Shown one piece after another: positions 1-50,630 of a DNA stretch of 50,630 nt. The position numbers and the translations under genes were made by a program. The stretch's first letter is position 1; the number at the start of each line of letters is the position of its first letter. Location: NCBI GenBank assembly GCA_017472605.1, contig JAFUPV010000075.1, forward strand, positions 1-50,630, written 5' to 3'. The DNA is from Lachnospiraceae bacterium. GTDB lineage: Bacteria; Bacillota; Clostridia; Lachnospirales; Lachnospiraceae. The notes beneath the pieces are model-generated. The model was not told the origin of the DNA and did no database searches. It saw nothing but the letters and a program-made list of their open reading frames with translations.

Positions 1-105
1 CGCCCTCGCGCGGCTCTCTGCTATACGCCTCCGAAACTACGTTTCGGATCGAGGCGTTCGCCGCATGAGTGCGCAAGCGCCCTCGCGCGGCTCTCTGCTA
101 TACGC
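1..105. repeat. GC-rich tandem repeat with stem-loop (left array)
   Basis: Two copies of a GC-rich block starting CGCCCTCGCGCGGCTCTCTG lie at 1 and 78, a period of 77 bp; the array may continue left of the window. Between the copies, 27-55 can fold as GCCT-CCGAAAC, loop TAC, GTTTCGG, a four-base bulge, then AGGC. The segment CGCCGCATGAGTGCGCAAGC before the second copy closely matches the array at 50419-50630. The composition is clearly richer in GC than the AT-rich sequence that follows at 106-180. No open reading frame here looks real. Function is unknown. Confidence 0.85.
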
Positions 106-211
106 ACATTATAACAAATTGAGGTTATGTCTGTATATAGCAGAAATTTTATATATCTTCGAAAATTTCATGTACCCTGTTCCTCTGCGTGTTGTATGGC
201 AGGTGGGGGGA

Positions 212-246
212 GCAAAAGGAGCAGCCGTTTCGGCTGCTCCTTTTGC
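212..246 (-). terminator. Intrinsic terminator downstream of the GH95 gene
   Basis: A perfect 16-bp inverted repeat with a 3-base loop spans 212-246 (core GGAGCAGCCG / CGGCTGCTCC flanked by A and T tracts). It lies 58 bp past the stop of the minus-strand GH95 gene. The T tract inside the outer stem makes it usable on both strands. Nothing else was seen between 106 and 303 apart from AT-rich sequence. Confidence 0.75.
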
Positions 247-303
247 GCAATCTTTTTTCTTTGGTACTGGTGAGGGATTGGCAGCCGGTTTCCGGCACAG
301 ATC

Positions 304-2748
304 TTAAACCGGATATCCAGTAAGGAAGCCGGATAGTTTCGTTTCTTTTCCCTTCGCAAGTTCCACCAGCTGCCGGTTTCCGCGGCCGATTCTCACGGAA
401 ACAGTTGTGTCCTTTGTGCTGCGAAGAACTGCGTTTGCCCGGCCGTTCTCCCAGCTGATATCTACCAGAATTCCGCCGCGAGCTGCCAGTCCCCTGACAA
501 AACCGCGCTCCCACTCACTCGGGATTGCCGGCAGGATCACCAGCTCACCGGCATGGCTCTGCAGCAGCATCTCCGCCACGCCTGCCGTATATCCAAAGTT
601 TCCGTCAATCTGGAACGGCGGATGGGCACAGAGCAGGTTGGCAAAGACGCCGCCGCCATGAGTCGATACCCGCTGATGGGACTCCACCAGCTTCATCATC
701 CGCTTCGCCAGCTTTCCGGCATGCTCGCCGTCTTCCAGTCTCGCCCACATCAACAGCTTCCAGCTCAGGCCCCAGCCGGTTCCCTCATCCCCGCGGCGCT
801 CCAGACTGATTCTTGCCGCGTCACGAAGCTCTGGCGTCTTTGCCGTGATTCCGCGTCCCGGGTGAAGCTCATACAGGTGGGTAAGGTGGCGGTGCTCCAC
901 CTCATTCTCTTCAAATTCCTCATTCCATTCCAGAATCTGTCCGAGGCTTCCAATCTTCATCGGTGCGATTTTCTGAAGCTGTTCTTTTACACGAAGCAGG
1001 TACTCATCCGTTGTCGTTTCTTTCCCTGCTGCCATCTCCTCATCCAGCACCTGGCACGCCTCAATATAATCCAGAAACAGATTCCGGATGATCGCCAGCG
1101 TATTTTCCGTATACAGTGCAACGGAAACCCGCTCCTCTCCCTGCAGGAACTGATTTTCCGGAGAAGTAGCCGCAACCACTGCCAGCCCGTCCTCCGTTTC
1201 CTCCAGCATCTGAGAGCAGAAAATCACATTTTCCCGCAGAATCGGCATGATTTCCCGCAGATAGTCCCGATCCTGCGTAAACAGGTACTCATCATACAGG
1301 TTCCGGCACATCCACGCCGCGCCAAAGGGCCAGAACGCCCACATGGCTCTTCCGTCCGCCGGAGAGGTTTTACGCCAGATGTCCACGTTATGGCAGCATG
1401 CCACACCGTCACAGGCAAACATGCGCCGCGCCGTCTCTCTACCCTGTGCCATCAGCTCCCGGTTCATCCGCACAAGCGGCTCCGTCAGCTCCGGCAGATT
1501 GCAGGGGCCGGCAGGCCAGTAGTTCATTTCCGTGTTAATGTTCACCGTGTAATCCGAAAACCACGGCGGTACAATCTCCTTGTTCCAGATTCCCTGCAGA
1601 TTGGCAGCCTGAGTTCCCGGTCTGGAACCGGAGATCAGCAGATAGCGGCCAAGATGAAACAGCAGCGGAATCAGACTCTGATCGTCTGGGTCTTTTGCAA
1701 ACTGCGCCAGCCGTTCCTGCAGATCCATCTCCTCTTTGCCGCTTGTTCCCAGTTCAAACTGCACACGGGAATAGTAGCTCTGATAGTCCCGGATGTGCTC
1801 ACAAAGCAGCTCCTCCACCGGACGGACAGCCTGTTTCATGTCTTCTGCAAGCGCAGCTGCAGGATCCACACCTTCCAGAACCGGATGCTTCGCAAAACCA
1901 TTGAAGCTGGAGCGAACGGCAAACACCAGCGTCAGGCTGCAGATTCCCTGGTATGCAATTCCATCTGCAGAAACAGTGCAGACCGCAGGTTTTCCGTTTT
2001 CCGACAGAACCTCTGCTTCACCAGACCGGTCTGCCGAACCATCCAGCTCTGAATTCACAGCCTGTCTGCACGCATTGTCTTTCGTCTCCGCAAAAATCCG
2101 GCCCCAGCCCTGATAGAGCGCGCCATTCTCCTCTGGCTTGTCCGACATGTGAATAATTTTTTCCCGATCCGGCCGGCTCTTGACCGCACCGCTTCTTCCC
2201 GGGCACTGACCCCAGAGCGTAAAGCCATCCTCCCGATATTCCTGCCGGTTTAAAAACTGGCCGTCTGCACCGATTTTTACAGAAAAATCCTCTTCTGCTT
2301 CAATCCGGTAAATCATCACCTGAGCCGGTGCGCTGATGAAACAGGTGTGCGTGTAACATGCGTCTTTGCATCGGTATGTTTCCTTTGCAACAGCCGTCTC
2401 CAGATCCAGCTCTCTCCGGTAATCACACATTTCGTTCTGCTGCATCTGAACGTTCAGGTTTCCGAATGGCAGATACATCTGCACATCCTCCGTCACCAGC
2501 ATCCGCTCTTCCAGGTAGTGCATTGCCTCTGCATACCGGCGCTCCCGCACCAGCTTCTTTGTTTCCTTCAGTTCCTGTGGTGTAAATCCCTTCTGCGTAT
2601 CTGCCGGATAGCCGCTCCACAACGTATCCTCATTAATCTGGAGAATCCGCTTCTCTCCGTCTCCATATACCATCGCGCCCAGACGGCCGTTTCCAACCGG
2701 AAACCCTTCCTGCCACACAGTCGCCGGCTTATTAAAAATCAGTTTCAT
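304..2748 (-). CDS. GH95-family glycosidase (alpha-L-fucosidase type)
   Basis: An 814-residue protein, the usual length for GH95, whose members hydrolyse alpha-L-fucosyl or alpha-L-galactosyl linkages. The N-terminal beta-sandwich has the [11 protein letters not shown] signature. In the (alpha/alpha)6 barrel, NINTEMNYW near residue 400 holds the two conserved Asn, TSPEN near 529 the catalytic Glu, and QIDGNFG near 713 the conserved Asp, so the active site looks intact. The start was set at the ATG at 2748 rather than the upstream GTG at 2766, because AAGGAG lies 9 bases before it. No signal peptide is visible, so the enzyme is probably cytoplasmic and acts on imported oligosaccharides. It has its own promoter and terminator. 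Fucose versus L-galactose specificity cannot be read from the sequence. Confidence 0.88.
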
Positions 2749-2788
2749 ATCTCCACGCTCCTTCACGCATCATTCTTTCTATAGATCG

Positions 2789-2835
2789 ATTATACCGAAA
2801 AACGTACCTGTTTGTATATCGAAAATTTTGTAAAA
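2789..2835 (-). promoter_or_regulatory. Promoter of the GH95 gene with TTTTGTAAA element
   Basis: On the minus strand a -10 box TATAAT (2789-2794) lies 18 bases from a poor -35 box TATACA (2813-2818). A TTTTGTAAA element (plus-strand reading, 2826-2834) sits just upstream. The weak -35 suggests an activator. The same combination occurs at the promoter of the ABC operon near 39242-39298. Confidence 0.5.
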
Positions 2836-2862
2836 TTCAATAAATTTCAGATTTGTCTGCGT

Positions 2863-2891
2863 AAAAAGAGGCCACTGAAACCAGTGACCTC
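2863..2891 (-). terminator. Terminator of the deacetylase gene
   Basis: On the minus strand GAGGTCACTG, loop GTTT, CAGTGGCCTC (one G-U pair) is followed by five T. It begins 25 bp after the deacetylase stop codon and looks like a standard intrinsic terminator. Confidence 0.85.
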
Positions 2892-2916
2892 CGCGTTATT
2901 TCAGTCGTCCGCTCAA

Positions 2917-3618
2917 TCATTCCCCGAGCAAAACCTGCCTGTTTGTTCCATAGAAAATATCCTCATGTCCGGACATCATTTTCAGAAATTCCTCAAACCG
3001 CTTCCAGGTATCGAAAATGTCAAATTCATAGCTGTGACCCCAGACATAGAAAATCTGCTGCTCTTTTGAAGTGCTCTCCAGAAACTTCTTTCCCAGTTCA
3101 AACATCCGGTCCATCTCCATCACATGGTACACGCTTGGCTTGAACTGATACAGATCCTTCTGTACCTCAAATCCATAATTACACACCGTTGTCCGCGCAT
3201 ACCTGACACCGGTATGCTCCTCAATCAGCTTCGCCGCATGGGCGCTGAAATTGATTCCTCCGCCCGGATACGCCATGCCGATCACCTCATATCCTGCCAG
3301 CTGGCTCAGGTTTTCCCGGTCGCGTTCCACCTGCCGGATAATCTCCTGGTCATCGGTTACGTGGGCCAGATTGGGATGGGTCAGCGTATGAGCCGCAATC
3401 TCATGTCCCGCATACAGCGAGCGCACTTCCTCCGGTTTCACCTTTGTATGATTCACCAGAACCCCTTCCCGGACAATTGCATTCTCCTGCCCAAGCAGCT
3501 CCGAGTTCAGGTTAAACGTTCCCTTCATTCCGTATTTGTTGAACAGCTCAATCAGGCGTCTGTCCTGCGTCACGCCGTCATCATAGCTGAATGTAATTGC
3601 TTTTTTCCAGTTTTTCAT
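2917..3618 (-). CDS. Polysaccharide deacetylase-like (NodB fold) protein
   Basis: A 233-residue single-domain protein of the NodB/CE4 superfamily. TFSYDDG at residues 9-15 supplies the conserved Asp pair, and His77 and His81 in AAHTLTHPN match the two metal-binding His. YPGGG near residue 116 fits the next conserved motif. Family members remove N- or O-acetyl groups from glycans. There is no signal peptide or membrane segment, so this one may act on imported acetylated oligosaccharides, possibly acetylated pectin; that role is inference. The ATG at 3618 is preceded by AAAGGAAG. Spacing to the interrupted AAA-ATPase gene upstream is only 13 bp, but a terminator follows it directly. Confidence 0.8.
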   Translation of the reverse strand: MKNWKKAITFSYDDGVTQDRRLIELFNKYGMKGTFNLNSELLGQENAIVREGVLVNHTKVKPEEVRSLYAGHEIAAHTLTHPNLAHVTDDQEIIRQVERDRENLSQLAGYEVIGMAYPGGGINFSAHAAKLIEEHTGVRYARTTVCNYGFEVQKDLYQFKPSVYHVMEMDRMFELGKKFLESTSKEQQIFYVWGHSYEFDIFDTWKRFEEFLKMMSGHEDIFYGTNRQVLLGE

Positions 3619-3631
3619 TGTGTGCTTCCTT

Positions 3632-5311
3632 TCACCCCATCACAATCATACAATGCTTCTTATAACATGCAATTCCATACTTGCGAACGGTCTTCATTCC
3701 GTCTTCCCGAAGCCGTTCTGCATACTTCATCCGTTCAATCTGCTCCAGCGCTTCTGTGCATCCCTTTTCCAGTTCATCGTTCTCCGCATATTTCACTTCA
3801 ATCACAATGCCTGTTTCCAGTTCCTCCTGCTCAATCAGAATGTCGCTGTATCCTTCTCCGGATTCCGCGTTAGACAAAATCCACCAGTCATCGCGATGAC
3901 TCAGCAATCCTAGCAGAACACCATGATAGAAATTCTCTTTTTTGGGTTTCTGAACATTGGTATCACGAATGCTGATTGTCCGCATCAGCCAGGTATTGAA
4001 CAACTCCTGCGCCTGCTGCGGGTCTCCCCGGAAAAACGCTTCGCAGAATTCATCCAGTTTTCCCGGTGTCTTCCGCACGCTTTCCTGAATCCATTCCATC
4101 ACCTGATTTACAAAAATCTGCCGGATTTCCAGATTGGGAATCGCCAGCCGATAGGTATTTCCGGATATTTTCCCCCGCTGCGTCAGATATCCGGTAGTAA
4201 ACATGACACTCCAAATGTTGTCAATCGTCTTATCCAGCTCGTTGTACGTCAGTTCCTGTCGGATTTCCTTTCCAATGGTTTCCCCATTGATCAGCTGTTC
4301 CAGCTCTTTCTGTGTCTGCTTTGTTCCTTTCTGGATCAGCTTCCGGATAATTTCATTGTCACTGGTATTGATCCAGTATGACTGCGGTTCCGCTTCCGGA
4401 TCTGCCCGCAGTAAATCACAGTAATTGATTACATCCCATGGGCAATAGACTTCCACATTTCCAAACCAGTATCCGTCATACCACGTCTTTGCCGCTTCAA
4501 ACAGATCCGCCCTGTCATAATAGTCCATCATCTGCATCACTTCTTCGTCCGTAAATCCGAAATATTCATCAAAACGGACATCCGTAATTGACAGAACTCT
4601 CAGATTGTTCAATCCGGTGAAAATGCTTTCCTTCGCCACACGCAGGCAGCCGGTCAGCACGGCAAACTGCATGCTGTCATTGATTTTCAGTCCCTGATGA
4701 AAGACGTTGCGGATCAGATTCACCATTTCATTGTAATAGCCGTTCTGGTAAGCCTTGTCCAGCGGTACATCATATTCATCAATCAGAATCAGAACCTTAT
4801 GATTATAATGTTTACAGAGAAGCCGGGACAGAGTCAGAATGCTGTTGTTTAACGTGCCATCGCTCATCCTGCTGTCCATCAACTGTGCAAACGTTTCCTT
4901 TTCTGTTTCCATCAGCCGATCACTTTCCAGCAAATAGGCATGGCGGATTGCTTCCATATTAATCAAATTGACCATCATTTCCCTTGCCGTTTCAAACCTC
5001 AGATCTCTCACACCCTTTAAGGTAAGGGAAATCACAGGGTATGCGCCCTGATACCTGTCACAGATTTCTTTTTCCTTCGCAATTTCCAGTCCGTCAAACA
5101 GACTCTTATCCTAGCCAATCTCAAAAAACGCTTTGAGCATGCTCATGTTCAGAGATTTGCCGAACCGCCTGGGGCGGGTAAATAAATTCACATCTCCCCA
5201 GTTATTCACCAGTTCCCGGATCAGTCCGGTTTTATCCACATAGTAAAAGCCATCCGTTCGAATTTTCGCAAAATCCTCAACGCCAATCGGTAACTTCACT
5301 TTGCCTGACAT
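3632..5311 (-). pseudogene. AAA-ATPase/PD-(D/E)XK nuclease-like gene interrupted by a TAG stop
   Basis: The reading frame codes for a protein of about 559 residues with an N-terminal AAA-ATPase-like domain and a C-terminal PD-(D/E)XK-type domain (GYSDILIE ... IVIEVKYAE). The early part reads KLPIGVEDFAKIR, then YVDKTGLI and TRPRRFGKS. A single in-frame TAG at 5111-5113 cuts it after ...FFEIG; the frame continues unchanged on the other side with DKSLFDGLEI. Other genes here also end in TAG, so recoding is unlikely. The start is placed at the ATG at 5311; a GTG at 5314 is closer to the AAAGGGG site. Members are common in Lachnospiraceae and Bacteroidetes with unknown function. A related truncated copy is at 42605-42952. 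The mutation may be recent or a sequence error. Confidence 0.8.
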
Positions 5312-5458
5312 CACAGCTTTCACCCCTTTCTGTTCTCTGTCTATAGTACCATAAAAATACCGGTTTGTGAAGTCTGCGCGGACCAGATTCCTTCAAACTG
5401 CAATTGAGCATCGATCATCATTCCGATTTCAGCAGGACATACAGACAGACTTCGCAGG

Positions 5459-8311
5459 TCATTCTGTGTACACCCGGTAATTAATGCTGTAGATACCGTT
5501 CTCCAGTTTCGGCAGTTTTACCGCTCCAACCTCTGTCTTGCTGCGGCCTTCCGGCAGCACGATTCCTTCGATTGTTTTCGTGAAAACTACAGTTCCCGCT
5601 TCTGACACCACTTCAACCAGAAGCTTCACCTTCTTTTCTTCGCCCAGATTCAAAAGAATGACCGGAATGGAATCATTTGGTCCATACACCACATCCACGT
5701 TTCCGGAACATGCAAGAACCTCCTGAAACGCCATGCGGTGAGCATAATAGGCCAGCTTCGCCTGGCCGTAGTAATCCACAATGGATTTCTGATAGGTCGC
5801 CGTATTCTGACCGCCCCGAAGATTGCACCAGCTAAGGCCATCGTAGTCCAGCCACCTGCATTTACAGATTGTCTCATATGCGCCAAACGCCTGCCATGCC
5901 TGGCTCGCCAGCCACTCGTCCACTCCCAAACGCCTTCCAATGGAGCCTTCGTCGTAGGAATCCTCGTAGCTCATCACATGGTACATGGGCTTTCCTTTGT
6001 AAAGATTCCAGTTTGGCTGTCCGGCAATCTCATCATGTTCGAAATTGAAATATGCCCGCTCCCTGCTTTCCAGATAGCTTGGAATATAGGCGGTCGATTC
6101 CATGTAAGCCGGAAGATTCTTTTCCTCCACATTCGGCCACTGGCGAAGCGCAGACCATTCATTTCCGTATCCCAGGATATAATCCATGTTCCCTCTGCAG
6201 ATCCGCTCCGCCGTCCAGATCGAATCACAGGTTTCGTGCTTCTTTCCCTCGAAATCCGTCAGTCCATCGTCCCATCTTGGCCGCATCCGCCGGCTGTCGG
6301 CTGCCGGTGAGATCAGACGGCTCTGATCCACGGATGAAATTGCTTCATGCATCAGCCGATAAACCTGCATTACCATCTCCCAGTTCTTCCAGGACGGATG
6401 ATTCATCGGCTGCCAGATCACAATCGACGGATGGTTCCGCACCTGCCGGATGCATGTAACCAGCTCCTCATAGTCCAGATTAAACGCGGAAGTAACGCGA
6501 AGCCATGCCGTTGTCTGCCACACCAGCATGATTCCCATCTGATCTGCCAGCTCGCAGATGCGCGGATCGTTGATGCCGCCCATATTCTCATCATGGACAC
6601 TCATGCGAAACCCGTTTCCGTTCATCCGCTGCACCATCAGCATCTCCTGAACATAAAATTCCTCAGGCGGGCATTTTTCCCAGGCGGCGATTTTTTCCAG
6701 CGGCGGTCTGGCTCCAAACAGCAGCGGTGCCCGCAGCAATTCCGGTTTTCCGTTGATCCGGAAAATTCCGTTTTCCTGGGAAACGGTTCGAATGCCGGTC
6801 GTGACCACAAAATCGTCCACAACCTCCCCTGCCGGATTTCTCAGTTCCACCCGCATTTCATAGAGACTGGGACGTTTGCAGGACCACAGGCTCGGATCCG
6901 TCAGAATCAGTTCCCCGCAGGACCGCTCAGACCGGTTCGGATTCGTTGCCGCTGTCCATTTCGTTTCCGCACAGACCGCCCCTTCCTCCGGGTACCACGG
7001 TCTCATTAATACCGCAATTTCGTGGTCCGCTGTTTTTGCCGATGCCGTTCCCTTTCTGGTTTTCACCGTAACCTCTGCTGCCTGAACCGCTTCTTTTTCA
7101 CTTATTTTTTTCGTCCATGAAAACACATCCTCAATGTAAATCTCCGGCAGCAGATCCAGATGCATCCGTCCGGCAAACCAGCCTGTATACAGATCGGTAT
7201 GTGTATGTGTCATCTTGTTTTCCGCTTTGATCACATCCGAATAAACTCTGACAGCCAACTGATTCTCTCCTTCTGTCAGGTAATCCGTCACATCCACCTG
7301 ATGAGACACCTCGTCTCTCACCTGGCAGACAAGCCTGCCGTTCACATAAACTTCTCCGCCCGGTGTCAGACTCTCCAGATACAGCAGCGCACAGGCTGGA
7401 ATCTGATCAATATCCATGGTTCTGCGCAGATAAAGATCCTCATTTCGATGCCGTTCTCCACCATGGGAAATCGGCAGACTGGCAGCCTGCCAGCGGCTGT
7501 CATCATATCCGGCCCGATTCCAACCATCGATTTTTATCGGAGGCAGGAACGATTCCTCCACAAATGTTTCGATCTGAAACGGTTCAAACCGGTTATCCGG
7601 ATTCGGGTAATACCCAACACCCCATACATGGGAGAACAGTGATTCAATCTCGCTGTTTTTTACCGAAAATCTCGTAACCTCCGTCTCTTCCCGCTTTGAG
7701 AAATCAATAAAATCACTCAGCAGTTCATCATCCAGATAAAGATTCCATTTCCTGTATACAAAATCCACTTCAATCGTAATCCTGCTGAAATTCTTCCTGC
7801 CGGAAAGAATCGTCTCTCTTCGATCAGAAACGCAGTATACCGTTCCATCTTCCTTCCAGCCAAATATCGCAGCCTCACCAAACGAAAATTCCTCCGCTTT
7901 TTTGTCTGCCGGTACCCGCAATTCCAGTTCCAGCATGCAGCGCCAGTTCTGTCCAGGAAAACAGATTTGTTTTCCTTCCACCGAACCTCTTCCCCGGCTG
8001 CCGCCTGTCTCATTCTCTTCACGGACCCCAATCCATTTCCACGCATCCAGCACGATTCGCTTCCTTCTTTTCGGAAGCGGCTGCGGCTTGATCTGCCGAA
8101 GACGTTCCTTTGCCTCTTCGATGCTTACAACCGGCTTCTCCAGCGAAACGTCTCCATACTGCATTCGCATTCGTTCTGCGAATGCCCCAAGGAACTCCAC
8201 TCTCTGCTCCGTTGTCAGCGTTGACGTTTCTCCTTTGAAATCCGTTTCCCCGTCAGCCGCTGTATCACTGCTGATAAACCGCAGTTCAAAATTATCTGAT
8301 ATCCGATCCAT
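5459..8311 (-). CDS. Divergent GH2-family protein with N-terminal LamG-like region
   Basis: A 950-residue protein. Residues about 1-75 are charged. About 90-230 resemble a LamG/concanavalin-type beta-sandwich (WNLYLDDELLSDF). From about 250 a GH2 sugar-binding domain (VYVNGRLVCQV, LTEGENQLAVRVY) follows, then an immunoglobulin-like domain and a TIM barrel. In the barrel the motif normally ending in Asn-Glu reads IWQPMNHPS, with His near residue 638 where the acid/base Glu is expected. The nucleophile may be the Glu in MSYEDSYD. The enzyme may use another proton donor or be inactive. The start at 8311 was chosen because AAAGGG lies 10 bases upstream; ATG at 8317 is possible. No signal peptide is present. 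It diverges from the AraC-type gene, its likely regulator. The exact substrate is unknown. Confidence 0.72.
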   Translation of the reverse strand: MDRISDNFELRFISSDTAADGETDFKGETSTLTTEQRVEFLGAFAERMRMQYGDVSLEKPVVSIEEAKERLRQIKPQPLPKRRKRIVLDAWKWIGVREENETGGSRGRGSVEGKQICFPGQNWRCMLELELRVPADKKAEEFSFGEAAIFGWKEDGTVYCVSDRRETILSGRKNFSRITIEVDFVYRKWNLYLDDELLSDFIDFSKREETEVTRFSVKNSEIESLFSHVWGVGYYPNPDNRFEPFQIETFVEESFLPPIKIDGWNRAGYDDSRWQAASLPISHGGERHRNEDLYLRRTMDIDQIPACALLYLESLTPGGEVYVNGRLVCQVRDEVSHQVDVTDYLTEGENQLAVRVYSDVIKAENKMTHTHTDLYTGWFAGRMHLDLLPEIYIEDVFSWTKKISEKEAVQAAEVTVKTRKGTASAKTADHEIAVLMRPWYPEEGAVCAETKWTAATNPNRSERSCGELILTDPSLWSCKRPSLYEMRVELRNPAGEVVDDFVVTTGIRTVSQENGIFRINGKPELLRAPLLFGARPPLEKIAAWEKCPPEEFYVQEMLMVQRMNGNGFRMSVHDENMGGINDPRICELADQMGIMLVWQTTAWLRVTSAFNLDYEELVTCIRQVRNHPSIVIWQPMNHPSWKNWEMVMQVYRLMHEAISSVDQSRLISPAADSRRMRPRWDDGLTDFEGKKHETCDSIWTAERICRGNMDYILGYGNEWSALRQWPNVEEKNLPAYMESTAYIPSYLESRERAYFNFEHDEIAGQPNWNLYKGKPMYHVMSYEDSYDEGSIGRRLGVDEWLASQAWQAFGAYETICKCRWLDYDGLSWCNLRGGQNTATYQKSIVDYYGQAKLAYYAHRMAFQEVLACSGNVDVVYGPNDSIPVILLNLGEEKKVKLLVEVVSEAGTVVFTKTIEGIVLPEGRSKTEVGAVKLPKLENGIYSINYRVYTE

Positions 8312-8456
8312 AATCATGCCGCCCTTTCTTTTCTTATTCCTTTCATTGCGTTTTGCTGTCCGGCTGCTTTGCATCACCGAAACAATGCTGAAAATCGTCT
8401 GTAAATCAGCAGATTCTGCCATCAGCCGGCAGCGTTTCCCGGAATCTGAAATCTGC

Positions 8457-8485
8457 TTGACAGGAAAACAAAAATGCTATATAAG
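8457..8485 (+). promoter_or_regulatory. Near-consensus sigma-A promoter for the AraC-type gene
   Basis: TTGACA (8457-8462), a 17-base spacer and TATAAG (8480-8485) precede the AAAGGAGG site at 8512-8519. It lies in the divergent region between the GH2-like gene and the AraC-type gene. No clear matching promoter was seen on the minus strand. Confidence 0.8.
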
Positions 8486-8527
8486 TGAAGATAGATTACT
8501 TACCAATTGCCAAAGGAGGCTGCTGCC

Positions 8528-9370
8528 GTGAAAACATATGATGAATGGATTGCGCCGGAATCCGAATACTTTATCTATTCTCCCAGCAGGCTGGCGCAGA
8601 ACATGTTTCTCTATCCCCTTCAGTGCGGCCGCTTTACCTACCGCCCCGGCTATTCACTGAAACGTGATTCCTTTGACAGCTTTCTTCTGATGTACATTCA
8701 GAAAGGCGAGATGGTTCTGGAGATTAACGGCCACTCCGCACCAATTCCCGCCCACAGCTTTGTCCTGATTGACTGCTATCGAAGTCATTCCTATTCCACT
8801 TCCACCGGCGCCGAATGTCTCTGGTGCCACTTTGACGGAATTACCGCCAGATCTTTCTTTGAAAACATCGTCTCCCGTCTGGGCAGCGTCTTTTCCATGC
8901 CTGACCCAAGCCCGGTTCTGGCGAAGCTGACAGCCATTCTGAATGTGTTTCATACCGGCGCAGTTGTCCGGGAACCGCTGCTTTCCAAATATCTCAACGA
9001 CATTCTGACGGAATTCATGCTCTATCTTCCCGCCAGAGCAAACACGGTCAATTACGCAGGTGTGGCCGAAGAAATTATTACCTATATTAATGAGCATTTT
9101 GCAGAAGATGTCAGCGTCGCTGCACTGGCTGACAAGGCCGGGCTGAGCCACTACCATTTCATCCGTACCTTCAAAAAAGAAACCGGTTTTACTCCCCATG
9201 AGTACCTGCTGAATACAAGACTGGCAACCGCACAGTATCTTCTGAAAAATACAAGGCTTCCGGTGAAAGAAATCTGCTACAATTCCGGTTTTTCCTGTGA
9301 AAGTGTTTTCTGCTCCGCGTTTAAGCGCAGATTTGGAATTACACCTTCACAGTACCGGACTCTGCTGTAA
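8528..9370 (+). CDS. AraC-family transcriptional regulator
   Basis: A 280-residue regulator. Residues about 30-110 form a cupin-like sensor domain (GYSLKRDSFDSFLLMYIQKG), and the last 100 residues hold two helix-turn-helix motifs of the AraC family (VAALADKAGLSHYHFIRTFK and VKEICYNSGFSCESVFCSAF). The GTG at 8528 is the best start because AAAGGAGG lies 8 bases before it; the TTG at 8507 would lie upstream of that site. It is transcribed away from the GH2-like gene at 5459-8311 from a near-consensus promoter. The likely role is sugar-responsive activation of that gene and perhaps of the convergent GH43 gene; this is inference from position. Confidence 0.9.
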   Translation: MKTYDEWIAPESEYFIYSPSRLAQNMFLYPLQCGRFTYRPGYSLKRDSFDSFLLMYIQKGEMVLEINGHSAPIPAHSFVLIDCYRSHSYSTSTGAECLWCHFDGITARSFFENIVSRLGSVFSMPDPSPVLAKLTAILNVFHTGAVVREPLLSKYLNDILTEFMLYLPARANTVNYAGVAEEIITYINEHFAEDVSVAALADKAGLSHYHFIRTFKKETGFTPHEYLLNTRLATAQYLLKNTRLPVKEICYNSGFSCESVFCSAFKRRFGITPSQYRTLL

Positions 9371-9408
9371 CGATAAGCGTCTTCCCGTTTTCCCGTCAGA
9401 TCAGGCAT

Positions 9409-10482
9409 TTACTCGTAATCTTCAATTCTCCACTCATCCAGCCAGTCAATGAATACCATGCCTTCCGGATACTCTTCATTGGGCTCAACGAAACGTAACG
9501 GCAGCCATACATAATCGGCAATGGATGTGTTTGCTTCCGACGTGTTGGGATAGCCGTTTTCAATCGGCAGATCCGTTTTGAAATCCGGATTGAAGTGCAT
9601 CTCATAGCGTCTTGCATACTCCTCATATTTCAGATGCATATGCTCCGGCAGCCAGCGGTCGGCACATGCAATGTAGAGATCCTTTTTTCCCTGAACCTTA
9701 AAGACAGACGCAACCTGCGAATGGAAGGATGTGTTTGTCTCATCATCCGGGTGAGGATTGCCAAGAACACGGAATGGTCCGTGCCAGGTGTCCGCAATCG
9801 CAACCTCTGAGGGATTCGGCCGATAGCCGGTGGTTCCCGAGGTGATCAGGTAATGCTTTCCTTTTCTCACGAAATGGGACGTTGCCTCTCTCACATAAGG
9901 CGGATATTTCCGCGGGAAATGCGTGCTGTAATATCCTGTTACATCGGTGTAATCGGCAGTCAGATCCGCACAGATGGTCTCTGAATGGACGCGCTCAAAA
10001 TAGTAATAGGCTTTTCCATCCGGCGCTACTGTCAGGTCAAAATCGCCTGCGCTCATGTTCAGCGGCCGCAATCCTTCTTTTATCTTTGTATAGGGTCCCA
10101 GGAATTCATCCGCAACCATGATCGTCTCGGTCTGCGTGTCATCCTCATTGTTCATGATTTTTAACCATGCCACATATTTCTTTGTAAACCGGTTATAGAT
10201 GATGTGGGGACGGTCCATCATCGCGTAGGGATATAACGAAGACCTGGGATTGTCCGGTTCCGGGGGAATGATAATGCCTTTATCCTCCCAGTTGTACAGA
10301 TCCTTTGACGCGTAGCAGCGGACACCCCAGTGCCAGATGCCGTTTTTGCCATCGGTCTTTTTCTTGTTTTCTCCGTAGAAATAGTAGGTTCCGTCGATAT
10401 AAATAACAGAACCGCCATGTGCCTGAATCCGTTTTCCTTCGGTATCTAACCATACCTGTCCCGGCTTAAATGAATGATACAT
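9409..10482 (-). CDS. GH43-family glycosidase, resembling exo-beta-1,3-galactanases
   Basis: A 357-residue five-bladed beta-propeller-type enzyme. The opening IQAHGGSVIYIDGTYYFYGE matches the GH43 branch that includes exo-beta-1,3-galactanases (subfamily 24), in which the usual catalytic base Asp is missing; here too the position has Ala-His-Gly-Gly. RPHIIYNRFTKKYVAW and the later AGDFDLTVAPDG and VREATSHF blades fit the fold, and the Glu in REATSHF is a plausible catalytic acid. No signal peptide and no carbohydrate-binding module are present. The ATG at 10482 has GGGAGG 6 bases upstream. It follows the GH42 gene in the same direction after 130 bp. Family assignment is firm; the galactanase call is tentative. 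Confidence 0.8.
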   Translation of the reverse strand: MYHSFKPGQVWLDTEGKRIQAHGGSVIYIDGTYYFYGENKKKTDGKNGIWHWGVRCYASKDLYNWEDKGIIIPPEPDNPRSSLYPYAMMDRPHIIYNRFTKKYVAWLKIMNNEDDTQTETIMVADEFLGPYTKIKEGLRPLNMSAGDFDLTVAPDGKAYYYFERVHSETICADLTADYTDVTGYYSTHFPRKYPPYVREATSHFVRKGKHYLITSGTTGYRPNPSEVAIADTWHGPFRVLGNPHPDDETNTSFHSQVASVFKVQGKKDLYIACADRWLPEHMHLKYEEYARRYEMHFNPDFKTDLPIENGYPNTSEANTSIADYVWLPLRFVEPNEEYPEGMVFIDWLDEWRIEDYE

Positions 10483-10612
10483 AATTTACCTCCCGATCTG
10501 TAACTGCCAACCGCAGTTTTAAATTATCTCTATTATCCCGGATCCTTCGATGATTCCGGTTTGAATCCGACATATTTGGGGATTTTCCTGTCATGTTTCC
10601 TGCCTGTGAATG

Positions 10613-12649
10613 TCAAACCTCTTCCCTGATGACCAGCTCCGCATCATAGGGCTTCAGCTTCAGAACCTTCCCGTATTTCATCTCTGAAATTACTCCTCTT
10701 CCCGTCTCTTCCAGCGGAATTTCAACGATTTTATTCGTTGTGTTAACATAGAACCGCTGTCCGTCCGCAATCTCTCTTGCCTGAATTCCTTCCGGCACTT
10801 CCAGTCCTTTTTTCAGTCCGATGGAATCACTGATCCGCCCGATCAGCCATTTCAGCAGATCGGCATTGGTTTCCGCAGCCACATAGTAAGCCTTTCCTTT
10901 TCCATATGTATTTTCCGAAACTGCACACAGTCCCTTATCCGGGAAGGCAGCATATTCCTTCGCCATGTGAAGCTCCAGATCCTCATAGTATTCCACATCG
11001 ATGTAGAACGAATCTGCCGAATTGTCTGCCGCGTCGGCTGCCGCCACCTTCAGAAGCTCACGTTTCCCCTTTGCGTCCTCCACCAGTCTGGCATCGTCTG
11101 CAAAATCTCTCCATTCCGCTGTGGTTCGATCAAAGCCTGCCACACGGATGCCGAAGACATCTGCCAGTCGGCCGGGGCGCGGACAGTCAAATACCTGGCT
11201 GTGCTCGTCCACCGTTGCCGAATAGGCAGTCATGATCACCGTTCCGCCTTCCGCAACAAACCGGCGGATCTCGTCTGCCTCTTCCTCTGACATCAATACA
11301 TATTCCGGAAGAATCAGCAGTTTGTAATCATGCTTTCTGTTTTTCAGATTGATGACGTTAAAATCTCTATTTAAATCGTAGAAAACCTTCTGGATTTCCA
11401 CCCGGTTTTCTCTTCCGCTGTGATGGTAGTGCCTTGTACTTCCGTACTGAACCACACATTCATTATCAAAGCTATAGGCAACTGCTGTATCCGGCACCGG
11501 CAGGTAGGGGAATGCGTAGGGTTCCAGCTTCTTCATGTAGGAAGCGATTTCCTGGTACTCTTTGTAGTTTACCGTTGGAAGTCCGTCGTGGCCGACGATG
11601 CCGCAAAGATACTGCTCTTCTCCTGCCAGCATGCTGCGCCAGGTCCATCCGAGAATCATCTGGACACGGTTCAGCAGACACAGCATTGCCTGCAGACGCA
11701 GGGTGCCATAGGGACCGTGGTGCAGTCCCTGTCCACCGGACTGGAATTCCAGACACCACATGGGTTTATCGGTCTCCGCCAGCCGCTGAACGTAGGTACT
11801 TCCCATGAAATGGTAGCGCTCCGTCACCTGATAGCCCGGGTAAAAGCCCATTCCCGGATAGTCCACAAACTTGTCATAGAGGTTCAGATAATCAAATCCC
11901 AGATCGTCCAGCTCCGCATAGTGATTGGAGGCATGGGGAATGCCCGGGCCGAATGTTTCTACTGTCTCCTTCAGCTTCACTAAAAAGCCGCCTGTCTTGT
12001 CAGCAAAGAAGCGTCTCATGTCCAGCCATGGCTCCGGCGCGCCGACTGCGATTCCGTTTTCCGGGAAAACCACCTCATCAAAGCTGTTCAGCTTTCTGCA
12101 CCAGCGCTGCGTCGCCCAGGCGGCATTCAGCTTTTCAATGGTTCCATATTTCTGTTTCAGCCACTGAATGAAGCGCTGTCTGCTCTGCTCCGAATAGGAT
12201 TTCTTTCCGCTGCCAATCTCATTGCACAGACCAAAGGCAAACAGAGCCGGATGGCTGCGGTAACGCTTTACCATTACCTCGGCAAACCGCATGGCATAGT
12301 ACTGATAGGACGGATCTGCCATGTCCTCCATGTAACGGCGGATGCTCGGCTGCAGGATTCCGCTCTTGTCATGGATATTGCAGCCTGGGCACAGCTTGTG
12401 CACCCAGACCGGCGCCGGACGCATGGAAACGTCCAGAAGCACGCCGATTCCTGCCTCCGCAAACAGATCCATGACCTCATCAAACCATTCAAAGGTGTAA
12501 ACACCATCATCCGGTTCGTAGCTGTCCCAGCACAGATGACCAAGACGAACCGTGGTAAATCCGGCCTGCTTCATTAACTCAATATCCGTTCTCCAGCGCT
12601 CTCTGCTCCAGTCATGGGGATGGTAATTTGCTCCAATATAAAGTCCCAT
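10613..12649 (-). CDS. GH42 beta-galactosidase
   Basis: A 678-residue enzyme with the full GH42 layout: TIM barrel (1 to about 390), a beta-galactosidase trimerisation domain with Rossmann-like fold (about 395-600) and a short C-terminal beta domain. The acid/base Glu is in FGLCNEIGS (about residue 144) and the nucleophile Glu in WCLEFQSGG (about 301). GCNIHDKSG lacks the four-Cys zinc cluster seen in some members. GH42 enzymes cleave terminal beta-galactose from short oligosaccharides in the cytoplasm, which fits the absence of a signal peptide. AAAGGA lies upstream of the ATG at 12649. It follows the lacZ-type gene after 88 bp and is probably co-transcribed. Confidence 0.93.
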   Translation of the reverse strand: MGLYIGANYHPHDWSRERWRTDIELMKQAGFTTVRLGHLCWDSYEPDDGVYTFEWFDEVMDLFAEAGIGVLLDVSMRPAPVWVHKLCPGCNIHDKSGILQPSIRRYMEDMADPSYQYYAMRFAEVMVKRYRSHPALFAFGLCNEIGSGKKSYSEQSRQRFIQWLKQKYGTIEKLNAAWATQRWCRKLNSFDEVVFPENGIAVGAPEPWLDMRRFFADKTGGFLVKLKETVETFGPGIPHASNHYAELDDLGFDYLNLYDKFVDYPGMGFYPGYQVTERYHFMGSTYVQRLAETDKPMWCLEFQSGGQGLHHGPYGTLRLQAMLCLLNRVQMILGWTWRSMLAGEEQYLCGIVGHDGLPTVNYKEYQEIASYMKKLEPYAFPYLPVPDTAVAYSFDNECVVQYGSTRHYHHSGRENRVEIQKVFYDLNRDFNVINLKNRKHDYKLLILPEYVLMSEEEADEIRRFVAEGGTVIMTAYSATVDEHSQVFDCPRPGRLADVFGIRVAGFDRTTAEWRDFADDARLVEDAKGKRELLKVAAADAADNSADSFYIDVEYYEDLELHMAKEYAAFPDKGLCAVSENTYGKGKAYYVAAETNADLLKWLIGRISDSIGLKKGLEVPEGIQAREIADGQRFYVNTTNKIVEIPLEETGRGVISEMKYGKVLKLKPYDAELVIREEV

Positions 12650-12737
12650 AACAATTTTTCCTTTCTTCTCTTTTTATCAAACAGTCAGGGGCATCCATTT
12701 CCGATCTTCAAACGCTTCGCCCCTTCCCTTAGTTTCC

Positions 12738-16043
<3,306 letters not shown>

Positions 16044-16047
16044 TCAG

Positions 16048-16130
16048 CTTCTCTGTGTTGATTCCTCTGCCCCTGTCTCTGCTCCAGTTTCTCTGCCTCG
16101 ATTCCTCTGCTCCAATTTCTCTGCTTCCTC
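16048..16130. repeat. Degenerate CTCTGC repeat between lacZ and the YetA-type gene
   Basis: The 215-bp gap between the two minus-strand genes contains a pyrimidine-rich stretch (plus strand) built on GATTCCTCTGC and TTTCTCTGC motifs. One unit of about 28 bp (GATTCCTCTGCTCCAATTTC...) follows a 40-bp version of itself. No promoter or terminator stands out in the gap. Confidence 0.6.
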
Positions 16131-16213
16131 CAACGCAAATAATGCTCCAATCCACTCCGGTGGCAGCGTCTGCTCCGGTAAAACCAGCATCTTCGCCGTT
16201 CACGCAAGGTCTC

Positions 16214-18805
16214 TTACTTTGGAATCTGTTTCTTCTGAGCCGCACACAGATCCCATTCCTCTGCGGGCGGCAAACTCTCCCTGATGAATTCCAATGCCAT
16301 GATGATGTTAAGACACCACTGAGAAACATAGTTCGTCGAGATCCAGGGAATCTCTCTCCGTTCCATGCCGGATGCCGCAGTCTCATAGACTTCCTCTGCA
16401 AATCCGTCCGGATTGTGATGACAGGGACTGGCATCCATCAATGTTTGCCAGGCACGGTTTGCCAGCTGCACATCCTGGTTCTTCCATGCACCAAAAGCAC
16501 TGATTCCTGCAGAAACGTAGCTCATTCCATACCGCTTTCCCTCGCACAGCTGTCCATAGGCAGCCTGACGCTCTTCGTCTGTCATCAGATACTGTTTTCC
16601 ATAGTCGGCGGCCAGCTGATACAGTTCCTCACAGTCAATGGCTTCCGCTGCTTCCAGCCAGATCTGAGGACCTCCCATGCAGAGAGTCAGGTGAATGTTT
16701 TCCACAAACTCGCCGCAGTATTCCATGTCTCCGGTCACCGGATCAAAACAAAACGACGGGCCGGATCCCAGCTTCATTGGCGCAGCCAAAATCCCTTTCA
16801 CACCGCGCAGAATCTTCTGTCTGTAAGTCTCATCCAGTGTCCGTTCATAGGCAGTCATCCAGTCGGAAACAAATGCAGCCCAGTCCGGACCGGTGCGGAC
16901 AAGGAGGGAATGCTCCAGCTCACCGCTTCCATAAAAATGCGTAATGTTTGCCAGAGACTCCGGAGCGCACACCACTTCATCAAAATAATCACCCAGACGG
17001 CGGTCACCGGTGAGATAATACAGCGGCCGATGATGACCTGCCATGGACACCCGCGGCTCCTTACAGGGGCATCCCCAGTGACGGACATTATGTCTGGAAC
17101 CGATTCCCTTCCAGGCGCCCAGATGATAGACATCCGTCTCGGAGCAGTGGCGGCTCATTGCCTCCGCCAGCGTAAACACATCTTCCCGGCCGGTACGCAT
17201 GAAATACAGCCACAGCCAGTAAGTCGGCACCAGCTCCGTATTGTGCCATGCACAGCCACCGAAGTCATATTTCCAGCAATGGCGAACCTCATCGTAGGAG
17301 TGCATGAAATCACCATAGTTGTACAGTCCGTACCAGGAACGGCAATCCAGCTCCTTCTGATAGAATGCAACCGCCTGCTCCAGCATCCGTTCCAGCCTCT
17401 GTTCCTGTTCTGTGTTTCGGCATGGAAGACTCCAGAAGCCAAAGGCCCGCTTTTCGTAATATGCCTCAGGATCCGCCACATAAACGGCAGGCTTCTGCGT
17501 CCGTTTCGTGAAAGCGGAAAATTCCTCATCCGAAGGCAGCGCACTGGTCAGCCGGACAAAGCACTCGCTTGTCACACCAATTCCATTGGCGCTTGCTCCA
17601 AACTCCGGATATCCTTCATAGTTGCTCAGCTGGTAGGCGCGGGTGTCATAGTGACGGTAATCCATGGCCTGTGCCTGGGGCGAATAGAACCACGCATAGC
17701 AGGATGTCGTTTCCGATGCCAGACCATCCACCTCAAGTCCGGATGGAAATCGCTGCCAGAAGTCCTTCACGCCGACCAGAATGCCGCCATTTTCTCCCGC
17801 AACCGCCATCGTTCCGGGAGCCCTGTTTCCGCTTTCGATATCCAGCAGGCAGCACTCCTTCTTTGTCTGCTTCCCGATCTGATACCCATTGTGGGCGACC
17901 TGTGTCAGTACATAGCGGTTCCAGACAGGAAGATCCTTCGCTGCCTCTTCTGCCAGCTTTCCCATCTCACTGCCGTCTGAACATGCTATGAGTTCGCCGC
18001 GTTTCTGCATTTGTCTCAGTTCAACTGGTGTACGCGGATGATAGCTGTACAGATACATTGCCATCTCATGGAGATTTCCGTAATCGGTTCCCAGTTTTAT
18101 GTGACGGTTCCAGGGTTTCCCGGTAAGAGCCGCATCGAACCGGATTCCCATTCCCTTCAGAAAATCCCGTTCCTCCACCCCATTGTAGAAAAAGGTATGT
18201 TCCCATTTGAGTTCATCGCTGTCCTGTCCAACCGTCATGCGAATGGTAAACGGCATCCGATTGGTTTCTCTGCAGAACACGCCCTGATATTTAACCACGC
18301 AGATCACCGGTCCCGCCGTTTCCAGTTCCACCTGATCGATCCGGCATTGGCAGCTGATGACACGGCTTACCCTGCAGCCATCCTCCTCTTTTTGATGTTC
18401 CAGCTCAAACACAGGCTGAATGGACTTCATCCGAAGTTCTCCGTCAAAGGTAATCTGCTCCGCAAGGACACTTCCTCCAGCTTTCGGCACAAACAGTCTG
18501 ATCCGCCCTGCATCAATCACAAATCCGCCGTCTTCCTCTTCTGTGCTCAGCGGACGTTCTCTGACAGCTGTTTTTCCCGGCTGTACCAGAATCTGTGCTC
18601 CCAGCTTTTCACTGTCCGCGGTATGCCTTGCCCACTTCACACTTCCGTCCGGCCAGCGGGCTGCAACTTCATTCTGGGCACTGACCTCGTTTCCGTTCTC
18701 ATTCCAGATCACAAAGTCCTCTGTTTCTGCTTCTCCCCTGTTCCAACAGGTGCCAAACGACACATAGCCTCCCTGATTTCGATGTTCCAGTAAATGCAGT
18801 TTCAT
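16214..18805 (-). CDS. YetA/PcRGLX-type protein, putative exo-rhamnogalacturonan lyase (PL26-like)
   Basis: An 863-residue protein similar in length and layout to B. subtilis YetA and the fungal exo-rhamnogalacturonan lyase PcRGLX. An N-terminal barrel domain carries the typical AARWPDGSVKWARHTA segment (about residues 47-62). A long central beta-sandwich follows, then an (alpha/alpha)6 domain containing YNYGDFMHSYDEV, WHNTELVPTYWLWLYFMRTG and the His-rich GIGSRHNVRHWGCP. In B. subtilis, yetA belongs to the rhamnogalacturonan gene region that also carries yesM and yesN. Here it lies 79 bp downstream of a YesM-type kinase, which supports the call. There is no signal peptide, so it would act on imported rhamnogalacturonan-I fragments. 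AGAGGAG precedes the ATG at 18805. The family call rests on recognition, and the lyase function is inferred. Confidence 0.62.
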   Translation of the reverse strand: MKLHLLEHRNQGGYVSFGTCWNRGEAETEDFVIWNENGNEVSAQNEVAARWPDGSVKWARHTADSEKLGAQILVQPGKTAVRERPLSTEEEDGGFVIDAGRIRLFVPKAGGSVLAEQITFDGELRMKSIQPVFELEHQKEEDGCRVSRVISCQCRIDQVELETAGPVICVVKYQGVFCRETNRMPFTIRMTVGQDSDELKWEHTFFYNGVEERDFLKGMGIRFDAALTGKPWNRHIKLGTDYGNLHEMAMYLYSYHPRTPVELRQMQKRGELIACSDGSEMGKLAEEAAKDLPVWNRYVLTQVAHNGYQIGKQTKKECCLLDIESGNRAPGTMAVAGENGGILVGVKDFWQRFPSGLEVDGLASETTSCYAWFYSPQAQAMDYRHYDTRAYQLSNYEGYPEFGASANGIGVTSECFVRLTSALPSDEEFSAFTKRTQKPAVYVADPEAYYEKRAFGFWSLPCRNTEQEQRLERMLEQAVAFYQKELDCRSWYGLYNYGDFMHSYDEVRHCWKYDFGGCAWHNTELVPTYWLWLYFMRTGREDVFTLAEAMSRHCSETDVYHLGAWKGIGSRHNVRHWGCPCKEPRVSMAGHHRPLYYLTGDRRLGDYFDEVVCAPESLANITHFYGSGELEHSLLVRTGPDWAAFVSDWMTAYERTLDETYRQKILRGVKGILAAPMKLGSGPSFCFDPVTGDMEYCGEFVENIHLTLCMGGPQIWLEAAEAIDCEELYQLAADYGKQYLMTDEERQAAYGQLCEGKRYGMSYVSAGISAFGAWKNQDVQLANRAWQTLMDASPCHHNPDGFAEEVYETAASGMERREIPWISTNYVSQWCLNIIMALEFIRESLPPAEEWDLCAAQKKQIPK

Positions 18806-18884
18806 CGCATCTCCTCTCTGCCCTTTCTCACAGCAAATGGCTCTTCTGTCCGAGCGTCAGAATCTCATCGCCGGATTTCTGCTG

Positions 18885-20657
18885 TCACTCGATGTCATCA
18901 ATTCCCAGCTTCTTCTGATGTTCTTCTTTGCTCATCCGCGCCATGGTGATGATTACCTTTGCGCCGCAGGGCTGGTTGTTTTCCAATGTAATTCCGTATT
19001 CTTCTCCATAGAACAGACGGATTCGCTTCGCAATGCTTGTCAGACCATATCCCTGATCGCTCATGGAAGGGCCGCGCAGCCGCTGATTGATTTCCTCCAT
19101 CCGCTCCGGCGAAAGTCCGGTTCCGTTATCGGCAATGAGGAAGCGGATGCAGTTCTCTGCCGCCAGCTCACAGGTGATCTCCATCTCGTGATAATCCGCT
19201 GTTTCCGACATGGCGTGCATAAAATAGTTTTCAATGGCCGGCTGGATCAGATGGGCAAGAATTCCGCATTCCTGAATCTCCGGGTCAATGTCGTAGGAAA
19301 TGTCAACCGCGTCATGATAGCGCAGCTGAAGAAGTGTCATGTAAAGATTGCAGAACGCAATCTCCTCCCGTATTGTCATGACTGGCGCAGCGTCCGTCAG
19401 GTTGCGGAAGATTCGGGACAGTTTTTCAATGTAATCCGCATTTTCCAGGTCGCCGTTTCGGAACAGATTTCCGCGGATTACCTCCAGCGTATTATAGAGA
19501 AAATGGGGATTGAATCTCGCCTGAATCTGATTCAGTTCCGACCATTTCTGCTTCACGCGTATCTGATATTCATTCTCGATGCTGTCCTTTAAGCGCTCTG
19601 TCATGAGGTTAATGTTGTTTGATATTTCATCAAACTCGTCACTCATCCCGTTCGTCGAGAGCCGGTAATCCAGCTGATTGGTTCCGATGACTGCCAGTCC
19701 TTCCTGGATTCGTTCCACTTTCCGGAAAATCGTTCTGGTTGAATACAGATACAGAACAAGCGAGAAACATGCAAAGCATACAAGAAGCAGCAAAATGGCA
19801 GGTGTCTGACTGTTGCTGTCTCTGACCGCATGCCACCAGGGAAGCAGATAAACGGCTGTAAAGTTCCGTCCTTTGTTGTGGATCACACCGGTAAACCAGC
19901 TGTTTCCGTCCGGATCTCTGTTATAGGCAGAGGTCTCATCGATCCAGTCTGTCTCAAATCCTTCGTCATAGCGGAGCCCTTCGGAATCATAGATCACTCC
20001 ATTCTCATTGGTCAGGACAAAGGCGGCCAGCGTCTCTGCCTCTTTCCTGCTTACGGCGCGTTCAAAAACAGACGCGTCATATCCGACAATGATGCAGCCT
20101 CGCTTCTCACCTGCCAGCACACCGCCGCGGATCAGAAAGGTATCCCGCACGCTTCCGTCCCAGGAACGCCATGCATACCGTCCCAGGAGCTGCATTCGCA
20201 TTGCAGTTTCATCATTTCCCACCGGAAGATCCGGCTGGAAATCTACCAGGTAGGTTCCATCAAAGGTCAGGCAGTAGTTGTGTGCTGCATCCGGATTATA
20301 CAGTGCAATGAATACGATATCCGAATCCTGCTGAATCATTTCTTTCAGCAGAGACACCAGATTCGCCCGTTCTCTTGGACTTGGAAGCTCCTCCTCTTTC
20401 CGGTCAAAATAGGAACGCAGACAGTTCTTATTTTCATCCGCCTGGAAAATCGGCACATATACATCAGAGAAGTTGTATACTTTCTCATGATAAAGATCAA
20501 AAACATCCTGCATGACATTTTCGCACTGCATCATGATGCTGTTTTTCTGCGCAGCATAAGAAATGTAACAGGTTATTCCCGCAAATAGTACAAGCACGGC
20601 CAAAAGCCATATGATAAACACTTTATTGACCGGCCGAACCGTATATTTTTTTCTCAT
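18885..20657 (-). CDS. YesM-type sensor histidine kinase (system 1)
   Basis: A 590-residue membrane kinase. One membrane segment spans residues about 12-32, a large extracellular sensor follows (about 33-275), and a second segment lies near 282-302. A HAMP linker leads to the His_kinase domain with phospho-acceptor His385 in ARFNPHFLYNTLE. The HATPase region has its N box in IQPAIENYFMH, and IADNGTGL and GYGLTSI as G boxes. It should phosphorylate a YesN-type regulator in response to an extracellular carbohydrate or a ligand-loaded binding protein. It lies on the strand opposite its probable partner (24914-26380), downstream of the solute-binding protein, rather than next to the regulator as in most YesMN pairs. 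GGGAGG precedes the ATG at 20657. Confidence 0.92.
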   Translation of the reverse strand: MRKKYTVRPVNKVFIIWLLAVLVLFAGITCYISYAAQKNSIMMQCENVMQDVFDLYHEKVYNFSDVYVPIFQADENKNCLRSYFDRKEEELPSPRERANLVSLLKEMIQQDSDIVFIALYNPDAAHNYCLTFDGTYLVDFQPDLPVGNDETAMRMQLLGRYAWRSWDGSVRDTFLIRGGVLAGEKRGCIIVGYDASVFERAVSRKEAETLAAFVLTNENGVIYDSEGLRYDEGFETDWIDETSAYNRDPDGNSWFTGVIHNKGRNFTAVYLLPWWHAVRDSNSQTPAILLLLVCFACFSLVLYLYSTRTIFRKVERIQEGLAVIGTNQLDYRLSTNGMSDEFDEISNNINLMTERLKDSIENEYQIRVKQKWSELNQIQARFNPHFLYNTLEVIRGNLFRNGDLENADYIEKLSRIFRNLTDAAPVMTIREEIAFCNLYMTLLQLRYHDAVDISYDIDPEIQECGILAHLIQPAIENYFMHAMSETADYHEMEITCELAAENCIRFLIADNGTGLSPERMEEINQRLRGPSMSDQGYGLTSIAKRIRLFYGEEYGITLENNQPCGAKVIITMARMSKEEHQKKLGIDDIE

Positions 20658-20752
20658 CGCACATCCTCCCGTTTGTAGAAATGATCGCTTTCGCTGTACA
20701 GACAGTATACCATATACCAGGACAATTCCGATACTGGAATCTTAAATCCGTT

Positions 20753-20938
20753 CAAACGTGTTACTGGCCGGTTCGACTGGATTCCGGGCTAATCCTGCCA
20801 AACGTATCGCCGGCCGGTTCGACTGGATGCCGGGCCAATCCTGCCAAACGTGTCGCCGGCCGGTTCGACTGGATGCCGGGCCAATCCTGCCAAACATGTC
20901 GCCGGCCGGTTCGACTGGATTTCGGACTAAGCCAAACG
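20753..20938. repeat. 46-bp tandem repeat array, 4 units
   Basis: Starts of CAAACG-type units fall at 20753, 20799, 20845 and 20891, with spacings of 46, 46 and 46 bp; the last unit is a shortened 42 bp. Each carries GGCCGGTTCGACTGGAT and most carry CCGGGC-AATCCTGC. Within a unit GGCCGG and CCGGGCC can pair across a 12-base loop. The array lies in the 348-bp gap between the solute-binding protein gene and the kinase gene, so it would be transcribed with them. It is not a CRISPR array: there are no unique spacers. Confidence 0.9.
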
Positions 20939-20961
20939 GCCGACCGTTTCCGGTCGGCCGT
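20936..20961 (-). terminator. Strong hairpin at the end of the first ABC transporter unit
   Basis: A perfect 11-bp stem (ACGGCCGACCG / CGGTCGGCCGT) closes a GAAA loop on the minus strand. Only three T follow, so it may be a weak terminator, an attenuator or an mRNA-stabilising hairpin. It lies 45 bp past the solute-binding protein stop and directly before the 46-bp array. Confidence 0.6.
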
Positions 20962-21005
20962 ATCGTCCGCACACACATTGCTGCGCGCAGGAAATACTGT
21001 TTTCC

Positions 21006-22646
21006 TTACTGATTCAGGGAAGCCCATGTCTCACGAGCCTGAGCGATGTCATCCAGCTTGTACTGAACTACATCATCAATGCCAAGAGACTCGCACTTTT
21101 CCTTCATCTCATTCCAAACTGCCTCGAACTCAGCCTCGTCTGCCGCAAATACCATGCGCCAGGAACCAGGAACGATGATATCCTTCAGCGCAGCCTTGGT
21201 CATGAGCATCACATCGTCATCCGCAGTCAGGAATGCAGCAAATCCTTCTGTCTGGTTTGCAACCGGCCATTCTTTGTCTTCAATCAGCTCTCTCAGATAG
21301 GTATAGCCGTATAATTCGGTCCAGTCTTTCGCAAGATCACTGCTGTATACATAATCATAGTAGCTCGGGAACAGAGTATAGTTGTAGCTGGTGCCGTACT
21401 CATGTACATAGCCGCTGCTCAGCAGATAGGTAATGTTCCAGAAATTGATTGTCTCATCCGCCGGAAGCTCAAGCTCTGTACCTGCTGCCAGTGCCTCTGC
21501 AAAGGTCTCGGTAATGGTCGGCACGCCGTTCTCGTCATAGTTCCAGCGTCTGTCATCACCCGGATAGCCGCTCCACAGAGTAAGCAGATCCTCTTCACTT
21601 GCCAGAATATCCAGGAACTGTACCGCTGCCTCCACATTTTCACAGGTTGAGGAAATGCAGTAGCCGCCGGTCGGGAAGGAGGAAGCAGTGCTGTAGGTCG
21701 GAAGGAACTCGTCAAATACAACCGGATAGTAACCGTCGCTCTCCCAGCCCGGGTCACCGGACCATCCAGCCAGAGCAGCGCCGCTGTGAATCTTCTCCCA
21801 TGCGGTGGATCTTGTCTGAGACAGGGAATCCGGGTCTACCAGACCGGCCTGATTCATCTCAAACATGAACTTCAGTCCACGGTAATATACGCTGCCGTCT
21901 GCGAAAATGGAGGTACCGGTCTGTGTCAGCACGTCATACTCAACGCCCCAGCCCAGATAGGTTTCCTGCTTTCCAAGCAGACAGTAAATGCTGTTCATGT
22001 TCCAGAAATGATCGGTATCAAAATCGGAGAACAGGTTCATTCCATAGGTCGGAAGTCCGTCTTCCGTCTGCGGACGGGTTTCCTGCATCTTCTTCATTAC
22101 CGGGATAATCTCCTCCAGCGTGCTGAATTCCGGATAACCTGCCTCTGCATAGATTTCCCAGTTCATCTTGATTGCGTTACGCTCGGTATCTGCTGCTACG
22201 TTCAGCATGCTCGGTCCAACCTGGCCGATGTAGTACAGATTTCCGGTATCATTGCTGTTATACTCACGGGCAAACGCGAAGGACGGGTCAAAGAGATCCG
22301 CATGTGCCTGGATGTTCGGCATGTCGTCGATGTACTCGTCCAGCGGAATGATCAGGCCGCTGTCTGCAGCAGTCAGCATTTCCTGCTGCGGAAGCCAGAT
22401 AACGTCAGCCAGATCGCCGGATGCCAGCTGTGCCTGCAGCTTCTCGGTTGAGTAGGGAACTACCTCGATGGAAAGGCCGCGGTCTTCAAAGAATTTTCCA
22501 AGTCCTCCGGTCAGTTCTCCGCTTCCGGCATTGGCATTTACGCCGAAATAGGTAATGGAAGTTACTTCGCCTTCTGCTTCCGCTGCAACAGCAAGACCTG
22601 AGCATGCAAGGGAAAGTGCCATGGTAAGTGTCAGGATACGTTTCAT
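21006..22646 (-). CDS. Sugar ABC transporter solute-binding protein (system 1)
   Basis: A 546-residue extracellular family 1 binding protein of the LplA/YesO type, which captures oligosaccharides for a two-permease importer. Residues 1-22 form a signal peptide. The Cys at position 15 (LSLAC) loosely fits a lipobox, but the hydrophobic stretch continues past it to AVAA-EAE, which looks like a signal peptidase I site. Membrane anchoring is therefore uncertain. The mature protein has features of the family such as ASGDLADVIWLPQQEM and an aromatic-rich C-terminal half. AAAGGAGG precedes the ATG at 22646. It is the third gene of a permease-permease-binding protein unit. A small hairpin upstream may raise its expression. 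Confidence 0.92.
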   Translation of the reverse strand: MKRILTLTMALSLACSGLAVAAEAEGEVTSITYFGVNANAGSGELTGGLGKFFEDRGLSIEVVPYSTEKLQAQLASGDLADVIWLPQQEMLTAADSGLIIPLDEYIDDMPNIQAHADLFDPSFAFAREYNSNDTGNLYYIGQVGPSMLNVAADTERNAIKMNWEIYAEAGYPEFSTLEEIIPVMKKMQETRPQTEDGLPTYGMNLFSDFDTDHFWNMNSIYCLLGKQETYLGWGVEYDVLTQTGTSIFADGSVYYRGLKFMFEMNQAGLVDPDSLSQTRSTAWEKIHSGAALAGWSGDPGWESDGYYPVVFDEFLPTYSTASSFPTGGYCISSTCENVEAAVQFLDILASEEDLLTLWSGYPGDDRRWNYDENGVPTITETFAEALAAGTELELPADETINFWNITYLLSSGYVHEYGTSYNYTLFPSYYDYVYSSDLAKDWTELYGYTYLRELIEDKEWPVANQTEGFAAFLTADDDVMLMTKAALKDIIVPGSWRMVFAADEAEFEAVWNEMKEKCESLGIDDVVQYKLDDIAQARETWASLNQ

Positions 22647-22684
22647 AAAAGTTTTCCTCCTTTAGAAAATAATGTCTCTATGCC

Positions 22685-22699
22685 AAGCCCAACGGGCTT
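22685..22699 (-). other. Small hairpin between permease and binding protein genes
   Basis: AAGCCC, loop of 3, GGGCTT lies in the 126-bp gap upstream of the binding protein gene. It is too weak and lacks a T run for a full terminator. It could protect the downstream message, which binding protein genes often need in excess; this is inference. Confidence 0.35.
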
Positions 22700-22772
22700 T
22701 GTGCCATCTTTGTGCCATGAAAACCGGCTTTTGAATCAGTCTGTAACAATGGATTTTTTTCAATTTCCTTCC

Positions 22773-23696
22773 TCAGCCCTTTACCGCGCCGATCATTACA
22801 CCCTGTACATAGTAGCGCTGAATGAACGGGTATACGCAGATGATGGGAAGGATGGTTACAACTGCCATCGTGTTGCGGACGGAAGTTGTGGAAATCTGTG
22901 TCGCCTTATCCAGCATGCTCATGTCTGTCATGCTGTTGATGCTTGCCGCAATCGCAGTTGCCTGGTTCAGATATTCATACAGGGTGAACTGCAAAGTGTA
23001 CAGATGGGAATCGGTAATGTAAAGCAGCGTGTCCATGTAGGAGTTCCAGGAGCTGACCGCACTGAACAGGGCAACCGTTGCCAGGATCGGTTTGGACAGC
23101 GGGAAGATGATGTGGATGAATCGCTGCGCATAGCCGGCTCCGTCGATCTGCGCCGATTCTTCCAGCGCCGCAGGCAGGGATTCAATGAAGGTCTTTACCA
23201 GAACCATGTTATAGACACGGATCAGACCGGGGATGACATAAACCCAGAAATTGTTGAGCAGTCCCAGCATTTTGATGTTCATGTAGATCGGAATCATTCC
23301 GGCTGAGAAGTACATGGTAATTACCGTCATCCGGTACAGGAACTTTCTGTGCTTCATATGCTCCTTGGTGAACAGGTAGGCCAGAACGGCTGTGGTGATC
23401 AGCGGAAGGAAGGTTCCCAGCACCGTGCGGCTGACCGAAATGAACAGGGAATTCGCCACATTTTCCAGCTTAAACAGATTCACATAGTTCTTCAGATGAA
23501 AGCCGATCGGTTTATACATGACCAGTCCCAGGTCCACATAGTCGTTTCGGCTGATGGTGTTGATGATCAGGTAATAGAACGGATAAATGCAGACCAGCGC
23601 CAGCAGAATGAAGACAGTATAGGTAATTGTATAAAATACTTTGTCTGCTGTCGAGAGTTTCTTTTTCTTAACTACAATTCCATCTTTCTTACGCAT
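22773..23696 (-). CDS. Sugar ABC transporter permease, LplC/YesQ type (system 1)
   Basis: A 307-residue inner-membrane permease with six predicted membrane segments. The cytoplasmic coupling (EAA) motif reads EESAQIDGAGYAQRFIHIIF near residues 179-198. The C-terminus ...VQGVMIGAVKG is typical of the LplC/YtcP group. It pairs with the permease encoded just upstream (18 bp gap) and the binding protein downstream. No ATP-binding subunit is encoded in this window; such systems in Firmicutes usually share an MsmX-type ATPase. GGAGAGGAGG precedes the ATG at 23696. Confidence 0.94.
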   Translation of the reverse strand: MRKKDGIVVKKKKLSTADKVFYTITYTVFILLALVCIYPFYYLIINTISRNDYVDLGLVMYKPIGFHLKNYVNLFKLENVANSLFISVSRTVLGTFLPLITTAVLAYLFTKEHMKHRKFLYRMTVITMYFSAGMIPIYMNIKMLGLLNNFWVYVIPGLIRVYNMVLVKTFIESLPAALEESAQIDGAGYAQRFIHIIFPLSKPILATVALFSAVSSWNSYMDTLLYITDSHLYTLQFTLYEYLNQATAIAASINSMTDMSMLDKATQISTTSVRNTMAVVTILPIICVYPFIQRYYVQGVMIGAVKG

Positions 23697-23714
23697 TGCT
23701 CTTTCCTCCTCTCC

Positions 23715-24671
23715 TTAGAATGCACTGGTGCCGCGGACAATTTTTGACAGCCAGTTGGCTCCCGCAAACAGAACCAGTGAGATGACCGATTTCATCATAC
23801 CGACTGCCGTTGAATAGGAAATCAGACCGGAGCCGATACCCATGTTATAGACATACAGATCCAGAGATTCGATGTATGGCTTTGTCATCGCGTTGCTGAA
23901 CAGCTGATGCTGTTCCATTCCCGTGTTCAGGAAGTTTCCGATGCTCATGATCAGCAGGACGAAGAATGTGGGGATCAGCTGGGGCAGGATGATGTGCCAG
24001 ATCCGGCGCATGCGGCCTGCTCCGTCCACCTCGGCTGCCTCCAGGATTTCATGGTCGATGCCTGCAATGGCTGCCATGTAGACGATTGCGTTCCATCCAA
24101 GGGATTTCCACAGCTGCAGCAGAGCCATCTTCAGCCAGACATGGTTGCTGTCCGTCAGGAAGGAAATTCCGGTTTCGATGATGCCAAGCTCCTTCAGAAT
24201 GTTGTTGACAAATCCGGTATCTACCGCCAGCATACCGTAAACAAGAGAGTAAACGATAACCCAGGAAATGAAGTTCGGCAGTGTGGTAACTGTCTGCACA
24301 AACTTACGGAACTTCACGGAACGAAGCTCGTTTAAGAAAATTGCGAAGAACATGGGAACCGGCATCAGAAGATAGTTGATCAGCTGCATTCCCAGTGTGT
24401 TTCGGATGACTTCCATCAGCCGGTTTCTCATGACCGGCTGCATGAACAGTGTGGTGAAGTTCCGCAGTCCCACCCAGTCGCAGTCAAGCAGGTTCCGTCC
24501 CGGCTTGTAATTGACAAAGGCGAAGGACCATCCCCACAGCGGCAGGTAGCTGAATACAAAGACAAAAATCACAAATGGCAGCGCCATCCAGAAAAGTTTT
24601 CTTCCATCGCGTTCATATACCGATTTGTACCCGTTTTTTTTCGTCTTATGTTTTTTGGTGTTTTTTGCCAT
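23715..24671 (-). CDS. Sugar ABC transporter permease, LplB/YesP type (system 1)
   Basis: A 318-residue permease with a basic N-terminus (AKNTKKHKTKK) and six membrane segments. The coupling motif reads ILEAAEVDGAGRMRRIWHII, and the C-terminus ends KIVRGTSAF, a family signature. The first conserved segment after the initial helix reads WGWSFAFVNYKPGRNLLD. The start is placed at ATG 24671, which has GGAGG nine bases upstream; upstream Met codons lie before or too near that site. It is the first gene of the unit and is driven from the region shared with the divergent YesN-type gene. Confidence 0.94.
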   Translation of the reverse strand: MAKNTKKHKTKKNGYKSVYERDGRKLFWMALPFVIFVFVFSYLPLWGWSFAFVNYKPGRNLLDCDWVGLRNFTTLFMQPVMRNRLMEVIRNTLGMQLINYLLMPVPMFFAIFLNELRSVKFRKFVQTVTTLPNFISWVIVYSLVYGMLAVDTGFVNNILKELGIIETGISFLTDSNHVWLKMALLQLWKSLGWNAIVYMAAIAGIDHEILEAAEVDGAGRMRRIWHIILPQLIPTFFVLLIMSIGNFLNTGMEQHQLFSNAMTKPYIESLDLYVYNMGIGSGLISYSTAVGMMKSVISLVLFAGANWLSKIVRGTSAF

Positions 24672-24760
24672 TTGCATAATCCTCCGTTTCCCCTTTCGCA
24701 TGTTGTATTGTATGGATTGCCCAGCGAAACATGTTTTTGCGCTTCGCTTTTGTTGAATTT

Positions 24761-24789
24761 ACTATATCAGTTCTCCCCCGCCGCGGTAA
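24761..24789 (-). promoter_or_regulatory. Candidate promoter of the first ABC unit
   Basis: On the minus strand TTACCG (24784-24789), a 17-base spacer and TATAGT (24761-24766) form a weak promoter. Two TTTGTTGA motifs (plus-strand reading) at 24808 and 24826 lie just upstream of the -35 box, and a third lies at 24748. They could be regulator sites. Confidence 0.4.
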
Positions 24790-24851
24790 ATATGAAAAAA
24801 ATGACCTTTTGTTGAAAATCCGCACTTTGTTGATATTCCACAGAAAACCGG

Positions 24852-24881
24852 TTGAATTTCTCATTTCGTCTGTGCTATATT
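24852..24881 (+). promoter_or_regulatory. Candidate promoter of the YesN-type gene (system 1)
   Basis: TTGAAT (24852-24857), an 18-base spacer and TATATT (24876-24881) precede the ATG at 24914. The GAGGT ribosome site is at 24902-24906. Confidence 0.5.
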
Positions 24882-24913
24882 TAGCATAGAAAATTCCGTA
24901 CGAGGTAACACCT

Positions 24914-26380
24914 ATGAATGATATTCTGTTAGTGGATGACGAACCGACCGTTCTGCAAAATCTCTATCTGGCTCTGGACTGGTCCGAATATGGATTCCGG
25001 CACGTCCATACCGCCGGCAGCGCCGAAGAGGCCATGCGTCTGATGAAGGAAAATCTGATTGATCTGATCATTCTTGACATCCAGATGCCCAGAGTAACCG
25101 GACTGGAAATGCTGAAACAGGTCCGCGCCAAATATCCCAATACCCACTGCATCCTGATCTCCGCCCACAGCAAGTTCGAATATGCAAAAGAAGCGCTTCG
25201 TCTGAATGTGGAGAATTATCTTCTGAAACCAATTGACATTAATGAGCTGCGTGAAACCGTGACCCACGCAGCAGAAAACATTGCGAAGGATTCCGCGGCC
25301 TCCCACAACCTGTTTGAGCGCAACCTTCTGGAGCGCTGGCTTTACGGGCGAATCACCAGCGACGAGCTGATGGAACACAGCCAGTATACCCAGTATAATG
25401 TTCTGCTCCGCGATTACTGCGCCGTCATCGTTCACCGCCCCGGCGGTGCCGCTCTTCCCCTTCGTCAGCTGACTGCTGCTCTTCCACCAGACATTTGCGC
25501 CTGGCCGCTGACTGTGGATGACAGCATGGGCATTCTGCTGCTTGGCGGCCATGACGTTTCCGATGGCTATGTCCGGGCGGCGGCTCCGTCCGTCACTGCC
25601 GCCTATCCGGGGACGCAGATTGTCTGTGGTTCCTGTGCCACCGGCAGCGGCAATGTGAGCAAAAGTCTGGCCGATGCCAGACATGCTCTGGAATATGCAC
25701 GGCTTGCCGGCTGCAGCGGTTTTCTTTCGTTCAGTCAGATTGACTGGAATCCGTTTTCCCCGGCTCAGCTGACCGGGCTGAACGATCTGCTGCAGATGGA
25801 GCCGTCCGAGAAGCAGGTCAGCAGCTTTACTGCCGGGCTGACCGGCAAACCGGCCAATCCGGAGCATGCCTTCTGCAGCCTCTATGCGCACATTTGTCTG
25901 GCGCTGCTTCACATGACAGAGACACCGGACCGGAAGCAGCCGGCTCTTTTGCCTCTGACTGCGCCCTATTCCAGGGAGCATCTGGATCAGGCCGTTGTCC
26001 GCGCCGTGCAGCAGCTTCACAGCAGCAAACAGCAGAGTACCCAGAATCTTTCCCCCATCATCCAGCGTGTTGTCCGCTACATCCGCGACAATCTGAGCAG
26101 TTCTATTTCCATCAAACAGTTCTGTGAGCAGACCAACATGAATCCGACTTACATCGGACGGCTGTTTAAAGAGGAACTGGGCATGTATTTCAGTGAATAT
26201 GTCTGCGTTCTTCGGGTGAATAAGGCAAAGCTGCTGTTAGAGAACACGACGCTGTCTGTCAGCGACATTGCCAGACAGGTTGGCATCTATGATGTCAGCT
26301 ATTTTGTCCAGTGCTTCAAAAAGCAGGAACGGACCTCGCCGATGAAATACCGGCAGGCGGTTCTGCAGAATAAAAAATAA
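24914..26380 (+). CDS. YesN-type response regulator (system 1)
   Basis: A 488-residue regulator with a receiver domain (residues 1-120; acidic pocket Asp8-Asp9, phospho-acceptor Asp55 in IILDIQMP, Lys in LKPID), a variable middle region and a C-terminal AraC-type DNA-binding domain (from about 385; FCEQTNMNPTYIGRLFKEEL and VSDIARQVGIYDVSYFVQCF). It diverges from the permease-permease-binding protein unit, whose promoter it probably controls. No kinase gene follows it; the likely partner is the YesM-type kinase at 18885-20657. The next gene downstream on the same strand is the GH2/six-hairpin fusion, 79 bp away. Confidence 0.93.
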   Translation: MNDILLVDDEPTVLQNLYLALDWSEYGFRHVHTAGSAEEAMRLMKENLIDLIILDIQMPRVTGLEMLKQVRAKYPNTHCILISAHSKFEYAKEALRLNVENYLLKPIDINELRETVTHAAENIAKDSAASHNLFERNLLERWLYGRITSDELMEHSQYTQYNVLLRDYCAVIVHRPGGAALPLRQLTAALPPDICAWPLTVDDSMGILLLGGHDVSDGYVRAAAPSVTAAYPGTQIVCGSCATGSGNVSKSLADARHALEYARLAGCSGFLSFSQIDWNPFSPAQLTGLNDLLQMEPSEKQVSSFTAGLTGKPANPEHAFCSLYAHICLALLHMTETPDRKQPALLPLTAPYSREHLDQAVVRAVQQLHSSKQQSTQNLSPIIQRVVRYIRDNLSSSISIKQFCEQTNMNPTYIGRLFKEELGMYFSEYVCVLRVNKAKLLLENTTLSVSDIARQVGIYDVSYFVQCFKKQERTSPMKYRQAVLQNKK

Positions 26381-26384
26381 TCAA

Positions 26385-26415
26385 CAGCGCAGAGGATTTA
26401 CTTCCTCCTGCGCTG
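26385..26415 (+). terminator. Hairpin between the YesN-type gene and the GH2 fusion gene
   Basis: CAGCGCAG-AGGA, loop TTTACT, TCCT, one bulged base, CTGCGCTG. A short T run (CTTTTC) follows 6 bases later. It may be a partial terminator that lets some transcripts run into the next gene. Confidence 0.5.
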
Positions 26416-26459
26416 CCTGACTTTTCAACGAATAAAATGAATTTAAGGAGAATCGTACC

Positions 26460-29400
26460 ATGGAAAAACATCGCATTTCACTTCTTGACGGCTGGCGCTT
26501 CGCCCTGACGGAAAACGGACAGGCGGTCCTGCCGGATCATGATGACAGTGGCTGGCGCATCGTGGATCTGCCCCACGACTGGCAGATTGAACAGACAAGG
26601 AAACAGGAAAAACCGGATGACGGCCGTCAGGGCTTTTTCCCGCGGGAGCATGTGGGCGTCTACCGTCTGCATTTCCACGCGGACGAGGGCTGGAAGCAGA
26701 AATCGGTCCGGATCCTTTTTGACGGTGTTCAGCACTTTTCCACGGTCTACCTCAACGGTCAGAGGGTCGGCGGGCGCCCCTACGGATATGTCCCCTTCCT
26801 CTGTGATCTGACTTCTACGCTGAAGTTCGGTGAGGAAAACGTCCTCGCAGTCTGTGTGGACAACCGGGATCCAAGCAATGGTTCCTGGAGCGCGTACGGC
26901 GGCGACCGATGGTATTCCGGTGCGGGAATTTACCGGAATGTGTGGCTTCTGGTACAGGATCCGGTTCACATCAGCCACGATGGCATCCGCATAACTGCCG
27001 CGCCGCTGCATCACGGGCCAAACGGCGATGTGCCGGATGTGGCGGGGATCCGGTGCGATAAGGCGGCGGTTTCGATCCGGGTTGAGGTGGACGGAATGTT
27101 GACCGCTGATGAGAAAAAAGCAGACAGAACATCTGTCGGTTTCCAAAGCGATTCTGTCCAATCCACCGACAGCGATGCGGCAGACTGTATCGGAGAAATT
27201 TCCCTGCATACCGAGATTTTTGACTGTGAGAATCAGCTGGTCTATTCGTCCGATCTTCCTGCTCAGCCGCTGATTCAAACGGATTTCCAATTGAAGTCTC
27301 CGCTTCTCTGGACCATTGAAAAGCCGGTTCTGTACCGTGCGGAATTTACGCTGACAGACGGTTCCCGGATTCTGGATGCGCATGTGGTGCGCTTTGGTAT
27401 CCGCACCGCTGTCTTCGACGAGGAGGATGGTTTTGTTCTGAATGGAAGAAAGACGAAGCTGTGGGGTGTGAATCTTCACCATGACGGTGTTTCCGTCGGA
27501 GCTGCCGTTCCGGTTGAAGTGTGGAAGCGGCGCCTGAAGGTTCTGAAAACCATTGGTGTCAACACACTGCGCTTCTCCCACAATCCAATGGCAGAGGAGC
27601 TGTATGAGCTGTGCGATGAGATGGGATTTCTTGTTATTGATGAGCTGTATGACAAGTGGATTCAGAGCAACATGTATTTTGATGCCCTTTATGACGAGTG
27701 GCACGGGAAGGATCTGGCTGCCATGGTCCGCCGCGACGCCAACCATCCCTGCGTGATTCTCTGGAGCGTGGGAAATGAAGTCCGCGGTCAGTATTCGGAA
27801 GTGTATTTCCAGTGTCTGAAGGAAATGTGTGATCTGTGCCGGAAGGAGGACCCAACCCGCGGCGTTTCCACCGCGCTGATTACGTTCGTCCTCCCGGAAT
27901 ACAATGACACGACACCGCTGGGCAAACGGCTGGCAATTCTTCGCCGTTACGCGGAAATTGTTGATGTTGTCATGGCAAACTACATGGAGAACTACTATGA
28001 AAAGCTCCGTGAGAGCGGTATGCGCAAGCCAATCATCGGTTCCGAGGTCCGCACCTATTACCGGGGCGATGAGCGGTTCCCGGATTTCACCGCAGTCAGC
28101 CAGGAATCGCCCTATGCCATCGTGAAAAAGCATGACTGGGTATGCGGCGCTCTTGTCTGGGCGGGCATCGATTACCTTGGAGAGAGCCCGTTCTGGCCGT
28201 TACGCGGATGGACCGGAAATCTTCTGGATTCAACGGCCGATGTCAAACTGCGGGCATGGTACTGCGCCGCTCACTGGTCAAACGAACCGGTTCTGAAGCT
28301 GGCGGTTTATGACGAGACAGAGCCCTGGGACGGCGCACGCGGCATGTGGAGCTTTCCCCAGATGCGTGCCCACTGGAACTATCCATATTTTGAAAAAATG
28401 ATGCATGTGGCTGTTATGACCAACTGTGATACCGTGAAGCTGTACCAGAACAGCCAGACCGTCCGAATCGGATATCTTTCGGAACACAAAGATGGCATGA
28501 TCCATTTCTATCTTCCCTATATTCCCGGCGTTCTGCGGGCAGAGGGCTATCAGTCCGGCCATCTGATGGCGGAGGACGCGCTCTATTCCGATCATCAGGC
28601 AGAGAAGCTTCATCTGGAAACGGACCGGACAACGCTTCCTGCGGACGGTCACAGCGTTGCTTTTGTGGATCTGATGCTGGAGGATAAACAGGGCTGCCGC
28701 TACATGCTGGAAGACAGGGAGGTAAGCTGGAGACTGGAGGGCTGCGGCGCCTCGGTCGTTATCGACAACGGAAACGCCTGGTCCCTTCTTCCTTTCGATT
28801 CTCCAAAAATGCCGATGCACAATGGCCATATTATGCTGATGGTGCGGGCCGGACATGAAGCAGGAGAGGCGGTTCTGACGCTGCAGGTGGAGGGCTTTGA
28901 GGAACAGACTGTGACATTTACGTTTGATCCGGTCAGCGAATCTCCGTTTCTTTATCAGCCAATACCAGGCGGCTTCGAAATTCATAACGGCAAAAACAAT
29001 TATACCAGACCAGTCTATCCCCCTCACATGAATGACGACCTGCTGGGCATCCATGGAAAAAAGAGCACCCGTTTTATTTACTGGCTCGGGGATCGGCCCA
29101 GGCTTGCATTGCAAAGCGTCGATACCAATGTATACAAGTGCCATGCGCATCTCTTTCTCGGTATTAAAGGAGGAAAATGGCTTGATGAAATGGAACAGAT
29201 CACTGCAAGATATCGATATGGTCATGTGGAATATGAAATTTCAGATGAATCCTTTGACGGGATTATTAGACTCACCTATACCCGCTCTGATCGGCTCGAT
29301 GCCATGCTGATAAAAGCAGAACTTCCGGATTGCGTCAAAGATAAACTTGTATTTGCCGCTGCAGGTCAGGACGAAGCAGCAAGCTCACAGCCGGTAGGCG

Positions 29401-32396
29401 GAAATTCGACTGACCTCGAATTTTCTGTTCCCAGCACAGAAACAACTGCAATCACAATCGATAAAAATAAATTTATCATATCCGGAATCCATGATATTTC
29501 AATCACGGGAACCACAGGCATTCCCATGAACGTTTCCGTGAAGGATGCTGCCATGTACAAGGCAGGCGTGGACGCATTGCTCCATTCCAATGCAGCAGCT
29601 CAGCCGATTGCTGTCGGCACAGCAGATGGCAATGCAGACAATGAAATCTATCTTCTTCTGACAACGGAACCATCTGATCATACATTGATTGATGCATACC
29701 AGACAAATGCCAAAGCAATCTTTGACAGCGGAATTGATTATTACAGAAAAGTTTCCGAGACGGTAAAAATAAATACTCCGGATCCACATCTGAATTCCTG
29801 CATGGTATCACAGATGATGGCCACTGACGCGAGCTGGGACTGGCCTTCCATTACACATGGTCCCATGGGCTGGCATGTTGCCTTCGGCGGCTGGCGCTCC
29901 CATTACGGTTTTGTTGACGCCGGTTGGGGCGACAGAATAAAGACCAACGCAAAGCAGTTTATGAAAACGCAGAAGGATGATGGACGCATCATGGCCTATC
30001 CTTATGTTGATGATCGCTATAACATGAACCTCGTTCTGGTTGACGGATTGTTACAATATTGGGAATGGTCGGGCGATCATGATTTTTTTGCAAAAGAAGG
30101 CGGTTATGATTTCATTGCAGGACATCTGCGATTTATGGATTCGTCCATGCAGGTTCCCAAAACCAGTCTCTATGAAAACTGGCTGGAAGCATGGAATACC
30201 GATAATAAATGGAATAATGGAAGTGCCGGAAGCATTGCAACCGCATATACCTGGCGCGCATACAACACCATGGCGAAACTGGCTGCCAAACTGGGGAAGG
30301 ACGAAGATTCCATCCGGTACCAGACGAAAGCCGACCGGATAAAGGCTGATATGAATGCGCAGCTTTGGGATCCGGATACCGGCGTATTTGGTGAATACAG
30401 AGAGCGGTTTGGATTCGGCCGATTAAACACAGCGCCGGATTTATCCTCTGTGTATACCCCCATCGACATGGGAATTTCCACACCGGAACAGGCCTATCAG
30501 ATGCTGCGTTATACGGATTATGCGATTCCCAGCGTCCAAAATCAGGATACAATCTGGCCGGGAATCGACTTCAAATATTCTTCCAACCGACTGCCGGAAT
30601 ACTATTCCAGTGACGGGTTATACATTCAGGAAGTCATCAACAATGCCCTTGCCCATTTCACAAATGGTCAACGTGAGAAGGCCATGACGCAGCTGCGGGC
30701 ATGCCTTGTTCCAATGATGAAAGGCAATGCTGCCGGACTGGGAACCGTAGGCCATATTGTAGACAAAAATCTGGAAAACAGAGGACATATTGATTTTGCC
30801 GATACGTCCGCGCAATATGTAAGAGTGATTGTTGAAGGATTGTTTGGTATCAAAATGAATGTTCCTGACGGCATTGTAACAATCACCCCCGGATTTCCTG
30901 CAGACTGGAACGATGCGTCTATTTCAACCGAATATTTCAGCTATGATTATACCCATCAGGACAACCGGGACATATTCATATTATCCAGCAAGAAGGAATT
31001 GAGCTATGTCATGCACGTTCCTTCCCGCAGTTCGAAAATTATAAGAATAACAGTCAACGGAGCTGATACCGATTATACCCTGACCAGATTCGTGAATTTC
31101 AATACGCCTGCAGTGAACCATGCGAAAATAGAAATCACCTATGCCGACGACGAACTCATTCAAATTGAGACCTCAAAAACCGGCGGTGTCTATACCGAAC
31201 ACACGGTAAGCGCAAACGGCATCATCACTGATTTCTTCGACCCGCAGAGCATTATTCAAGATGTTACCGGCTTAGGAACGGACCGTATTGCTGCCACCTT
31301 AGGCAAAAAGACCGGAAATCATACCTTCTTCGTCACCGTTAAAAAGAATGACATGGCGGCTGTGATGCCTGTGGATCTTATCATTTCCGATGCGGTGGAA
31401 ATCACGGACGCGGCAATTGTCCTGGGGACAAATCCCGGAATTCTTGCAGCGCTTACCAATCACACGGAAAAAGAGATTCACGGAACGGCTCTCTTATCAA
31501 CGGTAAGTGACAGTACAACCGCCGAGTTCACAATCCCGGCAAAGTCGTCAGGCGCTCCCATCTTCATTCCTGTAAAGAGGGAAACCGATCTGACACCTGG
31601 CAATAATTTGATCACCGCTGAATTATCCGGTGACATCACCAGGATGCTCACGGCCGAAGCAACGGATTGGAAGCTTTCAGACAGAATTGCCGCTGCAGAC
31701 CAACCATTTGAAATGATTTCACTTGACCATGTTGTGAACCAGGATCTGAGAACCCTGCATGAAAACACATATGATATCACATACGAGGGCAATGATCATT
31801 ATCGGCTTCCCAATTTCTACTGGTCATCGGACACGCCAAGAACCGTCCTTGCAAATGGACGCAGCTGGTGGGAACCGGGCAGAGGTTCCAAAGGTGTCCC
31901 CGCAAGCCTGAACTTACCGACAGGCGGAGGCATCTATTCAACCGACATTGGCGTCCCATTTTCCATTTCATCGGTGAACGGATGCAACGCAGCGTTTGTC
32001 TCCCTGTATCATCAGTTTCCGAAAAAAATAACCATCTCTGTTGATCGGGAGGCTTCAAAGATGTACTTCATGCTCAGCATCTCAACCAATAACATGCAGA
32101 GCCGCATTGAAAATGCGCGAATTACCATCCATTTAAAGGACAACACCAGGAAGATACTGCCGCTGATCAATCCGGATAATGTGGATGACTGGTTAAATTA
32201 TCAGCAGCCAAATCCCTACGCCGAATCCGGCTATATACAAATGCTCGATTCTCAGGCACATGCGAATATTCTGGCCGTCGATCTGGGCAGAAGCAGGCAG
32301 ATTGAATGCATCGAATTTGAGTGCCTGTCCAGTGAGGTGCTTGCAGGTCTGCTCGGCATTACTGCCGTAAATTTTCCTGAATCCCAGAGGCTTTAG
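26460..32396 (+). CDS. GH2 beta-galactosidase fused to a six-hairpin (DUF4450-like) glycosidase domain
   Basis: A 1978-residue protein. Residues 1 to about 820 form a complete GH2 enzyme: sugar-binding domain (VYLNGQRVGGRPYGYVPF), immunoglobulin-like domain, TIM barrel with acid/base Glu440 (ILWSVGNEVRG) and nucleophile Glu529 (PIIGSEVRTYY), then C-terminal beta domains. From about 825 (FLYQPIPGGFEIHNGKNNYT) a second protein begins, resembling DUF4450/six-hairpin glycosidases. It has a beta-sandwich, an (alpha/alpha)6 region (ATDASWDWPSITHGPMGWHV, EAWNTDNKWNNGSAGSIA) and a C-terminal beta region (SWWEPGRGSKGVPASLNLP). The DNA is GC-richer before about 28,930 and AT-richer after it, suggesting fusion of two genes. 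No signal peptide. AAGGAG precedes the ATG at 26460. The GH2 part is confident; the substrate of the second part is unknown. Confidence 0.82.
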   Translation: MEKHRISLLDGWRFALTENGQAVLPDHDDSGWRIVDLPHDWQIEQTRKQEKPDDGRQGFFPREHVGVYRLHFHADEGWKQKSVRILFDGVQHFSTVYLNGQRVGGRPYGYVPFLCDLTSTLKFGEENVLAVCVDNRDPSNGSWSAYGGDRWYSGAGIYRNVWLLVQDPVHISHDGIRITAAPLHHGPNGDVPDVAGIRCDKAAVSIRVEVDGMLTADEKKADRTSVGFQSDSVQSTDSDAADCIGEISLHTEIFDCENQLVYSSDLPAQPLIQTDFQLKSPLLWTIEKPVLYRAEFTLTDGSRILDAHVVRFGIRTAVFDEEDGFVLNGRKTKLWGVNLHHDGVSVGAAVPVEVWKRRLKVLKTIGVNTLRFSHNPMAEELYELCDEMGFLVIDELYDKWIQSNMYFDALYDEWHGKDLAAMVRRDANHPCVILWSVGNEVRGQYSEVYFQCLKEMCDLCRKEDPTRGVSTALITFVLPEYNDTTPLGKRLAILRRYAEIVDVVMANYMENYYEKLRESGMRKPIIGSEVRTYYRGDERFPDFTAVSQESPYAIVKKHDWVCGALVWAGIDYLGESPFWPLRGWTGNLLDSTADVKLRAWYCAAHWSNEPVLKLAVYDETEPWDGARGMWSFPQMRAHWNYPYFEKMMHVAVMTNCDTVKLYQNSQTVRIGYLSEHKDGMIHFYLPYIPGVLRAEGYQSGHLMAEDALYSDHQAEKLHLETDRTTLPADGHSVAFVDLMLEDKQGCRYMLEDREVSWRLEGCGASVVIDNGNAWSLLPFDSPKMPMHNGHIMLMVRAGHEAGEAVLTLQVEGFEEQTVTFTFDPVSESPFLYQPIPGGFEIHNGKNNYTRPVYPPHMNDDLLGIHGKKSTRFIYWLGDRPRLALQSVDTNVYKCHAHLFLGIKGGKWLDEMEQITARYRYGHVEYEISDESFDGIIRLTYTRSDRLDAMLIKAELPDCVKDKLVFAAAGQDEAASSQPVGGNSTDLEFSVPSTETTAITIDKNKFIISGIHDISITGTTGIPMNVSVKDAAMYKAGVDALLHSNAAAQPIAVGTADGNADNEIYLLLTTEPSDHTLIDAYQTNAKAIFDSGIDYYRKVSETVKINTPDPHLNSCMVSQMMATDASWDWPSITHGPMGWHVAFGGWRSHYGFVDAGWGDRIKTNAKQFMKTQKDDGRIMAYPYVDDRYNMNLVLVDGLLQYWEWSGDHDFFAKEGGYDFIAGHLRFMDSSMQVPKTSLYENWLEAWNTDNKWNNGSAGSIATAYTWRAYNTMAKLAAKLGKDEDSIRYQTKADRIKADMNAQLWDPDTGVFGEYRERFGFGRLNTAPDLSSVYTPIDMGISTPEQAYQMLRYTDYAIPSVQNQDTIWPGIDFKYSSNRLPEYYSSDGLYIQEVINNALAHFTNGQREKAMTQLRACLVPMMKGNAAGLGTVGHIVDKNLENRGHIDFADTSAQYVRVIVEGLFGIKMNVPDGIVTITPGFPADWNDASISTEYFSYDYTHQDNRDIFILSSKKELSYVMHVPSRSSKIIRITVNGADTDYTLTRFVNFNTPAVNHAKIEITYADDELIQIETSKTGGVYTEHTVSANGIITDFFDPQSIIQDVTGLGTDRIAATLGKKTGNHTFFVTVKKNDMAAVMPVDLIISDAVEITDAAIVLGTNPGILAALTNHTEKEIHGTALLSTVSDSTTAEFTIPAKSSGAPIFIPVKRETDLTPGNNLITAELSGDITRMLTAEATDWKLSDRIAAADQPFEMISLDHVVNQDLRTLHENTYDITYEGNDHYRLPNFYWSSDTPRTVLANGRSWWEPGRGSKGVPASLNLPTGGGIYSTDIGVPFSISSVNGCNAAFVSLYHQFPKKITISVDREASKMYFMLSISTNNMQSRIENARITIHLKDNTRKILPLINPDNVDDWLNYQQPNPYAESGYIQMLDSQAHANILAVDLGRSRQIECIEFECLSSEVLAGLLGITAVNFPESQRL

Positions 32397-32647
32397 CTTT
32401 ACGGCAATCTGCTGAATAAAGGCTTTGCTTTGGAGAGTCTTGTCCAAACGATTGCAGCGTTCTTTCTCGAAATCCTTGCAAGTCTAATTGCAGGTAGAGG
32501 GATTTGAGGAATAAACCGCGGTATTTACGTTTCATCCGGTCAGCCCCCCGGTTTCCCCATAATCCACCGAATTCAGCCGTACAAATTGTATGATTCCGGT
32601 ATCGTCTACACAATTTGTCGTTTTCCTGCGAATTTTCCAATTTCCCC
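32397..32647. other. Intergenic stretch with no supported gene
   Basis: AT-rich sequence after the fusion gene. No reading frame here resembles a known protein and no clear terminator follows the fusion gene. It contains an inverted repeat, ACAAATTGT at about 32580 with ACAATTTGT at about 32609. Confidence 0.5.
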
Positions 32648-32676
32648 TTGCATGATGACGGCTCCTGTGGTAGACT
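32648..32676 (+). promoter_or_regulatory. Candidate promoter of the Rpn-type remnant
   Basis: TTGCAT (32648-32653), a 17-base spacer and TAGACT (32671-32676) lie about 125 bp before the first codon of the degraded nuclease gene. Confidence 0.35.
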
Positions 32677-32801
32677 ATAGAAACAGGAAAGCGGTCGAAA
32701 TTGTCGATGGCAGCAGATCGGATTCGGTAATACTATTTCCGTTCTGCAATCCATCTCCCGGCTGTTCCCTGATATCTCCATCGGAAAAGGCGGTGACTGT
32801 T

Positions 32802-33538
32802 ATGTCCGACAAGGACACTGTCACGAAAGAATTCATGCGAGATACAAAAGTATTTGCAGACGTTTTCAACCTTCTTCTCTATGACGGGAAGCAGGTAATC
32901 AATCCCAGTCGTCTGCAGGAAAAGGACACCGCAAAGCAAAAAAGAGCCAAACGAAGCAATCCAGACAGGAAATCAGTTCCGGCGAATATCTGTCCGGTTT
33001 TTACAGAAACGACCGGCTTCTTCCCGTGATCACGCTGGTTCTCCTCTTCAGCCCCGATCCCTGGGATGGTCCCTTATCTCTCCACGAGATGATCGACCTT
33101 CCAAACAAGTCGCTCCTTTCGTTTGTTCCCGATTACAAAATTCACCTGATCGCGCCAAACGCGATGTCCCAGGAGGATTTTGACAAGCTCCACACCAGCC
33201 TTCGCGAAGTTCTTCTTTACATCAAGCATACAAAAGATAAAAAAGTATTACATAAGATACTTTCAACCGATACCCGTTTTAAGACTGTGGACCGGACGGC
33301 TGCTTTTACCATCCGCGCCGTTACCGGCACAGGTCTTCATTTCGAACAGAAATCGGAGGTAGTTGATATGTGTCAGGCAGTTGATGAAATGATTGAGGAT
33401 GGGATTATGGAATGTATCCAAAATCTCATGGACAGCATGAGCTGGACAATCAATCAGTCTATGGATGCGCTAAAGATTCCAGAAGAAAAAAGAGCTGGTC
33501 TGAAGGAAAAAATCGCATGTAATTGCAATGCAACTTAA
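32802..33538 (+). pseudogene. Rpn-type nuclease/transposase-like gene with internal deletion
   Basis: The first 44 codons (MSDKDTVTKEFMRDTKVFAD...) and the later frame (EYLSGFYRNDRLLPVITLVL, then WDGPLSLHEMIDL and VPDYKIHLIAPNAMS) match the start and the second half of the Rpn/PD-(D/E)XK putative transposase family common in Lachnospiraceae. The two parts meet near 32,935 in different frames, and roughly 70-80 residues that normally join them, including the nuclease core, are missing. The first frame runs into unrelated codons and stops at 33029; the second continues to 33538. The C-terminal ALKIPEEKRAGL is the usual family tail. Not functional. Confidence 0.8.
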
Positions 33539-33546
33539 AATCGCAT

Positions 33547-33590
33547 TTGGGGAGACTGCGGCTCAAGCGAGTCGCAGTCTCCCCAATTTT
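33547..33590 (+). terminator. Intrinsic terminator after the Rpn-type remnant
   Basis: TTGGGGAGACTGCG pairs with CGCAGTCTCCCCAA (14 bp) around a short structured loop, followed by TTTTCT. It is intact although the gene before it is broken, and may also serve the minus-strand side. Confidence 0.85.
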
Positions 33591-33654
33591 CTATAACTCA
33601 AACTCATTCCGTCACAATCAGCTCCGGCATTCAGACGCATCGCGCTTGAATACT

Positions 33655-35459
33655 TTATACAGTTGCTTTATTGAAACACATCACCACCACTGACTGTCCT
33701 GGCATCAGCCACTCCATCTGACCATTTCTCATCTCTACCGAAAACTCTCCCGGAACAACCCGCTCTGGTTCCTCCATTGAATTCCGTTCACTCAGAGAAA
33801 ACCCTGACATGCAGGAAACAATTCCATGATAATCACTCGTATCATCGAAACAAATTCGAATTTTCTGCTCTTCCTTCCAGTTTACCAGCTTTAAGATCAC
33901 ATCATCTGCTTCGTCCCTGACTGCGCTGCAGTAAATGTCTTTATAAACGACTGGCTTACATCTCACATCATTGCACAGTTCCGTTTCCAGAAAAGTGCGT
34001 ACGTTTCCATTCTTTACCACCAATTTCGCCTGATATCTGACACCGGAACGGATCGGAACCAATGCATGCGTTCTTCCATCACCAATCAAACCAAAAATGG
34101 CGGTCAGCCTCTGCCATCCGTCAATATTCCATTCCATCGGCATGTTATGATTTTCATTCTCAGCAAAGAACAATGACAAGGCACACTTTCCCCTCATTGC
34201 CGGCGTCCCGCCACTGACTTTCTTACGAAATGAAAAACAGATTTCATATTCCTGCGAATCGATCCTTCCGCAAAACATTTCTCTGTCCTCTTTTTCAAGC
34301 GTAAACTTCGGCAGCGTCCGGATTTCCCCGCTGTACTGCCGTCACTCGTCCCATCCTCCACTCCATTCACTTCACAGGCTAACAGCCGGATTCCCTGATT
34401 GCTCATGAACAGTTTCTGTACATAATAACTTGGTGTTCCAAAACATCTGTGATTGTCAAAATGAATCAAATCCGGTTTCCAGTTACTGTATGATACATGA
34501 TTCAAAAGCGGCGCGTAACATGCAAAACCGGTATAAGGTGACTTTTCAAATCCTGTCAGAAATGCGGCTTCCGCAAGTGCGTTTTCCCATGTGTCATCAC
34601 GGGCTGAATATTCTCCGAGAAATGCTCTGGGGCCATCTGAGAATCGTTCATAGCGATCTGTATTTACCAGGAACCACTCCGGGAACTGATACATATGCTC
34701 ATCCCAGCAATCGCTTTTTGTCCGAAGCGCATGCTCCCAGCCGTCTTCCTGTTTTCCCTCCCAAATCCCCATAATTGCAGAATTAATCACTTGAATTTCC
34801 GGATATTTTTCACGGATTGCCTGCAGAATCATTTCATAGCGTTCCAGATATCCGGTTCCCACTTCTTCATTTCCGATTGTCAGGTACTTCAAATGGAAGC
34901 TTTCCGGGCGACCCATTTCACAGCGAACCCGCCCCATTTCGTTTCTTCTCCTCCATTGGCAAATTCGATCAGATCCAACGCTTCGTCAATCCATTCCTGC
35001 ATCTGCGCAAGATCTGCAGTTCTCAGAAAATGCGGATCATATCCGGCAGAAATTACAGGAAATGGCTCTGCCCCAATGTCCTCACAGAACTGAAACAGTT
35101 CATATATTCCGATTCCCATAGTCTGGTTATATCCCCAGATTGAATTTCTTCTGGCAGGGCGCTGTTCCACTGGAAGGATTGTGTTTTTCCATCGAAAAAC
35201 AGAAGAACGATCTCCTGCGTGCATAGATCCGACATGAATCAGGCAACCTCCGGGAAAACGGACAAATCCTGGCTTCCTCCCACCCGGTCAACGCATCATA
35301 TCCCGGGCAATCCTCTCCGCTGAATTCAAAAGATCGGTTCTGAACCAGCTCTCCATACAGTCCTCCATCTGCTGCATGGTTCAGATCCTCATAGAAAATT
35401 CCAAATTTCCCCTCACAATCTGCAAACGGCACCTGTGTGTTTATAAAAATAGATAACAT
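33655..35459 (-). pseudogene. GH51 alpha-L-arabinofuranosidase gene, frameshifted and deleted
   Basis: Four pieces in different frames add up to a GH51 enzyme. The start (FGIFYEDLNHAADGGLYGEL) is at 35459. The middle (FPGGCLIHV ... FRWKNTILPVEQRPA) follows near 35,240 after loss of roughly 200-250 codons. The catalytic part has the acid/base Glu in YLTIGNEEVG and the nucleophile Glu in FLGEYSARDD. A further shift near 34,300 leads to the C-terminal beta domain ending at 33655. Shifts are seen near 34,930 and 34,300 and a deletion junction near 35,240. The intact enzyme would have removed arabinose side groups in the cytoplasm. It is separated from the upstream ABC operon by a terminator. Confidence 0.9.
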
Positions 35460-35482
35460 ATTCTATCCCTCTCTGTCTGCGC

Positions 35483-35528
35483 AAAAATCCCCGAAAGAAT
35501 CCCGCACCAGCAGGAATCCTCCGGGGAT
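35483..35528 (-). terminator. Terminator of the second ABC operon
   Basis: On the minus strand ATCCCCGGAGGA pairs with TCTTTCGGGGAT (G-U pairs included) around an 18-base loop, followed by TTTTG. It begins 61 bp past the solute-binding protein stop. Confidence 0.75.
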
Positions 35529-35589
35529 CCGCAATCATCCGTTATTTACTTCATTTCCATCCTGTACTCCGATTTTTATCGAAAAACAA

Positions 35590-37269
35590 TTATTCTGCGC
35601 TCAGAGCATCTCTCTTTTCCTTTGCCTGCTCGATATCAGCCAGACGCCAGTCGATGATATCCTGTGCTCCCAGATCGATACAATCCTGTACCATCTGATC
35701 CCAGATTGCATTGAACTCATCTTCCGTCTGTGAATATACCATCTGCCAGCTTGCGTTTACAACAATATCCTTGATTGCATCGAGTGTCAGCTGCATCATG
35801 TCATCCGGAACGCTGGTGAAGTTAGCAATATAGTCCAGTTCACTGTCTACTGTATATGCATCATTATCGATTGCCTGATATACAAAGAATTCATAACCGG
35901 TCAACTCACGCCATTCATTCATAGACTCAATATTGTAAGTAATCTCCAGAGACTCATCCCATCTGTCAATTCTGACACCTCTGTATTCTCCATCCGGTCC
36001 CATGTAAGACGACAGCAGCGTATCAGTAATTACCCACGCAGTATTCCAAAGAGCAAGCTCCTCACCGTTTTCCAGTGTCCAGGTCTCTCCCTTCTTGAAC
36101 GTTTCAATTGCTTCTTCTGTCATGTATGCGATACCATCTTCTACATACCAGAGATCACCTTCCGGACCGGACATGAACTCCAGATATGCATCCGGATCTG
36201 CCAGCATGTTGATGAAACGAAGAGCCGCCTCTACGTTATCACATTCAGAGCTTACTACTAACAGATAATCACTGCCGTAAGGAGAATTCCAGCTCTCCTG
36301 ATACAGCTTCTGATCTTCCAGGAAGATCGGCTGGTATCCGCTGTATCCCTGCACGGTTCCAGTTGGTACCATCGCATGCTTATTATCAACCTTTGCCTTC
36401 TGAGTCGCTCTGTCACTGTTGATACTGTCCGGATCCATCAAGCCTTCCAGATAAACCTGATTGTACCACTTCAGACCTTCATAGTACTTGCTGTTATCTT
36501 CCAGAATGGATGTGCAGGTTGCATCTACCATGTTTGTCTCAAGAAGATAAGCCAGGTTTGTTGTCTCATAACCAAACCACTTGAAATACTGCTGCATATT
36601 TGCCCAGAACTGTGTATCAGATCCTGCATTCAGATAGGTACCAAAATTGGCAACGCCATCCTCGCCTTCCGGATAAGCTTCCATCATCTGCTTCATTACA
36701 TCAATCAGTTCCCACTGATCCTTAATCGGCGGGCAGCCAATTCCGCTGTAGTACTCCCAGTTCACAGCAGTCATATTCTTGGTCACACCATACTCAAGAA
36801 CCTTATTTCCAACTGTAGTCGGAATTCCATACAGTTCGCCGGTACCATTGCTTCTATACTCACGAACATAGTTCAGAGCCGGCTGCAGCACTTCCTTATC
36901 GGTTACATTGGTAAGCTGATCCAGATATCCCTCCAGGTTTAAAATCATTCCGCTCTCGATCATAACTTCAAGATTGTCAACCGTCACATACATAACATCC
37001 GGAAGTGTGTTACTTGCCAGAATTGCATTGGTCTTCTCATCAGAGTATGCCCATACATCCAACTCTACACCATACTTTGCAAGGATGTCCGCACGGAATC
37101 CACCAACAACACCGCTCTGCAGATTTGCATTCGCCGGATACAGTGTAACCGTCTCAATTTCGCCGTCATAAGCAACTTCTGCAGCTGCGCTCGGGATTGC
37201 ACACATTGATGCAAGCATTGTTCCTGCCAGAATTCCTGACATCGCCTTTTTCAAAAGATTCTTTCTCAT
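35590..37269 (-). CDS. Sugar ABC transporter solute-binding protein (system 2)
   Basis: A 559-residue extracellular family 1 binding protein, a paralogue of the one at 21006-22646 (both share ...LYPANANLQSG / ...YFGVNANAGSG starts, and later segments such as ASWQMVYSQTEDEF matching GSWRMVFAADEAEF). The signal peptide covers residues 1 to about 30 and ends IPSAAA-EVA; the only Cys nearby follows Met, so there is no lipobox. How it stays near the membrane permeases is unclear. AAGGAG precedes the ATG at 37269. Third gene of the second importer unit; a terminator follows. The ligand is probably an oligosaccharide but cannot be identified. Confidence 0.92.
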   Translation of the reverse strand: MRKNLLKKAMSGILAGTMLASMCAIPSAAAEVAYDGEIETVTLYPANANLQSGVVGGFRADILAKYGVELDVWAYSDEKTNAILASNTLPDVMYVTVDNLEVMIESGMILNLEGYLDQLTNVTDKEVLQPALNYVREYRSNGTGELYGIPTTVGNKVLEYGVTKNMTAVNWEYYSGIGCPPIKDQWELIDVMKQMMEAYPEGEDGVANFGTYLNAGSDTQFWANMQQYFKWFGYETTNLAYLLETNMVDATCTSILEDNSKYYEGLKWYNQVYLEGLMDPDSINSDRATQKAKVDNKHAMVPTGTVQGYSGYQPIFLEDQKLYQESWNSPYGSDYLLVVSSECDNVEAALRFINMLADPDAYLEFMSGPEGDLWYVEDGIAYMTEEAIETFKKGETWTLENGEELALWNTAWVITDTLLSSYMGPDGEYRGVRIDRWDESLEITYNIESMNEWRELTGYEFFVYQAIDNDAYTVDSELDYIANFTSVPDDMMQLTLDAIKDIVVNASWQMVYSQTEDEFNAIWDQMVQDCIDLGAQDIIDWRLADIEQAKEKRDALSAE

Positions 37270-37335
37270 AGTAATCTCCTTTTCTTTGATAAATTTTATT
37301 GTTACTGGCTTCCGCTAAGCTGCGATCGCCATAAG

Positions 37336-38253
37336 TTACCCTTTTACTGCACCAATCATGATACCCTTTACATAGAACTTCTGAACAAAGGGATAGACAA
37401 CCATGATCGGAATCGTTACAACTGCTGTCAGTGTCAGACGGATACCCGTTGGAGTGATGGAAGAAGTTGCCTGGGCCATCGCACTTGTCTCATACTGAAT
37501 CTGCTGCGCTGCTGCCTGCACCTGATTCAACAGCTCATACAGCAGAAACTGTAAGGTATATAACTGAGAATCGGTAATGTACAGCTTGGTTGTAAAGAAA
37601 TCGTTCCAGTGACCAACTGCCGCAAACAGAGCAACGGTTGCCAGAATCGGTTTCTGAAGCGGAAGCACGATACGGATGAATCTGGTCAGATATCCGGCTC
37701 CGTCCAGAAGCGCGGATTCTTCCAGTTCCGCCGGCATGGACTCAATCGAGGTTTTTACCAGAATCATGTTATAAACCGATACCATGCCGGGAATAATATA
37801 AATCCAGAAGGTATTGATCAGACCAAGCATCTTGTTATTCAGATAGATCGGAATCATACCTGCAGAGAAATACATGGTAACAACGACCAGACGATACCAG
37901 AATTTGCGGCACCACATGTTTTCCTTCGTGAAGAAATATGCCATGTACGAGGTTGCCAGCAAACTTGCTGTTGTACCAAGCAGAGTACGGATTACCGAGA
38001 TCATTGCAGAATGTCCAAGATTCTGAACCTTAAAAATCTCCATGTAATTTTTAAAGTGAATCCCCTGAGGGAACAGAATGATCTTTCCCATTTCTACCAT
38101 CTGTGTATCACTAATCGTACAGATCATCAGATAATAGAACGGATAGACACAGATAAATGTGAATAAACCATAAATCAGATAGACAACTGCATGAAAGGCT
38201 TTTTCTTCTGTTGTCCACTTTTTTCGTTTGCGAACGACTGCTGTCTTTGCCAT
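37336..38253 (-). CDS. Sugar ABC transporter permease, LplC/YesQ type (system 2)
   Basis: A 305-residue permease with six membrane segments, close in sequence to the product of 22773-23696. The coupling motif reads LEESALLDGAGYLTRFIRIV and the C-terminus FYVKGIMIGAVKG. It forms the membrane channel with the permease encoded 18 bp upstream. AAGGGAG precedes the ATG at 38253. No ATPase gene accompanies this system either. Confidence 0.94.
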   Translation of the reverse strand: MAKTAVVRKRKKWTTEEKAFHAVVYLIYGLFTFICVYPFYYLMICTISDTQMVEMGKIILFPQGIHFKNYMEIFKVQNLGHSAMISVIRTLLGTTASLLATSYMAYFFTKENMWCRKFWYRLVVVTMYFSAGMIPIYLNNKMLGLINTFWIYIIPGMVSVYNMILVKTSIESMPAELEESALLDGAGYLTRFIRIVLPLQKPILATVALFAAVGHWNDFFTTKLYITDSQLYTLQFLLYELLNQVQAAAQQIQYETSAMAQATSSITPTGIRLTLTAVVTIPIMVVYPFVQKFYVKGIMIGAVKG

Positions 38254-38271
38254 TATGAATCTCCCTTCCTT

Positions 38272-39207
38272 TTAGAATACACTTGTACCGCGGATTTTTT
38301 TACTGATCGTGTTTGCAAGGAAGAACAGAACAAACGCTACCAGCGATTTCATGATACCAACCGCAACGGAGAATGAAATCTGACCGGATCCGACTCCAAG
38401 ATTGTACACATACAGATCAAGTACTTCGATGTATTTCTTGTTCAGCGCATTTCCAAAGGCCAGATACTGATCCACACCGGTATTCAGGAAATTTCCAATG
38501 CTCATAATCAGAAGAACGAAGTAAGTTGGAATCAGCTGCGGAATCGTGATGTACCAGATTCGCTTCCAGCGTCCGGCTCCGTCTACCATTGCTGCTTCGA
38601 ACAGCTGCTGATCCAGTCCGGCAATGGCAGCAAAGTAAATGATGGAACTCCATCCAAGACTCTTCCACTGCTGAAGGATTACCTGCGTCAGCCAGACATG
38701 GTCATCTGAAGTCAGGAACGTAACAACCTGGCTGTCATGACCCAGTGACTTAAACACCGTGTTGATCAGTCCGTTGGAACCAAACAGACTGGTTGCCAGT
38801 GAAAACAGAATGACCCAGCTGATAAAGTTTGGCAGCGTTGTCAGGCTCTGCACTACTTTTCTAAATTTCGGTGTTTTTACCTCACTAAGCAGGATTGCAA
38901 ACATCATTGGAAGCGGCGTGAACAGATAACCAAGCAGATGAATACCAAACGTATTTTTCAATACACGGATCAGATTCTTTCTCATTACCACATTGCCGAA
39001 CAGCGCCTCAAAATTATCCAGCCCCACAAACTGTGAATTCATCAGAGAACGTCCCGGCTTGTACTGGAAAAACGCAAATGACCAGCCCCAAAGCGGTACA
39101 TAACTGAAAAGAATCACAAGAGCAACGACTGGAAGTACATACAGAAACAGTTTAAAATCATTCCAGCGTCTCTGTCTGCTCTTCGCATCCACGACTTTCT
39201 TCTTCAT
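38272..39207 (-). CDS. Sugar ABC transporter permease, LplB/YesP type (system 2)
   Basis: A 311-residue permease, first gene of the second importer. It has a basic N-terminus, six membrane segments, the coupling motif LFEAAMVDGAGRWKRIWYIT and the family C-terminus KIRGTSVF. It is a clear paralogue of the product of 23715-24671; WGWSFAFFQYKPGRSLM matches the equivalent segment there. GGAGGAG precedes the ATG at 39207. Transcribed from the region shared with the second YesN-type gene. Confidence 0.94.
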   Translation of the reverse strand: MKKKVVDAKSRQRRWNDFKLFLYVLPVVALVILFSYVPLWGWSFAFFQYKPGRSLMNSQFVGLDNFEALFGNVVMRKNLIRVLKNTFGIHLLGYLFTPLPMMFAILLSEVKTPKFRKVVQSLTTLPNFISWVILFSLATSLFGSNGLINTVFKSLGHDSQVVTFLTSDDHVWLTQVILQQWKSLGWSSIIYFAAIAGLDQQLFEAAMVDGAGRWKRIWYITIPQLIPTYFVLLIMSIGNFLNTGVDQYLAFGNALNKKYIEVLDLYVYNLGVGSGQISFSVAVGIMKSLVAFVLFFLANTISKKIRGTSVF

Positions 39208-39241
39208 AAATCTCCTCCATTTCCTTCTCGATTCTGGTTTT

Positions 39242-39298
39242 ATTATACTTGCACAAATAATTTTTGTATATAGCGGTCATTTTAGATACTTTTGTAAA
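39242..39298 (-). promoter_or_regulatory. Promoter of the second ABC operon with TTTTGTAAA element
   Basis: On the minus strand a perfect -10 box TATAAT (39242-39247) lies 17 bases from a poor -35 box TATACA (39265-39270). A TTTTGTAAA element (plus reading, 39290-39298) is upstream, with a related TTTCGTAAA at about 39345. Same design as the GH95 promoter at 2789-2835. Confidence 0.55.
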
Positions 39299-39430
39299 TT
39301 ACAGTTCCTGTCTATCCCATTTCGATGCCTGTTTTTTTGTTCCATTTCGTAAACTCAAGAAAATTTCACAAATTTCAGTTCGATGAATTTCATTCATTTA
39401 CTTTTTTTCTGCAATCCCATAAAATAGAAA

Positions 39431-39459
39431 TTGAAAATCTCAGGTATATCAATTAAACT
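39431..39459 (+). promoter_or_regulatory. Candidate promoter of the second YesN-YesM operon
   Basis: TTGAAA (39431-39436), a 17-base spacer and TAAACT (39454-39459) lie about 20 bp before the AAAGGAG site at 39481-39487. Confidence 0.5.
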
Positions 39460-39495
39460 ATTAATCATGATAGCATGCGCAAAGGAGCGTTCCAT

Positions 39496-40719
39496 ATGTA
39501 TACTGTTTTACTCGTTGATGATGAAAAAAGCGTAACAGAATCACTGAAAACTGCTATTCCCTGGGCAAACCTTGGAGTGAAGGCGGTTTACACAGCCGGC
39601 GACGGCTTACAGGCCCTGGGGCTGCTGTCAAACATACACATTGATCTTCTGATCACTGATATCCGCATGCCCCACATGGATGGACTTACCCTGTTAAAAA
39701 CTGTCCGCAGTGACTATCCGGATATTCACTGCATTCTCCTGACCGCCTACGGCGAATTTGACTATGCGATTCAGGCGATGAAGCTTGGTGTGGACAATTA
39801 TCTGATGAAACCGATCCAGATGCAGGAACTGACCGAAACCATCGAAAACGCGCTGGATAACATCTATACCAATCGAAAGAACAAAGAAGTTCTTTTCCGT
39901 GAAAACATTCTTCGCCGCTGGATCACCGGGAATATTTCTGCTGACGAGCTGGGCGAACGCTCCGTCCTGATCGATATTAACATTTATCAAACGGCTTACT
40001 GCATTCTTGCAGTGAAAAAACTGTCGGATTCCGTTTCACTGACTGCCTTTGGGCAGGAATGCTGCAGACAGTTTCCCGATGATCTGGACTGTTCCTGCCT
40101 CTGGGACAACAGCGGTCATTTTCTTTTCCATATCGGCGGAGGCAGTATCCCGCAGGAAAAACTGACAGCGATTCTAAATCAGACAGCACAGCGTTTAAAA
40201 ATCACAAGCCTGATTTCGGCATCTGTTGGTATTACCGTTCATGACCGCATGGAATTACAGCGAAGCTATCAGAGCGCACTTGAACTTCTGAATGCCGCTC
40301 CATCCGGTCATTCCTCAATGGTACGCACATCGAAGAAGGATGCTGTACAGACACTTCCTGCTGTTGCAGAACTGCAGCCTGCTGCAATCAGTCCAATCAT
40401 TCAGCGCACACTGGATTACATCGAAAACCACTATTCCGAAGGTGTTTCCATGAAAGAATTCAGTGCCAGCCTGAACATGAACACTGCTTATCTCGGCTAT
40501 CTGTTTAAGAAAGAAACCGGCATGTTCTTTAATAACTATCTCAACGATCTCCGTCTGGAGAAAGCCGCCGCGCTTCTTTGTACCACCGGTGACCGGATCA
40601 GCGATGTTGCACTGAAAACCGGCTTTACTACAACCAGTCACTTTATCACTACTTTTAAAAAGAAAACCGGTCTTTCTCCATTGAAATACCGGGAAACCTA
40701 TGCGGGAGTTCTTCGATGA
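39496..40719 (+). CDS. YesN-type response regulator (system 2)
   Basis: A 407-residue regulator with receiver domain (Asp8-Asp9, phospho-acceptor Asp55 in LLITDIRMP, KPIQ loop) and a C-terminal AraC-type DNA-binding domain (MKEFSASLNMNTAYLGYLFK and ISDVALKTGFTTTSHFITTF). The start is at the ATG at 39496, eight bases after AAAGGAG; an upstream ATG at 39475 precedes that site. Its stop overlaps the start of the kinase gene by four bases (ATGA), so the two are translationally coupled. It probably activates the divergent importer operon at the TTTTGTAAA-type elements. Confidence 0.94.
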   Translation: MYTVLLVDDEKSVTESLKTAIPWANLGVKAVYTAGDGLQALGLLSNIHIDLLITDIRMPHMDGLTLLKTVRSDYPDIHCILLTAYGEFDYAIQAMKLGVDNYLMKPIQMQELTETIENALDNIYTNRKNKEVLFRENILRRWITGNISADELGERSVLIDINIYQTAYCILAVKKLSDSVSLTAFGQECCRQFPDDLDCSCLWDNSGHFLFHIGGGSIPQEKLTAILNQTAQRLKITSLISASVGITVHDRMELQRSYQSALELLNAAPSGHSSMVRTSKKDAVQTLPAVAELQPAAISPIIQRTLDYIENHYSEGVSMKEFSASLNMNTAYLGYLFKKETGMFFNNYLNDLRLEKAAALLCTTGDRISDVALKTGFTTTSHFITTFKKKTGLSPLKYRETYAGVLR

Positions 40720-42491
40720 ATAAAACAAAAACAGTGATCAATCGTCTGATGATCACCATGCTGTCCATCTATCTGATTCTGCTTCTGATTATCAGTTCCA
40801 TCGCCTGCTACTATGCTTACAAGGTAAAAAAAGAGCAGATGCTGGCGACTATGGATCTGGCTCTTGCCCACATGGAGCAGGAGTATAACGATATTCTTGA
40901 CAATTTCTGGCAGACCTATATGCCGATTTTTGAACGGAATTCTACCATTTATTCCACATTCGTCAACTATTTCGCAAACTCGGATACCACGGAACTGGGA
41001 CCGTTGGAGAAAAAAGAGCTTGCCGAAGCACTTAACCAGATAAAAGTTCGCGATTCACGGATTCAGTGGCTTGGCGTTTATTCCTATAACCGCAAAATTA
41101 ATTATTATCTTCGTCCGGACAACCTGGCTCTGGAAATCATATCGGAGTCTTTTCCTTATCTGGAAGAACTGAATGCACATAGTGCCACTCGTTCTATCTA
41201 TGCTGGAAAAGCTGAGTTCGGCCCCTTTCAGAACACTCCTTATCTCGTTTTATGCGGTAACGACCCAACCGGTTTGGGAAATGGAAAATTAATGATCGGA
41301 TATTCTCTGAATGATTTTGTTCAAACAAGCGATGTCTATATTTCCGGTCTCTCCGAAATTCGTTTCTACATTACATGCGGGGATCAGCTGCTCTTCGACT
41401 CGGTAGGAACGTATGATGCGAATGCGGTCCGCTTTCCACAGAAAGAAACGGAGGGAAACATTCTCCATAACGGAGAAATGTTTTATATCCGGGCGGTTCG
41501 TACCGGAACCAGTGATTCCTACCTGTCCTACATGATCCCATGGCGCCAGATACAGTCTGCCGCCCACCGCGACACTCTGATGATTTTCAGCATCTCCTTC
41601 GCCTTCGCTCTTTTCTCCATCATCGTCCTGACCTTCATGAACCGTTCTGTCTCAAAAGAGGTATCGGTTATCCGCGAAGGACTTGACCGGATTGCCGACA
41701 ACAATCTGGATTACCGGCTGCCGACTGACTTTCAGCAGGGCGGGCTGCCGGAGATTGCCCAGAACATCAATGAAATGAGCGCAAGACTCCATGAAAACAT
41801 CCAGAAAGCCTACTATTTTGAGCTGAAGCAGAAGGATGCCCAGCTGGCGGAGCTGCAGACGACCTTCAATCCCCATTTCCTTTACAATACACTGGAAATG
41901 CTGCGAAGTAAAAGCTTTTCCAATGGCGATACAGAAACTGCCGATCTGATCTCGCAGCTCTCTGCTCTGTTCCGCGGATTCATTAATGCAAAAACATTTA
42001 TTACGCTGAAAGAGGAACTGGCATTTTCCAACCGCTATTTTACATTGCTCAGTGCCCGTTACGGAGACATGGTCGAAGTAAGCTATGACATCGACAGTGA
42101 TCTGCTCTCCTACGGCGTTATCCGCAATGTTTTTCAGCTCATCATTGAGAACTATTTTGTCCACGGCTTCACCGGAGAAAGTGACAACAACTATATACAT
42201 TTTACTGGAAAATCAATCGATGAGCAGACGATGCTGTTTTCAATTGAAGATAACGGCTGCGGAATGACAGATGATGCGCTGCAGGAACTGAGCAACCGCA
42301 TTGCCCAGCCCATTCGCCACGGAGATAAGAGCTATGGACTGAAAAATCTGAATCAGCGTCTGAAATTGTTTTATGGTCCTGATTATGGAATGCAGATTTC
42401 TCATGGGCAGGAAAATGGACTCTGTGTAACTCTGAAAATGAAAAAAATTCGCGTGGAAGATTATGAAAAGACCACAGTTACCGGAAAATAA
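40716..42491 (+). CDS. YesM-type sensor histidine kinase (system 2)
   Basis: A 591-residue kinase with membrane segments at about 12-34 and 285-307 and an extracellular sensor between them. A HAMP linker follows, then the His_kinase domain with His387 in TFNPHFLYNTLEM, and HATPase boxes VFQLIIENYFVHG, IEDNGCGM and SYGLKNLNQRL. It is coupled to the YesN-type regulator by a 4-base overlap and is its obvious partner. A terminator follows the gene. The sensor is only loosely similar to that of the system 1 kinase, so the two systems probably detect different sugars. Confidence 0.94.
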   Translation: MNKTKTVINRLMITMLSIYLILLLIISSIACYYAYKVKKEQMLATMDLALAHMEQEYNDILDNFWQTYMPIFERNSTIYSTFVNYFANSDTTELGPLEKKELAEALNQIKVRDSRIQWLGVYSYNRKINYYLRPDNLALEIISESFPYLEELNAHSATRSIYAGKAEFGPFQNTPYLVLCGNDPTGLGNGKLMIGYSLNDFVQTSDVYISGLSEIRFYITCGDQLLFDSVGTYDANAVRFPQKETEGNILHNGEMFYIRAVRTGTSDSYLSYMIPWRQIQSAAHRDTLMIFSISFAFALFSIIVLTFMNRSVSKEVSVIREGLDRIADNNLDYRLPTDFQQGGLPEIAQNINEMSARLHENIQKAYYFELKQKDAQLAELQTTFNPHFLYNTLEMLRSKSFSNGDTETADLISQLSALFRGFINAKTFITLKEELAFSNRYFTLLSARYGDMVEVSYDIDSDLLSYGVIRNVFQLIIENYFVHGFTGESDNNYIHFTGKSIDEQTMLFSIEDNGCGMTDDALQELSNRIAQPIRHGDKSYGLKNLNQRLKLFYGPDYGMQISHGQENGLCVTLKMKKIRVEDYEKTTVTGK

Positions 42492-42531
42492 TTCCGGATT
42501 ATTGAAAAATACAGATTTTTCTGTTTCTACG

Positions 42532-42564
42532 TAAAAAGGCGCTGTCAATCGATAGCGCCTCTTT
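42532..42564 (+). terminator. Terminator of the second YesN-YesM operon
   Basis: AGGCGCT-GTC, loop AATC, GAT-AGCGCCT followed by CTTT, with an A tract before it. It may work on both strands. Confidence 0.75.
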
Positions 42565-42604
42565 ATCATTCATTTTCCGATTCTGTGCTGCTCAAAGAAT
42601 CGTG

Positions 42605-42952
42605 TCATTCCTTTCCCAGCTCCACCTTACAATGCTTCCGAAAACACGCAATTCCAAATTTATGAATCGTCTTCATTCCATCCTCACGAAGCAGCAGCAC
42701 ATAGTCTTTCTCTTCGATCTGAGCCAGCGCCGTCTCGCAGCCTGCATCCAGGTCATCCCCTTTTGCATACTTCACTTCCATTACGATTCCGATTTCCCGT
42801 TCTTCATTCTCAATCAGAATATCGCTGTACCCTTCCCCCGATTCCACGCTGGAGCGGATCCACCAGTCTTCTCTGTGGCTTAAAAGACCAGGCAGGATTC
42901 CATGATAAAAGTTTTCTTTTTTCGGTTTCTGAACGTTGGTATCGCGGCTTTG
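42605..42952 (-). pseudogene. C-terminal remnant of an AAA-ATPase/PD-(D/E)XK nuclease-like gene
   Basis: About 115 codons closely match the C-terminus of the interrupted gene at 3632-5311: both contain TNVQKPKKENFYHG, LLSHR-DWW, SGEGYSDILIE and a GIACxxKHC end. The nuclease-like motif (GYSDILIE ... IVMEVKYAK) survives. Everything before TNVQ is missing, and the sequence runs straight into the upstream region of the phosphate transporter gene. The remnant is probably silent. Confidence 0.88.
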
Positions 42953-43100
42953 AGTAAACATCTCCCAATATGGAATTCACCAAAATCTTTACCCCTTCTT
43001 TACCGGAAAAATGATATTCTAAATGGTATAAGGTGCTTATTCCGGCCTTTTTTCATAGAGTTTTCAAACAAACGAAAAACAATAAAAGGAACGGTACACT

Positions 43101-44153
43101 ATGAATTCAATTTTCGATTTCTGGCAGCAGATGACAGCAAATCCGCTGCTCTTCCTTGCGGTAACCCTGACGCTCGGTGTTATTCTGGTAAATGGCTGGA
43201 CCGACGCGCCAAATGCCATTGCAACCTGCGTTGTTACCCGGTGCATGCCGCCGAAAGCGGCAATTCTCATGGCAGCTCTGTTTAATTTCCTCGGTGTTTT
43301 TGTCATGACGCTGATCAACGCAACCGTTGCGGAAACGATTACAAAAATGGTAGACTTCGGAGCTGATCCGGATAAAGCAATCATCGCTTTGAGCGCTGCG
43401 CTCTTTGCCATTGTTCTCTGGGCTACACTTGCCTGGGTGTTCGGAATCCCGACCAGCGAGAGTCATGCGCTGATCGCAGGTCTGACAGGAAGCGCAATTG
43501 CGATTCACAACAGCCTGGAAGGTGTGAACGGAGCGGAATGGATCAAGGTTGTTTACGGCATTGGAATTTCCGTGACCCTTGGTTTCGGTCTCGGCTGGCT
43601 TGTCTGCAAAGCGGTAACGCTGCTTTTCTATAAGGCAAACCGACCAAAGACAGAACCGTTTTTCCGGGGAGCCCAGATTGTCGGTGCCGCATCCATGGCG
43701 TTCATGCATGGTGCACAGGACGGCCAGAAATTCATGGGCGTAATCCTGCTTTGCGTGTACATGTCAAAAGGTCAGTCCCTTCCCTCTGATATCAGCATCC
43801 CCCTCTGGCTGATGATCGTCTGCTCCGCTGTTATGGCAGCCGGTACAGCAATGGGAGGTAAAAAAATCATCAAATCCGTGGGAATGGATATGGTAAAGCT
43901 GGAAAAATATCAGGGCTTTTCTGCCGATATCGCTGCGGCGCTGTCGCTCCTGTTCTGCTCCGTCTTCAGTCTCCCCGTCTCCACCACCCATGCAAAAACC
44001 ACGTCGATCATGGGTGTCGGAGCAGTTAAGCGTGTCTCTGCCATCAATTTCGGAGTCGTAAAGGAAATGGTAATGACCTGGGTTCTGACTTTCCCCGGCT
44101 GCGGACTTGTGGGCTTTCTGATGACAAAGCTGTTTATGATGATCTTTACCTGA
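43101..44153 (+). CDS. PiT-family inorganic phosphate transporter
   Basis: A 350-residue membrane protein with about ten hydrophobic segments and the duplicated PiT signature: NGWTDAPNAIATCV near residue 30 and SMAFMHGAQDGQKFMG near 196, with GIPTSESHALIAGL and LPVSTTHAKTTSIMG as the second repeated pair. It imports phosphate with a cation. AAAGGA precedes the ATG at 43101. The DUF47 gene follows after 79 bp, the usual partner arrangement. The nuclease remnant ends about 150 bp upstream, and no convincing promoter was found in between. Confidence 0.94.
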   Translation: MNSIFDFWQQMTANPLLFLAVTLTLGVILVNGWTDAPNAIATCVVTRCMPPKAAILMAALFNFLGVFVMTLINATVAETITKMVDFGADPDKAIIALSAALFAIVLWATLAWVFGIPTSESHALIAGLTGSAIAIHNSLEGVNGAEWIKVVYGIGISVTLGFGLGWLVCKAVTLLFYKANRPKTEPFFRGAQIVGAASMAFMHGAQDGQKFMGVILLCVYMSKGQSLPSDISIPLWLMIVCSAVMAAGTAMGGKKIIKSVGMDMVKLEKYQGFSADIAAALSLLFCSVFSLPVSTTHAKTTSIMGVGAVKRVSAINFGVVKEMVMTWVLTFPGCGLVGFLMTKLFMMIFT

Positions 44154-44232
44154 TGAACGGGACTAACATATCAACAGGCCTGAACAATTAATGATTCAGA
44201 GTCTGACATTTTCGAAAGGATGGAATAATACC

Positions 44233-44853
44233 ATGGCAAAAGGTGATAAATTTTACTTTGAAAACTTTGCGGCAAGCACCGCGCTTTCCAAAAAGGCAGC
44301 GTCTTACCTTGTGAACTGTCTTGAAACCTATCATCCGGATAAAATCCAGCAGATGCTGACGGAAATGCATAAGATCGAGCATGAAGCGGACGGCAAAAAG
44401 CACGAGATGAATGCAGCTCTTGCAAAGGCCTTTGTGACACCGGTTGACCGGGAGGATCTGGATATGTTAAGCCACAATCTGGATGACGTGACCGACATGA
44501 TCGAAGATGTTCTGCAGAAATTCTACATCTACAACATCCAGACCATCAATCCTCCTGCCATTGAATTTGCAAAGAAAATTGTCAGATCCTGCGAACTGCT
44601 CTGCGAGATCATGGGCGAATTTGAGAACTTTAAAAAGTCGAAAAAGATTCATTCCCTCATTGTTGCCATGAATGATGTGGAGGAGGAGTGTGACAAACTC
44701 TATCTCTCCTCCATGCGCGAACTGACAAAGAACACGTCCGATGTCCTTTCTACGATTTCCTGGCGTGAAATTTACAACTGTCTTGAGGACTGCGCGGATG
44801 CCTGCGAGCACGCAAGTGAATGCGTCGGCTCCGTTATCATGAAAAATACGTAA
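44233..44853 (+). CDS. DUF47/PhoU-like partner of the phosphate transporter
   Basis: A 206-residue all-helical protein of the DUF47 family (PhoU-like), which accompanies PiT transporters and is thought to modulate them. Family features are MHKIEHEADGKKHEMNAALA near residue 50, TPVDREDLDMLSHNLDDVTD near 75 and the C-terminal CLEDCADACEHASECVG. The start at 44233 was chosen because AAAGGATGG lies upstream; an earlier ATG at 44191 would precede that site. No membrane segment. A hairpin with a T-rich tail follows 14 bp after the stop. Confidence 0.93.
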   Translation: MAKGDKFYFENFAASTALSKKAASYLVNCLETYHPDKIQQMLTEMHKIEHEADGKKHEMNAALAKAFVTPVDREDLDMLSHNLDDVTDMIEDVLQKFYIYNIQTINPPAIEFAKKIVRSCELLCEIMGEFENFKKSKKIHSLIVAMNDVEEECDKLYLSSMRELTKNTSDVLSTISWREIYNCLEDCADACEHASECVGSVIMKNT

Positions 44854-44867
44854 CAGGATGGCGCATG

Positions 44868-44897
44868 GCGTATCTGCTTGGGCAGGTACGCTTATGT
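44868..44897 (+). terminator. Terminator after the phosphate transport genes
   Basis: GCGTATCTGC, loop TTGG, GCAGGTACGC (one G-U pair) followed by a T-rich stretch. Separates the phosphate genes from the trkA-trkH pair. Confidence 0.55.
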
Positions 44898-44931
44898 GCT
44901 TTCTTTCCATTTATGGGACTTTCATTCCGGG

Positions 44932-44991
44932 GTTTTTGTTTCAACGCTTTGCTTCGGAATTGTGTTTGGACGTTTTTGTTTCAGCGCTTTG
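44932..44991 (+). repeat. Direct repeat of 20 bp, period 40, upstream of trkA
   Basis: GTTTTTGTTTCAACGCTTTG at 44932-44951 recurs with one change at 44972-44991. It sits 45-104 bp before the trkA start codon, in the expected promoter region, and could be a regulatory site. No c-di-AMP riboswitch pattern was recognised. Confidence 0.7.
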
Positions 44992-45035
44992 ATTCCTGCG
45001 ATTTCGTTACTGAATTTTATCACGGAGATTATATT

Positions 45036-46391
45036 ATGAAAATCATTATTATTGGTCTTGGTACCATCGGAAGAACAATCCTGAAGAACCTTTCCGGAGA
45101 AGGGCACAGCATCACCATCATTGATGAAGACAGAAATAAGGTGGAAAGTCTGATTGAAACCTATGATGTTTTTGGTGTTGTGGGAAACGGTGCCTGCATG
45201 GATATCCAGAAGGAGGCTGGTGCAGATGACGCCGATCTTGTCGTTGTTCTGACAAGAAGCGACGAGCTCAACATTCTTGCCTGTCTTGTTGCCAAAAAAA
45301 TCGGCGCAAAAAATACAATCGCGCGCGTGCGAAACCCTGACTACCGCCAGCAGATTGCGGAAATGAAGGATGATCTGGGCATTGCAATGATTGTCAACCC
45401 GGAGCGGGAAACAGCCAACGAGATTTTCAATCTTGTCAATCTTCCGTCCGTTGCTCAGATTGACCATTTTGCCAAGGGCCGGGTTACTCTTGTTGAAATT
45501 GTTGCAAAAAAGGGCTGCTCTCTGATTGGAGAAACCCTGATTTCTCTTGGCAGAAAGCTGACTGCCAAAGTTCTTATCTGCGCCGTGCAGCGCGGTGATC
45601 AGGTCATCATCCCCTCCGGTAACTTTCAGATCGAAGAAGGTGACAAGATTCATTTTACCTCGGATGCCAGAGTCCTCGGTGATTTTCTGCCAGAAGTGAA
45701 CCTTGTCAAGTCACCGTTCAAACACATCATGATTGTTGGCGGCGGCAGAATCGGCTATTATCTTGCGGATACGCTGTCCAAAAAGAAATATGACGTCAAA
45801 CTGATTGAGGCAGACCGGAATCATGCGGAGGAGCTGGCAGAGCTTCTTCCCGGCGTCACGGTTGTCTGCGGAAACGGAACCAGGCACGATCTTCTGATTG
45901 AAGAAGGTCTGGAAGCAATGGATGCGTTTGTTGCTCTCACCGATATTGATGAAGAAAACATCATCGTCTCCATGTTTGCCAACAAAAAGAAGGTGAAGAA
46001 AACCATTACGCAGATCAAGAGTGAAGATCTTTACGGCATGCTGGATGAGCTGGGAATTAACAGCAACGTGTCTCCCAAGCATATTGTTGCAGGAAGCATC
46101 ATCAGCTACATCCGCGCACTTGCAAATAAAAAAGGCAGCAACGTTCTCGCACTGTACCATCTGGTCAACAACCAGGTGGAGGCACTGGAATTTTCCGCCA
46201 GAAGGCAGGAAGCATTCTATGATAAGCCGCTGAAGGATCTGAAGATCCGAAAGAACTGCCTGATTGCCTGCATCATCCGAAAAAACGAGGTACTCATTCC
46301 CAATGGTAACTCCATGATCCGTCTCGGCGACAACGTCGTTGTTGTGACAACCCATAAAAACTTTGATGATCTGAATGATGTCTTTGAATAA
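45036..46391 (+). CDS. trkA: TrkA-type potassium uptake regulatory subunit
   Basis: A 451-residue cytoplasmic protein made of two RCK units. The first nucleotide-binding site is GLGTIGRTIL (from residue 7) with IIDED at the end of the second strand; the second is IVGGGRIGYYL (near 235) with LIEAD. Each RCK_N domain is followed by an RCK_C domain. It gates the TrkH channel in response to nucleotides. The start at 45036 was chosen because GGAG lies eight bases upstream and the protein then begins with the first beta strand (MKIIIIGLG). The trkH gene follows 9 bp later. Confidence 0.95.
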   Translation: MKIIIIGLGTIGRTILKNLSGEGHSITIIDEDRNKVESLIETYDVFGVVGNGACMDIQKEAGADDADLVVVLTRSDELNILACLVAKKIGAKNTIARVRNPDYRQQIAEMKDDLGIAMIVNPERETANEIFNLVNLPSVAQIDHFAKGRVTLVEIVAKKGCSLIGETLISLGRKLTAKVLICAVQRGDQVIIPSGNFQIEEGDKIHFTSDARVLGDFLPEVNLVKSPFKHIMIVGGGRIGYYLADTLSKKKYDVKLIEADRNHAEELAELLPGVTVVCGNGTRHDLLIEEGLEAMDAFVALTDIDEENIIVSMFANKKKVKKTITQIKSEDLYGMLDELGINSNVSPKHIVAGSIISYIRALANKKGSNVLALYHLVNNQVEALEFSARRQEAFYDKPLKDLKIRKNCLIACIIRKNEVLIPNGNSMIRLGDNVVVVTTHKNFDDLNDVFE

Positions 46392-46400
46392 GGTGGTGCT

Positions 46401-47942
46401 ATGAATTACAGGAAACTTGGTAAAATTTTAGGTAAGATTATGATTCTGGAAGGCATATTGATGACGGCTCCCCTTGCTGTGAGTCTGATCTACCGGGAAT
46501 CATGGAAACATATTTCCGCATTCGCCGTTCCCATTGCCGTTCTTGTCCTGGCCGGCTTTCTCCTTCAGAAGCTGAAACCGGAGCGTGACCATCTGTATCA
46601 GAAAGAAGGGTTTGCGCTCACTGCAATGGTCTGGATCCTGATGACGCTGTTTGGCGCCGTCCCCTTTGTCATTAATGGCGACATCCCCAGCTATGTGGAT
46701 GCCTGCTTTGAGATCATGTCCGGCTTTACCACTACCGGCTCCAGCGTGATTACCGACTTAACGGTGGTTTCCCGTTCGACACTGTTCTGGCGCAGCTTCT
46801 CCCACTGGATCGGCGGCATGGGAATTCTTGTGTTCGTTCTGATTTTCATTCCGGAAAGCAATGACGGTTCCTCCATGCATCTGCTCCGCGCAGAAAGCCC
46901 GGGACCGCAGGTGGGCAAGATTGTTTCCAAAATGAAGGTAACCACAAGAATCCTCTACCTGATCTATTTAGGCATGACGGTTTTGGAAGTGATTATCCTG
47001 ATGTTCGACAAACCGATTCCCGGCTACGAAAACGACAAGCTTTTCTTCAGTCTGCTGACCACGTTCGGCTGTGCCGGTACCGGCGGTTTTGGCTTCATCC
47101 CCGGAAGCATCGAGCTGTTCCACCCCTTCTCGCAATATGTAATGGCGATCTTCCTGATCCTGTTCGGATGTAATTTCAGTCTGTACTATCTGATCCTGAT
47201 CGGCAAGGTGAGGGATGTGCTCCGCAGTGAGGAGTTCAAAAGCTATTTCCTGATTATCGGAGCAGCCGTTCTCCTTGTGTTCCTCGGTCTGGTCGGCCGG
47301 TTCGAATCATTTCCTCAGGTTTACACCACGGAGGAGGCCTTCCGCCATTCCCTCTTCCAGGTAGCGTCTCTCATGACAACCGCAGGCTACACGACTACGG
47401 ATTATCATGTCTGGCCGATGCTGTCCACAACCGCTCTGATCCTTGTCATGTTCACCGGAGCAATGGCAGGCTCAACGGCAGGCGGCATCAAGGTTTCAAG
47501 AATTGTGATGGCCATGAAAGGCGCATACATCAATATCCGGACGCTGATCAATCCCAGATATGTACCGAAAGCCAAATTTGAAGGAAAGACACTGGAGCAG
47601 AAAACGATCAACGATGTGTTTGCGTTTATCACTCTGTACTTTTTCCTTTTCCTGGCGGTCCTTCTTCTGCTGGCTTTTGATCCGGTAAACGGTCAGACAG
47701 TCACCATCGTCTCGGATGCCGGTACATATGATGTCAAGCATGGATTTTTCAGCAATTTCTCAGCTGTTCTCACCTGCATTTCCAACGTAGGTCCTGCCTT
47801 TGAGGCGGTTGGCCCCTATTCCAGCTTTGCAGGGTACAGCGGATTTTCCAAAGTTGTCCTGACGTTTACGATGCTGCTTGGGCGATTGGAGATTCTTCCT
47901 GTTCTTATTCTGTTCAGTAAACGGACGTGGAAGCGGATCTGA
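46401..47942 (+). CDS. trkH: TrkH-type potassium transporter
   Basis: A 513-residue membrane protein with the four pore-loop repeats of the TrkH/KtrB family: MSGFTTTGSSV, TFGCAGTGGFGF, MTTAGYTTTDY and ISNVGPAFEAVG. Conserved MAGSTAGGIKVSR lies before the fourth unit. It forms the ion-conducting dimer regulated by TrkA, encoded directly upstream. AAGGTGG precedes the ATG at 46401. A strong terminator follows. Confidence 0.95.
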   Translation: MNYRKLGKILGKIMILEGILMTAPLAVSLIYRESWKHISAFAVPIAVLVLAGFLLQKLKPERDHLYQKEGFALTAMVWILMTLFGAVPFVINGDIPSYVDACFEIMSGFTTTGSSVITDLTVVSRSTLFWRSFSHWIGGMGILVFVLIFIPESNDGSSMHLLRAESPGPQVGKIVSKMKVTTRILYLIYLGMTVLEVIILMFDKPIPGYENDKLFFSLLTTFGCAGTGGFGFIPGSIELFHPFSQYVMAIFLILFGCNFSLYYLILIGKVRDVLRSEEFKSYFLIIGAAVLLVFLGLVGRFESFPQVYTTEEAFRHSLFQVASLMTTAGYTTTDYHVWPMLSTTALILVMFTGAMAGSTAGGIKVSRIVMAMKGAYINIRTLINPRYVPKAKFEGKTLEQKTINDVFAFITLYFFLFLAVLLLLAFDPVNGQTVTIVSDAGTYDVKHGFFSNFSAVLTCISNVGPAFEAVGPYSSFAGYSGFSKVVLTFTMLLGRLEILPVLILFSKRTWKRI

Positions 47943-47956
47943 CACATAAAAGATAG

Positions 47957-47992
47957 CCTGAGGGCGCTGTCGCTGCTGACAGCGCCCTCAGG
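47957..47992. terminator. Bidirectional terminator between trkH and the second GH95-type gene
   Basis: A perfect 15-bp stem, CCTGAGGGCGCTGTC / GACAGCGCCCTCAGG, with a 6-base loop. T-rich sequence follows on the plus strand and an AT-rich tract on the minus strand, so it can end both convergent genes. Confidence 0.88.
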
Positions 47993-48004
47993 TTTATTCT
48001 ATTT

Positions 48005-50389
48005 TTATAATGTAATTATTACACTTCCATTCTCTTCCATCCGGATTCGATACAGATTTCCTTCCTGCTCGACCACACTGTTTTTACAGCTGATCTGGTA
48101 GCCATCAAATTCCTTCGGCAGCTGCAGCCACATTTCATGCGCCCGGACTGCCAGCAGATCCGCCTGGAATTTCTGCTTTTCCACATCCCATTTCATGTGA
48201 ACGAAGCCATTCATGTAGCGGAAGGAAGATATGCTTCCTTTCTGCAGATCGGCGGGAAGAGCCGGAAGCAGCTTCAGCAGATCTTCGGAGGAATAGAGAA
48301 CCATTTCCTGAAGCGCATTGACATAGCCCATGATCGCGTCCAGCTGAACAGGAGCCGGATCCATGCAAAGGGAGATGTTCATGCCGCGCCAGTCGTTGTG
48401 GAGACTGAAGAAGTTGTTCGTCAGGGAAGACTTCGCCATCTGGTTGAGACACTGCATTGCAGCCTCCCCATCCTCCAGACGGGCATAGATCGCTGACATG
48501 TGCCCCATGGACCAGCCGGTCTGGGCATCAATCTCACGCAGATCCACAGCTCGCTTGAATGCAGGAAGCAGTTCGCTTTTGTGAAGACTGTTGACCTCAT
48601 AGCCCGGAAATACCGGATAGATGTGAGAAAGATGGCGGTGATCATAGCGCTCGTCAAACCGGTCATCCTGCCACTCGCGGATACCACCGTCTTTGCTGAG
48701 ACGGTATTCCGGGATGGATGCAAGAATTCTGTTCCATGTTGGGATTCGCTCCGGATACAGATTCTGTTCCTTTGCGATTTCACACAGGCTGGTAAAGAAT
48801 TCTTTCACGATTGCCAGATCGATGGTGGAGTTCACAGTCGTCGGCATCGGGTGCGCCATCTGGATGTGACGGGGCGGCATGAAATTGCCCGGTGTATTTT
48901 CCGGAGATACACTTGGATAAAAATGGATGGTTCCATCCGGATAAAATTCGATGAAATCCTCGTAGAAGTCCGCAACTTCCATCAGATACGGCAGCAGAAC
49001 TTCTTTCAGATATGCTTCATCCTTTGTGTACCGATAGTAATTGCAGTAATGCTGCGCAATCCAGCCGGAGGCGCCGACCCAGTTCATGATGACGGGTACA
49101 ACCTGATTGGGAGAGGAAACACCCGGCGTGGTTCCGGCTGTCATGAAGATTCCCTTCATTCCAAACAGATTTTTCGCGTTTTTCTGATAGGTCGGGATTC
49201 GATTATTATAGTACCGATACAGTCCCTTCTGGAATGGCAGCAGATTTCCCGCATAGGTGTGCCAGTAAATCATCTGGGTGTTTTCGTTTGCCATGTTATG
49301 GCTCCAGATCAGATCATATTCCCCGCCCCAGATTCCATAGAGAGGGAATGGATTGGTGCGGTCACTGGTTCCGCAGATGAACAGGTATCGTCCATATTTC
49401 CAAAGCTTCTCAATCAGCTCTGCCGACTGCTTTCCTGCAAAGGCTTCTGCAAGAAGATCCTCATTACAATGATATTTTCCGCGGTACTGCAGTGAGAAAT
49501 CCGCGCTGTTATACCACTTCCTGTGCAGACGGCTGTGCTCTCTCATTAGCTTCTCATAATCCGGTTCAACCGCTTCCAGCTCCAGCATCAGATCAGAAAG
49601 AACCGCTTCCCGTTCCTCTGGTCTGCGCTTGATGAACAGACGAACAAGAACAACGACTTCACTGCTCTGACGGACACGGATTCCCACCGGCGTCCGCTCC
49701 GCGGTTCCGTTTACCGGACAGATTCTGGCTACCGCTCCGTAAATCGTCTGGTCATCATTGAGTGCTGTATATGTAATGTACTGCTCATTCCATTCGATTT
49801 TCTTCGAATCAAAAACATGCTTCGCAATCTTCTCTGCCCGATCGGATCCTCTGTTCTGGTGAATGTCCATGGAAAAAACCAGATTCAGATCCGGTTCGGA
49901 AGATGTGATCCGCTTTACAACCAGGTTGCGCTTGCGTGATACAAAAAGCTGGGAGCATCTCTGGGACTCGCCGTCCTTCCATTCACTTACCGTCTCCGCC
50001 CGATCCATGTAAATTCCCCGGATGTAATTCTCAAAGCCCTTGTTTGGCGCGATCTCCAGTTTCAGATCCGCAACCGGCAGCTGAGACTCCAGCCTGGACT
50101 GATAGTTTTTCTCCCGAAGGGCATTGACCACTTCCCAGCTCGCTTCCCGGAAATTCTCTTCGTCCATTTTCTTTCGAAGACGGACAAACGCATCGCTGAC
50201 ATCCGGCAGCTCGTCCTCACAGCCGTTGTGCCACAGATCGTGGTGCGTCAGCATGGTCGTCTCTTCCTTCACACCGCCGTAAACATTGGTACCGATGATA
50301 CCGTTTCCGGAAACAAGTCCCTCTCTCCACAGGTCATGCCACCAGGTGGACGGGTATCTCATAAATATCGTGTCCTTATTAATTCTCAT
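48005..50389 (-). CDS. Second GH95-type glycosidase, divergent
   Basis: A 794-residue protein with GH95 layout but distant from the one at 304-2748. The N-terminus has WWHDLWREGLVSGNGIIGTN. The Asn-x-Asn pair reads NENTQMIYW (about residue 368), the Glu lies in VSPENTPG (about 495), RHLSHIYPVFPG follows, and the Asp is in VQLDAIMG (about 684) instead of the usual QIDGNFG. The catalytic residues are therefore present in altered surroundings, and a different alpha-L-sugar may be the substrate. No signal peptide. GGAGG precedes the ATG at 50389. The GC-rich repeat array starts only 30 bp upstream, leaving little room for a promoter before it. Confidence 0.8.
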   Translation of the reverse strand: MRINKDTIFMRYPSTWWHDLWREGLVSGNGIIGTNVYGGVKEETTMLTHHDLWHNGCEDELPDVSDAFVRLRKKMDEENFREASWEVVNALREKNYQSRLESQLPVADLKLEIAPNKGFENYIRGIYMDRAETVSEWKDGESQRCSQLFVSRKRNLVVKRITSSEPDLNLVFSMDIHQNRGSDRAEKIAKHVFDSKKIEWNEQYITYTALNDDQTIYGAVARICPVNGTAERTPVGIRVRQSSEVVVLVRLFIKRRPEEREAVLSDLMLELEAVEPDYEKLMREHSRLHRKWYNSADFSLQYRGKYHCNEDLLAEAFAGKQSAELIEKLWKYGRYLFICGTSDRTNPFPLYGIWGGEYDLIWSHNMANENTQMIYWHTYAGNLLPFQKGLYRYYNNRIPTYQKNAKNLFGMKGIFMTAGTTPGVSSPNQVVPVIMNWVGASGWIAQHYCNYYRYTKDEAYLKEVLLPYLMEVADFYEDFIEFYPDGTIHFYPSVSPENTPGNFMPPRHIQMAHPMPTTVNSTIDLAIVKEFFTSLCEIAKEQNLYPERIPTWNRILASIPEYRLSKDGGIREWQDDRFDERYDHRHLSHIYPVFPGYEVNSLHKSELLPAFKRAVDLREIDAQTGWSMGHMSAIYARLEDGEAAMQCLNQMAKSSLTNNFFSLHNDWRGMNISLCMDPAPVQLDAIMGYVNALQEMVLYSSEDLLKLLPALPADLQKGSISSFRYMNGFVHMKWDVEKQKFQADLLAVRAHEMWLQLPKEFDGYQISCKNSVVEQEGNLYRIRMEENGSVIITL

Positions 50390-50418
50390 AGGAAAACCTC
50401 CATTTCATCCGTTCTTTT

Positions 50419-50630
50419 GCCCGCGCGCGGCTCGTTGCTTATGCGGTCTTACTGCAATTCCGCTCCGCTTCATTGCAGCCGCATGCAGTCGCCGCATGCG
50501 TGCGCAAGCGCCCGCGCGCGGCTCGTTGCTTATGCGGTCTTACTGCAATTCCGCTCCGCTTCATTGCAGCCGCATGCAGTCGCCGCATGCGTGCGCAAGC
50601 GCCCGCGCGCGGCTCGTTGCTTATGCGGTC
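50419..50630. repeat. GC-rich tandem repeat with stem-loop (right array)
   Basis: Copies of GCCCGCGCGCGGCTCGTTGC begin at 50419, 50510 and 50601, a period of 91 bp, and the array continues past the window. Within each unit GCGG, a bulge, CTGCAAT, a 13-base loop, ATTGCAG and CCGC can fold into a stem-loop (first copy 50443-50482). The segment CGCCGCATGCGTGCGCAAGCG matches the left array with one or two changes, while the stem sequence is different but still paired. It lies directly upstream of the second GH95-type gene. Confidence 0.9.

Follow-up and report, generated by a model that had tools for sequence, protein, structure and literature searches.

Repeat arrays at the ends of the contig

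Both ends of the stretch of DNA analysed here (the window, 50630 bases, which is the whole of contig C49 in a 75-contig assembly of the host) are occupied by short GC-rich tandem repeats, and the question raised by this locus is what kind of element the repeat is and why it should lie at both ends. A preliminary description had regarded the 77-bp units on the left and the 91-bp units on the right as one family, and had offered three readings of it: a miniature mobile repeat, a structured RNA, or a site bound by a protein. As read from the sequence, window positions 1-105 hold one full 77-bp unit followed by 28 bp of the next unit, and the last 212 bases (50419-50630) hold 2.3 perfect 91-bp units. 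Both unit types were present as claimed and belong to one family of hairpin repeat. The shared GC-rich core, GCATGNGTGCGCAAGCGCNC, occurs three times in the window with at most three mismatches, against 0.05 expected from shuffles, and the variable segments differ between the arrays yet pair (CCGAAAC/GTTTCGG on the left, CTGCAAT/ATTGCAG on the right). A covariance model recovered the units at 44-107, 50475-50538 and 50566-50629 in the window with E values of 3e-16, 1.1e-12 and 1.1e-12, its input having included near-identical copies on contigs C47 and C24.

The arrays themselves are thus real, whereas their placement at both window ends is an effect of assembly, which stopped inside the tandem arrays. 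The left unit type also terminates contig C47, and the right unit type, with one spacer base different, also opens contig C24, so that C47, C49 and C24 can be put forward as neighbours in that order. Read on the minus strand, a unit consists of hairpin A with conserved flanks, then hairpin B, the latter differing between the two window arrays. The features are as follows.

108-113, extended 108-116, minus strand: predicted -10 box TATAAT of the left array, in its extended form TGTTATAAT (promoter prediction)
near 101, minus strand: predicted transcription start of the left array (usual spacing from the -10 box)
44-107, minus strand: first unit of the left array (covariance model, 74 bits, E 3e-16)
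60-91, minus strand: hairpin A of the left unit, a 14-bp stem with a CUUG loop (fold of copies)
30-48, minus strand: hairpin B of the left unit, UCCGAAAC-GUA-GUUUCGGA (pairing in the alignment)
1-30, minus strand: beginning of the next left-array unit, cut at the contig end (the same type ends C47)
50582-50613, minus strand: hairpin A of a right-array unit (covariance model)
50543-50569, minus strand: hairpin B (CUGCAAU...AUUGCAG) of the same right-array unit (sequence)
50491-50522, minus strand: hairpin A of the next right-array unit (covariance model)
50452-50478, minus strand: hairpin B of that next unit (sequence)
50419-50440, minus strand: truncated last right-array unit, upstream of the gene start (sequence)
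50397-50401, minus strand: putative ribosome-binding site GGAGG (sequence)
48008-50389, minus strand: GH95-type glycosidase gene behind the right array (Pfam match)

On C47, a GH106-type gene lies behind the left unit type at the contig end. Another GH95-type glycosidase gene was seen at window 304-2766 on the minus strand, near the opposite window end from the one at 48008-50389. Elsewhere in the window a 27-bp tandem array of 8.2 copies was found at 13638-13859.

Fold of the repeat unit

The repeat is about 75-135 bp long, non-coding and directional, with hairpin A and its flanks taking up about 64 nt. In the stem of hairpin A a neighbouring G.U and C.A, together with a G.A mismatch, are kept by most copies. 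The G.U was found in 26 of 28 and the C.A in 22 of 28 sequences of an alignment of host copies (A1), and in 30 and 28 of the 33 sequences, respectively, of an alignment from other genomes (A2). A1 holds 28 of the 30 host sequences listed, one tandem copy of L053 and the sequence of L072 having been left out, and L071, L075 and L077 having been excluded before that list; A2 was built from 29 loci with 34 matches, 33 of them distinct, the weak match L106 (E 0.082) being kept.

It had been suggested that the fold, rather than the sequence, is conserved. In A1 the covariation score, the number of paired cells and the number of double-change cells were each above 500 of 500 shuffles. Counting against the suggestion, as many double-change pairs arose in 38 of 500 shuffles and as many further pair types in 413 of 500, and the base helix was paired in only 54.5% of cells. 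For hairpin B, aligned over seven of the host loci that follow a -10 box, 94.6% of cells were paired and four of eight pairs had double changes, and further pair types were not in excess over shuffles in these seven loci (469 of 500 as high). Across genera (A2), hairpin A and its base were paired in 91.2% of cells and 13 of 18 pairs had changed on both sides, a number of double-change pairs that none of 500 shuffles reached, in an alignment that had been fitted to the model. Compensatory changes therefore exceed the controls, though not on every measure in A1 and in hairpin B, and the covariance model and alignments bear out the suggestion; the variable stems still pair, and copies in which they no longer did so were not encountered.

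Outside the conserved wobble columns, G.U exceeded A.C by 16 to 3 in the host's own copies and by 11 to 3 in 119 copies listed from other genera. This excess favours the minus strand as the folded one, and we regard it as the more likely structured strand; counting against this, the distinct hairpins of other genera gave only 5 to 3. When the arrays were folded freely, neighbouring units paired with each other, which argues against a simple picture of independent hairpins. The conserved mismatches make binding by a protein, as had been proposed, plausible.

Copies in the host and in other genomes

A blastn search of the host with the left unit gave 31 matches, and the core pattern, at up to three mismatches, gave 45 against 0 for a reversed control. 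With the same unit no match was found by blastn outside the host among 60 relatives, and a covariance model was built for this reason. The model (R1, made from A1), with which 150 of 677 first-look candidates were scored, brought the host to 58 copies at E<=0.01, so that further copies, which the preliminary description had named as a check, are many. R1 matched 71 of 250 sampled genomes of the host's family at E<=0.01, the host included, and 50 at E<=1e-5; in a phylum-wide draw, a few members of which belong to the host's family, it matched none of 397 other genomes at E<=1e-5. In the host's genus the copies numbered 58 in the host, 2-4 in G002 and 0 in G001 with R1, which was made from host copies and favours the host in such counts. 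In another genus, blastn with one copy found none in G279 and G280 and about 30 in G281.

A pattern scan of named genomes returned at least 120 stretches; 80 of those listed came mostly from Lachnospiraceae genera or Clostridia, and included one Emergencia and one Acutalibacter record. The set of copies from other genera holds at least 122, from which the removal of duplicates or of copies short of flanking sequence left 119, 112 or 105 for the separate analyses, and 35 of the 122 listed lie inside an open frame of at least 80 aa by a simple caller, the rest lying outside. The repeat is thus short, non-coding, present in many dispersed copies and mainly intergenic, as is characteristic of a small non-autonomous mobile repeat. 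Head-to-tail tandem copies were found at 6 of 48 host loci and, in other genomes, at L080, L087 and L099.

Several further observations concern the surroundings of the repeat. A phage record (MT835472.1, 77925-77982) has a single copy, seen as one match of 80% coverage, and a viral contig (L341, 8364-8404) has one exact pattern match; a search of plasmids for the repeat gave no match. A second host hairpin repeat, of a sequence near GTGACACGTTCGGTCGGATT and with 144 pattern matches at up to three mismatches against 1 for a reversed control, adjoins several copies (for example on C3, C55 and C66) and forms mosaics with them, and a 46-bp tandem array in the window at 20753-20920 resembles it with three mismatches. 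In L084 and L085, of which L145 and L188 appear to be duplicates, a nearly identical copy lies upstream of a gene that, from the start of its protein, resembles the excisionase of Tn916/Tn1549-type elements. Several records also have conserved copies next to an ABC transporter pair and a ParB-like gene. Given these neighbours, the repeat may travel from genus to genus on mobile elements.

Borders of the repeat and sites with and without it

In other genera conservation begins sharply at TTTATTCC and the left border is TTTATT-like, 72 of 112 listed copies matching a list of TTTAT-like strings at this position. The right end is TTTGACT in 64 of the 105 copies listed, with background composition beyond it, and in the same 105 the right-end lengths behind the core cluster at 20, 48 and 80 bases and TTTAT is not repeated at the right end. 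Sharp ends of the kind expected of a small mobile repeat are therefore seen in other genera. At nine loci of the host that follow a -10 box the right ends are variable, which was counted against mobility. A classical MITE was rejected, as there is no target duplication (the right-end flank is background and TTTAT is not repeated) and the ends, by eye, are not inverted copies of each other.

Copy number and sites were also found to vary among relatives, these relatives being other species or genera. Between rpmA and obgE a host copy follows the rpmA terminator immediately, and at 29 other such loci there was no R1 match within the stretches fetched. In G144 a copy lies directly behind the terminator T-tract of a T-box leader before a pheS-like gene, and the T-box-pheS loci of five relatives have a T-tract with no repeat copy within the fetched stretches, ATT following the T-tract in two of the five. 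G144 and these relatives do not have the same pheS-like gene after the T-box, so that this is no strict before-and-after pair. That the element-free sites come from other species or genera, and not from a pair of strains, was counted against mobility. In L148 and L102 copies lie directly behind a T-tract, between a T-box terminator and the starts of genes that by eye are tyrS-like and pheS-like.

Placement at terminators and -10 boxes in the host

The position of the repeat relative to transcription signals was assessed for 58 of 60 host matches, two having fewer than 40 bases upstream. A terminator-like hairpin immediately precedes 30 of the 58 units and a -10 hexamer 9, one unit having both. 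Ten of the 58 are later units of arrays, one of which carried the terminator flag, and among the 48 array-leading units 29 lie behind a terminator-like hairpin, 9 behind a -10 box (one behind both) and 11 behind neither. The same terminator test was passed by 103 of 600 TTTA sites taken as a control, a comparison in which the test may count T's of the element itself, as it may in the control, and in which the control includes coding DNA. With a stricter terminator test in other genera, 8 of 105 listed copies passed against 11 of 400 control sites, which was counted against such placement, and none of 112 listed copies from other genera had a -10 hexamer at the left border.

Seven of the nine host -10 boxes are extended, with TG one base before the hexamer; counting against their use as promoters, the -35 match is poor at most of these loci. 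For the left array, the promoter scan gave TATACA-18-TATAAT with TG, running from 137 to 108, with 10 of 12 matches where 0.3 were expected. The -10 box of the right array, again TGTTATAAT, lies on contig C24, its junction to the window being the one proposed above, and at this C24 array a promoter scan that required a -35 element found none, a further point against. All nine -10-box loci run into an open frame whose start is preceded by a purine-rich stretch, and the last unit is often truncated and followed by the gene start. Two of them have TAAAATGCTCG in common, which suggests that the -10 box travels with that subtype. In Pfam searches the genes behind the nine arrays matched GH106, GH95, AAA_33, response regulator/LytTR, FMN reductase, Phos_pyr_kin, AAA-ATPase_like/PDDEXK_9 and APH, and one had no match, so that the eight with a match belong to unrelated families. 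The two arrays of the window would, across the contig breaks, be leaders of the GH106-type gene on C47 and of the GH95 gene at 48008-50389. That promoter and gene lie on separate contigs for both counts against this assignment.

Search for a mobilising enzyme and weighing of explanations

Among the proposed options, a mobile repeat fits best by its copies, distribution and borders, and strong differences in copy number together with sharp ends make it a better fit than a riboswitch. The host subset behind -10 boxes also resembles, by sequence, a transcribed leader RNA. An account in which the repeat is a cis-regulatory leader RNA, riboswitch-like or protein-binding, selected for gene control and with no mobility of its own, would explain the strong covariation, the nine copies that separate a -10 box from the start of a gene, and two copies of other genera found in the T-box leaders of genes that by eye are tyrS-like and pheS-like. 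It does not account for downstream genes as unrelated as those listed above, for the 29 of 48 array-leading host copies that follow terminator-like hairpins, or for relatives with no detectable copy, and Rfam gave no match in the window at the gathering score and none at the repeats of 7 loci (of 26 fetched) up to E 5; we consider it unlikely. Less probable still is a type III toxin-antitoxin system with the units as its repeat antitoxin RNA, or a small RNA gene in many copies; we would give this idea hardly any weight. The order of -10 box, tandem structured repeats and gene is what such a system would have, but the downstream genes encode glycosidases, proteins of kinase or phosphotransferase type, a LytTR regulator, an FMN reductase, an AAA-ATPase and one protein with no match; the antitoxin was dropped on this gene content. 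In addition, no terminator was found behind the units in the stretches scanned at two window-related arrays, and most host copies have no preceding -10 box. A kink-turn, domain V of a group II intron and an integron attC site were considered by eye and dropped.

If the repeat is mobile, it might belong to the REP or REPIN elements, with a REP-associated tyrosine transposase (Y1) as the enzyme that moves it. REP and REPIN sequences are described as extragenic, high-copy hairpin repeats (PMC2817692), and conserved stem mismatches are reported for E. coli REP (PMC8266576), features that the mostly intergenic, high-copy hairpin with its kept mid-stem mismatch has in common with them, and a second hairpin family adjoins it at several loci. 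Y1_Tnp, however, had no match in the host, the assembly of which is 95% complete, or in G093, G249, G276 and G278, all of which have many repeat copies, and 30 Y1 loci from other genomes had no significant hairpin A in their fetched flanks (best E 0.34). There is no GTAG tag directly before the hairpin, the 5' flanks being GCAACGA, GCAGCGA and variants, and copies stand head to tail rather than in alternating orientation. A Y1 transposase of the REP type was therefore not supported as the mobiliser, and an origin of this kind appears improbable. No recombinase was found as a recurrent neighbour among the nearest frames of the 122 listed copies; these frames held six groups of at least three related proteins, which by eye were ordinary or accessory (an ABC transporter pair, ParB-like, surface protein, GH1-like and aminopeptidase-like types).

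Comparison with known repeat families

A text search of the open-access literature found no description of this repeat family, the literature on stem-loop families being covered in part, and the comparisons below refer to excerpts of the papers cited. The closest resemblances are to bcr1 and BOX. In those excerpts bcr1 is a small repeat with tens of copies on average, varying in number between strains, with a possible site-specific recombination-like mobility linked to a TTTAT motif (PMC6542083), and is often found in UTRs or intergenic regions of operons (PMC3446304). The host's family is, by description, like it in variable copies and location in UTRs, and its TTTATT-like left border may correspond to the motif; it differs in having such a sequence at one border, discrete right-end lengths and one subtype that starts at the -10 box, and bcr1 is reported as confined to the B. 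cereus group, unlike the Lachnospiraceae repeat. The part of the BOX literature consulted describes a modular element of Streptococcus pneumoniae with its internal module in several copies and a predicted RNA fold, some elements being co-transcribed with genes, and no clear mobilising enzyme (PMC3049150). The Lachnospiraceae repeat is similarly modular, structured and without a clear mobiliser, but it is the whole A+B unit that is repeated instead of a middle module, and the host group is another; that part of the BOX account says nothing of copies lying at terminators or -10 boxes.

Other families are, on the excerpted accounts, more distant. The CGTC-tagged REPs are hairpin repeats without a dedicated transposase, with 8-9 bp stems and a CGTC-type tag, from Proteobacteria and four other phyla (PMC3733652). 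The present hairpin repeat resembles them in that no dedicated transposase was found, whereas its stem is 14 bp, no such tag was seen and it belongs to another host group. PATEs, which are derivatives of IS200/IS605 elements that consist of the ends only, are described as having no target duplication and no terminal inverted repeats, inserting 3' of a short motif and having hairpins near their ends (PMC7290912); the lack of duplication, the short target motif and the end hairpins are shared, unlike a parent IS with these ends, which was not seen among the 30 Y1 loci. We have filed the repeat under neither bcr1 nor BOX, nor as an IS200/IS605 derivative.

A probable mobile hairpin and its possible role

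The reading that we prefer, with a probability of roughly 0.7, is that the repeat is a small, non-autonomous, directional mobile hairpin family, widespread in Lachnospiraceae, a subset of which in the host serves as gene leaders. In arrays that follow a -10 box, transcription would start within the first unit, and the tandem hairpins would for that reason form the 5' leader of the mRNA. Insertion might then supply or retune a promoter, and decay might be slowed, or expression set, by hairpins close to the 5' end. As to how it moves, the repeat may be mobilised in trans by a recombinase, which could read the hairpin, including its mismatches, in single-stranded DNA, and arrays may grow by slippage or a rolling-circle-like step. 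These steps can be joined into a bolder proposal, which we offer as speculation and think rather doubtful as a whole: that the mobile hairpin inserts at places where the non-template strand is laid bare by transcription, after the T-tracts of intrinsic terminators and immediately after promoter -10 boxes, that at promoters it becomes a self-amplifying tandem leader with a ladder of 5' hairpins ahead of unrelated genes, and that it is moved by an enzyme outside the known Y1 REP transposases.

As the repeat breaks assemblies, what it does can easily escape notice. Among hairpin repeats with no known mobiliser it would be a tractable case, and, if the reading of the arrays as leaders is true, a mobile repeat gives promoters or 5' leaders to genes for carbohydrate degradation and to other genes in gut commensals.
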